A stretch of DNA of 64,000 nucleotides from positions 806,001-870,000 of the forward strand of contig NC_050734.1 in assembly GCF_014133895.1 (NCBI RefSeq), in the 5' to 3' direction. Origin of the DNA: Torulaspora globosa (lineage: Eukaryota; Ascomycota; Saccharomycetes; Saccharomycetales; Saccharomycetaceae). Both the position numbers and the translations under genes were made by a program. Every line of letters starts with the position of its first letter. The stretch's first letter is position 1. The notes beneath the pieces were generated by a model that saw nothing but the letters and a program-made list of their open reading frames with translations, made no database searches and was not told the origin of the DNA. Below, in pieces: positions 1 to 64,000 of this stretch.

Positions 1-140
1 GTTTGTGAATTGACGCTTCGATGAAAAGAAATGATTATGCGCTCTTGAAGACTGGGCACTATGTCGCCTTTTAAGGCGTGAGATGAAAGTGCAGAATCTT
101 TTTGTAGTAAGCGGTAGGAGCTCTTTGCTCAATTAAATTC

Positions 141-288
141 TATAACTCGCCCAAAGCACAACGCAACATTAGGACAAGTTGTGTATTTTCGGTTCAACCG
201 ATATGATAAACCTGTATAACTCGCCCAAAGCACAACGCAACATTAGGACAAGTTGTGTATGTTCGGTTCAACCGATATGTTAAACCTG
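141..288. repeat. 74-bp tandem duplication (two copies)
   Basis: Two head-to-tail copies, 141-214 and 215-288, are identical except for two substitutions near the 3' end of the unit. Each copy holds a short perfect inverted repeat (TCGGTT / AACCGA, one-base loop). The array ends 17 bp before tRNA-Thr. The near identity suggests a recent duplication. I do not recognise the unit as a known LTR. No coding frame in it is convincing, and the rest of 1-305 shows nothing further. Confidence 0.9.
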
Positions 289-305
289 AAGCTCCAACAA
301 CCGCA

Positions 306-378
306 GCTTCTATGGCCAAGTTGGTAAGGCGCCACACTAGTAATGTGGAGATCATCAGTTCGAATCTGGTTGGAAGCA
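306..378 (+). tRNA. tT(AGU): tRNA-Thr (anticodon AGU)
   Basis: The 73-nt sequence folds as a full cloverleaf. The acceptor stem pairs 306-312 with 371-377 (one G-U), the discriminator is A378, the anticodon is AGT in a loop flanked by a 5-bp stem, and the T arm carries GTTCGAATC. It is nearly identical to the yeast Thr-AGU tRNA as I know it. There is no intron. A run of eight T from 379 provides the Pol III terminator. Confidence 0.97.
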
Positions 379-464
379 TTTTTTTTACAATTTTGATAGT
401 TAGCAAAGCTGCAGGAAGCCGGCTTGCAAAAGGACTGACAGGACTTCCAGAAACTATAATAAAA

Positions 465-1448
465 TCAGTTAAATGTATCTATTGATGGACTTGAAGCTGG
501 CGCCATAGCCATTTTCAAATGAACTAAATCGTAACTTTTGATCAATCCGTTCAAATGGCATAAGGCGGCGACCACGACTAATATATGAAAAAGCTGATGC
601 GAATGTCCCCATATGTCAAACCTTCCAGGAGAACATTTCTCCGGGAAACGCATTCCATATAAGACGGCCCCAACGATGTAAAAAATTCCCCCAAGAAGGA
701 CCCATTTCACTTGAATCCGTAGATATAGCTCGCTAAAACCGTAATGAATACTGCCTGCTATGATGGGTAGGACAGCTGACAACCCGAAGGCAACAAAGAG
801 TGCCGCTCTATATGGACGCCATTCTCGAGTCCTGAATCTTTCCTTCATGGAAACAACCGCGCAGGCTAGTCCGAAGGAACAGGTGACGACCGTAAAGAAG
901 TAAAAGAGGGATGGCGACTCGTGAAAGCCGTAATACATAATACTTATCATCGAGTTGACGATCAGTACCACAATTCCCAAGTAATCTAATTTGTTCCCAA
1001 AGGTTGCCACGGACAATGAATGATTCTTCAAACAGTGGAAAATGCTACTCAGCGTCAGACAAGTAAAAGCACCAACAAAAAATAGATCAATCATGAAATA
1101 GTCAATGAAGCTCGTTGTCTCAAACTTGGTGATCGCAAACTTATTGAAGAACAAAATAAAGAAGAAAGCAATTCCCGGCATAAGATGGGAATAAATGTTA
1201 ATTGATTCATTGTGTAGGTAGAAGAGACTTTTGAAACATTCCCAGGAGCTCTTAGTCTCACCAACATATCCCGTTAGAATATGCTCGTTATCTCTTTGCC
1301 ACTCTGGTATCTCATCCCATGTATATAACCTTCGAGCCTTTCTCCTCAAGCTATCCTTATCCGCTGGTGAATCTTCATGGGAAATCATAGCAACCGGCCT
1401 TTGAATCGTTACAGATCCCGTGGACCGTTTCTTCAGATTTTCATACAT
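465..1448 (-). CDS. IZH2: Izh2-like PAQR membrane receptor
   Basis: A 327-aa protein of the PAQR/adiponectin-receptor family (hemolysin III type), a seven-helix membrane protein. In yeast the family affects zinc and sterol homeostasis and Izh2 is the osmotin receptor. The soluble N-terminus carries the conserved YTWDEIPEWQRDN segment (about residues 42-54). Family motifs follow: HNESINIYSHL, a Ser/His motif in SSIFHCL, and HSHQLFHILVV near the C-terminus, whose histidines are presumed metal ligands. It is divergent from PHO80, exactly as IZH2 (YOL002C) lies beside PHO80 (YOL001W) in S. cerevisiae. This favours IZH2 over the paralogues IZH1 and IZH4. Length is close to the S. cerevisiae protein (317 aa). 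Confidence 0.93.
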   Translation of the reverse strand: MYENLKKRSTGSVTIQRPVAMISHEDSPADKDSLRRKARRLYTWDEIPEWQRDNEHILTGYVGETKSSWECFKSLFYLHNESINIYSHLMPGIAFFFILFFNKFAITKFETTSFIDYFMIDLFFVGAFTCLTLSSIFHCLKNHSLSVATFGNKLDYLGIVVLIVNSMISIMYYGFHESPSLFYFFTVVTCSFGLACAVVSMKERFRTREWRPYRAALFVAFGLSAVLPIIAGSIHYGFSELYLRIQVKWVLLGGIFYIVGAVLYGMRFPEKCSPGRFDIWGHSHQLFHILVVVAALCHLNGLIKSYDLVHLKMAMAPASSPSIDTFN

Positions 1449-2476
1449 TTTTCCCTAAGCTTATAGGGTCCCCGGTGGTGGATATTTAATCTCAATCAAT
1501 GATTGCTTTATACCTGATACGATGAAATCTAATCATTCTCAGTTAGAGGGAATTGACCAACAGCTCGGTCACGCTAACCGAGCACTTGTACGGAAGTAGC
1601 TCTGTACACGACCATTAAATTCAACTTGACAGAGTTCCCACGTCGATCGCAGACAAAAGATCTGTACACCGCGAGGGTAAAGAAAAATCCAACAGAATTA
1701 TTTTCAGTTGTCCATTGGATCTGAATCTGCCCTCATTCGAGCTAAATTCTCCTTCTACTACTGAGCCTCATTCAAATATCTATCCATTTTGCCCGCCTAC
1801 TAAAAGAGATCAAGGGTGGGTTATTGTAGTATGAGACGGCATCCTTTGTTTCACTACGTATGGACTTGGTTTGACTTGGTATTCGACGAGTCTTCCTCGT
1901 CGATTTTGACACCGGAACATGGTTACTACGGCCCGTAGCTGCCATGTTCCCTGGCTGTTGCAAGCAATATTTGTCTGGGCGCAACACACCGAATCCATAG
2001 CATTGTCAAGCATTGAGACAAGATGCACGTGGCGCCTAACTTTTCATAAAGCAATCCTTTCCTTTAAGCATATCATTAGTAGAGTATGGGAATCTTGACA
2101 GGTTTATCTACCGACAACTACAAAAATACTCTTCATGTATTTTGCAGCCTCCAATAACTGCAACCTGATTGCCTAGTGTTCTGAGAATCTAAACATTCAT
2201 ACTTGCGGCAAGTACATCATTGAAGACGCTAGTAAGCAAGACGAAAAAAATAAACGGCATTCTTGACTTCCAAATCTCATTTATCAAGTCGATCAGTTAC
2301 ACAACTCAGCCATTACTATCGAATCATTGTTGCAGACTTGGTCACCAATAAACGCTCCCTTACTCTTCAATAAAATAATGGACTATTTTGAGCTGAATCA
2401 ACAAGCAGAATCGGGGGAAATCTAAGAGGGCTTTTAACAAGGACTGAACTAAATCACAAGACATAAGTTAAGGGCA
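1449..2476. promoter_or_regulatory. Divergent IZH2/PHO80 intergenic region with CACGTG box
   Basis: A 1,028-bp divergent promoter region. The clearest element is CACGTG at 2026-2031 in the context G-CACGTG-GC. A 5' T is known to disfavour Pho4 in favour of Cbf1, so this context is compatible with Pho4 binding and would suggest phosphate feedback near PHO80; that is inference. Short frames here (for example 1772-1987) look like chance. No RNA gene was seen. Confidence 0.4.
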
Positions 2477-3493
2477 ATGCAAATCATGAAGGTAGCAGAA
2501 GCCACGACAGCAGATAAGTCCTTGCCAGAGGATCGTCCCAAGGAGGAGAGCAAAGAAATTCCCACGATATATCTTCATCCAAAGTTTTCAAATTGCTCTA
2601 GGACGGACCTAGCGATTCTGATATCTCGAATGCTAACCTTTTTGATACAGATCAACGACTCGTCGTCTTCCTCCGCACCAGATAAACTTTCGGGCTTGAC
2701 GAGATTCCATTCGAGAGTGCCGCCTAATATTTCCGTTTACAATTATCTTCTGCGGCTAACAAAGTATTCGTCGCTTGAACATTGTGTTCTGCTAACAGCT
2801 GTTTACTACATTGACCTCCTATCAAGCGTCTATCCTATTTTCAAGTTAAACTCGTTGACAGTTCATCGGTTTCTTTTGACTGCAACCACCGTGGCAAGTA
2901 AGGGCCTTTGCGATTCTTTCTGCACTAACACTCATTACGCAAAAGTCGGTGGAGTCCATAGCAGTGAATTGAACATTTTAGAATGTGAATTCTTGAAAAG
3001 AGTTAACTACAGAATACTCCCCAGGGACAATAATATAGATTGGTGCAAGCTGGAATCGAAGTTCCACAGTTTCTCGCTGTACGACGAACCAACAGAGTTA
3101 CCAAACATCGGATCAACGGCAGCTTTGAAAAACAGCGGATACAACGTTTTGAATGCCTACTTTCGTAAAATAGTTCAGTTGGTCGGGCCCTATGATGCTT
3201 CACCAGATAAATCCAAAGCGGCCAATTATGCTTTGCTTCCTCCGTCACCCAAGGAGAACTGTGCCAAAATACTTGGAGATGGAGAACTGGTCATACAGAG
3301 TGACTCCCTCGGCAAAAGCTCAACGGGAGCTATGATATCAGGCACCAAACGTCCCAGTATCCAGGAGGCCCATTCACGAAAACGGAACCTGGAAATTGAA
3401 GGGACAGATCATCAACCAATCGAAAAAAAAGTTTCAGAGCTAACTAAGTCAAAAAAACAGACATTCAATCAAAAAGCACCTACATTCACATAG
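2477..3493 (+). CDS. PHO80: Pho80-like cyclin of the PHO pathway
   Basis: A 338-aa cyclin that should partner the CDK Pho85 and phosphorylate Pho4 when phosphate is plentiful. The cyclin-box region spans about residues 60-200 and includes the stretches YNYLLRLTKYSS, VLLTAVYYIDLL and LNSLTVHRFLLTA, followed by LNILECEFLKRVNYRI, all typical of the Pho80 subfamily. The C-terminal 120 residues are low-complexity, Lys/Ser-rich and longer than in S. cerevisiae (293 aa). Two ATGs sit three codons apart (2477 and 2486); the first is used here. It lies next to IZH2 and is separated from RRP6 by the centromere candidate, the same order as around CEN15. Confidence 0.94.
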   Translation: MQIMKVAEATTADKSLPEDRPKEESKEIPTIYLHPKFSNCSRTDLAILISRMLTFLIQINDSSSSSAPDKLSGLTRFHSRVPPNISVYNYLLRLTKYSSLEHCVLLTAVYYIDLLSSVYPIFKLNSLTVHRFLLTATTVASKGLCDSFCTNTHYAKVGGVHSSELNILECEFLKRVNYRILPRDNNIDWCKLESKFHSFSLYDEPTELPNIGSTAALKNSGYNVLNAYFRKIVQLVGPYDASPDKSKAANYALLPPSPKENCAKILGDGELVIQSDSLGKSSTGAMISGTKRPSIQEAHSRKRNLEIEGTDHQPIEKKVSELTKSKKQTFNQKAPTFT

Positions 3494-3593
3494 CATTTTA
3501 GCAGTATATAATTGAATCGCATCTCTGGGAACAGTAGCTAGAGATAATACTGACCCTAAAAGTTCGATGGTATTGGATTCTTTGTCAAACACT

Positions 3594-3760
3594 TTTTTGG
3601 TCTCGGAAACCAAATACAGGGGGCCTCTTTTAGAAAATTAGATTTTTAGTTATATATTTTTCATGGTAAGATAAAATTTTAACAAATTTTTGATATGTGT
3701 TTATTATTTTTTAATAAAATATATATTTCAATATTAATTTCATAAGTTATTTCACGTGAT
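3594..3760 (-). other. CEN: Point centromere (CDEI-CDEII-CDEIII)
   Basis: Read on the minus strand. CDEI is ATCACGTG, a perfect match to RTCACRTG, at 3753-3760 (Cbf1 site). CDEII is 133 bp at 3620-3752, about 83% A+T overall and about 88% over 3631-3752. CDEIII is at 3594-3619 and matches the 26-bp S. cerevisiae consensus, with an intact TTTCCG core (CCG opposite 3605-3607), the flanking TGTATTTG arm and the terminal A-run; this is the CBF3 site. It sits between PHO80 and RRP6, the genes flanking CEN15, about 100 bp from each gene. The arrangement is seen directly; function is inferred from motif order and synteny. Confidence 0.93.
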
Positions 3761-3862
3761 TTGACACAACTCAACAATAAATAAGAAAACTTTTAAGCTA
3801 CAATTTTGGCCAATTACATAAAGCACACCAGAACAAGTCCAAACGTTTCAGCGCTTCATACA

Positions 3863-6073
3863 ATGACAACTTATGACGGTTCGCAGCTGCTTTCCAAGGT
3901 TCTCGACACCATCAGAGCGTCCACAGCGTTGGGTGCTCAAGATGTCGATTTTTGCCGTAGTATGAGTAAGGATATAGGCGATGCGCTAGATAAAACTTGT
4001 GATGAAATTGTGAACCTTATAAATGGTCTTTTGACCTCGGTGGACCAAAACACAGAACCATTGGAATGTGGACGAGATAGGCTCCAAGACTCTTGGAAGG
4101 ATTTTAGCAATGTTATGGACAACATATTTGAACTCTCGGATAGATCTATAGATATCCTGACTAAATCTTCTGGTACAATGAACAATGGAATTCAGATGCA
4201 ATTTTTGGATGACTCTAGCAGGACCAAATTCACATCATCTGCAAAGATCGTCAAGCCCCAGCTATCTTTCAGGACGCCTGTTGATAATACGGAAGGGCAT
4301 CCTTTCGTTCCCCTACTCAAGGAAAAGCCATTCGCGCTCAAACCTTTTGCTAAAGTAAAACTGCTCCCAGGTAATGATTCTATGCCAGAGCACTATGAGC
4401 ATCCTTACCAAGACGAGATTGAGAGTCAGGAATACGATCATTCTGTCATTTTGAAGTCAGAGCCTATCGCCTCTCAGCCGTGGGACACTACTGAGGCGGT
4501 TTGGGTCGATAATACCGAGGTTCTCGATGCAATGTTATCTGATCTGAAAAGTGCAACTGAACTTGCGGTTGATCTAGAACATCACGACTACAGGTCTTAT
4601 TATGGCATAGTTTGTCTTATGCAGATTAGTACAAGAAGTACGGACTACCTCGTTGATACTATTTCTTTGCGAGACGACTTGTATGTTTTGAATGAGGTTT
4701 TTGCGAACCCAAAGATCTTGAAAGTTTTCCATGGTGCCTTTATGGACATAATATGGCTACAACGAGATTTGGGTCTTTACGTGGTGAGTCTCTTCGACAC
4801 ATATCATGCCTCCAGAGCGATTGGTCTTCCGAGGCATAGCCTGGCGTATCTATTAGAAAGGTACGCACATTTCAAGACTTCCAAGAAATATCAGCTATCT
4901 GACTGGAGGATTAGACCACTTTCAAAGCCAATGAAGGCGTATGCCAGAGCCGATACGCACTTTTTATTGAATATCTATGATCAATTGAGAAATACATTGA
5001 TAGAGCAAAACAAGCTAGCTGGAGTTTTGGCGGAATCACGAAACGTAGCTAAAAGACGTTTTGAATATTCCAGGTTTAGGCCTACTGTACCTTCAACTAG
5101 CGTTTATTGCCCCATCGAGAAGCCAGATCAATGGAAAACGTTGATGGTACAATACAACATTCCACCAGAAAAGGAGGAGCTGGTCAAGAGACTTTACGAT
5201 TGGAGGGACACAATAGCTCGGAGGGACGATGAATCATCGAGATACGTGATGCCTAACCAGCTATTGGTTTCTCTTGCTGTCAACACGCCAACAACCCCGG
5301 TCGATGTCATATCTGTGAATAACGTTGTCACGGATCATGTGCGGTCCAATTCTTTGGTACTGGCTAATTTAATCAAGAGCTCGATACAGTCGATAAAATT
5401 GAGCAAAGCTCAGTCTGTACTTCAATCAGATAAGACCAATAACCTGACCGCAGATTCACTGTTGACTATTCCGCAAATAAAGAAAGTCATGTCTATTTTT
5501 GAAGGCATCGCTCAGACGGGGTTAACTACTGAAGAGCATGAGAAAGATAATGGCTCATCAAAACTAGTTGACATTTTGACATCAAAGAACAACGCTGTCG
5601 ATTATAGCGATGGAGGTCCTCGTCGCATAAAGCACGAGCAGTTCGAATCACGGTGTCATGAAGCATGGAAAACAATGGAGGACTTTGATAATACTGTGGT
5701 TTATAGCATACAAGCGCCAGAACCAGATGCTGTGATAAAAGAGTCCGCACAAGAGCCTCCAAGAAGATCTCCAGGAATTAGCGAACAGGCGGCACAACCT
5801 GAAGAGGACATGGATGAAATAGTCACTCTGAAAAGGGTAAGAAGACATGATCAATCTCCGGAAACTAATGCTGAAGAACCTAAACGTCAAGCCGTCGATT
5901 ACTCGAAAAGTGAGAAGATTCTTGTGGAGAATCGCAATGCCAGCAAAAAGAGAGATTCTAAGAAAAGAAGTTTTGATCCTTATGCGGCATCTAATCATTC
6001 AGGTGATGCTCCTAGAGGTGTTAAGAAACGAAGATCGACTAACAGGGGAAGGAACGTCTCCTTTAAAAAGTGA
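3863..6073 (+). CDS. RRP6: Rrp6, nuclear exosome 3'-5' exoribonuclease
   Basis: A 736-aa nuclear exosome subunit that trims 5.8S rRNA and snoRNAs and degrades aberrant transcripts. An N-terminal PMC2NT region (about 1-110) that would bind Rrp47 is followed by a DEDD-Y exonuclease domain: D237 and E239 in AVDLEHHD, D295 in HGAFMDIIWLQ, Y360 and D364 in YARADTH. An HRDC domain (about 420-500) and a basic C-terminal tail (about 650-736) follow. All catalytic residues are one position off the S. cerevisiae numbering, supporting the ATG at 3863; the frame stays open upstream only to a TTG at 3806. The start lies 102 bp from CDEI, so its promoter must lie in or over the centromere. Confidence 0.96.
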   Translation: MTTYDGSQLLSKVLDTIRASTALGAQDVDFCRSMSKDIGDALDKTCDEIVNLINGLLTSVDQNTEPLECGRDRLQDSWKDFSNVMDNIFELSDRSIDILTKSSGTMNNGIQMQFLDDSSRTKFTSSAKIVKPQLSFRTPVDNTEGHPFVPLLKEKPFALKPFAKVKLLPGNDSMPEHYEHPYQDEIESQEYDHSVILKSEPIASQPWDTTEAVWVDNTEVLDAMLSDLKSATELAVDLEHHDYRSYYGIVCLMQISTRSTDYLVDTISLRDDLYVLNEVFANPKILKVFHGAFMDIIWLQRDLGLYVVSLFDTYHASRAIGLPRHSLAYLLERYAHFKTSKKYQLSDWRIRPLSKPMKAYARADTHFLLNIYDQLRNTLIEQNKLAGVLAESRNVAKRRFEYSRFRPTVPSTSVYCPIEKPDQWKTLMVQYNIPPEKEELVKRLYDWRDTIARRDDESSRYVMPNQLLVSLAVNTPTTPVDVISVNNVVTDHVRSNSLVLANLIKSSIQSIKLSKAQSVLQSDKTNNLTADSLLTIPQIKKVMSIFEGIAQTGLTTEEHEKDNGSSKLVDILTSKNNAVDYSDGGPRRIKHEQFESRCHEAWKTMEDFDNTVVYSIQAPEPDAVIKESAQEPPRRSPGISEQAAQPEEDMDEIVTLKRVRRHDQSPETNAEEPKRQAVDYSKSEKILVENRNASKKRDSKKRSFDPYAASNHSGDAPRGVKKRRSTNRGRNVSFKK

Positions 6074-6200
6074 TCGTCACCACCATCCCATTTCTCATCC
6101 AGGACGCACTTCAGCAACCGCAGATTATGTATTGTACAATATTATTAGTTAAGCAGCTCATATAATGGTATATAGGGCGTTTATTTCGATTCATCGGAGC

Positions 6201-6827
6201 TCAACAACTGCATGAACTTGGTTCTCCATCCAATTGAATGTTGATAGCGTCATTGAAGTCCTCTTCGAAAGCATCAGCATCGGCCTGATTTTGTTGCAGT
6301 GCGCTACGTCCTATCTCCTCAAAAGCAGTATCAACATTGATTGCATTTTTCGCACTAGTGAAGAATAAAGGAACGTTTCCTAAAGACTTGGCCAGTTCCT
6401 GCGCCGATTTAGTACTTACCACTTTCTTTGACTCTTCAACGTCAACTTTATTGCCCAGGATAACAAACGGAAAAGTTTCAGGTGAAGAAACATTTGCGTT
6501 TACGAGAAATTCATCCCTCCATGACTTGATATTCTCAAAGGATTTACCGTTTGTCACATCATAAACTAAAACACAACAATCTGCACCTCGATAAAAAGCC
6601 ACTCCAAGCGATTGGAAACGTTCCTGACCAGCAGTATCCCAAACTTGCATCGTCGCCACTTTGTCGTCGTCAACAACAACCTCTTTGGTAAGGAAATCAG
6701 CTCCAATGGTCGCCTTATATTGCTGGGAATATTTGTCGTTCACATAACGGTGCATCAAAGATGTCTTTCCGACCCCAGAGTCCCCCAAAATGATAACTTT
6801 TAATATGTTCTTCTTTCTCGAGGACAT
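6201..6827 (-). CDS. YPT7: Ypt7, Rab7-type vacuolar GTPase
   Basis: A 208-aa Rab GTPase that recruits HOPS for homotypic vacuole fusion and late-endosome to vacuole transport. P-loop GDSGVGKT (15-22), switch I around [15 protein letters not shown] switch II, NKVD and TSAK guanine-binding motifs, and a C-terminal CSC prenylation motif are all present. The frame is open upstream to 6929, but the ATG at 6827 starts MSSRKKN as in other Ypt7 proteins and gives exactly the S. cerevisiae length. It is convergent with RRP6. In S. cerevisiae YPT7 (YML001W) sits beside CEN13, so its presence next to the CEN15-type centromere fits an unduplicated ancestral order. Confidence 0.97.
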
Positions 6828-7645
6828 TAGAGCAGTATTGATTATTTGAAAGCCTGATATCCTCGTGTTCTGACCATAAGTTGCGACCTTTGGTTTATCT
6901 TGGTACGCTGTTGACCTTACCTTAGCCAACTATGGGGATAACTATATACGATTCTTACTCAAAGAGCTGTCAAATCAGTTTAATGGACTCCGAACCATAT
7001 CTTTCTTAGGTACGTTCCCTGGGGGGTGGTCGAAGCGGCATTCGCCATGCTTTCCAAACAGTTGATGTCTAAATGATCAGAGCAAAAGAGTTATGTTCTG
7101 TGCCACGGTCGATTTTTATGTATAGAGAGATTCGAAGACCTTTTCTTCATGCTAATGTTTGTCAGCTTCACAAATTGGTCGCATCTTCATGCTGATCGTT
7201 AGTTGCAATGACTAACGAGCCCATTAGTTAATTTCGTAGGTCGCTTATGCACTGGCCCTTACCTTAGGAGTAATGGCCCTTCATTAGGCGCTATAGTTCT
7301 TGTTTCGAGCGTAGTTTTATGCCCAGTTTACACTGGGTTTACAATTTTCTTGATGCTTTACTGTCTGAAGGCTTGTGCTTACATTTTAATAATCGCTGAC
7401 AAACGGTCCGAGCTAGGTGTTTTGGACGCTGCTGACCGAACTTCTTATACAAAACTTACTAAATGAAGAGAAACAATTTTCAATACAAGCCCTTCATGCT
7501 CGATGCAATGATATAAATTGGACATTTAGATCCTAGTAAGTGCTTGGCTCACTCTAAAAATTTCTTCCCGTTGATCCCATCAGTCTTCGTTATTGAAAGC
7601 TAAAATAAGAGTCCAATTCAAGCAAACCATAATTCAGAAATAAAA
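6828..7645. promoter_or_regulatory. Divergent YPT7/pirin intergenic region
   Basis: 818 bp between the divergent starts of YPT7 and the pirin gene. A GATATAAAT stretch near 7511 could serve as a TATA element for the pirin gene, about 130 bp before its ATG. I found no tRNA or other RNA gene and no convincing ORF. Confidence 0.3.
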
Positions 7646-8563
7646 ATGAAAACCAATAATCTTCGTTCCATCGTGAAACATTTTGTCGCTTCTCAGCAAG
7701 CGGAGGGCGTTGGAGCCACCGTGAGGCGGTCAATTGGATCTATGCAGATGAGAAGGTTTTCACCCTTCTTAATGCTTGATCATTTTACTGTCAGCCCTCC
7801 TGCCGGATTTCCGGATCATCCTCATCATGGCCAAGAAACAATTACGTACGTTTTGGGTGGTATGATCGCCCACGAGGATTTTTCCGGTGCTAAGGGTATC
7901 CTGTCGCCTGGAGATTTGCAATTCATGACGGCCGGGAAGGCCATCGTGCATTCAGAAATACCAGTTAAGATGGATAGTGGAGAGCCAGCTGTTGGTTTGC
8001 AGCTGTGGGTAGATTTACCACAGAAGCTGAAGAACTGCGAACCACGCTACAGGAATCTCAGGTCGAAGGAGACTCCGGTAGTGAGACCCAGTGAAAATTT
8101 GGAGGTTAGAGTTATCAGTGGTAACTCTTACGGGGTGGAATCCGTGAGAGACTTGGCTTACACGCCAGTTCATTTCTATCATTACATTACGTCAAAGGAA
8201 GGTACACCATTTACTCAGAACTTCCCTCGCGACTTCAACGCTTTCATGTACGTAATGAAGGGATCTGTCGCCATTGGCGATCAAGTATTTCCACAGTTCT
8301 CCACTGTATTCTTTAACAATGATGGTGACGCTATCGCGGGTGTTTCAGCCACCAAAGATGCAGAATTCGCTTTGATCGGTGGAGAGATTCTGGATCAAGA
8401 TGTGGTGCAGCATGGCCCTTTCGTCGAAACAGACAGAGAGCGCCTTCTTGAAGTGTTCAAGAATTACCAATATAGCATTAACGGCTTCGAAAGAGCTCGC
8501 GATTGGAGGTCGTCAATTGCTGAAGGTATATCAGAGGAAGAAGCCAAGAAACAGCTTGAATAG
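7646..8563 (+). CDS. Pirin-family cupin protein
   Basis: A 305-aa bicupin of the pirin family. Metal ligands of the N-terminal cupin are all present by pattern: H58 and H60 in DHPHHGQET, H102 and E104 in IVHSEIP, matching the His-His-His-Glu iron site of human and bacterial pirins. The C-terminal cupin (about 190-260) resembles Pfam Pirin_C. Family members have been described as transcription cofactors or as quercetinases with a metal-dependent oxygenase activity; the role in yeast is not clear. I know of no S. cerevisiae S288C orthologue, so this gene marks a difference from that reference. It lies between YPT7 and ALG6. Confidence 0.9.
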   Translation: MKTNNLRSIVKHFVASQQAEGVGATVRRSIGSMQMRRFSPFLMLDHFTVSPPAGFPDHPHHGQETITYVLGGMIAHEDFSGAKGILSPGDLQFMTAGKAIVHSEIPVKMDSGEPAVGLQLWVDLPQKLKNCEPRYRNLRSKETPVVRPSENLEVRVISGNSYGVESVRDLAYTPVHFYHYITSKEGTPFTQNFPRDFNAFMYVMKGSVAIGDQVFPQFSTVFFNNDGDAIAGVSATKDAEFALIGGEILDQDVVQHGPFVETDRERLLEVFKNYQYSINGFERARDWRSSIAEGISEEEAKKQLE

Positions 8564-8770
8564 TTTCGTTTTTGGCTTTTTGCTGATCTTCGAAACGCCA
8601 GGGCAGATCTTCGTTTAAAGATGTCTGCAGAATACTGATATGGTATATAGTGGTTGAATTGCTTAGTTTCCTTTACTATGTAACGTTTAGTTGTCTAATG
8701 TTATGATGAAAACGCGAACCGTTGGACCCGATCGTAATCTTATCCTAACCGTTAGCAAGGCCTGAAAGTG

Positions 8771-10402
8771 ATGAAGCCCAAGGGTAAAGCAACGCTAAGG
8801 CGAAGTTCGGTGGAGGAATCATTCTATGCTTCCCCGTTGTATGATTTTTTATACCCTTTTCGACCTGCTGGGAGCCAATGGTTGACGGAGTACGTGATTG
8901 TGCTATTTGCCCTGATTATAGCTTGTGCCGTCGGTTTGGGAAACTACTCTGGATTCAACACTCCACCAATGTTCGGTGATTTTGAAGCCCAACGGCATTG
9001 GATGGAATTGACTCAGCATCTGCCACCTTCTCAATGGTATTGGTTTGATCTGGAATACTGGGGTTTGGATTATCCGCCATTGACAGCATACCATTCCTAT
9101 ATATTGGGCAAGATTGGGTCGTTCATAAAACCAGAATGGTTCCGTCTAAATGAGTCTCGAGGATATGAGTCGCCTGATTTGAAGACTTTTATGAGATTCA
9201 CGGTTCTACTCAGTGAAGCATTGTTTTATATACCAGCGGTAGTCTACTTTACAAAGTGGTTGGGCAAGCATCGGAATCAATCACCTATCGGACAGTTCAT
9301 TACAGCTGCAACCATACTATTTCAGCCCTCTTTGATGCTAATAGACCACGGGCATTTCCAGTACAATTGCGTCATGCTAGGTTTGACCGTTTATGCGATC
9401 AATAGTCTTCTCGAAGAATTTTACGCTGCCGCAGCAGTTTGTTTCGTGCTGTCTATATGTTTTAAGCAAATGGCCCTGTATTACGCTCCGATATTCTTCT
9501 CATATTTGCTGAGTAAGGCGCTTTTTTCTCCGAGATTCAACTTTCCTCGACTTTTGTCCATTGCTGTTGCTACCTTGTCTTCATTTGCTGCTGTTTACGC
9601 TCCCTTATATGTTCTTGGAGGTGGGTTGCCCAATGTGCTACAATCAGTCCACCGTATTTTTCCCTTCGCCAGAGGAATATTTGAAGACAAAGTGGCCAAT
9701 TTTTGGTGTGTTACCAACATTTTTTTCAAATACAAAGAGGCTTTTACTCAGGATGAGCTTCAGCTATACTCATTGATTGCAACGTTGGCAGGTTTCTTGC
9801 CAGCAGCCTTCGTTATTTTCTTGTACCCCAAGAAGCATATCATTTACTATGCGCTGGCCACCTGCTCAATGTCTTTTTACCTCTTCAGCTTTCAAGTCCA
9901 TGAGAAGACAATATTGGTCCCATTACTGCCAGTAACGTTGCTTTATACCTCTTCTAACTGGGATGTGCTTTCGCTCGTTAATTGGGTAAACAATGTCGGG
10001 CTGTTCACTCTATACCCGCTGTTGAAGAAAGATGGTCTGACTTTACAATACTACGTTTGTTTCGCGCTAAGCAACTGGCTAATTGGAAATTTCAGCTTTG
10101 TAACACCAAAGTTCCTCCCCAGCTTCTTAACACCCGGCCCATCAGTGAGCAGCATCGATATAAACTATAGACGCCGCAGCTTACTTCCACGTAACATTGT
10201 GTGGAAGGTTGTGATTGTCGGCTCATATGTGTCAATGGGTATTGTGCATGTATTGGACTTATTTTTCATCCCCCCTGCCAAGTACCCTGATTTGTGGGTT
10301 CTTTTCAACTGTACAATAGGGTTTGTCTGTTTTTTGTTGTTCTGGCTTTGGAGTTATTACATGTTGTTCACTATGCCTAGCAAATCTTTGCAACAGCTCT
10401 GA
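8771..10402 (+). CDS. ALG6: Alg6 alpha-1,3-glucosyltransferase
   Basis: A 543-aa multi-pass ER membrane enzyme of the ALG6/ALG8 family (GT57). It adds the first glucose from dolichyl-phosphate-glucose to the Man9GlcNAc2 dolichol-linked oligosaccharide. Conserved features include the luminal loop with FGDFEAQRHWMEIT-like sequence and WGLDYPPLTAYHS, the family DHGHFQYN motif, and FARGIFEDKVANFWC. About eleven hydrophobic helices are visible. A GTG lies directly before the ATG at 8771; the ATG is used. Length equals S. cerevisiae Alg6 (544 aa). Order RRP6-YPT7-pirin-ALG6 matches YOR001W-YOR002W with two genes between. Confidence 0.97.
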   Translation: MKPKGKATLRRSSVEESFYASPLYDFLYPFRPAGSQWLTEYVIVLFALIIACAVGLGNYSGFNTPPMFGDFEAQRHWMELTQHLPPSQWYWFDLEYWGLDYPPLTAYHSYILGKIGSFIKPEWFRLNESRGYESPDLKTFMRFTVLLSEALFYIPAVVYFTKWLGKHRNQSPIGQFITAATILFQPSLMLIDHGHFQYNCVMLGLTVYAINSLLEEFYAAAAVCFVLSICFKQMALYYAPIFFSYLLSKALFSPRFNFPRLLSIAVATLSSFAAVYAPLYVLGGGLPNVLQSVHRIFPFARGIFEDKVANFWCVTNIFFKYKEAFTQDELQLYSLIATLAGFLPAAFVIFLYPKKHIIYYALATCSMSFYLFSFQVHEKTILVPLLPVTLLYTSSNWDVLSLVNWVNNVGLFTLYPLLKKDGLTLQYYVCFALSNWLIGNFSFVTPKFLPSFLTPGPSVSSIDINYRRRSLLPRNIVWKVVIVGSYVSMGIVHVLDLFFIPPAKYPDLWVLFNCTIGFVCFLLFWLWSYYMLFTMPSKSLQQL

Positions 10403-12181
10403 GGGAAGAAATTGGAAGACATTGGAATAAATTACGCTTGCAATAAGATCTGGGTACCTTTATAACCTTTAGCCTGCGGCGCTCTCTCCTGGGCAACAAT
10501 CTATCGCAAACGATGGACTCAATGTTGCAAGTAGGCTGACGGCTGACGGATGCGTTGTGACAGTAAACTTTCAACGCCTATTTCGGCAAATTATGTAGCT
10601 TATAATGGCTTTTGGATTGTGGAATCCATTATAATCTCTAATAGTACTTGGGGTTGATGATACTTCTGCTACAATCCAGACATCAGTTTTTATGTTTTGG
10701 TGACGAAGCGGTTCAAAGATAACATAACAGTAAAGGCCAACGATAGAGTCTCTAATAGCAAGGCAAAACAAACCCCCAACGGAACCTATTGAGGATAAGA
10801 ATAAAGAGACGGTAATTATCAAATAATTCTTCAAGGAAGGATATATTAAGTCGTCGTTATTTTAATGGCGGCATGCATACGCGTTTGTCGTGAAATTCAG
10901 CAAAGCTTCCTTGCTTTTTCATAGATGGGCTTCGAGTAAGCTCTCTATTGCTAGACCACTATCTTAGTTTTGCATGTTTCCTTCACAGTTCAGGTGCTTA
11001 AAGGCAGTCCCATCAACTAGAATTTCTTCAAAGACCACCGCACCATCCTTTTGGAAGTGGTAATAAATAGATTTGTCTTCATGCCAGCTGTGGAAATGGT
11101 GAAGAATTTCGCTTCAATATATTGGAGCAGCCAAATCCTTAGCTCTTTTAGGTGCTACGCACTTGTTTGGATGACTCCTCTCCCAGTCGTCTGAGTTACG
11201 ATCCTGTCCAATGTTCTTCGAACACTGGACAGACGGGAAACTAGCTAGTAGAATTTGCAACTCTTTCACCATCACCCGTTCATAGTATCATATTCAATAT
11301 TTCTTGAAATATGTAACTCCATTGAAGTTGAAGCTCAATTGAAGCTCAATTGATAGTATTGTTGCTATCATATTTTCTGACGCAACAGTGTGACACAACA
11401 GCGTCACAAAATATGGAACCAAGGAATTAAGAAGAGTTATTAAATGAAGCTGGAGCATGTTCGAACAGTAGCTTGTGAGTATCAATGCTCTTGTGGCGGC
11501 ACTTCTTACTCTTTGGAGAATGATATGGAGACTGTCTAAATTTGCAGTGCCCAACACGCTCATATCTGAAGTGCATCAGGATGCAAACTCGTTAGATCAA
11601 AGAATTTGTTGAATATTGTCTCTCTCGACATAGAGTTCTCAAACGAAAATGCGAAGCAATATCTCTACATTGTGTCTTCACATCACCCTCGAGATTTTGA
11701 ATATTCGGTTTACTGGACATCTTCAGCCAATATAATATCACCCATACCAGACGTTCAATTGAAATCATGAACTCGTTAGAATTTCTCACCTAGGTGGTAA
11801 ATCTTTATCCTATGAAGGTTTTTTGTTAGAGTCTCATTTATATGATGCCTTTACCCAGATCAATCGTGTTGTAATACAGGTCAGTTCTAGATACAACAAA
11901 TCATTGTAATAGAACGATTTGGACATATTAACGCTGATGCGGTGTTTCGCATTAGCATCAGACATATCCACGAGCCACGATGAGGAGCAATTTGAAACAT
12001 GAGGAGACAGCTTAGGAAGAGTTACCAAGCACTAAGGAGTGCGGAAATCACGACCTCAAGTCATCATGGAAGTCCCCATTCGAGAGGTATAATAGGAGCC
12101 AATGCATCCTAGTTAGAGTGTAGCTCACAATCAGTCCACCAATAATATAGGAAGATAATTGTTAAATCACAACAAATCTTG
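10403..12181. other. Gene-poor region with coding relics
   Basis: About 1.8 kb from ALG6 to tRNA-Arg with no intact gene. The minus strand carries a decayed protein segment (10964-11287, entered separately) and several short minus-strand frames with protein-like composition at 10571-10834, 11294-11563, 11592-11789 and 11834-12028. The last begins with TTG and is bounded by TAG. Several same-strand fragments in shifted frames look like one or two old dead genes. A 12-bp direct repeat (GAAGCTCAATTG) sits near 11330-11351. Confidence 0.6.
10964..11287 (-). pseudogene. Decayed coding relic, family not recognised
   Basis: On the minus strand a frame reads about 107 residues with one in-frame TGA (11114-11116) and ends at TAA (10964-10966). 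The part before the TGA includes NSDDWERSHPNKCVAPKRAK and the part after includes YYHFQKDGAVVFEEILVDG. Both halves have natural protein composition and share one frame across the stop, which is not expected of random AT-rich DNA. There is no ATG at a sensible place, and the frame breaks upstream. Most likely the C-terminal end of an inactivated gene; readthrough of the TGA cannot be excluded. I cannot name the family. Confidence 0.6.
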
Positions 12182-12254
12182 TTCCTCGTGGCCCAATGGT
12201 CACGGCGTCTGGCTACGAACCAGAAGATTCCAGGTTCGAGTCCTGGCGGGGAAG
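12182..12254 (+). tRNA. tR(ACG): tRNA-Arg (anticodon ACG)
   Basis: The 73-nt sequence forms a cloverleaf. Acceptor 12182-12188 pairs with 12247-12253 (one T-G pair), the discriminator is G12254, the anticodon ACG sits in CTACGAA, and the T arm is GGTTCGAGTCC. It is nearly identical to yeast Arg-ACG tRNA. There is no intron. A T-rich terminator (ATTTTATTTTTTT) follows at once. Confidence 0.97.
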
Positions 12255-12369
12255 ATTTTATTTTTTTGCACTTTTCTTAGATCGGGATAGGAGGCTAAAA
12301 GTAGCTCATAGTTGAAGCCATAATCCAGAGGTCCTCCTTGTAAGAAACAAGGCCTACGAGTTGAATTGC

Positions 12370-12543
12370 CAGCCGAAAGAACTCGTAGAAGTTCTTCGAA
12401 GTTTATAGACTTTTTTACTTTGATCGCGCCTTCGCGCTGTCAAGGTGACACGCACACTATATATTTCAATATAAGGTGGCCACTGGAACGATAGAGAGCA
12501 AGTTGGCTGATCATCTGTCTACCAGTGATCGCTTCAACTCTCA
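12370..12543 (+). promoter_or_regulatory. SGT2 promoter with imperfect heat-shock element
   Basis: At 12388-12405 the sequence reads GAA-nn-TCT-nn-GAA-nn-TTA in 5-bp phase, a degenerate heat-shock element. A TATATATT stretch lies at about 12459-12466. Sgt2 works with Hsp70 and Hsp90 chaperones, so Hsf1 control would be sensible, but two of the four units are imperfect. The remaining part of 12255-12543 shows nothing else. Confidence 0.35.
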
Positions 12544-13560
12544 ATGTCCCCATCCAACAAGGAAGTTGCCTCTCTAATTATTGACTACCTCGCACAAGTA
12601 ATCGAAGACAAGAAGGTCTCGGATGATGCTGCTGATTCTTTGAACGTTGCTATCGACTGTATCGCTGAATCATTCGAAGTTCAAAAGGGTGACTCTGAAG
12701 CACTTTTCGGCGGAAAGAGCCTTCTAGATCTATTGGAAGTCGGTTCCGGTGTCTCCGCTTCCGCTAGCCAGGGTGAGAGTATTCAGGTTAACATCCCTCC
12801 CGAGGATGCTGAGACTAAGGCCAAAGCCGAGGCATTGAAATTGGAAGGTAATAAGGCTATGGCTTCCAGGGATTTCGAACTAGCTGTCAAGAAATACACT
12901 GAAGCGATTGCAGTATTACCAACTAATGCGGTATATTTCGCCAACAGGGCAGCAGCACATTCTTCTTTGAAAGCTTATGAAGAAGCTGTGAAGGACGCAG
13001 AATCTGCTATCAAGACTGATCCTTCATATTCCAAGGGCTACTCCAGGTTGGGATACGCCAAGTTTGCCCTGGGCCGTGCTGAAGAAGCGCTTGAGGCGTA
13101 CAAGAAAGTCTTAGATATTGAAGGAGACAATGCTAGCGATGTGATGAAGAGAGATTACGAAACTGCTAAGAAGAAGGTGGAACAATCTTTGGATTTGGAG
13201 AAGAAGCCTGAGACTAAGAGCAGATCGGAAGGGGCCACGGGTGCAGGTGGTTTTGGAGATATTGCCTCCATGCTCGGTAATGGGCTCGGTGGATTGCTAA
13301 ACAACCCACAGTTGATGCAAGCCGCCCAGCAAATGATGCAAAACCCTCAAGCTATGCAGCAAATGGAAAGCTTGATGCAAAATCCTGGTATCAGACAAAT
13401 GGCGGAGAATTTTGCACAAGGTAACGGCGCCCCAAATATGTCGGACTTGATGAACAATCCGGCTCTTAGAGAAATGGCTGGCAATATTTTTGGCGGTTCA
13501 GGGCCTGGCGATGCATCTTCTAATGGCGGTAGCGGAGCATCAGGAGATGTCAATAAGTAG
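12544..13560 (+). CDS. SGT2: Sgt2 TPR cochaperone of the GET pathway
   Basis: A 338-aa cytosolic cochaperone that captures tail-anchored proteins and hands them to Get4/Get5 and Get3. The N-terminal dimerisation domain (about 1-75) would bind Get5. Three TPR repeats follow (about 97-205), recognisable by EGNKAMASRDFELAVKKYTE, AVYFANRAAAHSSL and YSKGYSRLGYAKFALGR. The C-terminal third is rich in Met, Gln and Asn-Pro repeats (NPQLMQAAQQMMQNPQ-type), the substrate-binding region. S. cerevisiae Sgt2 has 346 aa. In S. cerevisiae SGT2 (YOR007C) is next to TSR3 (YOR006C); here VRL1 lies between. Confidence 0.97.
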   Translation: MSPSNKEVASLIIDYLAQVIEDKKVSDDAADSLNVAIDCIAESFEVQKGDSEALFGGKSLLDLLEVGSGVSASASQGESIQVNIPPEDAETKAKAEALKLEGNKAMASRDFELAVKKYTEAIAVLPTNAVYFANRAAAHSSLKAYEEAVKDAESAIKTDPSYSKGYSRLGYAKFALGRAEEALEAYKKVLDIEGDNASDVMKRDYETAKKKVEQSLDLEKKPETKSRSEGATGAGGFGDIASMLGNGLGGLLNNPQLMQAAQQMMQNPQAMQQMESLMQNPGIRQMAENFAQGNGAPNMSDLMNNPALREMAGNIFGGSGPGDASSNGGSGASGDVNK

Positions 13561-13713
13561 TAGAGCCAAAGTGGTCACTGCGCATCGCTCATAATACAGT
13601 ATTTTTTACGTCTTTGACATAGTCTGTACGCAATTCTTGTTTAATTAGTTTGTTGTGCTCTTAAAATCATTCAGTATTGCATGCTATATTTAGGATTCTA
13701 TTAGAATATTTGC

Positions 13714-16700
13714 TCAAGAATCTCTCTCGAGATGGAGCAATTGGTCTTTTAATGTTAATATGTTTTCTGTGGTCCATTTCTTTATCACACTGCGGCAAAA
13801 GAATGCTCCTTTGTATTCCATAAACTTGTTCAACTGTTCTGCTAAGTCTTCGTGAAGGCGGGCAATATCAGCGCCAGCTTGATTCATGTTTCGCCTAGTT
13901 TCCGCAATACTAAAAGACAGTCGCTTCTCTAATTTTTCCCTCTTGCCCTCGAGAAGCCTTCCTAAAATTCCACTGTCCATAGAGGAGTTATCTTCTTTCA
14001 CCAATTGAGGAAAGTTTTGAGCGTACTGTTTATGTAAGCTCAGTAATTCCCCGTATGATTTCCACCAGTCAGGTATCCTCACCTGTAATAAGTTGGAAAT
14101 ATGACCGTGAAGCCGGAGGGTGCATTGAAGTAGAAAATTGATCTCTTCTGCGAGAATAACCATCGGTCCATCACCGTAAACTCTGCAATTTACCTGTTTT
14201 TCAGTGGACAGCAAAGCAAAACTTTCTATTGTCCTCGCAGCCTGCGAAAAGAGGAGCTTATTTGATTCCACGACGTCTGTCGCTTTTAACCGCAGAAAAA
14301 TAGCAAGCTTCTTCATAACCTGTAACTTTGTCTTCAACGCTGATAACTCCGCTTGATTGAAACGAAGAAAGCTTTGTATAATACTCATTTCTTCTGGCTC
14401 AACCTTTTTATTAAAGATAGGCCTAGCACTTCCATCTCTGCTGGCCTTCACCTGAGTTTTAATCCACGAAAGTAGCGTTGCTTCGTTGGATAGTATTTCA
14501 TCTGGTAAGTTTCCAACGTGAATTAGAGCGCTGATGCAGTTTGTAATATTTCGCAGAAGAATCATCGTCTCCAACTTTGTGATGGTTGATAGTCTCGTTT
14601 TTCCAAGGCTAGATAATAACGGATCCAGTGTGGAATCCAACGGAATAAAAGTCATGGGATTCATTTTCTGGAAAGTCCGAAAGAAGTTTTGAATCGTTTT
14701 CAAGTGAAGCTCCGTCGTTCGGAACTGACCGTCTTGTTTTATCTGCGATGTAACGCTGATTAACCAGCTTGGAGCCTCATACTTCAGTGTATGCACCAAA
14801 CATTTCCCAAAAGTGAGATTAGCGGCATGCTTCGCCAATTCATGTAAAATTAAGGGATTCTTGGCGTAACATAGTGAATCCAGAAGAAATGGTTGTTGGA
14901 TTTTCCATATCATAGCTCTGTTATCCTTGAGAATAGCCTTAATATTATCCATTCTATTGTACTTGGCATATACCATCAAGGGAGTGAGCCCCTTTTTATT
15001 CGTAGCGTTAACATCTATTCCGTCAAATTTTAGAAGCATAGAAATACCTTTCTTCATGATATGCAAAAGGGTATTCCCCTTACTGTCTTCATGGGCCTTG
15101 AAATCAAAGACTATGCCATTCCTCGTATACCAAGTAGCAGCGCAATCGAAAGATGCCCGTACCATTTGTTCATAATTTGCTTGATCATAACTTCTGAATA
15201 TTGTGAAAAGTGCAGTATGGCCGCTTGAATCCTTGGTATCCCAGTTGATGAAAATACCAATCTTTTGCAAAATCTCCACTTCATGAGTCAAATAATGCGC
15301 AGAGATCCTCTTGTGTCTGTCAGGCCGATTGAAGTAAGTGATCAATTCTTGCTCAGTGCAAGACAAAATTAAAAGATCCACAACAATTCTAGCGGCGTCG
15401 CTATTCCCACACCTAAGAGCTTGCACCAATAGGGTACAACCGTCGGTTGTCTCATCATTCAGAATATCTTCGAGTGGAAAATCTCGCTGGCGCTCCAGTA
15501 ATTTCCTTAAAACTCCGTTTTTACCATTTGTGATACAAAGAGAAAGCGCCGATTCGCCTTGGTCTGTCCTATAGCTCAAAGATCCCTGGTAATGGTCAAT
15601 ATCAACCGGTGTTTCATCGCTAGCCGAAAGCACAGCAACAAAAGCGCGATTAGTGTGGCACTGTTTAACAAGTTCATTTAACCTTTCTGTGCCTTTGAGG
15701 TCTTCAAAATGGCACACAACCGCTTCTAAAGTGGAAATGGCATATCCTAATACGCCATACTTAATAGTGGATTCATTTCTGGCGAAATGTTGCAGGTAGA
15801 ATAGGTGCGCTTTGAGATTTTTGACTTGAGTTCTGCAAACAACCAAAACAAACAAACTCAGCAGCGTATCGGCATCCATTGCCATGGGAGAATCGTGGCT
15901 GGAATCGGTTGCGCTGCCACCATTCGATAAGTTTCTAAGAGTTTCAATGAGAGCTTCCGATTTCTCGGAATGTTTGTGCGCCAAAGAAATGCGACTGAAA
16001 GAAGCCATAGCCAGTTCAATCCCTTTCTCGAGGGCAACTATTTTCTTCAACTGAAAATTCTCGAAGCTGGCTGCATACAACTCCGTCTCAAGCTGATTTA
16101 AGGATAAGTTCTCTAGGTTCTCTATGCTGATTTCGTTATCTTTCAGATGTGATGTTATCCTGATCCATATATCATCGAATAGATTGAGCTCCACATACTC
16201 ATAGATCAAATCGAAAAGATCCGGCAGATTTTTAAACGCTGGTTCACGGCCCATGGTAGAGTATATCCGATGTACTATATCATGGAACAATTCGTCGTCT
16301 GGGCCATTTCTTTCCGGTGTATTTCTATATTCCGCAAATAGCGAGTTGAATCGGCTTGTCCAATCGGGATGAATCCTCAGCATATTCTCGAAAGATACTT
16401 TATTTCCTTGCGACAACTCAAGTGAAGGTGGTATGACATCTTTGACTTCCTTAGTTCGCTCATTTTTCAGTTCCTGCTGGGATGGAATTGCCTCCATCAA
16501 CTCCCCGCACAAAGGCTCGTCGATGTATATCACTGGAAACTGATCCGAAGGCAATAAATAGTCATTGAAGTTCGCAATAAAGCTCACATCTGTAATCTTA
16601 CATCTTTTTTTGAACTGGAACCCATCAGAAGTTAAGGCCACACGATGTTGCAATCGCACAAGAACTTTTTTGCCATTAACAGTGTCAAATTTCACTTGGC

Positions 16701-16974
16701 TCAAATGTGATATTCCTCCGTTTTCGCCATTAGACTCGTTGATCAGCAGAACGTGCGATGCTACGAAGTCAAAGCTGTAACAAAGCTCCAGCAGAGGCAA
16801 TCCCGTCAGTTTATCCTTGAAATTCAACAGCTTATCGCTGGGTGGTATTAGCAGAATGAATTTTTCCTCTTTGATAAGAGCAAATAGCTTCTTCAAGTTA
16901 GATGTCGAAGGATTCGGGCAATTGAACACAGCGTTCACTAGGGGGTTCAGCAGAACCGGTAAATGGTACGGCAT
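13714..16974 (-). CDS. VRL1: Vrl1, VPS9-ankyrin endosomal protein, full length
   Basis: A 1,086-aa protein corresponding to S. cerevisiae YML002W/YML003W joined, the VARP-like Vrl1. In yeast strains with an intact gene it pairs with Vin1 as the VINE complex, a Rab5 (Vps21) exchange factor with a BAR-type coat. An N-terminal domain (1-200) precedes a VPS9 region (about 230-425) with the acidic DADTLLSLFVLVV segment near 367-377 that should hold the catalytic Asp. Ankyrin repeats occupy about 465-720 (for example TNKKGLTPLMVYAKYN), and a helical C-terminal domain fits the BAR-like part. The frame is unbroken, unlike S288C. Convergent with SGT2, divergent from TSR3. Confidence 0.93.
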   Translation of the reverse strand: MPYHLPVLLNPLVNAVFNCPNPSTSNLKKLFALIKEEKFILLIPPSDKLLNFKDKLTGLPLLELCYSFDFVASHVLLINESNGENGGISHLSQVKFDTVNGKKVLVRLQHRVALTSDGFQFKKRCKITDVSFIANFNDYLLPSDQFPVIYIDEPLCGELMEAIPSQQELKNERTKEVKDVIPPSLELSQGNKVSFENMLRIHPDWTSRFNSLFAEYRNTPERNGPDDELFHDIVHRIYSTMGREPAFKNLPDLFDLIYEYVELNLFDDIWIRITSHLKDNEISIENLENLSLNQLETELYAASFENFQLKKIVALEKGIELAMASFSRISLAHKHSEKSEALIETLRNLSNGGSATDSSHDSPMAMDADTLLSLFVLVVCRTQVKNLKAHLFYLQHFARNESTIKYGVLGYAISTLEAVVCHFEDLKGTERLNELVKQCHTNRAFVAVLSASDETPVDIDHYQGSLSYRTDQGESALSLCITNGKNGVLRKLLERQRDFPLEDILNDETTDGCTLLVQALRCGNSDAARIVVDLLILSCTEQELITYFNRPDRHKRISAHYLTHEVEILQKIGIFINWDTKDSSGHTALFTIFRSYDQANYEQMVRASFDCAATWYTRNGIVFDFKAHEDSKGNTLLHIMKKGISMLLKFDGIDVNATNKKGLTPLMVYAKYNRMDNIKAILKDNRAMIWKIQQPFLLDSLCYAKNPLILHELAKHAANLTFGKCLVHTLKYEAPSWLISVTSQIKQDGQFRTTELHLKTIQNFFRTFQKMNPMTFIPLDSTLDPLLSSLGKTRLSTITKLETMILLRNITNCISALIHVGNLPDEILSNEATLLSWIKTQVKASRDGSARPIFNKKVEPEEMSIIQSFLRFNQAELSALKTKLQVMKKLAIFLRLKATDVVESNKLLFSQAARTIESFALLSTEKQVNCRVYGDGPMVILAEEINFLLQCTLRLHGHISNLLQVRIPDWWKSYGELLSLHKQYAQNFPQLVKEDNSSMDSGILGRLLEGKREKLEKRLSFSIAETRRNMNQAGADIARLHEDLAEQLNKFMEYKGAFFCRSVIKKWTTENILTLKDQLLHLERDS

Positions 16975-17241
16975 AATCTTGCACTTGCAATCAGATAGCC
17001 AACATTAACAGCGTAAAACTCAGTTCCCGTCAATTACCAGCAATTTGGGCCCTCTTAGCCTATTCTTAATGAACTCGATGTGTTGATGGTGTTGATCAAT
17101 CTCGGCCTTCTAGAAGCTGGCGCGCAGACTGAATTTCATCAACTTTCAATCGTTTAAACTAAGACTCAGAGTGCCCAAAGTGATGCTCAAGGCCGTCTTC
17201 TGAACCCCATCTGCCGCTGAAATTAATCCTAGTCTGATATT

Positions 17242-18129
17242 ATGTCAAAGGGCAAGAACAAGAATCGCGAACCGAGAGGAGACCGTTCAGCAAAGGGCTC
17301 AAATGGACACAGCGCTAGACAGAACCATAAGCGTATGGAAATGAAACAAGGTGGAGAAGGTTCGAAATTCCCGGTGAAATTAGCGATGTGGGATTTCGAT
17401 CATTGTGATCCAAAGAGATGTAGCGGGAAGAAACTGGAGAGACTTGGACTGATTAAGTCCCTGCGTGTGGGCCAAAAGTTTCAAGGCATTGTAGTCTCGC
17501 CCAATGGGAACGGTGTGGTGTGCCCCAACGATCGTGCTATCGTGGAAGAGCAGGGAGCTTCGGTGGTGGAATGCTCCTGGGCTAGACTCGACGAAGTGCC
17601 ATTCAATAAAATCGGCGGTAAGCATGAGAGGCTCTTGCCGTATCTGGTGGCTGCGAATCAGGTGAACTACGGCAGGCCCTGGAAGCTGAATTGCGTGGAA
17701 GCCCTAGCCGCGTGCTTTGCGATTGTGGGGAGGATGGATTGGGCTTCTGAGTTGCTTTCTCACTTCTCCTGGGGCCCTAGCTTTCTAGAGCTTAACAGCG
17801 AGCTGATAGAAATATACCAGAAATGTACAGACGCACAATCTGTCAAGGACGCCGAGACTGCTTGGCTTGCCAAGATACAGCAAGAAGTCGAAGAGCGGAA
17901 AGCGCAGGCCAAAACGGACGACATATGGATGACCGGAAACGTAAATAGAAGGGATGCCAGCATCTCCGAGTCAGAAGACTGCTCAGACCTGGTGCTCTCT
18001 GAGGAAGAGGACTCTAAAACTTATCGCTATGATTCGCTTGGCAACATCATAGCGTCGGAATCAGAAGAAGAGACACAGAGTGACACAGAGGAAGAAGAAC
18101 TTAATGACCGCCATGCAGACGAAACTTAG
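17242..18129 (+). CDS. TSR3: Tsr3, 18S rRNA acp transferase
   Basis: A 295-aa enzyme that transfers the 3-amino-3-carboxypropyl group from SAM to the hypermodified pseudouridine of 18S rRNA during cytoplasmic 40S maturation. Conserved blocks include LAMWDFDHCDPKRCSGKKLERLG-type sequence (RLI-like N-domain, about 47-70), SWARLDEVPF and the VAANQVNYGRPWKLNCVEALAA region (about 133-155). The last 60 residues are very acidic and serine-rich, as in the yeast protein. A basic N-terminus (about 1-40) precedes the domain. It is followed in tandem by DNL4, as in the YOR005C-YOR006C pair. Confidence 0.96.
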   Translation: MSKGKNKNREPRGDRSAKGSNGHSARQNHKRMEMKQGGEGSKFPVKLAMWDFDHCDPKRCSGKKLERLGLIKSLRVGQKFQGIVVSPNGNGVVCPNDRAIVEEQGASVVECSWARLDEVPFNKIGGKHERLLPYLVAANQVNYGRPWKLNCVEALAACFAIVGRMDWASELLSHFSWGPSFLELNSELIEIYQKCTDAQSVKDAETAWLAKIQQEVEERKAQAKTDDIWMTGNVNRRDASISESEDCSDLVLSEEEDSKTYRYDSLGNIIASESEEETQSDTEEEELNDRHADET

Positions 18130-18399
18130 CACGGCAGCAGAGGATGACAAAACCCGGATCCTCCGAGCTGCTCGCGGTAGAGATCTAGGTATAAAGAAGC
18201 AGAATCACTGGTCACGATCCATATGTATACTATAAGCGGTGTCGTCTATATTGGTAGCTAATTACTAGTTAATATGGCTTAAGGCGGCAGACTTCTGGAC
18301 AGAGCTTAATGATAATCGGTAGCTCCTAAGGTTGCAAATGCTACGATCATTCAGTATATTGAAAGGATAGTTCAACAAGATAATCGTGCTGTTTTCGCT

Positions 18400-21309
18400 A
18401 TGGAGGTGACAGAAGGCTTTGTGGATGACGCTGAAGCCCCACCAAACGATGTATTATCGCTGGAACCACCGGAAGATAGTCCAAAGAACTTTGCACCATC
18501 TCCCGATTTCTTGTGGCTTTGTGAAGAATTATTCATACGTGTGGAGGACGTTAAAAAACAGGGCAGAGAGCGTCTTGGATCCAAACCCATTTCTATGAGA
18601 TACTACGACGTGATACATCATTTCGTCAAATTGTGGCGGAGAACTGTTGGCGATGATATATATCCTGCGTTTGCTTTGATTCTTCCCTACAGAGATCGGC
18701 GTATCTATAATATCAAAGATTACACGTTAGTGAAAGCAGTCTGCAACTACTTGGCACTGCCCAAGCAGTCAGCTACCGAAAAAAGGTTGCTAAAATGGAA
18801 GCGGAGGGCGACAAGAGGTTCGCGATTATCAAACTTTTGCGTTACTGAGATCAAGAAGAGAAAGAGCGAACCTTCTCCGGAGAGGCGGATTACCATTGAT
18901 AAACTAAATGAGTGCTTGGACCAACTGGTGGAGGAACGAAATGCGAAAGGAGGCTTCAAGGGATTGTCAGAATCTCCTGCCTTCAACTTCTGCCTTCAGA
19001 ATATGACTTTCGTAGAGCTCAAGTTCTTTTTCGATATTATACTGAAGTACAGATTGATCGGCGGGCAAGAAGACAAATTGCTGAGTTGCTGGCATCCCGA
19101 TGCACCCGAGTATCTTAGTGTTGTGTCTGACCTCAAGACTGTGACTAAGAGACTTTGGAACCCGGAGAATCGTTTAAGACATGACGATCTGAGTATCAAC
19201 CTGGGATACGCGTTTGTTCCACAACTGGCGAAGAAGGTTTCCGTGTCATATGAAAAGATTTGCGGTAAGTTGAAAAACGATTTTGTCATAGAGGAAAAGA
19301 TGGATGGTGAAAGGATTCAAGTGCATTACATGGATTTCGGCGGGAGCGTGAAATTCCTAAGCAGACGTGGAATCGATTTCTCATATCTTTATGGGGAGAG
19401 TATAAGTGAAGGGCCTGTAGCTCAGTACTTGAAGTTCAATCCAAATGTCAAAGACTGCGTTTTGGATTGTGAGATGATAACTTATGATACAGACAGAGGT
19501 GTTGTTTTGCCGTTTGGTTTAGTCAAAAGTAGTGCAAGACAAGCTCTCAGCATGGAAGGCATCTGCACTCAAGGTTATCGCCCTATGTTAATGGTCCTGG
19601 ATCTTGTCTATCTGAATGGCGTCTCTTTGATTAAGTTACCTTTGCATCAGCGAAAAGAATATTTGGTCAAAATTTTGACGCCGTTTCCGCATGCCGTGGA
19701 TATCTTATCATATGTTCGCTGCTCTGATCAGATCGCCATCAAAAGATCTCTTGAAAGAGCCATATCCATGGGATCTGAAGGGATTGTGCTGAAGAACTTC
19801 AACTCTCGATACGAAATTGGGGCTCGAAATGATAACTGGATCAAGGTGAAGCCTGAGTACTTGGAGCAATTTGGAGAAAATATGGATTTGATCATCATTG
19901 GCAGAGATCCCGGCAAGAAGGATTCCTTGATGTGCGGACTAGCAGTTTATGAAAATGAAAGCGATGCGGCAGAGATAAAAGCAGCAGAGGAAGCTGAAAT
20001 CATTAGTCTGGATTCTGACAGGGAAGAAGCAGACGAGCCCGATCACAACAAAGTGATCAAGAAGTTTATATCTTTTTGCATAATTGCTAACGGAATTTCT
20101 CAGGAAGAATTCAAGGATATTGATAGGAGAACGAGGGGCAATTGGACAAAGTCAGAAGATCGGCTACCGCCTTCTAGTCTACTTGAGTTCGGAAGCAAAA
20201 TCCCAGAAGAATGGATAGATCCAAAGAAGTCTCTAATCATCGAAGTGAAAGCCAGGTCTTTGGATAATACAGAAAGCAGCAAAAAGAAATTCTCAGCTGG
20301 TTGCACGCTTCATGGAGGCTACTGTAGGAGAATCAGAGATGATAAAGACTGGACGGGATGTTATAGCTTATCCGAACTGTGGCGGGAAAGGCGTCAAAGA
20401 TCAGGTACCGCCATAGGTTCCTTGAATAAAAAATATCCCAAGACCGATAAGGCTAGGAGAAAGAGAAATGACATTTTCGTGGACCAAGCCCTGGAGATGG
20501 ACGACGCCGGGCTAAAGTCAAATGTCTTTGCCAATCTATACTTTTATGTCCTCTCCGACTACATCGATCCCGAACTGAACACTAGGATAACGAAGCCTCA
20601 GTTGAATAATTTGATTAAACAAAATAGTGGAATGCTGGTTCAGAACCTTATTTCCAAGCACCATATGGAGAATTCTTTTCGCATCATCAGTGGTAAACTT
20701 ACCGGTGAATGTAAATCTTTGATAAACAGAGGCTACGACATCCTAAGCCCGCGATGGATCCTGGACTGCGTAAGCTACGGAAAGTTGGTTAGGATAGAGC
20801 CAAAACATTGCTTCAATGTGTCCGAAGAGCTGATGAAAATAGCCCGAGAAAGGGTTGATCGTTTCGGCGACAGTTTTGTTTCTACCATCTCGGAACAGCA
20901 GCTGGAGAGCCTGATCACCTCAAATATAGACAGCACCCCAGTCACAGACTATAACCACATGGACCGGAGCCCAGAGCTCAGTCAGGTTCCGATTTTCCTG
21001 TTTTCTGGAAGAATATGTTATGTACCGGAGATGTTTTTCAGTGCTACAGAGAGAGCTGCGCTACTGTCCAAAATCAAGCTCTATGGGGGTCTTGTGGCTT
21101 CTGAGCTTATAAATTGCAACCTCATTGTTGTATCGATGACTACGTGCTCAAGAGATCCGCCGCTTCAAAAGCTCAGAGAATCTGTCGCACAGCTCATCGC
21201 TAATTTTGACAGCCCTCAACCGATACCTCATCTGGTAACGTCCGAGTGGATAGACAGATCGATTCAGGAGAACTGCCAAGTTCCTGAGGAGGATTTCTAT
21301 CCAGCTTAA
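18400..21309 (+). CDS. DNL4: DNA ligase IV (Dnl4/Lig4)
   Basis: A 969-aa ATP-dependent DNA ligase for non-homologous end joining, expected to act with Lif1 and the Ku proteins. The DNA-binding domain covers about 35-250. The adenylation domain contains the active-site lysine K300 in EEKMDGER, followed by motifs around SRRGIDFSYLYG, VLDCEMITYD, EGIVLKN and WIKVKPEY. The OB-fold domain includes the variable acidic insert near 530-550. Two BRCT repeats (about 685-800 and 870-965) with the Lif1-binding linker between complete the family layout. S. cerevisiae Dnl4 is 944 aa. Confidence 0.97.
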   Translation: MEVTEGFVDDAEAPPNDVLSLEPPEDSPKNFAPSPDFLWLCEELFIRVEDVKKQGRERLGSKPISMRYYDVIHHFVKLWRRTVGDDIYPAFALILPYRDRRIYNIKDYTLVKAVCNYLALPKQSATEKRLLKWKRRATRGSRLSNFCVTEIKKRKSEPSPERRITIDKLNECLDQLVEERNAKGGFKGLSESPAFNFCLQNMTFVELKFFFDIILKYRLIGGQEDKLLSCWHPDAPEYLSVVSDLKTVTKRLWNPENRLRHDDLSINLGYAFVPQLAKKVSVSYEKICGKLKNDFVIEEKMDGERIQVHYMDFGGSVKFLSRRGIDFSYLYGESISEGPVAQYLKFNPNVKDCVLDCEMITYDTDRGVVLPFGLVKSSARQALSMEGICTQGYRPMLMVLDLVYLNGVSLIKLPLHQRKEYLVKILTPFPHAVDILSYVRCSDQIAIKRSLERAISMGSEGIVLKNFNSRYEIGARNDNWIKVKPEYLEQFGENMDLIIIGRDPGKKDSLMCGLAVYENESDAAEIKAAEEAEIISLDSDREEADEPDHNKVIKKFISFCIIANGISQEEFKDIDRRTRGNWTKSEDRLPPSSLLEFGSKIPEEWIDPKKSLIIEVKARSLDNTESSKKKFSAGCTLHGGYCRRIRDDKDWTGCYSLSELWRERRQRSGTAIGSLNKKYPKTDKARRKRNDIFVDQALEMDDAGLKSNVFANLYFYVLSDYIDPELNTRITKPQLNNLIKQNSGMLVQNLISKHHMENSFRIISGKLTGECKSLINRGYDILSPRWILDCVSYGKLVRIEPKHCFNVSEELMKIARERVDRFGDSFVSTISEQQLESLITSNIDSTPVTDYNHMDRSPELSQVPIFLFSGRICYVPEMFFSATERAALLSKIKLYGGLVASELINCNLIVVSMTTCSRDPPLQKLRESVAQLIANFDSPQPIPHLVTSEWIDRSIQENCQVPEEDFYPA

Positions 21310-21400
21310 GCTTTTGACGTATATGATGGAGAATTCACGTGATCCAAAATAATCGGCATACTTCTTGGCAATTGTTCACAGAGAAGGGCATGGATAGACG
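21310..21400 (+). promoter_or_regulatory. DNL4-NPR2 spacer with Cbf1-type box
   Basis: Only 91 bp separate the DNL4 stop from the NPR2 ATG. It contains TTCACGTGATCC, whose CACGTG (21336-21341) is a TCACGTGA palindrome of the Cbf1 type. Out-of-frame upstream ATGs occur at about 21322, 21325 and 21390. A transcript starting early in the spacer would meet them first. Confidence 0.5.
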
Positions 21401-23449
21401 ATGGATGGAAAGAATCAAAAGATGGGTGACCAATTCAAGGGCTTTGTTCCCATTCACACAATATTTTACGCCGTGTTTCATCCGACGGAAGGTACAAAGG
21501 TGCGTTTTGAGTTCCCCCCTGGAAATTTGGAGAACCATAATATCAATTTCGATACCATCAAGAATTACATTATACCTAAACCGCAGCTTTGCCACAAACT
21601 TCTGACTCTGAAGTATAAAAATTATCGCATTGCATCTTATCCAGTGACCGTCAATTCAGCCATATATGCTAGGAACTTCTTCAGCTTCAATTTCGTATTT
21701 GTATTTCAGTACGATTGCGAGACGTCACCATATGAGCCTGCAATTGCCAGACTGGGGAAGATGTTCAAAGTTCTGGAGGAGCAGAATTTGATTCTGTCAA
21801 AGGCGGAGAAAGATCCTGTGTTTTACCAGAACAGTCCGGAAGGAGTCACTCAAGATGGCAAATCCAATTCAGAGAAAGGGACTGTGAAGCTGCCGAAGGT
21901 CCAGAATAATGTTCGGAGCGAATACGAACAAGTCACCGAGGGCAGCTTTTCGCTGCACGACCTGGTTTTAAGAGTATATCAAGATCTTAACAATTATTCC
22001 GAATGTTTAATACCGATTGATGATGGAAATGCGGTAGATATCAAGATATTTCCACTGATGACCCCGCCCCAATCGAATGTTTCAATTGAGGATGTCCCAG
22101 TATCCACTGTTAACCTAAAGAAAGTCATCGATCTCAATTGGGATCCTACAATGTTAAAAATAGTGCCGTTCATTGATGGGCTGAACTGCGTCTCCAAAAT
22201 CGCAAAACTTAGTAACAGCTCTCCAGATCTAGTGATGGAATGCGTGAAGCATCTTATTTACTACGACTGTGTCTTTCTGGCTGATATTTTCCAGTTTTCG
22301 AATATTTATGCACCGACAAGCTTACTGCGATGTTTTCTGACTGATCTCGCTCTTGCGACAGAGTGTCAGTCTCACGTCGTGTGCGAAGAAAGTTCTCTGC
22401 TTCCCTCGGTTCCTTTCGACAGAGGGGAGAGCTTAGACTCAGAGCATTCAGACCACGATTTTTCCGGATTGCATTCCATTAACAGAAGCCTTGGATCGCT
22501 TAAAAACTCCATGAGCTCTAAAAGCGCAATTTCATCTCACCGACATAAGCAATCGGTATCATCAGCATCGGAAGCATCACTATGCAAAAGTGGGAAGCAT
22601 TCACAAGGCAGCTTTTCTAGCAACAACACAAATTCGTCCAATATACTTCCCAGGTACCTACCGACTAGGTCATGTTTGTTCGACCTATACAGATCGCTCA
22701 GTCAAGGTGTAACGGTGAAGGAGTGGTACGCCGCGAACTGCAATACGATTCGGCACAATCGCATCGACATTAGACGCTTTATATCATTCGGAGTTATGAA
22801 GGGCTTGATTTATCGATGCCATTCGTATCCCGTCATTAAGAAACTGGACATTTTTGATTTAGCCAAGAATTCAAGCTTGGATGCAGGCCTGAGCTCAAAT
22901 TCAAGCAATGTCAAGCGCGGTAAGAACAAAAATCGTTCAAATAACATTTTTTCCACGTCTGATATAAGGTTCGGAGCGGAAGAAGATGATGGAACAAAGA
23001 AGCATCGAAACGCACTTGACTCTGAAATAGCGGATCAGGTGTTGAAGAATGTATACAAGAAACTATCAGCGGTGGACACTTCAGACTCAAAAAACGGTAT
23101 TGCGAATTTGATGAAACGCTTAGACGCACAGAGATCTTCTGCAACCGCTCCAAGCAACTCTATCAGTAATCTTTACCGGTTGAGAAACTCCGAGCGCCCA
23201 TCCAGGGTATCATTCGACAAACAGCAAGAGGATAGGAAATCAGGCAAAAACTTAACATCGGCAGATGAAAAGAGTAAAGAAGAAGAATTTGCGGATCACG
23301 TAGCGAGAAGACAGAGGGATATACTCTTGCTTAGGTCCATTGAAGCAGCAGATAACCTAGATAAGATATGCGTCGAGCTGGAAATGCCCAGGAGTCAGGT
23401 CGAGGATCTTCTAAAAATATTGGGGGACTACAAAATTGTTAATAGCTGA
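21401..23449 (+). CDS. NPR2: Npr2, SEACIT/GATOR1 subunit
   Basis: A 682-aa subunit of the Npr2-Npr3-Iml1 complex, which restrains TORC1 through the Gtr GTPases when nitrogen is short. The N-terminal longin-like region carries the hallmark blocks FKGFVPIHTIFYAVFHP, NYIIPKPQLCHKLLT and YARNFFSFNFVFVF. SPYEPAIARLGKMFKVLEEQN follows. The middle (about 345-420) is a serine-rich insert and the C-terminus contains winged-helix-like segments (for example RRFISFGVMKGLIYRCHSYP). The ATG at 21401 is taken, but the one at 21422 (MGDQFKGF) aligns better with the S. cerevisiae start. Next to CIN8 as in YEL062W-YEL061C. Confidence 0.95.
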   Translation: MDGKNQKMGDQFKGFVPIHTIFYAVFHPTEGTKVRFEFPPGNLENHNINFDTIKNYIIPKPQLCHKLLTLKYKNYRIASYPVTVNSAIYARNFFSFNFVFVFQYDCETSPYEPAIARLGKMFKVLEEQNLILSKAEKDPVFYQNSPEGVTQDGKSNSEKGTVKLPKVQNNVRSEYEQVTEGSFSLHDLVLRVYQDLNNYSECLIPIDDGNAVDIKIFPLMTPPQSNVSIEDVPVSTVNLKKVIDLNWDPTMLKIVPFIDGLNCVSKIAKLSNSSPDLVMECVKHLIYYDCVFLADIFQFSNIYAPTSLLRCFLTDLALATECQSHVVCEESSLLPSVPFDRGESLDSEHSDHDFSGLHSINRSLGSLKNSMSSKSAISSHRHKQSVSSASEASLCKSGKHSQGSFSSNNTNSSNILPRYLPTRSCLFDLYRSLSQGVTVKEWYAANCNTIRHNRIDIRRFISFGVMKGLIYRCHSYPVIKKLDIFDLAKNSSLDAGLSSNSSNVKRGKNKNRSNNIFSTSDIRFGAEEDDGTKKHRNALDSEIADQVLKNVYKKLSAVDTSDSKNGIANLMKRLDAQRSSATAPSNSISNLYRLRNSERPSRVSFDKQQEDRKSGKNLTSADEKSKEEEFADHVARRQRDILLLRSIEAADNLDKICVELEMPRSQVEDLLKILGDYKIVNS

Positions 23450-23520
23450 GTTAGTGGTTGTCATAATATTATTATTTAGTGATAATACAACGCGGCTATT
23501 GACCGCAGGGCAGGGCAGAT

Positions 23521-26436
23521 TCAATGATGCCTAGTGACTTTGGTCGAACTATCGTCCAATGTGCCGTCAAGATCAGTATATGATCGTTTGTAGCCGGATC
23601 TGGCAAGACTCAGTTGTGGCTTACAAGGAGAATGAGAGTTTGCCTTAATTGGGCTGGATTTATTCGGGCTGCTCCGTTCACTCTTGTTCACTCTGAAAGA
23701 AGTGCTTTTCAAAGGAGAACGATCAGGGTATAAGACATTCTGCTCATCAATTCTTCGTAAGACGCCATCAATATTTTCTGGTCGGCTCTTATCGGTTGCG
23801 TGATCGTCGTCTCCCACAGCAGAAGATATCGAAGCTTGAAGTTGGTCAAGTGCGCTTCCATAAGCATCTGTAAACTGCAGGCTTTTTTTCAGGCCTTCTT
23901 GAAGCTGATTCTCCTTGTTTAAAAGACCTGAGAACTCCTGATTGAAAGTTTGGTTTTTACTCAACGCCGAGCGAGGACTTTCGTGATCACTCATCCTTTT
24001 TTTGACTTTGGTCATGGCCTGCTCTATCATATTTCGAGACGTTTGTAAGGTTGATCTAAAGTCCGATAATGGCGACTTTATATCTTTTTGAAGAGCAATA
24101 TTCAAAGCATCGCAATTATTGATGTACTTGAACGAGCTTTCCCACTTATCCTTCTGCGGCTCGAACAATTGCATTTCCTTCTCTATCACGTCACATGTAG
24201 CAGTTCTCAAACTGTTGAGCATCAAATGTTTATTATTCTCTAAGTAATTATCCATCATTTCTTTGAATTTTTGAAACAAATCTTCTCCAGATGCCTGAAT
24301 ATGATGATAGGTACGGTCCACATGAGATGCTAGAAGTTCTTCGTGATTATTCTTGAAAAAGTGATCATTGAGGTACTGTTTGAAATTATTATACTCTTCG
24401 CTGGCATCGGATAAATTCTCTGAAAGATCTCTGTAACATTTTCCAACCATTGCCTCAACTTCCGTTATTCGCTCGCTGGCCGCTTCGTACAAGGCAGGCA
24501 ACTCGCCAGATACTTTTTCAACGCAATCCTTGTACACCTCGTCGGTATGCTCTTGAGCCGTTTCCAATAACATTCGTATTTCTTCCTTAATTGAATCAAT
24601 ATTAGGTTGAATCCCAGCAGACTCGAGTTTTATATTATTTTGAATTTCCTGGAAATTTTTATCAATCATTTCTCTAACCTGTGCAAAATCGCTAGCGATT
24701 AGGCGATTGATGTTTTCCTTCAAGTCTTTTTCTTTCTTTTCCCGCTCACTCAGGATAGTTTGCATGGTGTTTAGAGTTGTTCTGAGTGTGGATGCCATAT
24801 TAACCAAGTTCTGCTCTCTTCTGTTCTGTCTGTCAATTCGAGCATGCAGCTCACTGATCGAATCCTTCATGTTCTGCAATTTGATTCGTTGCAGATCGTT
24901 GACTTCGTTAGAAGCTTTCTTGTCCTTCAATAAAAGGGTATTTTGCGAGGTCAAAGTTTCAATTGCTCTTTTATATTCCTGTACTTCTGTCCTGTAACTA
25001 TCAAGGTCATTCGTCAACTCCTTGTAGTTATCCTGACTCATATAGATACCTTCCCTCGTCTTGGTCGATAGCAGGTCGGCCTTTATTTTCGCCAGTTCAG
25101 CCGTGATGCTTTTCACTAAAATATCCTTCATGATAACAGAGCCCAACTGTGGTTTATTTTTGATGTTCTTGGCTTTTGCTGCATATTGCAGTGTACTACA
25201 GGTCTCCTCCGAGTTTATCTTGGCGGGAGATATAGTGGCTATAAGTGCAGTCTTTGTATTCCCACCTAATGAATCTTGAAGGAGCCGCGTCAGCTTGGAT
25301 TCTCGAAATGGAACATGTAAACTCTTGTCAGCAAGCGAATTGATCACTCTTCCTAAAGTTAAGAGACTCTGGTTTATAGAACCCGCTTCTTTAGCACGCT
25401 GGTGCTGAGCACCAGATCGACTAATATTCTCTGAACCAGCTAAATCGACCAAGTTCATCTTAGATACCCTGAAAAGTTCACCGTGATATTCCTTATACAG
25501 AGTGATAGTGAAAATCGTATGAGATCGACTGGAGAAATCGTTCATCTTCGTTGTGGCTACTTGTCTATGTTTCAAACCTTTTTGTAGCAGTTTGATTCCC
25601 TCCTTAGCTGTTGTGATATGGAAGTCCTGCAAGTTTTGTATGTAAATGCCAGCATTTTGATCCTGTGACCCCTGTAACGATTGGCTTTTATTAGAATTGC
25701 CATTAGACACGGAAGAACCCGCTGAACCATTGGATGTTGGCATGTTATTTTTCCACCGTTTCCTCATGAAAGTCGCCGTGGATAGCTCAGAAGAAGACCG
25801 AGGCGAATTATTCCGCGAACTTTTCCTACTGCTATTGTTACTCATCGACGTTGTGCCGCCATTCAGCGTGCTCGAGTCAAAGATTCGCAGCTTTCTAGCC
25901 GATGACGAGAAATCTTGCGAGTCACTGAGCAGGTCCTTCAACTCCTCATTGTACAACTCCACAAATGAGCACTTCACCACATAATCTTCGTTTTCTAGGC
26001 TCTCGAAGAGCTTGAACAGAACCCGAGGTATGATACCTGCAGATTCGCTCAATTCACCATCATAAAGTTTTTCGTCGCCAGTCATAGTGTATGTTTTACC
26101 TGTGGAAGTCATCCCATATACCAACACGGTGCAATTGTAACCCTTAATGAAGTCCGCAAACAGAGGCTCCGCTATCTTGTGGAAAATAAGACTTTGGTTG
26201 GCGCTAGGCCCAAAAACTTCATCAACAGTGTAAGTCTTCGAGTTTATCTGAGCTGCTATTCCAACGTCACCCGTAGTATTGATCGATACCTCATTTGATC
26301 CAGTCACATCAGGCACAGAAACAACCACCGAACTCTTAGCTTTGATCTCCCGCTCATTACGTCCCCTACACCGCACTGCAACCGTTATATTCAGCTCCTC
26401 CACGGCTCCGTTGCTTTCTCGTGACGATGCCACCAT
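23521..26436 (-). CDS. CIN8: Cin8 kinesin-5 mitotic motor
   Basis: A 971-aa kinesin-5 that slides antiparallel spindle microtubules. Motor domain about 15-430: P-loop GMTSTGKT (108-115), switch I with SSRSHTIF, switch II LVDLAGSE, ending at YAAKAKNIKNKP. Between about 190 and 262 is a Ser/Asn-rich insert in loop 8. S. cerevisiae Cin8 also has a large loop-8 insert, which is implicated in its switchable direction. The stalk has coiled coils, and the C-terminal tail carries a likely BimC-type Cdk region around the SPLKSTSF segment and NKSSPIK. The frame is open to a TTG at 26442; the ATG at 26436 is used. Convergent with NPR2, 71 bp apart. Confidence 0.96.
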   Translation of the reverse strand: MVASSRESNGAVEELNITVAVRCRGRNEREIKAKSSVVVSVPDVTGSNEVSINTTGDVGIAAQINSKTYTVDEVFGPSANQSLIFHKIAEPLFADFIKGYNCTVLVYGMTSTGKTYTMTGDEKLYDGELSESAGIIPRVLFKLFESLENEDYVVKCSFVELYNEELKDLLSDSQDFSSSARKLRIFDSSTLNGGTTSMSNNSSRKSSRNNSPRSSSELSTATFMRKRWKNNMPTSNGSAGSSVSNGNSNKSQSLQGSQDQNAGIYIQNLQDFHITTAKEGIKLLQKGLKHRQVATTKMNDFSSRSHTIFTITLYKEYHGELFRVSKMNLVDLAGSENISRSGAQHQRAKEAGSINQSLLTLGRVINSLADKSLHVPFRESKLTRLLQDSLGGNTKTALIATISPAKINSEETCSTLQYAAKAKNIKNKPQLGSVIMKDILVKSITAELAKIKADLLSTKTREGIYMSQDNYKELTNDLDSYRTEVQEYKRAIETLTSQNTLLLKDKKASNEVNDLQRIKLQNMKDSISELHARIDRQNRREQNLVNMASTLRTTLNTMQTILSEREKKEKDLKENINRLIASDFAQVREMIDKNFQEIQNNIKLESAGIQPNIDSIKEEIRMLLETAQEHTDEVYKDCVEKVSGELPALYEAASERITEVEAMVGKCYRDLSENLSDASEEYNNFKQYLNDHFFKNNHEELLASHVDRTYHHIQASGEDLFQKFKEMMDNYLENNKHLMLNSLRTATCDVIEKEMQLFEPQKDKWESSFKYINNCDALNIALQKDIKSPLSDFRSTLQTSRNMIEQAMTKVKKRMSDHESPRSALSKNQTFNQEFSGLLNKENQLQEGLKKSLQFTDAYGSALDQLQASISSAVGDDDHATDKSRPENIDGVLRRIDEQNVLYPDRSPLKSTSFRVNKSERSSPNKSSPIKANSHSPCKPQLSLARSGYKRSYTDLDGTLDDSSTKVTRHH

Positions 26437-26656
26437 TTCCAAATCTCACAGATTCCTTGAGACTACTTGCGATACCCAACAATGCCTAACAACAGCCTTC
26501 TGAACCTTCCATACCTTCTCGATGAGTATCTGTTATTGTTTTGATATCCCATCCGCTTTGTTTACCAATCGCGCTTTTTGTGAAAATCACATAATACGAC
26601 AACGTTTCCACAAATCTATACCGATATTTCACTTTATTTAACAAGAATGGATGCGA

Positions 26657-27445
26657 TTAGCTCGAGGAAGTAGCATCGTCAGCGCGTTCTACGGATGGTT
26701 GCGCCCTCGTCGTGCCGCTTTTATGCTTTCTTCTCCTTTTACTGCTCTTCGTAGCGTCTCCTGAGCCGGTTTCCGCGCTCTGGTCGGCCGAAGAAGGCTT
26801 TATGCTCTTCTTCTTCTTAACACTCAACGGATTGGGCTGCTTGGGGCCTCTGGGCCTCTTTCTGGTGGTCTCCTGCTGGTTGTCCTTGCTGGCGTCCTCT
26901 TTGGCCTTGAGACTGGCGTTACGCGGGTCGTTCAGACCCTTGAAGAGCTTGTCCTCCTCGACAGCCTTGCTGACCTTGGAGCTTGCGTCGCTCAGGGGCT
27001 CCATGACCATGACCGATCTGGACGTGTAGACCAGAGGTACGCCCGGCGTTCGCCTCAGGGATCGTCTGATGTCGATGTCCTGCGTCGCTACGACGTATCT
27101 ATGTTTGTTCTGTCCGTTGACGTTTACCACGCTTTCAATGCACTCTTTTGGGGGCTTAGGCTCCTTAGGGGGATGGTTGCAGCGACGTCTCTCGAAAGTC
27201 TTGGCCAAATCTATCGCACCCTGGTTATTGGTCTCATAGAGCGACTGCATACAACATTGTGTTATCATTACCTTGACCTCTGCCTGCAAAGTACGTTTGA
27301 GCCCCTTGACCAGGTCGAAAGTTGATCCGTGGCAATCGAGGACGATCTGATCATCGATCAAAACTTGGTATGGCTCTCTGAACTTGAAAGTGTGGTTGTA
27401 AACCAACATTTGCTTCCTGTAGGCCTTCGCCCTCTTTTGACGCAT
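26657..27445 (-). CDS. UTP23: Utp23, SSU processome PIN-domain protein
   Basis: A 262-aa nucleolar protein needed for early 18S rRNA processing and for release of snR30. The N-terminal basic start (MRQKRAKAYRKQM) leads into a PIN-like domain to about 155. Cys/His ligands of the Utp23 zinc motif can be seen: the CC pair near 83-84, then RRRCNHPP and KECI. The region from 160 on is Lys/Arg/Ser-rich and disordered. S. cerevisiae Utp23 (YOR004W) has 254 aa. Upstream lies a clear PAC/RRPE promoter pair, typical of ribosome-biogenesis genes. Confidence 0.95.
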   Translation of the reverse strand: MRQKRAKAYRKQMLVYNHTFKFREPYQVLIDDQIVLDCHGSTFDLVKGLKRTLQAEVKVMITQCCMQSLYETNNQGAIDLAKTFERRRCNHPPKEPKPPKECIESVVNVNGQNKHRYVVATQDIDIRRSLRRTPGVPLVYTSRSVMVMEPLSDASSKVSKAVEEDKLFKGLNDPRNASLKAKEDASKDNQQETTRKRPRGPKQPNPLSVKKKKSIKPSSADQSAETGSGDATKSSKRRRKHKSGTTRAQPSVERADDATSSS

Positions 27446-27563
27446 TTTGCTCTAGTGATGTATGAGAACCAGACACTTGAGTCCGACCAAGTTGCCAGCT
27501 GGATGGGAGACCAATGGGACTATATAAGGTATCAGAGACAGTGAGCTTTTGAGTTATTCGATG

Positions 27564-27586
27564 CTCATCGCTTGCAAAATTTTTCA
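27564..27586 (-). promoter_or_regulatory. PAC and RRPE motifs upstream of UTP23
   Basis: CTCATCGC (PAC, 27564-27571) and AAAATTTTTCA (RRPE, 27576-27586) lie 4 bp apart, about 120-140 bp upstream of the UTP23 ATG. PAC is bound by Dot6/Tod6 and RRPE by Stb3 in S. cerevisiae. The remainder of 27446-27912 contains a TATATAAGG at about 27520 and no gene that I can support. Confidence 0.75.
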
Positions 27587-27912
27587 AAAATCAGTCTTAG
27601 GCTACACAACCAGAGCATGGATATAAATGATAAATAGTCTGGTGGCGATCGTCACCAGCTTCTAGCTCTCCCATCTTGGTTGTCTGCAGCCTTAAAATGC
27701 TCTTAACATCGATGAGAGCTTCGCTCGGTAACCTGAGGACTTGACTGGGCACACATCGGCATCTCTCGCTGTCTGTCAGCAATCAGTAGCTGCTCTGCTT
27801 CAGCCCGTCAGCCGGATCGTACGGCGAAGGTGTTTTCATCAATGCATTTTTATGGACTGCAGCTCAGTCTCTCCCAGTGTTCATCAGTTATTGTTCTGAA
27901 CCAATGAGCTAC

Positions 27913-28503
27913 CTACGTTTGGCAGTAGTATCTTACCAACTGCGCCAGGTAATCCATGAGGATAGCCAATTGCCACGTCACCGCTAGTATGCAAACCGCT
28001 ATTATAGTTTGTTTGTGTCGCACAAGGGCAGACGATCCGGTTCCTTCGACCGGGCCCTTTATGCGTTGCAGGGAAGATCTTAGCATAACGTCCATCCATA
28101 CAGATGTAGGGTCCCTCGGATCTGGTAGATGAGACGAGTTAGACGGAGTCTTGCGGCCGGCTGTCTTTGTAGCATTGAAATTGGAAGAGAAATTCGGTAC
28201 AGGGTTCATCTGCAAGTATCTCCTTGAACCGTCCGGTATTGGCCTGGATCTTATCACTTCTATATACTCGCCATCTATGCCGTTGAGGGAGTGGTCATTT
28301 AAGGATCCCAGCGGCTTCTGCTGGCCCTGGCGAAGCGATGGTGGACCCTGAAAAGAGATGTCATCATGAATGCTAGGAGGATAGGGCGCAGTCAACTGGC
28401 CAGACATTGAGTGAGCGATATGTAAAGTTGTTGCATTTCCGTATTGCACTGTTATCGTTGAGGTCTTCAGAGCGCGAGGGATATGAATGGTTAAAAATAC
28501 CAT
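27913..28503 (-). CDS. Orphan protein with C-terminal membrane segment
   Basis: A 196-aa frame I do not recognise. Residues 1-160 are polar, Pro/Ser/Arg-rich and probably disordered. Near the end is one hydrophobic helix (about 166-187, TIIAVCILAVTWQLAILMDY) followed by a short basic tail, so a tail-anchored topology is possible. A second ATG at 28407 (MSGQLTAPYPP) would remove 32 residues. The gene lies between UTP23 and PRB1, both also on the minus strand. No S. cerevisiae neighbour of that position comes to mind. It could be lineage-specific, fast-evolving, or not a gene. Confidence 0.5.
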   Translation of the reverse strand: MVFLTIHIPRALKTSTITVQYGNATTLHIAHSMSGQLTAPYPPSIHDDISFQGPPSLRQGQQKPLGSLNDHSLNGIDGEYIEVIRSRPIPDGSRRYLQMNPVPNFSSNFNATKTAGRKTPSNSSHLPDPRDPTSVWMDVMLRSSLQRIKGPVEGTGSSALVRHKQTIIAVCILAVTWQLAILMDYLAQLVRYYCQT

Positions 28504-28597
28504 ACCAATAACTGATTATGAAGAATTATGTGAAATGTACGTCTCTTCCATCCTGCGGAAGACGTGGTATTCAAGCACTAACGAAGCGATCTAGTAT

Positions 28598-30271
28598 CTA
28601 GATAATGTTCAATTTATCAAGAACATTTCTCACTTGGTCAAACAATGCATCGGTCTTGGAACCCAGATTGTCGACCATATCCTGCAAGTCAAAATCTTGG
28701 AATCTATCGTTGGGCTGTGCCGACGCGACCCCCTTGTCCTTGCCGCCCCAGAACCTCTTCAAGTCATGACCACCTCCGTTGTAGACTAGCGCATTTGGTG
28801 TGCCCTCTGGCAAGTCGTAAAGGATGTCGTTGGTACTGTAGGCGATTAGTTTCTTCTTCAGTAGCTCTGGGGTGACGCCACCTGCAGCACTGAAGAAGTC
28901 ACTGTCGGAGTCTGGCTGTAAGGATAGGAAGTAAGTTAACAAGCCAGCAACGTGAGGCGAAGCCATGGAAGTACCCGATAGAGTGGCGGTGGCATCGTCT
29001 GAGCCAATATAGGTGGATAGAATGTTCAAACCAGGAGCAAAGATATCGACACACTTACCCCAGTTCGAGAAATAAGCTCTGTCGTCACTCAATGTAGAAG
29101 CACCAACAGTGATAGCATTTTCAGCGGCTGCTGGGGAAGTGTTACAGGCATCTTGGTTCTCATTACCGGCAGCGACGGCGAAGTGGATACCAGCTTTCAC
29201 AGCGGCATTGACAGCCATGTCCAAAGCTGGCGATTTGCCGCCCCCCAGGGACATGTTAGCGGTGGAGCCCTTGAAGCCTTTCTTCTTCTCCTTGACGTTC
29301 TTCTGATGCGATTGAGCAGCAAACTCGACACCCTTGATGACATCAGACATGGATCCTGAACCGTTCGATCTCAAGACCTTGATAGCAACAACGTTCGCAG
29401 CTTTAGCGACACCGTAGTGCTTGGATGCAATGGTACCAGCACAGTGGGTACCGTGACCGTTACCGTCAACATCTTCGTCATTCAGCGGAACCGTTTTGCC
29501 CCATTTGGCTCTACCACCAAAGTCCTTGTGGTCTACATTGATACCGGTGTCGATCACATAGGAAGTGACGCCTTTACCACCTTCATCGTCGTACAAATAC
29601 TTGTTGAAACTACCCAGGTTCAAGCGATCCCTGTGGGAGATACGGGACAAACCCCAAGGGGCACCATTTTGGGTGTCGAACTCGGAAGCATGAACCATCG
29701 AGTCACGCTCAACAAACTCGACCAATGGACTCAAACGGATCAGATCCACCACCGCATCGGTGAAGTATCCAACGTAGCCGTTCAAGAGGCCTGCAATATC
29801 AAAAGAATCCTGGATACCTCCAGTTGCCACAGCGCAATTTTCCGCGTCAGCAGTCGACGCAAAGAAAGGATCCTTATCATCCAGCTGACGAGCGGATTGC
29901 AACTGAACTTCGCTGATCAGCTCCTTGTGGAAGTCAATTTCCTCACGAGACGCACCCTTCTTCAACACAACGATGTAGCGATGTGGCAAAATCTTGTCAC
30001 TCGCGGTGCCAGACATGACCATAGGGGCTAGCGGAAATGGCGCCTCTTGGAACTGCAACGTGTCAGCTTTTTGCCCAAGTTTCTTGTGCTTGTCGCCATT
30101 GCCGAACCTGTCCTGCGTGCTGACATCCTTCTCTGCAGGTAATTCTTGCGTAGTATGCTTTTCCTTAGAACGGCATGGCATCTTAGAGCCTCCAGAAAGC
30201 TCTGGAATCACCAAAGAAGATCCCAAAGAAGCAAAAACGGCTATGGGAACAACAGACTTCTCAAATCTCAT
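28598..30271 (-). CDS. PRB1: Vacuolar subtilisin (proteinase B / Ysp3 family)
   Basis: A 557-aa subtilisin-type serine protease. N-terminal signal peptide (about 1-25), a charged propeptide and an I9 inhibitor domain (about 97-195, starting HRYIVVLKKGAS). The peptidase S8 domain has the full catalytic triad: D241 (VIDTGINVDH), H273 (GNGHGTHCAG), S434 (SGTSMASPHVAG), plus the oxyanion Asn in AAGNENQD. In S. cerevisiae the ohnologues PRB1 (YEL060C) and YSP3 (YOR003W) both map to the matching regions; this single gene is their pre-duplication equivalent. It is shorter than Prb1 (635 aa) and longer than Ysp3 (478 aa). Expected in the vacuole lumen. Confidence 0.93.
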   Translation of the reverse strand: MRFEKSVVPIAVFASLGSSLVIPELSGGSKMPCRSKEKHTTQELPAEKDVSTQDRFGNGDKHKKLGQKADTLQFQEAPFPLAPMVMSGTASDKILPHRYIVVLKKGASREEIDFHKELISEVQLQSARQLDDKDPFFASTADAENCAVATGGIQDSFDIAGLLNGYVGYFTDAVVDLIRLSPLVEFVERDSMVHASEFDTQNGAPWGLSRISHRDRLNLGSFNKYLYDDEGGKGVTSYVIDTGINVDHKDFGGRAKWGKTVPLNDEDVDGNGHGTHCAGTIASKHYGVAKAANVVAIKVLRSNGSGSMSDVIKGVEFAAQSHQKNVKEKKKGFKGSTANMSLGGGKSPALDMAVNAAVKAGIHFAVAAGNENQDACNTSPAAAENAITVGASTLSDDRAYFSNWGKCVDIFAPGLNILSTYIGSDDATATLSGTSMASPHVAGLLTYFLSLQPDSDSDFFSAAGGVTPELLKKKLIAYSTNDILYDLPEGTPNALVYNGGGHDLKRFWGGKDKGVASAQPNDRFQDFDLQDMVDNLGSKTDALFDQVRNVLDKLNII

Positions 30272-30636
30272 GATAAAGGTCTCAAAAAACTAACGTAATA
30301 CAAACTATTAATGACTAGAACTACACTTGTACCGCAAAATACTAGTACAACTGATAGATCTGTCCATATAGATAGGTGGGAATATTGTATCAATCTTCGC
30401 CACCCAGTTTCACCTTATCCCTTTATATACCTTCCTCCCGATGACTCCCTGCTTTATCTTATCAGCTCGTTACCCGAGCGTGACCGGGTAACGGGCAAAT
30501 AGGAGAACGGCGCTATCATTCAAACATTGAACTATCCAAAAGCCATTCACTGCTGGTAGACAACTAGCAGGTCCTATAGCAGTGGTTCGAATATGTTAAT
30601 TGAAATATATACGGGATAGCTGGGGCTTTTTTCTTA
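30272..30636 (-). promoter_or_regulatory. PRB1 promoter: TATA, GATA and paired Reb1 sites
   Basis: Read toward PRB1. A perfect TATATAAAG lies at 30421-30429 (about 150 bp from the ATG). GATAAGATAAAG (30452-30463) gives overlapping GATA-factor sites, consistent with nitrogen control of proteinase B. Two Reb1 sites, TTACCCG at 30470-30476 and CGGGTAA at 30485-30491, form an inverted pair 8 bp apart. The 3' end of FUM1 abuts the region at 30637. Confidence 0.65.
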
Positions 30637-32118
30637 TCAAGGTTTGGGACCGATCATATTCTCGGGGACGACCCATTCGTCAAACTCCGCTTCGGAGAGA
30701 ACGCCTAGTTCAAGAGCAGACTCCTTCAGAGTAATTCCCTTCTTATGAGCGTTCTTGGCAACCTTGGAGGCAGCGTCGTAGCCAATCTTGGGGTTCAACG
30801 CGGTTACGAGCATCAGTGATTCATGCAGTAGCTTAGAGATCTTGTCTCTGTTGGCCTGGATACCTTCGACACAGTGGACTCTGAACGAGTAAGAGGCGTC
30901 GGCTAGCAATCTGACAGAGCTCAACAGGTTGGAAATCATGACGGGCTTGAAGACGTTCAGTTCAAACTGACCCGACGCACCGGCAAAGGTGATTGTGGAG
31001 TTGTTACCCATAACCTGGACACACACCTGAGTCATGGCTTCGTTTTGCGTTGGGTTGACCTTACCGGGCATGATAGAGGAGCCTGGCTCGTTTTCTGGGA
31101 GGGAGAGCTCTCCGTAGCCGCAGCGCGGACCGGAGCCCAGGTATCTGATATCCTGCGCAATCTTGAACAGCGAGCAGGCGACGGTGTTGAGGGCGCCGCT
31201 GGCCTCGACAATCGCATCGTGTGCGGCTAGCGCCTCGAACTTGTTGGGAGCCGTCTGGAACTCGATCCCGGTCTCCTTGGAGACCTGTTCCGCGATCATC
31301 TCAGCAAACCCGACCTTGGTGTTCAAACCGGTGCCGACCGCGGTGCCGCCCTGCGCTAGGAACTTCAAATGGTGCAACGACTTTTCCACCCGGTCGATAC
31401 CGTTGGTCAGTTGCTGGACGTACCCGCTGAACTCCTGACCCAGAGTGAGCGGCGTCGCGTCCTGCAGATGGGTTCTGCCGATCTTGACGATGTCCTTGAA
31501 CTCCTGGGCCTTGGCGTCCAGGGCGTCTCTCAACGCGCCCAGCTCGGGCAGCAAGTGGTGGGTAATCTCGGTGACCGCTGCAATGTGCATCACGGAAGGG
31601 AAGGTGTCATTCGACGACTGCGCCTGGTTGCAGTGGTTGTTGGGATGGATCTGCTTCGAGCCCATCTCACCACCGATCAGCTCAATCGCCCTGTTGGAGA
31701 TCACCTCATTCGCGTTCATGTTCGATTGCGTCCCGGAGCCCGTCTGAAATACAACCAGAGGGAAGTGACTGGTCAGCTTGCCCTGGGCGACTTCATCTGC
31801 AGCCTGCTTGATTGGCCCTGCGATCGCAGGGTCCAGGGTACCCAGCGATTCGTTCACCACAGCTGCAGATTTCTTCAACACGCCGAAAGCACGAATGATC
31901 GGCTCGGGCATCCGCTCACGGGCACCACCAATCTTGAAATTCTCCAGAGAACGCTGTGTCTGCGCCCCCCAGTACTTGTCTGCTGGCACTCTAATCTCGC
32001 CAAACGCATCCGTCTCGACCCTGAACTCTTGCGAAACCATCGAACGACTGGAAAACGACATTCTTGAACTGAAGCTGCTGGCTCTTGGCGATGTCTTCAA
32101 CAGGCTGGATCTCAACAT
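30637..32118 (-). CDS. FUM1: Fumarase (class II), mitochondrial and cytosolic
   Basis: A 493-aa class II fumarate hydratase interconverting fumarate and malate. The first ~28 residues are rich in Ser, Arg and Leu without acidic residues, a mitochondrial presequence. The mature enzyme starts around [20 protein letters not shown]. The fumarase/aspartase signature [13 protein letters not shown] is intact, as are the [10 protein letters not shown] and SSNDTFP substrate-binding segments. S. cerevisiae Fum1 has 488 aa and is dual-localised from one translation product. Met20 and Met28 could also serve as internal starts. Upstream, TATATATA near 32218 and CCAAT at 32268-32272 fit a respiratory gene. 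In S. cerevisiae it is the neighbour of KEL3. Confidence 0.97.
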
Positions 32119-32367
32119 TGTATGCTATCTCGCTGGTTCGTCTTACTCGTACTTCTTTTCCCACTTACTGCTCTTACAACTAAAAAATCTGCTATGGCCT
32201 GTATCGCAGTACTGACGGTATATATAGAGTATACGACTGGCGAAGCCGTCGGCGACGCTAGCGCAAGCCAATTGACCTGGACAGGCCTCGAGTGGCCAAG
32301 AGCTCGTCGTTGACCCGCCTGAACCAACAAGCGTCGCCGACTCGGCAAAGAACACGTGTGGCGGAGC

Positions 32368-32610
32368 CTAGGAGTTGGTGAGTGGTGAAGTAACCTCGAA
32401 CCTGCTGGGAGTGTTCTTGGAGGCTCCTGCAGCGACTACACACTCTTCAAAGAGTCTCTTGAATGGGATGCAGAGGTATTCGCCGCTGCCCGGCGGAAAA
32501 ATCTGGCATTGGAACTGGGTCAGCGACTTGAGCTGGCAGCCGTCGGCGCTGGGGAAGCTGATCTGGCGCTCGAGCTGCTCCCTGGTGAGCACGGGCGTTG
32601 GCGGAGCCAT
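32368..32610 (-). CDS. SOM1: Som1, mitochondrial inner-membrane peptidase subunit
   Basis: An 80-aa intermembrane-space protein associated with the Imp1/Imp2 signal peptidase complex. Four cysteines form two C-x9-C pairs (CQLKSLTQFQC and CIPFKRLFEEC), the twin CX9C arrangement of Mia40 substrates. The sequence starts MAPPTP and ends TNS like S. cerevisiae Som1 (74 aa), so the ATG at 32610 is chosen over the longer frame to 32745. It is divergent from PCM1 with 120 bp between, the same order as YEL059C-A and YEL058W. Confidence 0.94.
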   Translation of the reverse strand: MAPPTPVLTREQLERQISFPSADGCQLKSLTQFQCQIFPPGSGEYLCIPFKRLFEECVVAAGASKNTPSRFEVTSPLTNS

Positions 32611-32730
32611 CTTGGGACACTTGCTCTTGTGGTTGTGTAGTTCGTTGTATAGTGTATAGACAGCGAAAATGCGAGCGGTCGGCAGGAAAGAGGCAGAGTC
32701 GGATATAGCGACACAAGGCTGGATCTGAGG

Positions 32731-34341
32731 ATGGTTGACGGTCAATTGGTTGCGGAACTGGTGGAGAAGTACTGTACCACAAGGGGGTATCGCTATTCGT
32801 ACGGAACCGCGGGCTTTAGAGACGATGCTTCGAGGCTGGACACGGTTATGTTCGCTACTGGGATCATTGCGTGTCTGAGGTCGATTGCGCTGGATGGGAG
32901 GCCCGTTGGGGTGATGATCACGGCGTCACACAACCCTGCTTCGGACAACGGCGTGAAGATAGTTGAGCCGGACGGCTCTATGCTTGTGCAGTCGTGGGAA
33001 TCTACGGCGACAGATCTGGCCAATCTGCTTTCGAGCGGGTCTGCAGAGGCAATTCGCCAGAAGATCGGGCAGTTGGCCAGCAGTGGGTCTGGTGTCCGGC
33101 CGAGGCTGGTTGTGGGACGTGACTCGCGAGTGTCGGGTCCTCGTTTGCTGCAATGCCTGCTGGGAAGCGCCAGCTCGCTCTTCCAGGCGCAAATAAGGGA
33201 CTACGGATTGCTCACGACGCCGCAGCTGCACTACCCGACCAGCAGGTCGTTGTCAATGGACCGCTCGGTCGAGGAGGAAGACTACTTTGTTGATTTTAGC
33301 AGCGCCTGGAACGAGATCACACGTCTACATGATGTGGAAGGGCTTCCTTGCGCTGGGTTGGTGGTGGACTGTGCCAATGGTGTCGGCGGCCTCAAGATAC
33401 ACAGCTTTATACCACGCTGCCGTGTGTTGAGCGGGACTACAACGGTGATTAACGACAACTGTTCTGACGCAGAGTCGCTGAACCGTGGCTGCGGTGCTGA
33501 CTTCGTCAAGACCAATCAGAGGCTGCCCACCGGGATCAAGGAAACTGACGGCGATTCCCGTTTGTACTGTTCGTTCGACGGTGACGCTGATCGCGTTGTG
33601 TTCTACTACTTGAACGAGGACAGCAAGTTCCAATTGCTAGACGGCGACAGAATCTCCGCTCTCCTCGCATATTTCATCGCCCAGCTACTCGAGCAATCCG
33701 GCCTGAGGTCCGTCTTGTCGATGGGTGTGGTGCAGACGGCCTACGCCAATGGGAGCTCTACCAAGTACTTGCAGAATCAGTTGAACGTTCCAGTCACATG
33801 CGCCAAGACTGGCGTTAAACACTTGCATCATGAAGCCGTGAGCAACTACGACGTCGGCATATACTTCGAGGCCAATGGTCATGGCACAGTCATTTTTTCT
33901 GACCGGTTCCATGACACTGTGGGCAGCCAAACTCAGGACTCTCTTGCCACCAAGACTCTGAGATTGTTGCCTCAGCTGATCAATCAGACAGTCGGCGATG
34001 CTATCTCTGACATGCTGGCGGTCCTAGCAGTCCTCTCCATTCTAAAATGGTCACCCAGTCGCTGGGGCAAGGAATTTACAGATTTGCCAAATCTGTTGAA
34101 TAAGGTAATAGTTCCTGACAGGTCCAAGTTTATTGCTACTGACCAAGAGCGCAGATTAACCTCGCCAGCAGGGCTTCAGGAGAAGATCGACGAAGCTGTA
34201 TCAAGGTTTCGCTCAGCCAGAAGTTTTGTAAGAGCCAGCGGAACTGAGGACGCTGTTAGGGTTTATGCGGAAGCAGCCACTCAGGAAGAGGCCAATGAAC
34301 TATCTGCGGTGGTCAGCAGGCTAGTCCTTGAGAGCTGCTAA
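32731..34341 (+). CDS. PCM1: Phosphoacetylglucosamine mutase
   Basis: A 536-aa phosphohexomutase converting GlcNAc-6-phosphate to GlcNAc-1-phosphate on the route to UDP-GlcNAc, chitin, N-glycans and GPI anchors. The catalytic phosphoserine is S66 in MITASHNP. The metal loop is DGDADR (about 285-290), the sugar-binding loop EANGHGT (about 378-384) and the phosphate-binding loop RASGTEDAVRVYAEA near 507-521. S. cerevisiae Pcm1 is 557 aa. The DNA here and in FUM1 is visibly more GC-rich than the flanks. Confidence 0.96.
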   Translation: MVDGQLVAELVEKYCTTRGYRYSYGTAGFRDDASRLDTVMFATGIIACLRSIALDGRPVGVMITASHNPASDNGVKIVEPDGSMLVQSWESTATDLANLLSSGSAEAIRQKIGQLASSGSGVRPRLVVGRDSRVSGPRLLQCLLGSASSLFQAQIRDYGLLTTPQLHYPTSRSLSMDRSVEEEDYFVDFSSAWNEITRLHDVEGLPCAGLVVDCANGVGGLKIHSFIPRCRVLSGTTTVINDNCSDAESLNRGCGADFVKTNQRLPTGIKETDGDSRLYCSFDGDADRVVFYYLNEDSKFQLLDGDRISALLAYFIAQLLEQSGLRSVLSMGVVQTAYANGSSTKYLQNQLNVPVTCAKTGVKHLHHEAVSNYDVGIYFEANGHGTVIFSDRFHDTVGSQTQDSLATKTLRLLPQLINQTVGDAISDMLAVLAVLSILKWSPSRWGKEFTDLPNLLNKVIVPDRSKFIATDQERRLTSPAGLQEKIDEAVSRFRSARSFVRASGTEDAVRVYAEAATQEEANELSAVVSRLVLESC

Positions 34342-34524
34342 TCTATAAGATATATCTAGCTTGTGTATTTGCTCTAGCTTCATGGTAAATAATAAGCTCA
34401 TCGATAATTTTTCACTATGGATCTTAAAGCGAGCAGATATCTGACGTCTGATAGGAAAGAAGAGTCGTCCTCGTCCATAAGCGACATCAATTCGTTGGCT
34501 TTGAACCTCTAACTCTGATCGACC

Positions 34525-36429
34525 ATGGCTAAAAAGAGCAAGAAGGATAAGGAAGCCAAGAAGGCTAGAGCTGAGGCTAAACTGAAGAAAAGTGAAGGAA
34601 AAGCTGCAGAAAAGGAAAAGAAGAAGTCCAAGAAGATTTTTGGTGCTGACGAGGAGGATGACTTAGACATTGAAGAAGTGCTGGCAAACTTCAAGAAAGA
34701 ACAGGAGAAGTTCGAAAAAGTTGTGGTTGAATCCATTAACAAACCATCGAAAAGAATCAATTCTTGCATGATTTCTAACCCCAACCATGGCAAAAGTGAG
34801 TTGATAATTTTTGGTGGTGAGAATACCAATCAAGCCACCTCTACGACAACATTTTACAACGATCTTATCGTTTTCTCACCCGACAATGGTCAATGGAAAA
34901 AAATCACGTCACAAAATGCTCCAATGCCTAGATCATCCGCCGCCATGGCCGGCCATCCTAGTGGTATAGCTCTTCTACATGGCGGTGAGTTTTCTTCGCC
35001 CAAGCAAAATACTTTTTACCACTACTCAGACACTTGGCTCCTCGACTGTTCGACCAAGGAATGGAGCAAGATTGAGCAAAAAAATGGTCCATCTGCACGT
35101 TCAGGTCATCGGATGGCTGTTTGGAAGAACTTCATCATATTACATGGCGGGTTTAGGGATCTTGGCACGTCGACGACGTATCTGAATGATTGTTGGTTGT
35201 TCGACATCACTACTCACAAGTGGAAGCAGGTCGAATTTCCACCTAACCATCCTGTTCCTGATGCACGTTCAGGACATTCCCTGATTAGTGACCAAGATGG
35301 CGCCATTCTATGGGGTGGGTACTGTAAAGTTAAAGCTGGAAAAGGCCTTCAGAAGGGCAAAATCTTGACCGATTGTTGGCATCTGAAGATGAACTCCAAC
35401 GTCAATGCCATCAGATGGGATAGAAAGAAGAAGCAAGGTTTTCAGCCTTCACCAAGAGTTGGCTGCTCGATGGTCCCCCATAAAGGAAGAGGTATATTGT
35501 TTGGCGGTGTGTACGACTACGAGGAGACCGAAGAAAGCCTGGATTCGAACTTTTACAATGACATTTTTACTTACCAGATAAACACCAACAGATGGTATTC
35601 TTTAGCATTGAGACCACAGCGGACAAAGCAAGTCAAACTGAACAACAAAAGCACGAGAGATCAAGAGAAAGAGCTCGAGGAGCTATTAAATAAGATCCTG
35701 GAGAATGCTCAACTAGGCGACGGTGATGAAGACGGCGAAAATAGCGAAGAAAGCTCTACCTTGGTCGGCAGTAGAGACGATTCTGAAGACGAGATCAAGA
35801 GCGCGGCTAAAGACTACAAAATCTCAAGCGAATTACCTCACCCACGGTTCAACGCAGCCACGACTGTAATTGACGATACCCTGTTCATTTTTGGTGGACT
35901 CTGGGAATGCGGCGAGAAAGACTACTCTATCGATTCCTTCTACAGCATTGATCTCAACAGGGCTGATGGGGTGACCATCTATTGGGAGGATTTGACCGCT
36001 TTGCAAAACGCTCAAGATAATTCTGACGACGAATCAGATATGGAAGACGGGGACGACACCGATGACGACAACAGCGATGAAGAGGGCACCGATCGAAAGC
36101 TTGTCGCAGAGGAAGAGGAAGAGGAAGAAGAGGTTGAAGAGGAGGAAATGGAATATCCTGATCCGCGCCCATGGTTGCCGCATCCTAAAGCGTTTGAGTC
36201 TCTGCGTTCTTTCTACGTGCGCACGGGTCCAGCATTCCTGGAATGGGCCATCTCCAACAACAGAGACGCTAAGGGCAAGCATTTGAAGACTAAGGCGTTC
36301 GAGATCTGCGAGAGTCGTTGGTGGGAGAGGAGAGATCAAGTCCGCATCGAGGAAGATAAGCTCGAAGAACTAGGCGGTGTCGGCGAAATTGTCGAGAAGG
36401 ACACAACCAAAACCTCCAAGAGAAGATAG
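34525..36429 (+). CDS. KEL3: Kel3 kelch-repeat protein
   Basis: A 634-aa cytoplasmic protein of uncertain function. The N-terminus is a Lys/Glu-rich helix (about 1-60). Kelch repeats fill about 85-490, with GG doublets in IIFGGEN, ALLHGGEF, IILHGGFRD, AILWGGY, ILFGGVYD and FIFGGLWE. Acidic inserts lie within the propeller (about 390-420) and after it (about 505-550, largely Asp/Glu). A conserved C-terminal domain follows (PWLPHPKAFESLRSFY through ESRWWERRDQVR). S. cerevisiae Kel3 (YPL263C) has 651 aa and adjoins FUM1; here SOM1 and PCM1 intervene. Confidence 0.95.
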   Translation: MAKKSKKDKEAKKARAEAKLKKSEGKAAEKEKKKSKKIFGADEEDDLDIEEVLANFKKEQEKFEKVVVESINKPSKRINSCMISNPNHGKSELIIFGGENTNQATSTTTFYNDLIVFSPDNGQWKKITSQNAPMPRSSAAMAGHPSGIALLHGGEFSSPKQNTFYHYSDTWLLDCSTKEWSKIEQKNGPSARSGHRMAVWKNFIILHGGFRDLGTSTTYLNDCWLFDITTHKWKQVEFPPNHPVPDARSGHSLISDQDGAILWGGYCKVKAGKGLQKGKILTDCWHLKMNSNVNAIRWDRKKKQGFQPSPRVGCSMVPHKGRGILFGGVYDYEETEESLDSNFYNDIFTYQINTNRWYSLALRPQRTKQVKLNNKSTRDQEKELEELLNKILENAQLGDGDEDGENSEESSTLVGSRDDSEDEIKSAAKDYKISSELPHPRFNAATTVIDDTLFIFGGLWECGEKDYSIDSFYSIDLNRADGVTIYWEDLTALQNAQDNSDDESDMEDGDDTDDDNSDEEGTDRKLVAEEEEEEEEVEEEEMEYPDPRPWLPHPKAFESLRSFYVRTGPAFLEWAISNNRDAKGKHLKTKAFEICESRWWERRDQVRIEEDKLEELGGVGEIVEKDTTKTSKRR

Positions 36430-36601
36430 AAACAACCTCGACGCATTTTATAGACCATAATGCAGTAATAAGACGATAAATAGACAAGTGCTCATACAAC
36501 TACCGTCTACACGTGACTGCAACCCAGCTATTAAGCTAAGACCGTCTATCATCGGTAGACTTGACCAGCTTCTAGAGTCCTGACTTGACTAGGGCCTCGA
36601 T

Positions 36602-37789
36602 ATGACATCTGTGACCGGGGAAGAAGCTGAAAAGCCGTTATCTGTGGACGATGAGTACGAACTTTGGAAATCTAACGTTCCTTTGATGTATGACTTCGTT
36701 AGCGAGACGAATTTGACTTGGCCAACTTTGACGCTCGAATGGTTGCCCAGCAGCAGCGCTAGTGAGCGCCAGGAATTGATTCTTGGGACTCACACATCTG
36801 GAGAAGAACCTAACTATTTGAAGATAGCTGCAATTGATCTGCCAGATGAAATTATACCTGGAAAAGTGGAAGCCGACACGAATGGCACTACCAAGTCGAA
36901 TATCAGGATTACCAAAAAGTTCAAGCATGACGAGGAGGTGATAAGGGCGCGATATATGCCTCAAGATAGCAATATCATCGCTACAATCAATGGCAAGGGT
37001 GTTGTGTTTATATATGACAGATCCCGCGAAACCGCTGACGGCTTCTTGTCAGCCTTGAAATATCATCAGGAAAACGGCTATGGGCTGTCTTTTAATCCTA
37101 GGGACAAGGGAAAGCTTCTGAGTGGTTCCGATGACTCCAACATTGCTCTGTGGGATGTCACGAGTAAAAACATTAATCCCATCGCCACCTGGGAAAACTG
37201 CCATCAGGATATCGTTAATGATTGTAAATGGCATGAATTGGATGGCAACACATTCGGCTCAGTTTCCGAGGATCTGACGCTGCAGTTGCACGATCAGAGG
37301 GTAAAGGATGCCGCAGGCACAAAAATCGTCACACCAGTCGCGTTCAACACCATAGCATTTAGTAAGCACTCTACGAATCTGTTTGCTGCTGCTGGAACGA
37401 ATTCGCTGATCTACTTATATGATGCCAGAAGGCCATCGGAGGCTTTACACAGCATGTCCGGCCATGACGGAAATGTCACGAATCTGGAATTTTATGCAGA
37501 GAAGGACGGGATTGTTACGTCTTCAGGAGAGGATAGGCGAGTTCTTCTGTGGGATTTGACCGAAATAGGAGCCGAACAAACTCCAGACGATGCAGAGGAC
37601 GGTGCACCAGAGGTCTTGATGATCCATGCTGGCCATAGAAGCCCCGTGAATGATTTCTCGATGAATCCAAATATTCCTTGGTTGATGGCCAGTGCAGAAG
37701 AAGAAAATATAGTACAGGTTTGGAAATGTTCAAGCAAACTGCCCAAAATAGGAGGGGCCCCTGCCATAGACGATTCGTTACTAGAGTGA
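36602..37789 (+). CDS. HAT2: Hat2, WD40 subunit of histone acetyltransferase B
   Basis: A 395-aa WD40 propeller of the RbAp46/48 type. With Hat1 it binds newly made histone H4 for Lys5/Lys12 acetylation. The N-terminal helix segment WKSNVPLMYDFVSETNLTWPTLTLEW is the family signature (about 23-50, partly quoted by its key LTWP and TLEW parts). WD blocks include GSDDSNIALWD, SEDLTLQLHD, TNSLIYLYDAR, SGEDRRVLLWD and EENIVQVWK. S. cerevisiae Hat2 (YEL056W) has 401 aa. A CACGTG box (36510-36515) lies in its promoter. Confidence 0.96.
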   Translation: MTSVTGEEAEKPLSVDDEYELWKSNVPLMYDFVSETNLTWPTLTLEWLPSSSASERQELILGTHTSGEEPNYLKIAAIDLPDEIIPGKVEADTNGTTKSNIRITKKFKHDEEVIRARYMPQDSNIIATINGKGVVFIYDRSRETADGFLSALKYHQENGYGLSFNPRDKGKLLSGSDDSNIALWDVTSKNINPIATWENCHQDIVNDCKWHELDGNTFGSVSEDLTLQLHDQRVKDAAGTKIVTPVAFNTIAFSKHSTNLFAAAGTNSLIYLYDARRPSEALHSMSGHDGNVTNLEFYAEKDGIVTSSGEDRRVLLWDLTEIGAEQTPDDAEDGAPEVLMIHAGHRSPVNDFSMNPNIPWLMASAEEENIVQVWKCSSKLPKIGGAPAIDDSLLE

Positions 37790-37886
37790 AAATGATTATT
37801 AGCATATAGCAATACACACATATTGTAGAGTATGACTGACTAGCGACAGAGGTTTTGCCCAGCAAAAACGTACTATCAAGAAAGGC

Positions 37887-39398
37887 CTAAACATCCTCGA
37901 TGAATGATTGAAAACATTCCATGAAAGCCTCCATATTATAACTGTCAGGATAATGGATACAAATGTTGAGGCCCTTTTCGCTGTGAGTATAAGACAGAGA
38001 CATGAGCTGACCAGGCCTTAGGCTTTGAGTCACATTGAGCTCTCTCACACCGAACTTACCATCAGGAACATTATCAGTCCCTATTTTGATGTTTGAGAGA
38101 TCGTTTATCTGGATAAGCTTGGTATTGTTATTCTTTTCTTCGTAGCTGAACCTCATCCTCTTAATGTCATCGTCATTGAAGCCAAACTTTTCCCACGCCT
38201 TCATTCTCTGTCTCAATATTGTAACGACATGATCAGTGACTTTTTTGAACTGATACTCTAGGAGTTGCTCCCTGTATTTAGGGTCTTTCTCTGACAGTTT
38301 GATGCTACTCGAGTCATATCCATTGTAGACTGTGAGGCCGGAAAAGTTTTGATCATCTATCAACGACAACGGGCATTCCACTCTAATGTCCTTATAAAAC
38401 ATGCCAAATTCCGAAGAATCCTCTAACGATGACCTCAGATCAGCAGGAACGCAAAACGTGATAGTGCCCGTGAAGTTCCTAACAATAGGCTTCAAACAGA
38501 GCATTGTAATTGCACAAACGAAACTTCTTAAGCAAATGTCCTGCTGCTTGAACAAACAATTTAAACGTTCCAACCTCTCAGGAGGAATGTTACCAAAAAT
38601 TGTGGTGCCACATAAATTATTATCAGTTCTCAGTATATCAGCATAGCGTGCGCGAAATTCCTTCAGTTGCTGTGGAGGATTTGAATTCAGATAGTTGAAA
38701 GGTTTCTTAAGAGCATTCACGTATAACGCTTTGAAGAAAGACTGGGTCTGAAGATTGAACAAATCGGCTGCCTTAGCAGGTAGGCGGAGCTTCGCACTGT
38801 CATAAATGGACTTGGGAAAATGTGGAAGAACTGCACGATCAAGCTTGAAGATAGTTGACAATTCTTTTCCTTTCTTCGGGATGCTATTCAGAGTATCCAA
38901 AAAGAGCTTGTGAAAGTTGGCCGCAGAGAATACATCAAACAAGACATCATGCCCATGAAAGATAACCAAAGTTTCGTCAACTACAAAGAGCTCCCATAAA
39001 ACATTACCAGAACCCGGTTGAAAAATCGTTTGATTGAAAATATGGCGCAGCAGATATGGCGGAGCTCCGAAGCGGCAATTAACAAGCTCATCCTTGTAAC
39101 TGTCGAAGGTTATCGTGTTAATGACGTCGTCGGCTTTGATTTCCTTGACTGGTGCAAATTCTAGGCCTTCTGTTATTGTGGTATAAAGTTCGACGTGCTC
39201 CGAGATCAGCTTCGCAAGCGCTCTTGAAAGAAGTGACACATTTAGACGTGAATCCTTGTAAGTTAGAAGCGTAGCATCATCGGACCACTCTTCTGGTGTC
39301 GTAGAATACATTGCACCGAAGACAATGCCATTTCGATGACCTTCCAAGGATTGTGATAAAACCTTTTTTTCAACGCTGCTTAATGATCTAAAGGACAT
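37887..39398 (-). CDS. Alcohol acetyltransferase-like (ATF/SLI1 family)
   Basis: A 503-aa member of the fungal AATase family that includes Atf1, Atf2 and Sli1, which use acetyl-CoA to acetylate alcohols, sterols or other substrates. The overall layout fits: an N-terminal REWR-like start replaced by EGHRNGIVFGAMY, a central acyltransferase motif around residues 147-163, and a C-terminal half ending in a family-like ICIHYPDSYN segment. In the family the motif is HxxxDG. Here the sequence reads H150-D-V-L-F-D155-V, so a His lies five, not four, residues before the Asp, and Gly is Val. Substrate and activity are uncertain. Convergent with HAT2. Confidence 0.75.
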   Translation of the reverse strand: MSFRSLSSVEKKVLSQSLEGHRNGIVFGAMYSTTPEEWSDDATLLTYKDSRLNVSLLSRALAKLISEHVELYTTITEGLEFAPVKEIKADDVINTITFDSYKDELVNCRFGAPPYLLRHIFNQTIFQPGSGNVLWELFVVDETLVIFHGHDVLFDVFSAANFHKLFLDTLNSIPKKGKELSTIFKLDRAVLPHFPKSIYDSAKLRLPAKAADLFNLQTQSFFKALYVNALKKPFNYLNSNPPQQLKEFRARYADILRTDNNLCGTTIFGNIPPERLERLNCLFKQQDICLRSFVCAITMLCLKPIVRNFTGTITFCVPADLRSSLEDSSEFGMFYKDIRVECPLSLIDDQNFSGLTVYNGYDSSSIKLSEKDPKYREQLLEYQFKKVTDHVVTILRQRMKAWEKFGFNDDDIKRMRFSYEEKNNNTKLIQINDLSNIKIGTDNVPDGKFGVRELNVTQSLRPGQLMSLSYTHSEKGLNICIHYPDSYNMEAFMECFQSFIEDV

Positions 39399-39900
39399 GG
39401 CAAGCTGATGAACTCTTATAGCGGTACAGTATAAATGAAATGGAAAGGAAGTCCAGTCTGTTAGAAGCTCATATTTATATGAATAATGCTCGGGAGAAGG
39501 GATAGAGTTGTCGTTTAGAACATTGCAATATTAATCTTGTCTCAATCTCAATGGAGTGCACAAGTCCCATCCCGCTATCCTTGCACTTCGTTGAGCCGCC
39601 AAGAAGTATATTGAAAAATGCGAGACCTGGAGTTTTTCACTTTACGATTCGTAAAGGCGTCTAGGAACGAAGACCGAAATCTAAACGAGAACACTTTTAA
39701 TGAACGAAACCAATCATATAGGGAAGACCACAATCGTCAATTTCAACGCTAGGAATCACATCAGCTGCTCGGAAACCATAATAATGTGCACAAGGAATTG
39801 ATGGCTTGAAACAATGTAAAGACCCGCTGGGCATTCCGCTGGAAAAGTTTTGCCCGGTAGCTTACATTTATCGTAGCATATTTAACTATCCCTTGCATCA
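39399..39900. other. Intergenic gap between acetyltransferase and POL5
   Basis: 502 bp upstream of the acetyltransferase start and downstream of the POL5 stop. A TATAAATG stretch at about 39430-39437 lies close to the acetyltransferase ATG (39398). No RNA gene, repeat or credible ORF was seen. Confidence 0.4.
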
Positions 39901-42900
39901 TTAACAGGTTTGCTTCCTGGTGAATAACCAGTTTGGTAAATCCATAAATAAACTCGGACCAAACTTGCCGGACGAAGCCCATTTTTTCATTGTCTCTGCA
40001 TACAGATCGATGATCTGGCCTAAGTTGTCATCACTGTTGCCATCACTACTCTCCATGATAATCTTGCTCAAAAACAGCGAAGCGCTGGAACCAACAGAGT
40101 AATATGTTTCCTGATGCAGACCAGGCTTAGACTGAAGCAGTGCATCATGAACTGATTTTAGCATTTCGAATAAAGTGTTCTGATGGCTTATACGACTGAA
40201 AAAAGAGGTCTTAATCTTGAAAAGTTTGCTCTTCAATAATTTGGCAATTCTGTTGGCCAAAGCCTTATCGGTTGTCTGCTGAATGCATCTGATCATCGGT
40301 TGAATCAGCAGGAGGCAAGGTGGGTATGCTGACTTCTCTGCTTCGAGATTAGACTCTTTTAGCGCAGATTTTTCAACATGTCTAACATAGATTTCAAGCA
40401 TGTCAATGATTCTCTGCTTGAAAGCAATCACGCTTTCGCGAGATTCTTGAGCTTCGATTTTTCTTTGATTACCCGTTGAGATGCTCGAAAGAGCCTGTTT
40501 TCTGCGCTTGAAAATCTCGGATAGTTGTCCGTCTAATTCCATCATCTTTTCGTCATCCATGGATTCCTCGTCTTCGTCCCCGTCTTCCTCAGCATCAAAT
40601 TCATGCTCGTCATCGTCCCCCAGCTGATCAAATTTAACCTCGCCCTTCTCGTTGACGATATTTTCAGGGAGGTTCAAGGCCTTCGCCAGAGCACTTGCAG
40701 CTTCTCTATCAATTTTGGCAATGTCACTCTGTTCAGCACCTTCTTCCTGCTCGTCATCAACGCTTGCGGAAGACTCATCATCGTCCTCTATGCTACTCTC
40801 GTCTTGTTCGTCTTCTTCGTCTTCTTCCTCACTTTTTTCATCATCAAGCTCCTTTTCTTCAGATGAACCCTCATCCATTGCCTCATATTCACCAGCTCCC
40901 TCGAAGAGCTGACTGAAGCCCTTCTTATTTTCTCTAGCAGACAAGACATCCAGCAAAACTTTGAGTTCTTCTTCTCCGATATCTTCGATGAATTGCTGCC
41001 AAACGTAGAGGCTTGACTTTTTGAGCAAAGCTTTCCGCTGTGCCAGCAAAGATAGAAGAATTTCTGTCATACCCACCAAGGATGAGTCATTCTCATCCCT
41101 ATTCTTGTAGAAGCTGCAGAGCTCTTCAGCGACTTGAACTGCATCACTCTCTCCGGAGTACAATTGCAATAGAGACATCGATAGAAGCATTTCTATACCA
41201 CGTAGCTGCGCATTTTCCAAGTCGGTCGAAACGCTACTCAAGACCTTAAAAGCATTTTCTTTGACTTCATTCAATGATTCGTCCATTTTGGTTGCTAACT
41301 GCTTTCCTGACGATTCTGCTTCTCTAATCATCTGTAGGGCATAATATTGGTACGAATGGTTCTGAGTAGTTGATTGCATAGCTTCGGACAAAATTGATTG
41401 GAGTCTCTCGTTGGCCAAAGTGTTGATCGTCTCATCGCCCTCGAAAAAGAATGCTAACGAGACGATCGGACGGAGGAGCAACTCCACAACCATATCATGG
41501 GTCAATTGCGCTCTATGGCCACGCACGACATACAGCAGAGTATCCAATGCAAACTGTAACTGAGTCTTCTCTGCACTTGAACTGGACTTCACTGAATAGT
41601 TCGATAATGACTCGAATATTTCGCAGAGAGTAGCTTCGTCTAATTGGTCTAAGGCCAAGAGTTTTGACACGGTTTTGGTTTTCGTTAGTTTATCAAAGTT
41701 GATCGAGCCATTAGGTCCGAACAAAAGTGCAGTGAAACATGGCACAAGTTTGTGGGAAGGGTCTTTTTGACAAATATCGACAATAGAATTCAAAATCTTG
41801 TGGGATATCTTAAAGAGGAATCGTCTAGAGTCGCTTGAGTGGTTTATGAGTGTCCTTAAAAAATTTTGGCTAAAACAGCATGATACCCAATTAGATGGAA
41901 CGAGCGGGAGGGTTTTCTCGAAGATGACAAATCCCAGAAACTTCCTCTCATTGGATGCTTTTTCGTTAAAGATAGTTTCATCGACGGCAGCTTGCCAGAA
42001 CTCTGGGAATTGGATAATATGCGATTTTTCCTTCTTCCTTTTTTTGTTCTTTTGCTTACCACTGCCATTAGAGCTCGATGGCTCCTGCGTAACCACAGGC
42101 AAAAGGACATCCCAAACGAAATGCAATCTTGGAGCCCAGTTGGCTGCCTTTACAGAATCTTCGCCGTCTGCTGCACCGGAGTTACAGAGCACCTTAGACA
42201 GCAGGGGTAGATTGCCTCTCGCGAGCGGATCATTTGCCTTCCAAGATTTCGAGCTCAAAGTCACTTGAGCAAGCGCCGACGAGAGATCCACAGAGCGATT
42301 GTGGTTCAATAGAACATAGATCGCGATTCCTTCATTGGTCAAGGTCAGCTGGTACTGATCCAACAGTTTTAGGATGCTTTGCGCCACATGAATGTCAACG
42401 TACGGCAGTAGTTTTTGAATGGCTTGGAAAAGCGTAAACAGACATGGCTCACGCAGCCAAGTTCTGACAACCGCTAGCTGGCACAATTCATCCATGAAGC
42501 GGAACGCAAAAGCCGAGATTTCTCCATCCTCAGAAATAAAGATCTTTGCGAAGACGACTTCGCTTAAAAGTGCCTGCAGCCCGAACATTTTGCCAAACAG
42601 CAAGCCTCTTTCGTCCTTACCCTTTGCTGGCTTCTTAGAGTCAGCACTCTTGGAATTCAACGACAACGTATCAGAAAGCAAATCGAGCAGGTTGTTCATG
42701 CTACCCAATTCCGCCGGCACATCGCCCTCCATGTTCAAAGCCACGTTGACGACCTCGGCCAGACATAACGAAAAGCCAAGTCGAGCACTATTTCTGCTCG
42801 ACGCCAAACCATTGATTAGTCTCTTAAGTACGTACGACCATTCATCCGCATCATCCGGCAACGTAAGTGCCGAGAGCTCTCCAATCAGTCCCACCGCCGC

Positions 42901-42972
42901 TTCAACTCGCTCATCCTGTAGATCAGAAGCGAGCTTGTAAAACCAGTCCCTATTGACACGAGCCGATACCAT
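39901..42972 (-). CDS. POL5: Pol5, nucleolar MYBBP1A-like ribosome biogenesis factor
   Basis: A 1,023-aa HEAT-like helical protein of the Pol5/MYBBP1A family, acting in the nucleolus in rRNA production and 60S assembly despite its polymerase name. The start VNRDWFYKLASDLQDERVEAAV matches the family N-terminus in pattern; the ATG at 42972 is used, as the longer frame begins with GTG at 42999. A long Glu/Asp-rich tract covers about 710-830, followed by more helical repeats to the end. S. cerevisiae Pol5 (YEL055C) has 1,022 aa. A PAC box upstream supports co-regulation with ribosome-biogenesis genes. Confidence 0.96.
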   Translation of the reverse strand: MVSARVNRDWFYKLASDLQDERVEAAVGLIGELSALTLPDDADEWSYVLKRLINGLASSRNSARLGFSLCLAEVVNVALNMEGDVPAELGSMNNLLDLLSDTLSLNSKSADSKKPAKGKDERGLLFGKMFGLQALLSEVVFAKIFISEDGEISAFAFRFMDELCQLAVVRTWLREPCLFTLFQAIQKLLPYVDIHVAQSILKLLDQYQLTLTNEGIAIYVLLNHNRSVDLSSALAQVTLSSKSWKANDPLARGNLPLLSKVLCNSGAADGEDSVKAANWAPRLHFVWDVLLPVVTQEPSSSNGSGKQKNKKRKKEKSHIIQFPEFWQAAVDETIFNEKASNERKFLGFVIFEKTLPLVPSNWVSCCFSQNFLRTLINHSSDSRRFLFKISHKILNSIVDICQKDPSHKLVPCFTALLFGPNGSINFDKLTKTKTVSKLLALDQLDEATLCEIFESLSNYSVKSSSSAEKTQLQFALDTLLYVVRGHRAQLTHDMVVELLLRPIVSLAFFFEGDETINTLANERLQSILSEAMQSTTQNHSYQYYALQMIREAESSGKQLATKMDESLNEVKENAFKVLSSVSTDLENAQLRGIEMLLSMSLLQLYSGESDAVQVAEELCSFYKNRDENDSSLVGMTEILLSLLAQRKALLKKSSLYVWQQFIEDIGEEELKVLLDVLSARENKKGFSQLFEGAGEYEAMDEGSSEEKELDDEKSEEEDEEDEQDESSIEDDDESSASVDDEQEEGAEQSDIAKIDREAASALAKALNLPENIVNEKGEVKFDQLGDDDEHEFDAEEDGDEDEESMDDEKMMELDGQLSEIFKRRKQALSSISTGNQRKIEAQESRESVIAFKQRIIDMLEIYVRHVEKSALKESNLEAEKSAYPPCLLLIQPMIRCIQQTTDKALANRIAKLLKSKLFKIKTSFFSRISHQNTLFEMLKSVHDALLQSKPGLHQETYYSVGSSASLFLSKIIMESSDGNSDDNLGQIIDLYAETMKKWASSGKFGPSLFMDLPNWLFTRKQTC

Positions 42973-43042
42973 ACTGAAGTGACGAGGCCAATAAACCACC
43001 AGGGCAGCTTACATCTCAACTATCAATGCTCCATTCTTCCTA

Positions 43043-43075
43043 CTCATCGCCCATCACTATGTAAAATATTTCACT
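43043..43075 (-). promoter_or_regulatory. PAC box and RRPE-like motif upstream of POL5
   Basis: CTCATCGC at 43043-43050 is a perfect PAC element 70 bp upstream of the POL5 ATG. AAAATATTTCA at about 43063-43073 resembles RRPE with one substitution. The rest of the 42973-43592 gap is GC-rich around 43150-43280. It contains the ATP15 promoter and no further gene that I can support. Confidence 0.65.
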
Positions 43076-43592
43076 ATGGGCTTACCCGGCGAAGCCATAT
43101 GATGGAAACTCATACTGAAGCTGCTTAAAACGAGAGGAAAAGGCGGCGAATGGACCCAATGGCATCTCATCAATCGCCTCCCAGCTGACCGCCGCGTAGC
43201 GTGCCTAGCTGCGCCGCAGAGTCCTCGCGGCGACGACTGCGGTGGCTGCTCTCATCGCCGTTCTTGCGCTCAGCAGCCTACCAGTCAGATAGCATCGTGC
43301 CAAGCTAGCCAACCGTGAACCAGCGCTTTCCGCAGTAGCTCTTTAACGCTGCCAATTGATCGTTGTTGCCAAAATTTTTGAATGGTAGCGCCGCGCACGC
43401 ACATCACAGGATACGAGCCAATTGTATATGCGGTGTTCCAAGCTGGGAGAGCTGCCAAAGCAGTTATTGGAACCACTGCACAGTCAACTGGGACGTCTTG
43501 CAAGCGAAGAGATCTACTGCTACAGTTCTCTTGTGCTGTGTTTTCACATTCAGTTGTTCCAATTTGCTCAGAACACAATCACTGCGATCAGG

Positions 43593-43781
43593 ATGTCTTC
43601 TTGGAGGAAAGCCGGCTTGACCTACAACACATACCTTTCGGTGGCTGCCAAGACCGTGAGGGCAGCCTTGAAGCCAGAGTTACAGACTTCCAAGGTGTTG
43701 GCCAGATCTAAGACCGAGGCCCGTTACGTGAAGTACGAAAAGGGCAGTCCTACCTCGGACCCAGTGCCTCTACAAGAGTAA
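43593..43781 (+). CDS. ATP15: ATP synthase F1 epsilon subunit
   Basis: A 62-aa mitochondrial F1 epsilon subunit, part of the central stalk of ATP synthase. It begins MSSWRKAGLTYNTYLSVAAK and matches S. cerevisiae Atp15 (62 aa) along its length, without a cleavable presequence. The reading frame is open upstream to 43422, but the homologous start is the ATG at 43593. It is followed by MDL2 on the same strand, the order seen for YPL271W-YPL270W. Confidence 0.95.
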   Translation: MSSWRKAGLTYNTYLSVAAKTVRAALKPELQTSKVLARSKTEARYVKYEKGSPTSDPVPLQE

Positions 43782-43982
43782 GCGGACAATCCATGACGAT
43801 GATGGCTCTAAATATTCGAAATTTGTAGTTAGGAAGAAATTGTATAGTTGGCAAGTTCAAGATTTGTTAGCTTTTATGGTCTCTGTGTTGTAGTAACGAT
43901 GACTTTTTCAGTTAGCTGGACGTAATAATGAGAGCCATGCAGAAGAGTACTGGAAAGCCGTCAGCTTAAGGTTGATTGAGGG

Positions 43983-46268
43983 ATGTTAGCACTCGGTGGT
44001 GGTTCTTTGGTCATGAGGCGATCGGCAATCTCGGCAGTGAGGATGGTGATGTTTGGAAGGGGCAATTTGACGGGTCGGCCGCTGCAGATGATCAAATCAT
44101 CGTTACTTGGTGCCGATAGTGTCTCTAAAAGGCTCTGTCACCAGTTGGTGAGGCCTAGATTGCTATCGAATGAAAGAGTGACATTGGCAGTATTCGTCCG
44201 CTCAATGCAGCCAGGGACGCCGGCTCTGCACAGAAGCTATTCCGCTACTGCCAAGCTGCAGCAGGCCAAAAGGAAGAAGGTTAAGGACGGTGAAGAGAAA
44301 TCAGGCCTGGGAGACGTTGCCAGGCTTCTTATGTTGGCACGTCCCGATTGGAAACTGCTTGTCGTTGCCATTACATTGCTGGCGATTTCCTGTGCTATTG
44401 GTATGAGTATACCAAAAGTTATAGGACTGATCCTAGATGTGCTGAAAACAGGACTGGAGAATAATGAGGGCCAGGAGGGCCCAATCCCAATGGCGAACGT
44501 GCCGCCAATTTTCATGGGACTTTCGATATACGAATTTTTGGCCGGATTCGCCGGCCTCATGGTTCTCGGAATCGCCGCCAACTATGGGAGGATCGTACTT
44601 CTTCGGATCCTGAGTGAGAGAGTAGTGGCTAGGTTACGTGCAAATGTTATCAAGAAGACGATCCACCAGGATGCCGAGTTTTTCGATAGACATAAAGTGG
44701 GTGACTTGATTTCAAGACTTGGATCTGATGCATACGTGGTATCACGCTCGATGACACAAAAGGTCTCTGATGGGTTTAAAGCACTCATTTGTGGTGGTGT
44801 CGGAGTCGGCATGATGGTTTCAATATCGCCAGAACTTTCTGGGTTGCTTCTATTATTCACACCTCCGGTCTTGTTTAGCTCGTCAATCTTTGGCAGGAAA
44901 ATCAGACATATTTCAACCGAATTGCAGGAAGCCACTGGTCAGTTGACTAGAGTTTCTGAGGAGCAGCTTAGTGGGGTAAGAACCGTGCAATCGTTTGTTG
45001 CCGAGCAGAAAGAGATCCATAGATACAACTTCGCAATCAGAGATATCTTCAATGTCGGTAAAAAGGCCGCCTTCATAAATGCCCAATTTTTCACAGCTAC
45101 CAGCTCCTTAGGTGATATTAGTTTTCTTGTCGTGCTGGCCTATGGTTCTTACCTTGTCCTACAGGGCAGCTTGACAATCGGTGACCTGACAGCGTTCATG
45201 TTGTACACGGAATACACCGGAAGTTCAGTTTTTGGGTTAACCAGTTTCTACTCAGAGTTGATGCAGGGTGTTGGTGCTGCCACAAGGCTGTTTGAATTGA
45301 CAGATCGTGTGCCCTCGATAAGCCCGACATCCGGGAAGAAGTTCGTCCCCGGAAAAGGTGAGATTGTTTTCAAGGACGTTTCGTTCAGCTATCCGACAAG
45401 ACCCGGCAACATCATTTTTAATGACTTGAATCTACACATTCCTGCAGGTTCCAATGTTTGTGTGGTGGGACCGTCAGGTCGCGGTAAGTCCACAATTGCG
45501 CTTTTACTTCTTCGCTTCTACAACCCTACTAGCGGGCAGATCTTCATTGATGGACAGGATATCAGCAAACTCAACAGCAAATCTTTGAGACGTGAGATTG
45601 GTATAGTTCAGCAAGAGCCTGTCTTAATGTCCGGCACAATACGGGACAACATTACCTATGGTTTAACGGAGACACCGACTAAAGAAGAGATTCGTACAGT
45701 CGCAAAACAGTGCTTCTGCCACAACTTCATCACGAAGTTTCCTCATGGCTATGACACGGTCATAGGCCCACAGGGTGCCTTGTTAAGTGGCGGCCAAAAG
45801 CAGAGAATCGCTATCGCAAGGGCTTTGATCAAGCAGCCCAGTATTTTAGTCCTCGACGAAGCCACTTCAGCACTAGACGTCGAAAGTGAAGGCGCCATCA
45901 ACTATACCTTCGGTCAGTTGATGAAAAGTAAATCTGTGACCATTGTCAGCATAGCACATCGTTTGAGTACTATCAGGAGATCTGAGAAAATCATCGTGCT
46001 GGGCAATGATGGTTCCGTCGTGGAAACCGGCGACTTCAAGGACCTTTTTGCCAACCCTTCAAGTGAACTCTCCAAACTACTGAACGAAAAGTCCAGCAGG
46101 ACCGAGGTTTCTTCGGCAAATTACCAACCTCCAGCTGACGAGAAGCAATTGGAAGATGAAATAATAGCACACTCTTCCGAGTTGGGATCAGAAGGCCATG
46201 ACGATTCAGTCGAAGAAATACTGAAGGACGTCAGCTCTGACGGTAAGCCTATAAAACTACCCCAGTAG
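43983..46268 (+). CDS. MDL2: Mdl2-like mitochondrial ABC half-transporter
   Basis: A 761-aa inner-membrane ABC half-transporter. The first ~100 residues are Arg/Ser-rich with several Met, a mitochondrial presequence. A six-helix ABC membrane domain occupies about 115-440. The nucleotide-binding domain has Walker A GPSGRGKST (about 496-504), the LSGGQKQR signature, Walker B SILVLDEATSALD and the H-loop IAHRLST. The ~50-residue C-terminal extension is acidic. The paralogue Mdl1 exports peptides; the substrate of Mdl2 is less clear. Synteny with ATP15 and KAR9 identifies MDL2 rather than MDL1. S. cerevisiae Mdl2 has 773 aa. Confidence 0.94.
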   Translation: MLALGGGSLVMRRSAISAVRMVMFGRGNLTGRPLQMIKSSLLGADSVSKRLCHQLVRPRLLSNERVTLAVFVRSMQPGTPALHRSYSATAKLQQAKRKKVKDGEEKSGLGDVARLLMLARPDWKLLVVAITLLAISCAIGMSIPKVIGLILDVLKTGLENNEGQEGPIPMANVPPIFMGLSIYEFLAGFAGLMVLGIAANYGRIVLLRILSERVVARLRANVIKKTIHQDAEFFDRHKVGDLISRLGSDAYVVSRSMTQKVSDGFKALICGGVGVGMMVSISPELSGLLLLFTPPVLFSSSIFGRKIRHISTELQEATGQLTRVSEEQLSGVRTVQSFVAEQKEIHRYNFAIRDIFNVGKKAAFINAQFFTATSSLGDISFLVVLAYGSYLVLQGSLTIGDLTAFMLYTEYTGSSVFGLTSFYSELMQGVGAATRLFELTDRVPSISPTSGKKFVPGKGEIVFKDVSFSYPTRPGNIIFNDLNLHIPAGSNVCVVGPSGRGKSTIALLLLRFYNPTSGQIFIDGQDISKLNSKSLRREIGIVQQEPVLMSGTIRDNITYGLTETPTKEEIRTVAKQCFCHNFITKFPHGYDTVIGPQGALLSGGQKQRIAIARALIKQPSILVLDEATSALDVESEGAINYTFGQLMKSKSVTIVSIAHRLSTIRRSEKIIVLGNDGSVVETGDFKDLFANPSSELSKLLNEKSSRTEVSSANYQPPADEKQLEDEIIAHSSELGSEGHDDSVEEILKDVSSDGKPIKLPQ

Positions 46269-46578
46269 GAAGCAAGATTTTTTTATGCATTGAACCTAGC
46301 ACTGGCTCAAGTTGCTCGACATTTCAAAAATTGTTGCTTGACGCCAAACTTTCTATTAACATTCACATCACCCAGGAAATATTGTATATATAAGAATCAT
46401 AGTTACTTGCAGGGCCATCTGTTGTGACCTTGATCGGTCCTAGGCTTGTCAGTTCAAGGTCTCGCGTGCTCGGATTAAACGGCCCTGTTGTAGAATGAAG
46501 ATTAAGTTAGCTGTTAGTGAAACAGCAGAAGAGTGTTCTAAGCGATATAAGAGACCTAATATTCGATCGAGCTGAACT
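46269..46578 (+). promoter_or_regulatory. MDL2-KAR9 intergenic region
   Basis: 310 bp between two same-strand genes. A TATATATAAG stretch at about 46384-46393 is the only promoter-like element seen. No RNA gene or ORF is apparent. Confidence 0.35.
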
Positions 46579-48294
46579 ATGATCGAACATGATGAATCGA
46601 GAAATTTCCTGCTTAAAATAACTGGTCATGTTGCCGGCATACAGGACATTTTGAAATCAATAGAAGAAAGCTCAGACTGGAACGACAGCTTCTCGGATCT
46701 GATTTTAGACCTTTGGAACCAATTGAGAGGTTTAAAGGGACATTTGGCGTCGATTTTCACCCTTGATGTTCCTTTGGATCGAATAAGCGACCAACTGCTT
46801 CGTCTACAGAACAACAAGGGCGATTTCGCTAGTATTGTTGGCACCGTCAGTCGAATTGAACCATCACTATCACACTTGCTTGACATCTTGGAAAGTGAGA
46901 GAAGCAAGTGCAAAGAAAGCCAGGATTTTGGTTCCGTCTTAAATCTGATAGAAAACTGTATGCAAATTGCAAGCGAAGCGGACGTATGGCTCGGTTCCAG
47001 CAAATCCGTACTCGACGCATCACTGGAGTATAATGAGATTCTGAAAGATCACATTGAGACGTTAGAAAATGTCATTGAAACCAACATAGAACTGTGTTTT
47101 GAACTACAAGAGGAGAGGTTTTCTTCGCCCGTGCGACATACGCCTTCGTTCACTTTGAAGCAACTTATAAGGCTACTGTCTTCTAATTCCGAAGGATCTG
47201 GCGTTAAATTACCCACTTTTTCCGCTGTTGAAGAGGCTTTATGCAAGAAGTTTCTGGCGCTTAAACATAGCATACCGCCCATAGAAAGAAGCCTTACAGA
47301 GATCCTACCAGAGAGGATTCAAGATTTTGGTAGGCGAAACGTGCCTAACATAGCCCATATAACCCTTCTGCTTGAGGATAAAAAGAAGGGTTTGCTATCC
47401 AAATATAGATTCATGGTTGACGAGATTCGAGAGCTGCAAACTGAACTGATAGATAAAAGATGGAGCGTACTGTTTCGGAATTTGAACCACGAGTTGGCGT
47501 CCATACTGAACGAGATTGAAGTCCTGCAGTCTAAAATTTCACAACATGATCACAGCTCGGTTATTAATGGCAGACTTCGAGAACAACTGGAAAAGAAAAC
47601 AAAGACTGTGATGAAAACTTTCAATGTTGCCTATAAAGCCCTAGAGTTTTCATTGCTCGAGCCGCAAGTTGCATCAGAAACCAACGCGTTGGCACAGAGG
47701 TGGCTCGATATACGACCTCAAAGTGATAAGATTTTGACCAAAGTTACACGCGAGCAGGACGACGTCCAATCGCTATCAGACAGACTTCAAGACCTCTCTT
47801 TAAGGAGTAATATTCCGCCAGCGCAGTCCAATCCGTCGCAGAGGAGCAATTTTGGAGCTTTCCTGCTGAAGAAAATGAATATAAGACCTGTGATTGTCAA
47901 AGGAACTCCAGCATCCGCTGCGAAGGCAAATCCTGTTTACCAGCATTCACCACTCAAAGAGAAGAGCGGCCCCATGGACGGTCTCATTTTAAAGACTGCC
48001 CCGCTCTTGCCTTATTCGCGCCAGCGGAGCAGCTCAGAAGATCTCTTTGACACTCTCGAAGGCTCGTCGGGCTTGACATCAGACTCGCTGGAGTCTCTGG
48101 AGTTTGAAAAGATTTCATATTATTCCAGGCAGCAGAGTAGAATTCCAATTCTGCCGGCAACGACGTTGCCAATAACCGCAATAAGATCTCAGTCGGTGAA
48201 ATCATCGCAACAATGGACGCCATGTCCGCTTAGACGTCGCTCGCTGAAGCAGCCGACACCAAGAGCACTCCTACTATCAGCTGGTATGATGTAG
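46579..48294 (+). CDS. KAR9: Kar9 spindle-orientation adaptor
   Basis: A 571-aa protein of the Kar9 family, which links Bim1 on astral microtubule tips to the myosin Myo2 and positions the spindle asymmetrically. Residues 1-400 are helical, as expected for the Kar9 N-domain. The C-terminal 150 residues are disordered and basic. They contain SRIP (520-523), a consensus SxIP motif for EB1/Bim1, and near the end a QPTPRALL segment similar to the LxxPTPh motif but with Arg at the hydrophobic position. Overall similarity to S. cerevisiae Kar9 (644 aa) appears low, so identity rests partly on the MDL2-KAR9-PLC1 order. Confidence 0.87.
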   Translation: MIEHDESRNFLLKITGHVAGIQDILKSIEESSDWNDSFSDLILDLWNQLRGLKGHLASIFTLDVPLDRISDQLLRLQNNKGDFASIVGTVSRIEPSLSHLLDILESERSKCKESQDFGSVLNLIENCMQIASEADVWLGSSKSVLDASLEYNEILKDHIETLENVIETNIELCFELQEERFSSPVRHTPSFTLKQLIRLLSSNSEGSGVKLPTFSAVEEALCKKFLALKHSIPPIERSLTEILPERIQDFGRRNVPNIAHITLLLEDKKKGLLSKYRFMVDEIRELQTELIDKRWSVLFRNLNHELASILNEIEVLQSKISQHDHSSVINGRLREQLEKKTKTVMKTFNVAYKALEFSLLEPQVASETNALAQRWLDIRPQSDKILTKVTREQDDVQSLSDRLQDLSLRSNIPPAQSNPSQRSNFGAFLLKKMNIRPVIVKGTPASAAKANPVYQHSPLKEKSGPMDGLILKTAPLLPYSRQRSSSEDLFDTLEGSSGLTSDSLESLEFEKISYYSRQQSRIPILPATTLPITAIRSQSVKSSQQWTPCPLRRRSLKQPTPRALLLSAGMM

Positions 48295-48511
48295 GAAATT
48301 GGCAACTATATCTAAAATCATCTTCAGTGTAATTTCTTATGAGTTTATTACTATATGCTGTATTCGATAGAATTACCGTCGCGCGCCAAGTCGTGAACCT
48401 TCAAAGCTTCAAGCTGTGACATCGTAGAGCATCATTCAAACAGGCAACTATATAATAGGCGCCTGTAGCCACATATGTATTGGCTATAGGCTTTATTAGC
48501 TTAGCAACCGT

Positions 48512-51067
48512 ATGGTTTTAGTGGGAAACAGTTCGAGGGTCTCTCTTGGAGAGCTCGGTAAGGGAAATCATGAGGAAACAGATTCAAAGCGCAACCTGCA
48601 ACTGGGTACCTTCCGTCTGTCAAACTCTTCTGGCACCATTGTAACGAGAAACATTAAGGCTATTTTCAAGAGATCAGGTTTTATCAACTCACCTAGAGAG
48701 TCATCCATCACAGATCACGCTGGACCCATGACATATGCACATTCCTATAACGATGCAGTAAGTTATTTCATTTCGATGAACGCTGAACCAAGTCTAAAGG
48801 ATTCCCTGGCCTCTATGAGGAACGGCTTGTGCCTGAGGAGAATTAATAGGAGGAAGCAAGTGATGTATATATTCAAGTTGGAGAATGACGAGGCGATTAC
48901 GTGGAGAGATGGGGCTAAGAGATTAGAGCTGGACTCTATCAAAGACATACGTACGGGCAATATGGCCAGCAATTATCGAGAAGAATATGGGGTCTCGAGT
49001 AAAGTGTCCGATTTTTGGGTCACAATCATATATACTGTATGCAACAAGCTGAAGGCTTTGCATGTGGTGGCTGAAAACGAGCATGATTTTTCGCTGTTCT
49101 TTAACTGCGTCTGCGGATTGGTGAAATCAAGGAGAGAATTGATGGAAAGCATATCGGTGCCTGATAATGAAAAGTTTGCTAACTTTCATTGGCATCGAAC
49201 GGTCTCTGATAGAAAGGAGGACGAAACTAAGGATACGCTTACATTTGAAGATGTCAAGAGACTTTGCAATAAGTTTCACATCTACTGCTCGTCCAACCAT
49301 CTGCTTAAATTCTTTGTGATCGCTGATGTCAATCACAACGGACTTTTGAACTTTCAAGAGTTTCAGACCTTTGTTAAACTGCTCAAGGAACGGCCAGAAG
49401 TGCGGAAAATCTGGAACACAGTTACGAAAGGAACCAAGGGGATGGATTTTGAGATGTTCTACCGCTTCTTAAGTGATGTTCAAAGGGAGAACATATCCAG
49501 AGAGAAAGCGTACCAAATTTTTGCCCAGTTTAGAAAGCCAAAGCATTCCTTACTTTATGAAGAGGATTTTGTTAAGTTTTTGGGAGGGCAGCCGTATGTC
49601 AGAGGTATCGAGGAAGACTACACTAAACCGCTTAATCATTATTTCATAGCATCATCACACAATACTTACCTGCTGGGAAAACAGGTGGGGGAGACGCCGT
49701 CGGTTGAAGGATACGTCCATGTTTTACAGCAAGGATGCAGGTGCATTGAAATCGACATTTGGGATGATGACATGGGCCCAGTCGTGTGTCATGGTTTTCT
49801 GACAGCTGCGATTCCTCTGATCAACGTCGTGGAAATAATTAAAAAATACGCATTCATCACATCACCATTTCCTTTGATAATATCCCTAGAAATCAATTGT
49901 AACAAGGAAAATCAAATCATTGCCAATTCAATCTTCCAGAACTGCTTTGGTTCACTTTTGTACTATCCAAGCGAGCCAATGGCAGCATTGCCCTCCCCGA
50001 TGGAACTTCGACATAAGATTATTCTCAAAGGCAAGAAAACCATAATCACTCTGCCGCCTGGGAACGGGGGTTCTTTGAGCAATACCGAAAGCACGTCGTC
50101 ATATAGTTCATCACACGATTCGGAAACTGAAAGTACAACAAAGGGGAAGGAGAATCAGTCCTCTTCAAGCATACAGAGAATGAAAAGGATCAAGAAAAAG
50201 AATGTCGTAGTGACAAGGGAGCTGCTGGCTACATGCGGGCTGCATGGTTTGAAATTTCGCAACTTCTCTCTCCCTGATTCGAAGACACCTGCACACTGCT
50301 TTTCTTTCGATGAGAAGGCTTTCGATAGCATGCAGAAGGACAAGACTTTGGAGCTGTCTATCGACAAGCACAACAGGCGGTTCCTTATGCGCGTTTACCC
50401 TCATGCGCTGAGATACAAGTCTTCGAACTTCAATCCCATCAAGTTTTGGAAACTCGGGGTGCAAATGGTCGCAGCAAACTGGCAGACCAATGATCTGGGT
50501 CAGCAAATAAACCTTGCCATGTTTCAACTATACAACCGGAAACACGGTGTCCTTCGTTCCGGCTACGTTTTGAAGCCTGCCCGTTTACTGCCGACGGTCT
50601 CAAAGGTCTTATCCATTCCTCAGATCTACAAACAAATGCAGACCGATCCCATTAAGCTAGAGCTCAAGATACTTTCGGCACAACTGTTACCCAAGCCGAC
50701 AGAAATTAAGAACTCAAAGGAGGGGTCCTTCGCTCCATATGTCACTGTAGAGCTGATCAGTGATGAAGAGCTCTCAAGCCCCCTCACCGTCAAGAGCGGC
50801 ACCAAATATTCCGCCACTGTCGCTTGCACAGAAAACTGCAAGGAGAATGGGTTTAATCCTGTCTGGGACATGACAGTACACGCTACATTCAAGTCCTTAG
50901 ACTTTGCATTTGTGAAGTTTACAGTCAAGACTGGTGAACTGCAGTTGGCAACGTCATGCTTCCGATTGCAGCTTCTGAGATCTGGCTATAGGTCCATCCC
51001 CCTCTACAACTCCGAAGGTGAGCTCTACATCTTTTCCACTTTGTTCATATATACAAGACTAGACTAA
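48512..51067 (+). CDS. PLC1: Phospholipase C (delta-type), Plc1
   Basis: An 851-aa phosphoinositide-specific phospholipase C cleaving PI(4,5)P2 to diacylglycerol and IP3, the precursor of nuclear inositol polyphosphates. A PH-like region (about 90-220) is followed by EF-hands (about 265-350; DVNHNGLLNFQEF has good calcium ligands). Catalytic X box: H383 in SSHNTYLLGK and H427 in CHGFLTAAIP. A serine-rich X-Y linker (about 515-565) precedes the Y box (RVYPHALRYKSSNFNP) and a C2 domain (about 715-850). S. cerevisiae Plc1 is 869 aa. Confidence 0.97.
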   Translation: MVLVGNSSRVSLGELGKGNHEETDSKRNLQLGTFRLSNSSGTIVTRNIKAIFKRSGFINSPRESSITDHAGPMTYAHSYNDAVSYFISMNAEPSLKDSLASMRNGLCLRRINRRKQVMYIFKLENDEAITWRDGAKRLELDSIKDIRTGNMASNYREEYGVSSKVSDFWVTIIYTVCNKLKALHVVAENEHDFSLFFNCVCGLVKSRRELMESISVPDNEKFANFHWHRTVSDRKEDETKDTLTFEDVKRLCNKFHIYCSSNHLLKFFVIADVNHNGLLNFQEFQTFVKLLKERPEVRKIWNTVTKGTKGMDFEMFYRFLSDVQRENISREKAYQIFAQFRKPKHSLLYEEDFVKFLGGQPYVRGIEEDYTKPLNHYFIASSHNTYLLGKQVGETPSVEGYVHVLQQGCRCIEIDIWDDDMGPVVCHGFLTAAIPLINVVEIIKKYAFITSPFPLIISLEINCNKENQIIANSIFQNCFGSLLYYPSEPMAALPSPMELRHKIILKGKKTIITLPPGNGGSLSNTESTSSYSSSHDSETESTTKGKENQSSSSIQRMKRIKKKNVVVTRELLATCGLHGLKFRNFSLPDSKTPAHCFSFDEKAFDSMQKDKTLELSIDKHNRRFLMRVYPHALRYKSSNFNPIKFWKLGVQMVAANWQTNDLGQQINLAMFQLYNRKHGVLRSGYVLKPARLLPTVSKVLSIPQIYKQMQTDPIKLELKILSAQLLPKPTEIKNSKEGSFAPYVTVELISDEELSSPLTVKSGTKYSATVACTENCKENGFNPVWDMTVHATFKSLDFAFVKFTVKTGELQLATSCFRLQLLRSGYRSIPLYNSEGELYIFSTLFIYTRLD

Positions 51068-51311
51068 CAACAATCGTGGCATGTTCAGTGATGCCAGTGG
51101 CACCAGTTGAACGAAATTTCGAGGTCGCCGCAACCTCTTTTACTTGTTGAAGCTAAGTTTACGCGTCTCGGTGCGTTTCGCGTCCGCTGCGTTAAGATCA
51201 CCGCTATCTTCAGCCTTACGGAAAGCAGATATATAACGACACATTCCTCTAGCGGCTTGCTACCTGGAATCGCTGTTATGATAGAGATAGAAAGCTACCA
51301 TTGAGCAACTG

Positions 51312-51956
51312 ATGGCATCACCTATAAAGAAACGGACAGCGCTTGCTGGCAAGAGCACGAATGTTAGACAGACCCCTGGAAGTATCTACAAGAACAACGG
51401 CACATCTAGTCACACTTCACCGAGCAAAAGGAGCCAGGTCAATGTGAGCTACGCGTTGACGAATAGCCCTGTCAGAAGCTTGTCTTTTTCACCCAGGAAG
51501 AACCACAACAGTGCCATATTTACGTTCCACGAGGAAACACCATCTGAAAGAGCAGCAACTTTGATGATGCACATGTCGCTCAACAAGCGGGCGCTCTCCA
51601 ATCCCGATGAGAACGACGCTAGCGCTGTCAAGGAGAATATGTCGCCCAGCAAGGCGTCACGTCTGGGCGAATTGCCCCAGAGATCGCCCAAGAGGAAACG
51701 TCTGCAAGACCTCAGCATCACAGAATACATGGGATTCGTGGAGCAGCCTCACTCGGGTCAGATTGCACCCTTAACCTTGCATTACAAACACAAAACAGTG
51801 CTGCCAAGTTTCGTGACCCCTCCGCGAGACCAAAGGCTGCGGGAGTTCTTCGCAACCAGCAGCTCGGATGCACCAACCCCGGCCTCGCGTACCACTGACG
51901 ATATCCCCAAGAATAAAGTGGTGAGGAAACTGAACTTCAAGATCTGCGAAAACTGA
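51312..51956 (+). CDS. ACM1: Acm1-like APC/C-Cdh1 inhibitor
   Basis: A 214-aa low-complexity, Ser/Pro-rich protein matching Acm1, a cell-cycle pseudosubstrate inhibitor of APC-Cdh1. A KEN box is present at 107-109 (VKENMSP), with RxxL-type degron candidates around RKRL and the LNKRALSNP segment. Several Cdk-type SP/TP sites occur (SPSK, SFSPRK, TPPR) along with a KRKR basic patch. Acm1 proteins evolve quickly (S. cerevisiae 209 aa); the call rests on motifs plus the PLC1-ACM1-DIM1 order. Confidence 0.87.
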   Translation: MASPIKKRTALAGKSTNVRQTPGSIYKNNGTSSHTSPSKRSQVNVSYALTNSPVRSLSFSPRKNHNSAIFTFHEETPSERAATLMMHMSLNKRALSNPDENDASAVKENMSPSKASRLGELPQRSPKRKRLQDLSITEYMGFVEQPHSGQIAPLTLHYKHKTVLPSFVTPPRDQRLREFFATSSSDAPTPASRTTDDIPKNKVVRKLNFKICEN

Positions 51957-52107
51957 TACCCTTTTCCGAGCCTGCTATCAAGCCCAGCCCCACGAGTAAG
52001 ATGTTGGCTGAGAACAGCATCCAGGCAGGCATAAAATAATGCTTGGCAGGTCAACTACGATGGTTCGAAGCGACTCTTCTAGTTGATAGTTCTCACACTA
52101 TTTCCAA

Positions 52108-53197
<1,090 letters not shown>

Positions 53198-54346
53198 ACA
53201 CTTCAATGCGTCCCATGGGGTTCCACCAGCTATATGTAAGGATCAAGCACAACAATGTATATTAGTAATGTCCCTTGATGGAAACAAACGCTGCGTGCTG
53301 TCATGGCCTGCCTCCAGCCATGGACACTACTTTGAGTATGATGTAACATGAAAAATCCGCATAACGTCCCAAAAAGCGCTACAATTCACTTGTCAATGGC
53401 GGCGATGTCTGCCGCGAAAGATATTTGCTGCTTGATGTGCGTTGTCTATGCTGTTATCGTTGCCAAAACTTGGGGTACAGTAAAGATCGTTCTGGTTCTA
53501 CTTCTGCCACGGTTTGAGGACCGAAACTACCGAATTGAGTTTGGATTCTTTGGATGCTTGGCTGGATCTGCGAAATCGACATTCATTTTTGAAGGTCGAA
53601 TTTGAATCTTGGCGAGCAGAATTCGCTAAATTGATCCAATAATATATGATTAAACCTTTTGCTCGCATTCCTTATCAATATAAAGCCAATCGTCTTTATG
53701 CAGCGATTAAAGCAGACACAAGTTCCATAATTTGTTTCCACACTGAAGGAAGAACTGAATGAAATTGAGAAAGTAACAGCGACCTTTCCGCTCAGCCAGG
53801 CATGGATTAGCGTTACTTTGGCATGGAGAAATTTTATCTCTTAAGTTTCAAGACTTCTCAGAAGATCAACCAGCGTTGTTGTCAATTATAGTACACATTT
53901 CGGTAAGATCCATGTTTGATAAATGATCGGATTTTAGTTTAACGCTCCAGAACTCCATGTCTCCTAGGTAGGCTAGATTATTAAGAAATTTGAAAGAGGG
54001 TTCCAAGACATTCCGGCATACAAGTGATTTTTAGTGATTTACAGTCACTTGAAGCCACCTATAGCACTAATAGAACGCATGGGCTGGCGAGTATAAGGAT
54101 TTTCGAGTTGAGAAGCGAACCTAGCGCTCTCAGCGTTCCACAAATGGAAGTTCGTCTGCGATAGTACGGCACAACCACCGTCGGGGCGGAACCGCATACC
54201 AGTTGCAGAGGGTTCGTTCATGGCCATGCATTCAGAATCATAGCTCAGAGTGATAGACCAGGGAAAACCTAAAATCGCAATGAACAAAATAGGAATTTAA
54301 ATCATGATACATTACTGGGTTGGAATATTATCTAGGGCTATTCTAC
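53198..54346. other. Gap between DIM1 and JEN with relic-like frames
   Basis: 1.15 kb without an intact gene. A plus-strand frame ending at 53632 reads plausibly (for example LDSLDAWLDLRNRHSFLKV) but seems to need a frameshift with the upstream SKDRSGSTSATV-like frame and has no proper start. A minus-strand piece at 54045-54287 is entered separately. No tRNA or repeat was seen. Confidence 0.5.
54045..54287 (-). pseudogene. Possible gene remnant, unrecognised
   Basis: An 80-codon minus-strand frame without a starting ATG (it opens with TTG and a stop lies three codons before). The composition is protein-like, including MAMNEPSATGMRFRPDGG and FHLWNAESARFASQLENP. It lies just downstream of the JEN gene on the same strand. 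Internal Met codons exist, so a small real gene cannot be excluded, but a C-terminal relic is more likely. Family unknown. Confidence 0.4.
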
Positions 54347-56074
54347 TCAGACTCTCTCGATTTGTTCTTCAGATGTCTTCGATACAGAAGAGTCGCACAG
54401 GTTCATTGCTGTACTTTCCAATTTCATCTCTTTGTCCACATATTCATTGATTGAGACACCATCAGCCTCCAAGGTTTCCACTTCGCTGATGTACTTCTTC
54501 ATGACGGGTGATGACAGATCACGGTGGAACTTTTCGTGGCCAACGAAGACACATACGAAAGTGAAGATGAACACAGCTCCGGTCAAAATGGCCATAACCT
54601 TGGCATAATCATGCTTGGTAGTTTCACCTTGGGCATTTTTCTCGTATGGGAATCTGTCGGCAAGCTGAGTTTCGATCGTAGCTGAAGCGGCCGATGCCAA
54701 GTTTCCGAGTTGATAAGCTAGGCCTGACACCAAGGCCCTCGCATCAGCGGGCGCCAGCTCCGCCATGTGAATGGGCAACACACCCCAAACCGCAAACACA
54801 CAGAAATAAGCCATGAAGCCAGCGCCAAGGATGGCCTCTTTGGTTCTTAACATGAATGCCGGATAGATAAAACAGCCTCCCATGGTACAAGCGATCAGCA
54901 GGCTGAGCCTTCTGCCCGTGATTTCCATCAACTGTCCGAAGATCATACCGCCGCAGATTGCACCGATATTGGTGACGACGACGATCACCGTGACCGCATC
55001 CTCAGACAGTCCCAATTGAGAACGAAGCATAGTGGGCAGCAAATCCTGTGAAGAATGTGTCAAGTAGTTGGGACCAACCAGCAGGATGACCAAATAGACG
55101 AAATGGATCCAGTATTTCCTGACAGTGGCCTTAACTTTCTGGAATCTTTCCCCGGCGCTGATCTTGGGAAGTGGTCTACCGCCGTTGGCCTCGATCGCAT
55201 CGCGCTGCATCAGCGTCCTGGCCTTGAGCACTTTGCTGAAGTAGCGAGTCTCTGGCCACAACAGTCTCCAAGCGGAGAGCAGCACTGGCAGGAAAGTGCT
55301 AAACCAGAATTGGATTTTCCATGAGTCGGCCCCGTTGACATGAATGAAGGCCCTGTTGAAGATGATCGCAAAGATAAAGCCCATCGCGTAGGCCGAGAAG
55401 AACAATCCAGAGAGGAACGATCTTGCCTTGACGGGTGCATCCTCGATCGCGGTTGCAGAGGCACACGCATAGATACCGCCCATTGAGATACCGGTCAGCC
55501 AGCGGACCCCGAGAAACTTGTTGTACGTATCGCAGAACGGAGTACACAGCTGTGCCACGGCGAAGATCAGCAGACATGCGATAAACGGCCATTTACGCGA
55601 GTAGCGATCGGTCCAAAATCCAAAGATCACCGCTCCAGCTGAACGAACAAACAGCACCAGCGACAGCCCCCAGGTGATATCGTGTGTAGACTTGCCATAA
55701 AGCTGACTTAGCGATCCCGCGCTCACAGACACGCAAAAGAAAGCCCAAGCAGCACAGAGCCACGCCAGGTAGCCCATAAAGAAGTAGTTCCAGTTCTGCA
55801 AACTCATCTTTCGCAACTCTGGGATCGGGTTCAAGTTGTGCCACGAGACGCTGTGAACGTGCGCCAGAGACGTGAATCTCGTCACAGCATACCGGCGTAT
55901 GCTGTACCATGTGATTGGAGGCATCTCCTCGCTGTCCTCCCGGTATTCGACCTCGCGATCTTCGCTGAACACCTGTTCTAGCTCAGCGTCGTCGAGCGCG
56001 TCCCGCGCCGTCTCTTCGGGAAGCGAAGGATTATGGAAAAGGCGGTCCTTGTTAGTGTCAGCAGTGGCAAACAT
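54347..56074 (-). CDS. JEN1: Jen1-type monocarboxylate/proton symporter
   Basis: A 575-aa major facilitator protein of the Jen family, importing lactate, pyruvate or dicarboxylates with protons at the plasma membrane. The Jen signature N-x-x-[ST]-H-x-[ST]-Q-D-x-x-x-T is exact in NYLTHSSQDLLPT. Other supports are FWTDRYSRKWPF after the second helix and twelve hydrophobic segments between about 95 and 500. The N-terminus (1-60) and C-terminus are hydrophilic and acidic. The longer frame starts with GTG at 56089; the ATG at 56074 is used. Jen1 (monocarboxylate) and Jen2 (dicarboxylate) subtypes cannot be separated here. Not next to DIM1 in S. cerevisiae. Confidence 0.93.
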   Translation of the reverse strand: MFATADTNKDRLFHNPSLPEETARDALDDAELEQVFSEDREVEYREDSEEMPPITWYSIRRYAVTRFTSLAHVHSVSWHNLNPIPELRKMSLQNWNYFFMGYLAWLCAAWAFFCVSVSAGSLSQLYGKSTHDITWGLSLVLFVRSAGAVIFGFWTDRYSRKWPFIACLLIFAVAQLCTPFCDTYNKFLGVRWLTGISMGGIYACASATAIEDAPVKARSFLSGLFFSAYAMGFIFAIIFNRAFIHVNGADSWKIQFWFSTFLPVLLSAWRLLWPETRYFSKVLKARTLMQRDAIEANGGRPLPKISAGERFQKVKATVRKYWIHFVYLVILLVGPNYLTHSSQDLLPTMLRSQLGLSEDAVTVIVVVTNIGAICGGMIFGQLMEITGRRLSLLIACTMGGCFIYPAFMLRTKEAILGAGFMAYFCVFAVWGVLPIHMAELAPADARALVSGLAYQLGNLASAASATIETQLADRFPYEKNAQGETTKHDYAKVMAILTGAVFIFTFVCVFVGHEKFHRDLSSPVMKKYISEVETLEADGVSINEYVDKEMKLESTAMNLCDSSVSKTSEEQIERV

Positions 56075-57006
56075 AATGTGTTCAGTCACAATTTTGACCG
56101 TACTCTAAGAATCGAACTACACTGATGTTACTTGCTTTATACAGCCGATAAGACTCTGAAGATCAACTCCGAGTTCGTTGAGTTGGTCATCACATTGGCA
56201 GTAAGCGGGGAATTTAACTTTAGCCCGGAGCAGCGCTCCACCAGTATTGCGGGAGCTTGCCCCAGCAGCAACAGTGCCAAGGCCTTGCAAGTCCAGTTGG
56301 CAAAGGTGATGGACGGCGCCAAAGTGTTGAAGAATGGAAACCGGAGATCCGGCCGTGGGGGCGGGGCCCGGCAGCGCGGGGCAATTTCTCAGTCCGCGTG
56401 GGGGAGGGGCATGCGTGGGGGCGTGGGTGAGACTTATACGACAAAGGCGGGTAATCTCGGGTGTACTGCTTTTTACGCTATCCATCATCCGCCGGAATTG
56501 GAGCTCGGGAACCGGTCGCCGAGGCTGCTTGCTTATCTGCGGAAATATTGGTCCTGATAAGCAGTATTGCATAATTTGAAATTGCTAGGGTCGTTGCTAC
56601 ATTGTGTTTGTCAGGACCCTGAGCCTATCAATCTTGCAATTCAAAACATACGAGAAATTTTCGCGAGCAAGTTCATTCTTCTCTGAGCGGCGCTCCGGGA
56701 TTTTGGAGCGGCGACATTTGGCTTTGGCAGATTTGCCGTGTCTATCGAAGGCGTTTCTGTTCGGTCTGCGTGCCGTGCCGTCTTTTAGTGTAGATGTCCC
56801 GCGACACACTAGAAAATTGTGTCGTCCGAGCGCAAGCGTCAGCAATCATCTTGAATAAAGATAATGTTTTGAGTGTGACTCAGGGTTGGAGATAAGAAGG
56901 GATTTGCAGGGCCCAGGGCGAAACCGTGATAGTGCATTATTGAGCGAGCGAGCAATGGCAGAGGAGCTATTGGTTGTTCGGATTGGAATATATAAGGCAA
57001 TGGCTA
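56075..57006. promoter_or_regulatory. JEN/DIP5 divergent promoter with G-rich and CGGC boxes
   Basis: 932 bp between divergent transporter genes. Near JEN are clustered G-rich boxes: GTGGGGGCGGGG at 56355-56366, GCGGGG at about 56376-56381, GTGGGGGAGGGG at about 56398-56409 and GTGGGGGCGTGGG at about 56415-56427. They fit Mig1-type (SYGGGG) repressor sites, expected for a glucose-repressed JEN gene. Near DIP5, GAGCGGCG occurs twice (56685-56692 and 56706-56713), 21 bp apart; such CGGC boxes resemble Stp1/Stp2 amino-acid response sites. Factor assignments are inference. Confidence 0.6.
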
Positions 57007-57020
57007 ATGAACAGCTCTAA
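56955..57020 (+). other. Short upstream ORF overlapping the DIP5 start
   Basis: ATGs at 56955 and 57000 are in one frame that ends at TAA 57018-57020, 14 bp beyond the DIP5 ATG at 57007 and out of frame with it. A transcript starting upstream of 57000 would be scanned through this uORF first, which could lower DIP5 translation or shift it to the next in-frame ATG (57064). Whether mRNAs include it is unknown. Confidence 0.45.
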
Positions 57021-58824
57021 AAAAAAATATGAAAGCTCTGTCAACTTGGCTGGATGTTTAAGGATGATTGAGCAGGTCTATACAGCGGACAGCAGCACGG
57101 AGGGGGTGTATTACGATCGCGACCACCGGGCTAAGGATGAAAAGAAAGTTAATAGAGTAGAGATCGATGTGGATTGGGAAAACGCTAAGACCGAGAGTCA
57201 GCCCTATTATGACGGCGATGGGAAGGAAGAAGGGACCAGACTGAAGAAGGATCTCAAGGCTAGACATATTTCTATGATAGCGATCGGTGGGTCACTGGGT
57301 ACTGGATTGCTCATCGGTACCGGTACCGCCCTAGCAACAGCGGGTCCTGTGTCTTGTCTGATCGCCTATAGTTTTATTGGTGTTTTGGTATTTTTCACTA
57401 TGGCATGTCTGGGGGAGATGGCTACCTTTATCCCGCTGGATGGGTTTACCAGTTATGCTAGCCGGTACTGTGACCCTGCACTTGGGTTTGCTGTAGGATA
57501 CAGCTACCTCTGTAAATATTTGATCATTACACCAAACCAGCTGACGGCAGCCTCGATGGTTATTCAGTATTGGATTCCTAGGGACCAAGTAAATCCCGGT
57601 GTTTGGATCACCATCTTTCTGCTGGTCATTGTGCTGATAAATACAGTCGGTGTTAAATTCTTCGGAGAATTTGAGTTTTGGCTTTCTAGTTTTAAAGTTG
57701 TCGTCATGCTAGGTGTTATCCTCTTTCTTTTCATCATCATGCTTGGCGGTGGACCTAATCATGATAGGCTCGGATTCCGTTACTGGAAAGACCCCGGCCC
57801 TTTCAAGCCATATTCTAGTGCAATCAGTGGTTCTAAGGGTAAATTTGTCGCTTTTGTCTCGGTATTCGTGTATGCCTTATTCGCATACCTGGGTATTGAG
57901 CTGACTGGTATCGTTGCCGCGGAGGCGCAAAACCCTAGAAGGAACATCCCAAGAGCTGTCAAATTAACAATGTACCGTATCATTGTTTTCTACATTTTGA
58001 GCATCTTTCTGCTAGGCATGTGTGTCGCATACAATGACCCACGGCTTATCGCTGCTAAGAGCAAGAAAACATCAGCTGCGGCTTCACCATTTCTTGTGGC
58101 CGTCGTCAATTCAGGTGTACATGTTCTCCCTCACATCTTCAACGTTTGCGTCCTAATCTTCGTTTTCAGCGCTTGTAATTCAGATCTTTACGTTGCCTCG
58201 AGGAGCCTTTACAGTTTGGCTATCGATGGAAAGGCACCAAAAATTTTGGCTAGAACTAACAGATGGGGGATCCCGTACTATGCGTTGTCGGTTGCTGTTC
58301 TCTTCTGTCTGCTCGCCTACATGACGGTTTCTTCTGGATCAGCTCAGATTTTCAACTACTTCGTCAATGTCGTGTCCATATTTGGTGTGTTAAGTTGGAT
58401 CTCTATCTTGATCACTTACATTTTTTTCGACAGGGCTTTGAGAGTGCAAGGAATTGATAAATCAACTTTGGCATACGCAGCACCATGGCAGCCATATGGG
58501 GCTTATGTGACCTTGGCCTTCTGTGTTCTTTTGGCATTGATCAAGAATTTTACAGTCTTCCTGGGCGATACCTTCGATTATAAGAATTTTATTACAGGTT
58601 ACATCGGTATTCCAGTGTACGTCTTTTGTTTCTTTGGCTACAAGTATGTGAAGAAGACGAAATTCGTCAAACCTCATGAGGCAGATCTGTACACTTACAA
58701 GGCAAGCGTTGATCTGGAGGAAGAGGAGTGGAAAATCTTTGAGGCCGAAAAGCGGGAAAGGCTCAAGAATGGTCGTAAGAATTTTGAGTGGTTCTACGAG
58801 AAATTTTTGGGTAAAATCTTTTAA
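57007..58824 (+). CDS. DIP5: Dip5 dicarboxylic amino acid permease
   Basis: A 605-aa yeast amino acid permease (AAT family, twelve TM) for glutamate and aspartate uptake. An ~80-residue hydrophilic N-tail is followed by RLKKDLKARHISMIAIGGSLGTG-type sequence at the first helix (key motif GGSLGTGLLIGTG). The family CLGEMATFIPLDGFTSYASRY segment follows, and PNHDRLGFRYWKDPG is diagnostic for Dip5. The C-terminus ends NFEWFYEKFLGKIF as in S. cerevisiae Dip5 (608 aa). Start options are 57007 and 57064; the first gives family length. DIP5 and DIM1 are neighbours in S. cerevisiae (YPL265W, YPL266W); here the JEN gene lies between. Confidence 0.96.
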   Translation: MNSSKKKYESSVNLAGCLRMIEQVYTADSSTEGVYYDRDHRAKDEKKVNRVEIDVDWENAKTESQPYYDGDGKEEGTRLKKDLKARHISMIAIGGSLGTGLLIGTGTALATAGPVSCLIAYSFIGVLVFFTMACLGEMATFIPLDGFTSYASRYCDPALGFAVGYSYLCKYLIITPNQLTAASMVIQYWIPRDQVNPGVWITIFLLVIVLINTVGVKFFGEFEFWLSSFKVVVMLGVILFLFIIMLGGGPNHDRLGFRYWKDPGPFKPYSSAISGSKGKFVAFVSVFVYALFAYLGIELTGIVAAEAQNPRRNIPRAVKLTMYRIIVFYILSIFLLGMCVAYNDPRLIAAKSKKTSAAASPFLVAVVNSGVHVLPHIFNVCVLIFVFSACNSDLYVASRSLYSLAIDGKAPKILARTNRWGIPYYALSVAVLFCLLAYMTVSSGSAQIFNYFVNVVSIFGVLSWISILITYIFFDRALRVQGIDKSTLAYAAPWQPYGAYVTLAFCVLLALIKNFTVFLGDTFDYKNFITGYIGIPVYVFCFFGYKYVKKTKFVKPHEADLYTYKASVDLEEEEWKIFEAEKRERLKNGRKNFEWFYEKFLGKIF

Positions 58825-58974
58825 ATATGCATAACTACCTACCACTAATTGAAAACATGTCTACTCGGATTCTTCCGCAAGTAGTGCCTTATGAATGCGA
58901 AAGGTTTAGCAATGCTATATACATAGCAGCTCTCGCTTAATCGGATCGTCTCTTCATGAACTAGAATTGCTTGC

Positions 58975-60738
58975 TTAGAAATCCGCAGTCTTATCATCTT
59001 CTAAAGACTTCTTTTCATCAAGATCTGCAAGGGCGACAACGTTCTCTAGCTTATGATTTCTCAAAAAGAATGCAGACAACAGCAACGGTGCGCAGAAGCA
59101 TAGACCAACGATGCACAAGATCTTCTGCACGTATCGGTAAGCCGCGACCACACCTTGTCTCTCTGGCGTTTTCCATGTGTAAGTCTCAATGAACACCAAG
59201 GGTGCTGAATAGGCCTGTGCACTCAGAGTTGAGTTTGCGAGTCTTTTCTCGACCTGTTCAGGCAGTAAGTTGGTCCAGATTGCACCTGAAACAGCTGACC
59301 CAACAGCTGAACCAACGTTGTAGGTTGCCAAGTACAGAGAAGTGATGACAGCCATGTCCTGGTGCAGTTTAGTGGACGCCTGAATCGAAGCCTGTGTCGT
59401 GTAGGTGAAGAAACCAGCACCAAAGCCCAGCAAGCATAGAGACCCTATGATGCCGGAGTGGGAGCCGACATCACCGCGATAATAAACCAGCAAGCCAAAG
59501 GACACGAACCAGCAACCTATGCCGAACAAGATGAAAGGTTTTGTTCTTCTCACTTTGATCAGGACGAAACCCAGCATCGTACCTGTAATCACGGAAACGA
59601 AGGAATACAAGTTAGTGATTCTTGTTGCAGACTTTACGGATTCATTTACGGCAACCAGCAACACAGTGAACATGTAGTCGCCTTGCATGTACCAGATGAA
59701 GTTGATATGGAAAGCGATAATCAACGCTGAAAATATACCGCGGTCCTTCACCAGTTTAAAGGGTGTCAACGGATGTCTAGCGTAAAGAGACTCCCAAATC
59801 ATGTACAAAGGCAGAGCAATTACCCAACCTATCACTTCAGGAGCAATGATGCCTGCGGTTTTCCACTTGTCTTGCAGCCCGCCAGCCAAAGTAAATGGGA
59901 TTAAAATACAACCGAAGGTCACACAGATCAAGATCAAACCGGGCAAGTCTAATCTCCAGAAGAAGATCTCAATTATATATTCAGCCCACGACATCGTCTT
60001 CAACATCTTAAATTCGCCTTTCAGTTGTTGTTTGGCGTTCTTCTGAGCTAAGTACCTCATATGCAACATGCAGCAGGCAAGTGGGATGCACGAGAGAGGT
60101 AAGATGAATGCCCACATACCGATCCCCCATTTCCAATTGCTACCTACAGCGCTCGTCACATTGCCACTAATCCAAGTATTGATGATGAAGGGTAAAGCGG
60201 GCACAAATGATGCTAACAATCTCCAGTTCAAATGGGAGAAATCCATTGCGATGGTTTCCAGTATGAGAACGATACCAGTCATGCCAAGTCTGTAGAAACA
60301 AGCCCCGGCAGCGAAGCGTGGCACGGTGGTAGCCTGACTTTCTATAATTGTCCCCATACAATAGAACACAACGGCTATGAAAAGGATCGTCGCTCTGCCA
60401 AATATGTCAGCAGCCCTTGCAAAGCAGATCTGGCCTGGCGCCGCAATCACTGCGATGACACAGTTAACGGTCGCCAGCAAAGAATGCTGAGAGTAGGAGT
60501 TCGTTGCCAACGTCTGAAATGTGTACCGGATGTTACCGTCCAGTCCGTACGCATATGCAATCAGGAAGATAGAAAAGAACAAAAGAACTTTGTAACCGAA
60601 GTGCTCATACTGCGCGGCGTAAACCTCGATATTGTGCACACCTGCATCCTTGTCGTCCAATGGAGGTTCGTTGAATGGATAGCTGGACTCGCTCCAGGTT
60701 TCCGCTTTCATTTGACTGCTCAGTCCGCTCCCAGACAT
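58975..60738 (-). CDS. SIT1: Sit1/Arn3-type siderophore-iron transporter
   Basis: A 587-aa major facilitator protein of the ARN/SIT family (14 TM), importing ferric siderophores such as ferrioxamine B. It is very close to S. cerevisiae Sit1 by eye. Shared blocks include VHNIEVYAAQYE, LIAYAYGLDGNIRYTFQ, NTWISGNVTSAVGSNWKWG, YMQGDYMFTVLLVAVNES and YRYVQKILCIVG. The tail is charged. The ATG at 60738 (MSGSGLSSQ) is used; the longer frame begins with TTG at 60780. SIT1 (YEL065W) lies near NPR2 and CIN8 in S. cerevisiae, but here it is about 35 kb away beside DIP5. The promoter has Aft1-type sites. Confidence 0.94.
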   Translation of the reverse strand: MSGSGLSSQMKAETWSESSYPFNEPPLDDKDAGVHNIEVYAAQYEHFGYKVLLFFSIFLIAYAYGLDGNIRYTFQTLATNSYSQHSLLATVNCVIAVIAAPGQICFARAADIFGRATILFIAVVFYCMGTIIESQATTVPRFAAGACFYRLGMTGIVLILETIAMDFSHLNWRLLASFVPALPFIINTWISGNVTSAVGSNWKWGIGMWAFILPLSCIPLACCMLHMRYLAQKNAKQQLKGEFKMLKTMSWAEYIIEIFFWRLDLPGLILICVTFGCILIPFTLAGGLQDKWKTAGIIAPEVIGWVIALPLYMIWESLYARHPLTPFKLVKDRGIFSALIIAFHINFIWYMQGDYMFTVLLVAVNESVKSATRITNLYSFVSVITGTMLGFVLIKVRRTKPFILFGIGCWFVSFGLLVYYRGDVGSHSGIIGSLCLLGFGAGFFTYTTQASIQASTKLHQDMAVITSLYLATYNVGSAVGSAVSGAIWTNLLPEQVEKRLANSTLSAQAYSAPLVFIETYTWKTPERQGVVAAYRYVQKILCIVGLCFCAPLLLSAFFLRNHKLENVVALADLDEKKSLEDDKTADF

Positions 60739-60860
60739 TGTTCTGCTGAGTTGGCGATCCACATGGGACACTGTCCTCAACTCGACCTGTCTCGCCAGCT
60801 TATATTAGCCCGTTGATATCTTCATATCTGGTCTGCATCCAACGAACTTTCCAGTTCATA

Positions 60861-60967
60861 GGGTGCAGAGCAATTTGTTCCCGCTTGTGTAGCTTTTATG
60901 AGTTCCTAAAGGTGCATTGTACATTGACACTCACTGTCTTCCGAACCGTACCTCCGTAATGCACCCA
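60861..60967 (-). promoter_or_regulatory. Aft1/Aft2-type iron response sites upstream of SIT1
   Basis: GGGTGCA at 60861-60867 (TGCACCC on the minus strand) and TGCACCCA at 60960-60967 match the YRCACCCR Aft1 core. They lie about 125 and 225 bp upstream of the SIT1 ATG, in the 708-bp divergent gap shared with the orphan gene at 61447. This predicts induction by iron limitation. Confidence 0.75.
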
Positions 60968-61367
60968 CATTCTTGTTTGGCCCAGCTAGCGATCATCACT
61001 AGCTAAACAGAACCGCTCACGGCCTCATTGAACAGTTGATTGGGGGTCCCTCGCAAATCCGATTCGCATTTCTAGCGTAGCCGGCGAAGCAGTTCAGCAA
61101 GTCGGGAAATGTACCGTTAGTGGCTGTGATAGGAAGCATCAACCCGGTCAAGTGTGACGTGGACTCTTAACTTGATCTTGATCCTGAACAACTTTGTCTG
61201 ATTCCTGAGAGGTCGCCCGTGGTATATAGATCTCTCATTGGCAGCAATTGAAGATCGGATGAGAATCCTCGGGGCTTAAACAATGCCGTGCTTAGTTCTT
61301 AGAGGTTGTTCGACTTTAAAGATAGGCAGCATCGCGGCGCAGTTAGAGATGCTATACGGAGGTAAGG

Positions 61368-61376
61368 TATATAAAG
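61368..61376 (+). promoter_or_regulatory. TATA box of the 61447 gene
   Basis: TATATAAAG fits the TATAWAAR consensus and lies 71 bp before the ATG at 61447. TATA-containing yeast promoters are usually regulated or stress-responsive. Confidence 0.6.
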
Positions 61377-61446
61377 AGAGGCCCGGAAGGTCTTACAGTA
61401 AGACCATATTTTCGTTGACGTTTAACTACGGAGAAGAAAGGTCAAG

Positions 61447-62379
61447 ATGGTGAGCCTACGGAAGCTGTTTCCAATTGAAAAGGAATTCGAGCTCGACAAC
61501 ACAGTAGATGAGAACATTCCTTGGCCGTTCGAGGTCAACAGGAAAAGGAATATGCCAATTGCGAAGTTTTTGGGCACGGATGGCTACTTTCTGTTCCCCA
61601 GTGAGAACTCGTACGACGTCTACAAGCAGAACAACAACGAGATAGGTAGATTGGATGCGGAAGGTGTCGGGATCCCATTGCTGCATATCTCTCTTGAATT
61701 CCCAACGCTGGGAAACGCTGTGGGAAACTCGCCGTCGCTTATGGTGTGGAAATATATCCTGCTACATGCTGGCGAAGCTCCCCCTCCTATCGATCATAAA
61801 GTTGTAAGATGTGGCTCCAAGTGGACCCTTTACAAGGTGCCCTTCTGCGAAATCTACCGCAAGTGGTCCTTCAACTACAGAGAATACAGATTTACATTTC
61901 CGTATGACAGATTCCCGATGACCAATTTGACCCTAAAGAGAACTGTTGCCAATAGAGACCTCTACACTTACATGGGGGAAGTGAGTCTGAGATGGCATGT
62001 GCCGATGCCGTTCTTGGTCGATACAGACCACTATACGCTTCAGATCCTTGACGACAGCGTACCCAATCTGCTGGACGATTCTGTTACTACGAATCGTAAG
62101 AAAAGGCTGAAAACAGATCGAAAGTTCATTGAGATCGCACGTTACACTAGAGAGGATCGAGATATGATGCCACATCGAACCTCCAAACGTGCGAACCTTT
62201 ACATAGGCGAGTGGTCAAGTACCACCGCTTACGGTATCGCAGAAGTACCATGGACAACGCAGGTGCTGGCCTGTCACGGCCTGCTTATTCATTACATCGA
62301 GCACCAGAGACGCGAGGGTGGTGGGCAAAGAAGAGGCAGAAGCACTCAGCTCCCTCCTCAGGTTAGCTTATTTAGATAA
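61447..62379 (+). CDS. Conserved-looking protein of unknown function
   Basis: A 310-aa frame with an ATG, a good TATA box and normal protein composition. No signal peptide or membrane segment is visible. It is rich in aromatic and basic residues, with blocks such as IPWPFEVNRKRNMP, SLMVWKYILLHAGEAPPP, CEIYRKWSFNYREYRF and LYIGEWSSTTAYGIA. The alternating beta-strand pattern in the middle hints at a tubby-like/LURP-type barrel, but this is a guess. The end (HQRREGGGQRRGRSTQLPP) is basic and disordered. It is convergent with the invertase gene and 147 bp from it. I cannot name a S. cerevisiae homologue. Confidence 0.75.
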   Translation: MVSLRKLFPIEKEFELDNTVDENIPWPFEVNRKRNMPIAKFLGTDGYFLFPSENSYDVYKQNNNEIGRLDAEGVGIPLLHISLEFPTLGNAVGNSPSLMVWKYILLHAGEAPPPIDHKVVRCGSKWTLYKVPFCEIYRKWSFNYREYRFTFPYDRFPMTNLTLKRTVANRDLYTYMGEVSLRWHVPMPFLVDTDHYTLQILDDSVPNLLDDSVTTNRKKRLKTDRKFIEIARYTREDRDMMPHRTSKRANLYIGEWSSTTAYGIAEVPWTTQVLACHGLLIHYIEHQRREGGGQRRGRSTQLPPQVSLFR

Positions 62380-62526
62380 TCGTAGTTGTGATTGCTTTAT
62401 AAAGAATACTGACGATCTGATGCGAAAAGGTCCCATCGAAGAACTGAAAAATCATGACGTAGTTGATTGGTATCAAAGAAGCGGGCAGCAAATCAAGGTT
62501 CAAAAACCGTCACACAGGAGCTGCAT

Positions 62527-64000
62527 CTAGAAATCTAAAACGTGGAACTTGAAGCTGTCGAACTTGAATCCACCGTTGACATTGGTCCAGGTTTCGAAAC
62601 CTCTAATCTGGTTTTGGTCCGAGAAGAAGAAGAGGTTGGTGCTGACGACTGAACCGTCATTGAAGTACAACTCGATGATGTTCTGATCAATTACTCCGTA
62701 AACCTTGTAGGTATTGGTGCCATTGCTTGAGGTGGAGTAAGGCTCCAAAAAGACAGACTGTCTGTTGTTGAAGAAAGGATTTAAAGTGACAAAGTCGTTG
62801 TATGAATTACCTCTGTCGAGATAGAAAGCGCCAGCGGTGGTGTCATATCCTAGCGCCAAGTACTCGGAGTAATAGTCTTGAGAATCAATATAAAGAATCC
62901 ATTCGTTCAATCTGGAGTTGTTGAATGCATTCTCGTTAACAGACCAGACAATTTCAAAGTCATAAATGCCAGTGTTGATCCTTGGTGCGAAATTGGCGCT
63001 CAGACTGTTGTTCGTGGTTAAGAGGAAATCGGTGACTTCTGTGGAAGCGTTCTTAGCATTCAAAGGTTTCATATCCAAGATAGGCTCGCTGTTCAAGTTT
63101 AGTTGAACGGATTCTGGGTTTGGTGCCCATTCCTTCAAGGTTAGGTTTCTCACAAGGGACATCGAGGATCTCCATTTCTCGGTTGGAACAAGTGACCCAT
63201 ATTGCCAATTGGAGGCCCAGGCAATACTGAGAACATCACCTTCGTGCTTGGAATTGAAAAAAGTTTGCAGAGCGTAGTAGTCCTTACCCATGTCAATGAA
63301 CCTTGTTTGGTGGGTGAAAGGAACGAAATGAGTACCGTTGAAATCACCAATGAAGTATTGGGTCGCAGAACCACCCTGTGGAGCACCAGGATTGATAGAA
63401 ATGAACAAAACCCAAGCTTCTTTGGCCTTGCCGTTAGAGGTTGAGTTAAAGTAGGAGCTGTTGTAGAAGGTAGTGTTTGGATAGGTCAAGTTCGACAAAG
63501 TTAGACCATTACCGCTTTGGACGAGTGGCACTCTGGCTAAGCCAGGACATTCATATTGGTAACCCAAGTAACCTTGGTCACCAAAGGAACTTTCCAATTT
63601 CCAGTCTTTCAAGTTAGGGGACGAGTAAATCAAGATCTCGTACTTCTGTGAGTGCGCGACTGTCATGATCCACTTCTTACTCTCCTCATGCCAGATAACC
63701 TTAGGGTCTCTGAATTGAGTCGAATTGATATCCAAGACAGGGTTGTTCTCGTAAGGAATGAAAGAGTAGCCGCCATCGACGGAGTAACTCAAATACTGAG
63801 ATTCTTTGTCCGGCGTGTTGTAAGTCCAAATAGCGACAACTCTTTGCCTTGGATCCACTGAGTCATTGAACAGACCAGACGTGTTGTTGGTATCAATCAC
63901 AGCACTACCAGAATAAGCACCGCTGTCGTCCCTCTCTGGCTCGATCGCAATCCCTTGATAAAGCCAGTTAGTCAAGTCTGACGACACACTGTGTCCCCAG
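62527..64000 (-). CDS. SUC2: Invertase (GH32), 5' end outside the window
   Basis: The C-terminal ~491 residues of a secreted beta-fructofuranosidase, which hydrolyses sucrose (and raffinose or short inulin chains). The frame runs off the window edge; the first visible codons encode WGHSVSSDLTNW, so the nucleophile motif NDPNG lies beyond the edge. The transition-state motif STQFRDPKV and the acid/base motif YQYECPGL are intact, followed by the GH32 C-terminal beta-sandwich with LDRGNSYNDFV and VIDQNIIELYFNDG. Many N-glycosylation sequons are present. About 60-65% identical to S. cerevisiae Suc2 by eye. The terminal gene carries no frameshift in the visible part. Confidence 0.95.
   Translation of the reverse strand, partial: WGHSVSSDLTNWLYQGIAIEPERDDSGAYSGSAVIDTNNTSGLFNDSVDPRQRVVAIWTYNTPDKESQYLSYSVDGGYSFIPYENNPVLDINSTQFRDPKVIWHEESKKWIMTVAHSQKYEILIYSSPNLKDWKLESSFGDQGYLGYQYECPGLARVPLVQSGNGLTLSNLTYPNTTFYNSSYFNSTSNGKAKEAWVLFISINPGAPQGGSATQYFIGDFNGTHFVPFTHQTRFIDMGKDYYALQTFFNSKHEGDVLSIAWASNWQYGSLVPTEKWRSSMSLVRNLTLKEWAPNPESVQLNLNSEPILDMKPLNAKNASTEVTDFLLTTNNSLSANFAPRINTGIYDFEIVWSVNENAFNNSRLNEWILYIDSQDYYSEYLALGYDTTAGAFYLDRGNSYNDFVTLNPFFNNRQSVFLEPYSTSSNGTNTYKVYGVIDQNIIELYFNDGSVVSTNLFFFSDQNQIRGFETWTNVNGGFKFDSFKFHVLDF

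Follow-up and report, generated by a model that had tools for sequence, protein, structure and literature searches.

The closest described systems are CEN15 and CEN13 of Saccharomyces cerevisiae, which share the CDEI-CDEII-CDEIII plan with the locus studied here; both map to ancestral CEN6, and CEN15 lies on the minus strand (PMC3141009, Table 1). CDEII of S. cerevisiae is given as about 85 bp in PMC12925627. In Saccharomycetaceae without the whole-genome duplication (non-WGD species), as described in PMC3141009 and PMC12925627, point centromeres occupy ancestral sites and CDEII is A+T-rich and of near-uniform length within a genome, as we find in Torulaspora globosa; the non-WGD species of PMC3141009 have 6 to 8 chromosomes, and the T. 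globosa assembly has 8 contigs. CDEIII is numbered by the S. cerevisiae convention, with 26 positions and G at 2 and 8 (PMC3141009). Gordon et al. (2011; PMC3141009) reported its motif CCGAA to be without exception in more than a hundred centromeres and gave logos for ten species. However, Huiozyma point centromeres lack CCGAA and are still counted as such (Helsen et al. 2025, PMC12925627), so CCGAA is not a defining feature. According to the same source, the unconventional centromeres of Naumovozyma depart from it as well.

The two half-sites of CDEIII, TGT and CCG, are read by Cep3 through its zinc clusters, and Ctf13-Skp1 sits at the central G (PMC6077249); the Cse4 nucleosome occupies CDEII (PMC10381965). 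The CBF3 complex was provisionally concluded to be limited to fungi with CDEI-II-III centromeres (PMC1557759).

A point centromere between PHO80 and RRP6

We analysed a 64-kb stretch of T. globosa DNA (the window) from the contig here called C8. Its 168-bp segment 3593-3760 carries CDEI, CDEII and CDEIII (Table 1) and is, on its sequence, a real, complete point centromere of a known kind at a conserved site. A sequence-only reading of the window had recognised these elements, in this order and spacing on the minus strand, and our analysis bears this out, as it does the flanking genes, which PDB matches identify as PHO80 and RRP6. The start of the set given there, 3594, was off by one; CDEII, given as 133 bp, is A+T-rich as described but measures 134 bp.

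Table 1. Centromere elements and neighbouring genes of the C8 locus, in window positions
Feature	Position	Strand	Description
CDEI	3753-3760	minus	ATCACGTG; expected Cbf1 site; spacing matches other sites
CDEII	3619-3752	minus	134 bp, 83.6% A+T (0.836)
CDEIII	3593-3618	minus	26 bp, TGTATTTGGTTTCCGAGACCAAAAAA; CCGAG in place of CCGAA
G/C block at CDEII edge	3619-3625	minus	GGCCCCC (plus strand GGGGGCC); abuts CDEIII
PHO80	2477-3493	plus	338 aa, left flank; PDB match PHO85 cyclin PHO80, E=5e-88; Pfam Cyclin
RRP6	3863-6073	plus	736 aa, right flank; PDB match RRP6, E=1.7e-230, residues 1-736
HlyIII-family gene	465-1448	minus	Pfam PF03006
Ras-superfamily small GTPase	6201-6827	minus	208 aa; Pfam Ras
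ALG6/ALG8-family gene	8771-10402	plus	Pfam PF03155

CDEI, at one end of the set, is of the RTCACRTG type. CDEIII keeps TGT at positions 1-3, G at 8 and CCG at 13-15 (the start of CCG at position 13 is our own count). Its TTTCCG core is intact, as previously noted, and the longer motif CCGAA is changed to CCGAG by an A to G at position 17. CDEII stands out in the window: 46 of the 63,866 possible 134-mers are at least as A+T-rich, and all 46 start within the 300-base bin 3600-3899.

The surrounding genes support the claim that the site has been kept as at S. cerevisiae CEN15. Further left of PHO80 lie the HlyIII-family gene, a DHHC palmitoyltransferase and a SIN3-family gene; further right of RRP6 lie the Ras-superfamily GTPase, a pirin and the ALG6/ALG8-family gene. 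The HlyIII-family gene, the GTPase and the ALG6/ALG8-family gene stand where we would expect IZH2, YPT7 and ALG6, respectively. The order around CEN15 (SIN3, PFA4, IZH2, PHO80, CEN15, RRP6, ALG6) matches that at C8, including PHO80 and RRP6 as the immediate flanks and a centromere in minus orientation. YPT7, which borders S. cerevisiae CEN13, has its counterpart at C8 interleaved in the CEN15-like order; such a mixture of CEN13 and CEN15 neighbours is as expected for a genome without the whole-genome duplication. A tRNA-Thr (AGT) at 306-378 and a tRNA-Arg (ACG) at 12182-12254 bracket the centromere region.

The genome encodes Ndc10 (PDB match CBF3 subunit A, E=9.7e-207), Cep3 (E=4.6e-190) and Cse4 (E=8.9e-70), so that, judged on these three, genes for both CBF3 and Cse4 are present. 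There are also seven HLH matches, Cbf1 not being singled out among them. The C8 site is almost certainly the point centromere of its chromosome, in place at ancestral CEN6 (S. cerevisiae CEN13/CEN15), a call that rests on its sequence and spacing, the genomic set of eight, the neighbours and the Ndc10, Cep3 and Cse4 genes. From these we infer binding, occupancy and segregation: a Cbf1 dimer would sit on CDEI; CBF3 (a Cep3 dimer, Ctf13-Skp1 and Ndc10) would recognise CDEIII by its TGT and CCG half-sites and recruit Cse4; and a single Cse4 nucleosome would occupy the A+T-rich CDEII, where the kinetochore and its spindle attachment would be built. With TGT, CCG and the central G all preserved, the C8 centromere is expected to work. 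The picture of how a point centromere works is unchanged by these results.

The eight predicted centromeres of the genome

The assembly comprises 9,281,121 bases in 8 contigs (C1-C8, C8 carrying the PHO80/RRP6 site). Across all of it, a search for TCACGTG and TTTCCGA separated by a gap of 115-145 found 4 matches, compared with 1 in a reversed control, and a looser pattern with CACRTG gave 12 in both. Three of these 12 had a gap of at least 73% A+T, namely the C8 site, C6:608908 and C4:765828; the other nine had gaps of 50-63% A+T. Among the CACRTG matches, the likely true ones are told apart solely by A+T content and neighbours. The C6 and C4 sites emerged from the pattern scan before any gene was looked up. 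The former adjoins an IRC22-like gene (TRAP-alpha family) and the latter an ERG26-like gene (3-beta-HSD family), both of which are known as neighbours of S. cerevisiae centromeres.

On the other five contigs, sites were located through citrate synthase, dynamin and trehalase, families that include centromere neighbours. Stretches of about 20 kb around each neighbour on these contigs, and shorter ones of about 10 kb at the C4 and C6 sites, were taken and scanned by script for CAVBTG, a gap of at least 74% A+T and CCGA. The scan returned a set on C1, C3, C6, C7 and C8, C6 giving a further match with a short gap. On C2 it picked the correct CDEIII but joined it to an E-box farther away. It returned no set on C4, whose CDEI form CACATG is excluded by the pattern, or on C5. 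The C5 site and the C2 CDEI were placed by reading the most A+T-rich block.

The neighbours are APS kinase and dynamin on C1; HAT1 and a 202-aa ORF without a Pfam match, followed by citrate synthase, on C2; an eRF1-domain (DOM34-like) gene and a septin on C3; an N6-adenine-methyltransferase-like and the ERG26-like gene on C4; a fasciclin-domain ORF and dynamin on C5; the IRC22-like and an RRM gene on C6; and trehalase and an ECM15-like gene, followed by two histone genes, on C7. In S. cerevisiae, the counterparts of these pairs lie next to centromeres. On C6, the reading frame of the IRC22-like gene (C6:608162-609085, minus) stays open upstream through the predicted CDEI-CDEIII, and the true start of this gene is probably an internal ATG.

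Comparison of CDEIII-like sites across the genome, which had been proposed from the window, thus yields a list of eight predicted centromeres. Five of them, C2-C6, have a CDEII of 133 bp, while C8 has 134, C7 135 and C1 142, the 133 bp of C2 and C5 being partly a matter of choice, since their CDEI was assigned by distance from CDEIII. Seven of the eight thus have 133-135 bp and one is about 9 bp longer. The A+T content of CDEII is 74-87%, with C8 the second most A+T-rich. The C8 CDEII had been singled out for its length; it is longer than that of S. cerevisiae, but given the range of 133-142 bp its 134 bp is normal for the genome. The idea that this site is special in having a very long CDEII was therefore rejected.

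CDEIII columns 2 and 11-16 (G; TT, CCG, A) are identical at all eight sites. Position 17 is A in seven and G in C8 alone, so that the strict CCGAA consensus (Gordon et al. 2011) is present at 7 of 7 other sites and absent at C8. TGT at positions 1-3 and G at position 8 are each found at five of the eight sites, C8 included. CDEI reads CACGTG in C3, C6 and C8, CACATG in C4 and CAGCTG in C1 and C7, with weaker forms in C2 (TCCACGTT) and C5 (GTCTGCTG).

The C1 centromere (C1:802036-802209) differs from described non-WGD point centromeres in its longer CDEII, which exceeds the other seven by close to one helical turn; CDEII length steps of roughly 10 bp are described in PMC12925627, and the C1 excess is in line with them. 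Among the eight, the C1 CDEIII ranks last in leave-one-out score.

Strength of the combined match

We built a model from the seven other sites (CDEIII, CDEI, a CDEII length of 128-146 and A+T content). The C8 site scored 60.2 bits in C8:800001-914501 (114.5 kb), compared with at most 2.9 bits in 8 first-order Markov resamples of the same stretch, the length range and A+T weight of the model having been picked after the set was seen. In leave-one-out scans of one stretch per contig, the assigned site came top in 8 of 8, at 42.2-60.5 bits, with C8 second best in total score. More than 200 bp off the site, real sequence reached 18.4 bits on C1, 9.4 on C8 and at most 2.6 on the other six; real DNA thus outscores the resamples. 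CDEIII alone scored 14.7 bits at C8, within the 11.0-17.3 of the resamples, and was dropped as proof of a centromere. The combination of CDEI, CDEII and CDEIII at C8, in contrast, is beyond chance.

It might be argued that the locus is no centromere but the RRP6 promoter, in which an A+T-rich spacer, a Cbf1 site and a CCG triplet fall together by chance. Cbf1 sites occur in promoters too, about 100 bp separate the end of CDEI from the RRP6 start downstream, and the score of CDEIII by itself fits this explanation. The joint score far above all resamples, the conservation of the neighbours and the presence of a matching set on the other contigs, however, make such a coincidence extremely improbable.

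The site might also be a relic, an ancestral centromere decaying in place while the working one lies elsewhere on the chromosome. Of the eight, C8 alone lacks CCGAA in its CDEIII, and its CDEII edge is the richest in G+C, as decay might produce. However, its CDEI is a full ATCACGTG, and both the A+T content of its CDEII and its leave-one-out score rank second of eight. The 114.5-kb stretch holds no second site (9.4 bits being the best beyond 200 bp), and the two other CACRTG matches on C8 have gaps of just 53% and 57% A+T; for the other 800 kb of the contig, coverage was limited to the patterns TCACGTG and CACRTG, and these are blind to CDEI forms such as those of C1, C2, C5 and C7. With no better site in the 114.5 kb and no A+T-rich gap in the two other CACRTG matches on C8, we rejected a relic or relocated centromere, which we consider very unlikely. 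As to the expectation of one site per chromosome, the stretches on which the full model was run (9.9-114.5 kb) each hold one set, in 8 of 8 contigs. The last 600 bases of C8, up to its end at 914501, are degenerate and GA-rich: purines largely prevail on the plus strand, and inspection by eye revealed no clear telomere repeat.

CCGAG and the G/C-rich edge of CDEII

The points against the centromere call are CCGAG, the score of CDEIII alone, the G/C edge, the equal number of CACRTG matches in the control, and the presence of TGT and the central G at five sites each. CCGAG and the edge are peculiar to C8 among the eight. The GGGGGCC stretch beside CDEIII, pointed out in the sequence-only reading, is real: the last 15 bp of CDEII on the CDEIII side are 60% G+C in C8 and 7-40% in the other seven, making this the most G/C-rich edge of the set. 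Both traits also set C8 apart from S. cerevisiae, and CCGAG sets it apart from other non-WGD point centromeres. C8 shares the departure from CCGAA with Naumovozyma and Huiozyma, but there, as described in PMC12925627, it is species-wide, whereas in T. globosa CCGAA is retained at seven of eight sites and CDEIII is of conventional type. A lone CCGAG among seven CCGAA sites, together with the G/C edge, is a mild oddity.

In the core of the C8 CDEIII, TTTGGTCTC and GAAACCAAA stand one base apart as the arms of an imperfect inverted repeat. Its single mismatched pair involves position 17, and an A there would make both 9-base arms around the central C match fully. The mismatch is consistent with, though no proof of, a recent A-to-G change. 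It is also possible that the centromere is real and CCGAG an assembly error or strain polymorphism, which is compatible with our explanation of the site. A single base separates CCGAG from the CCGAA of the seven others, and that base would restore the repeat; single-base errors, however, are rare in finished assemblies, and we consider this unlikely.

The change lies near the CCG half-site but outside it, and CCGAG at C8 is probably tolerated. C8 may be a working natural point centromere in which A to G at position 17 and a G/C block against CDEIII represent either tolerated drift or a first step in a one-by-one change of the centromeres, and the block might set the boundary of the Cse4 nucleosome or of the CBF3 contact; we see as much to be said for this reading as against it. 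Mutational work on position 17 in S. cerevisiae is cited in PMC3141009, and the C8 site offers a natural test of the need for this position, reported as invariant elsewhere.
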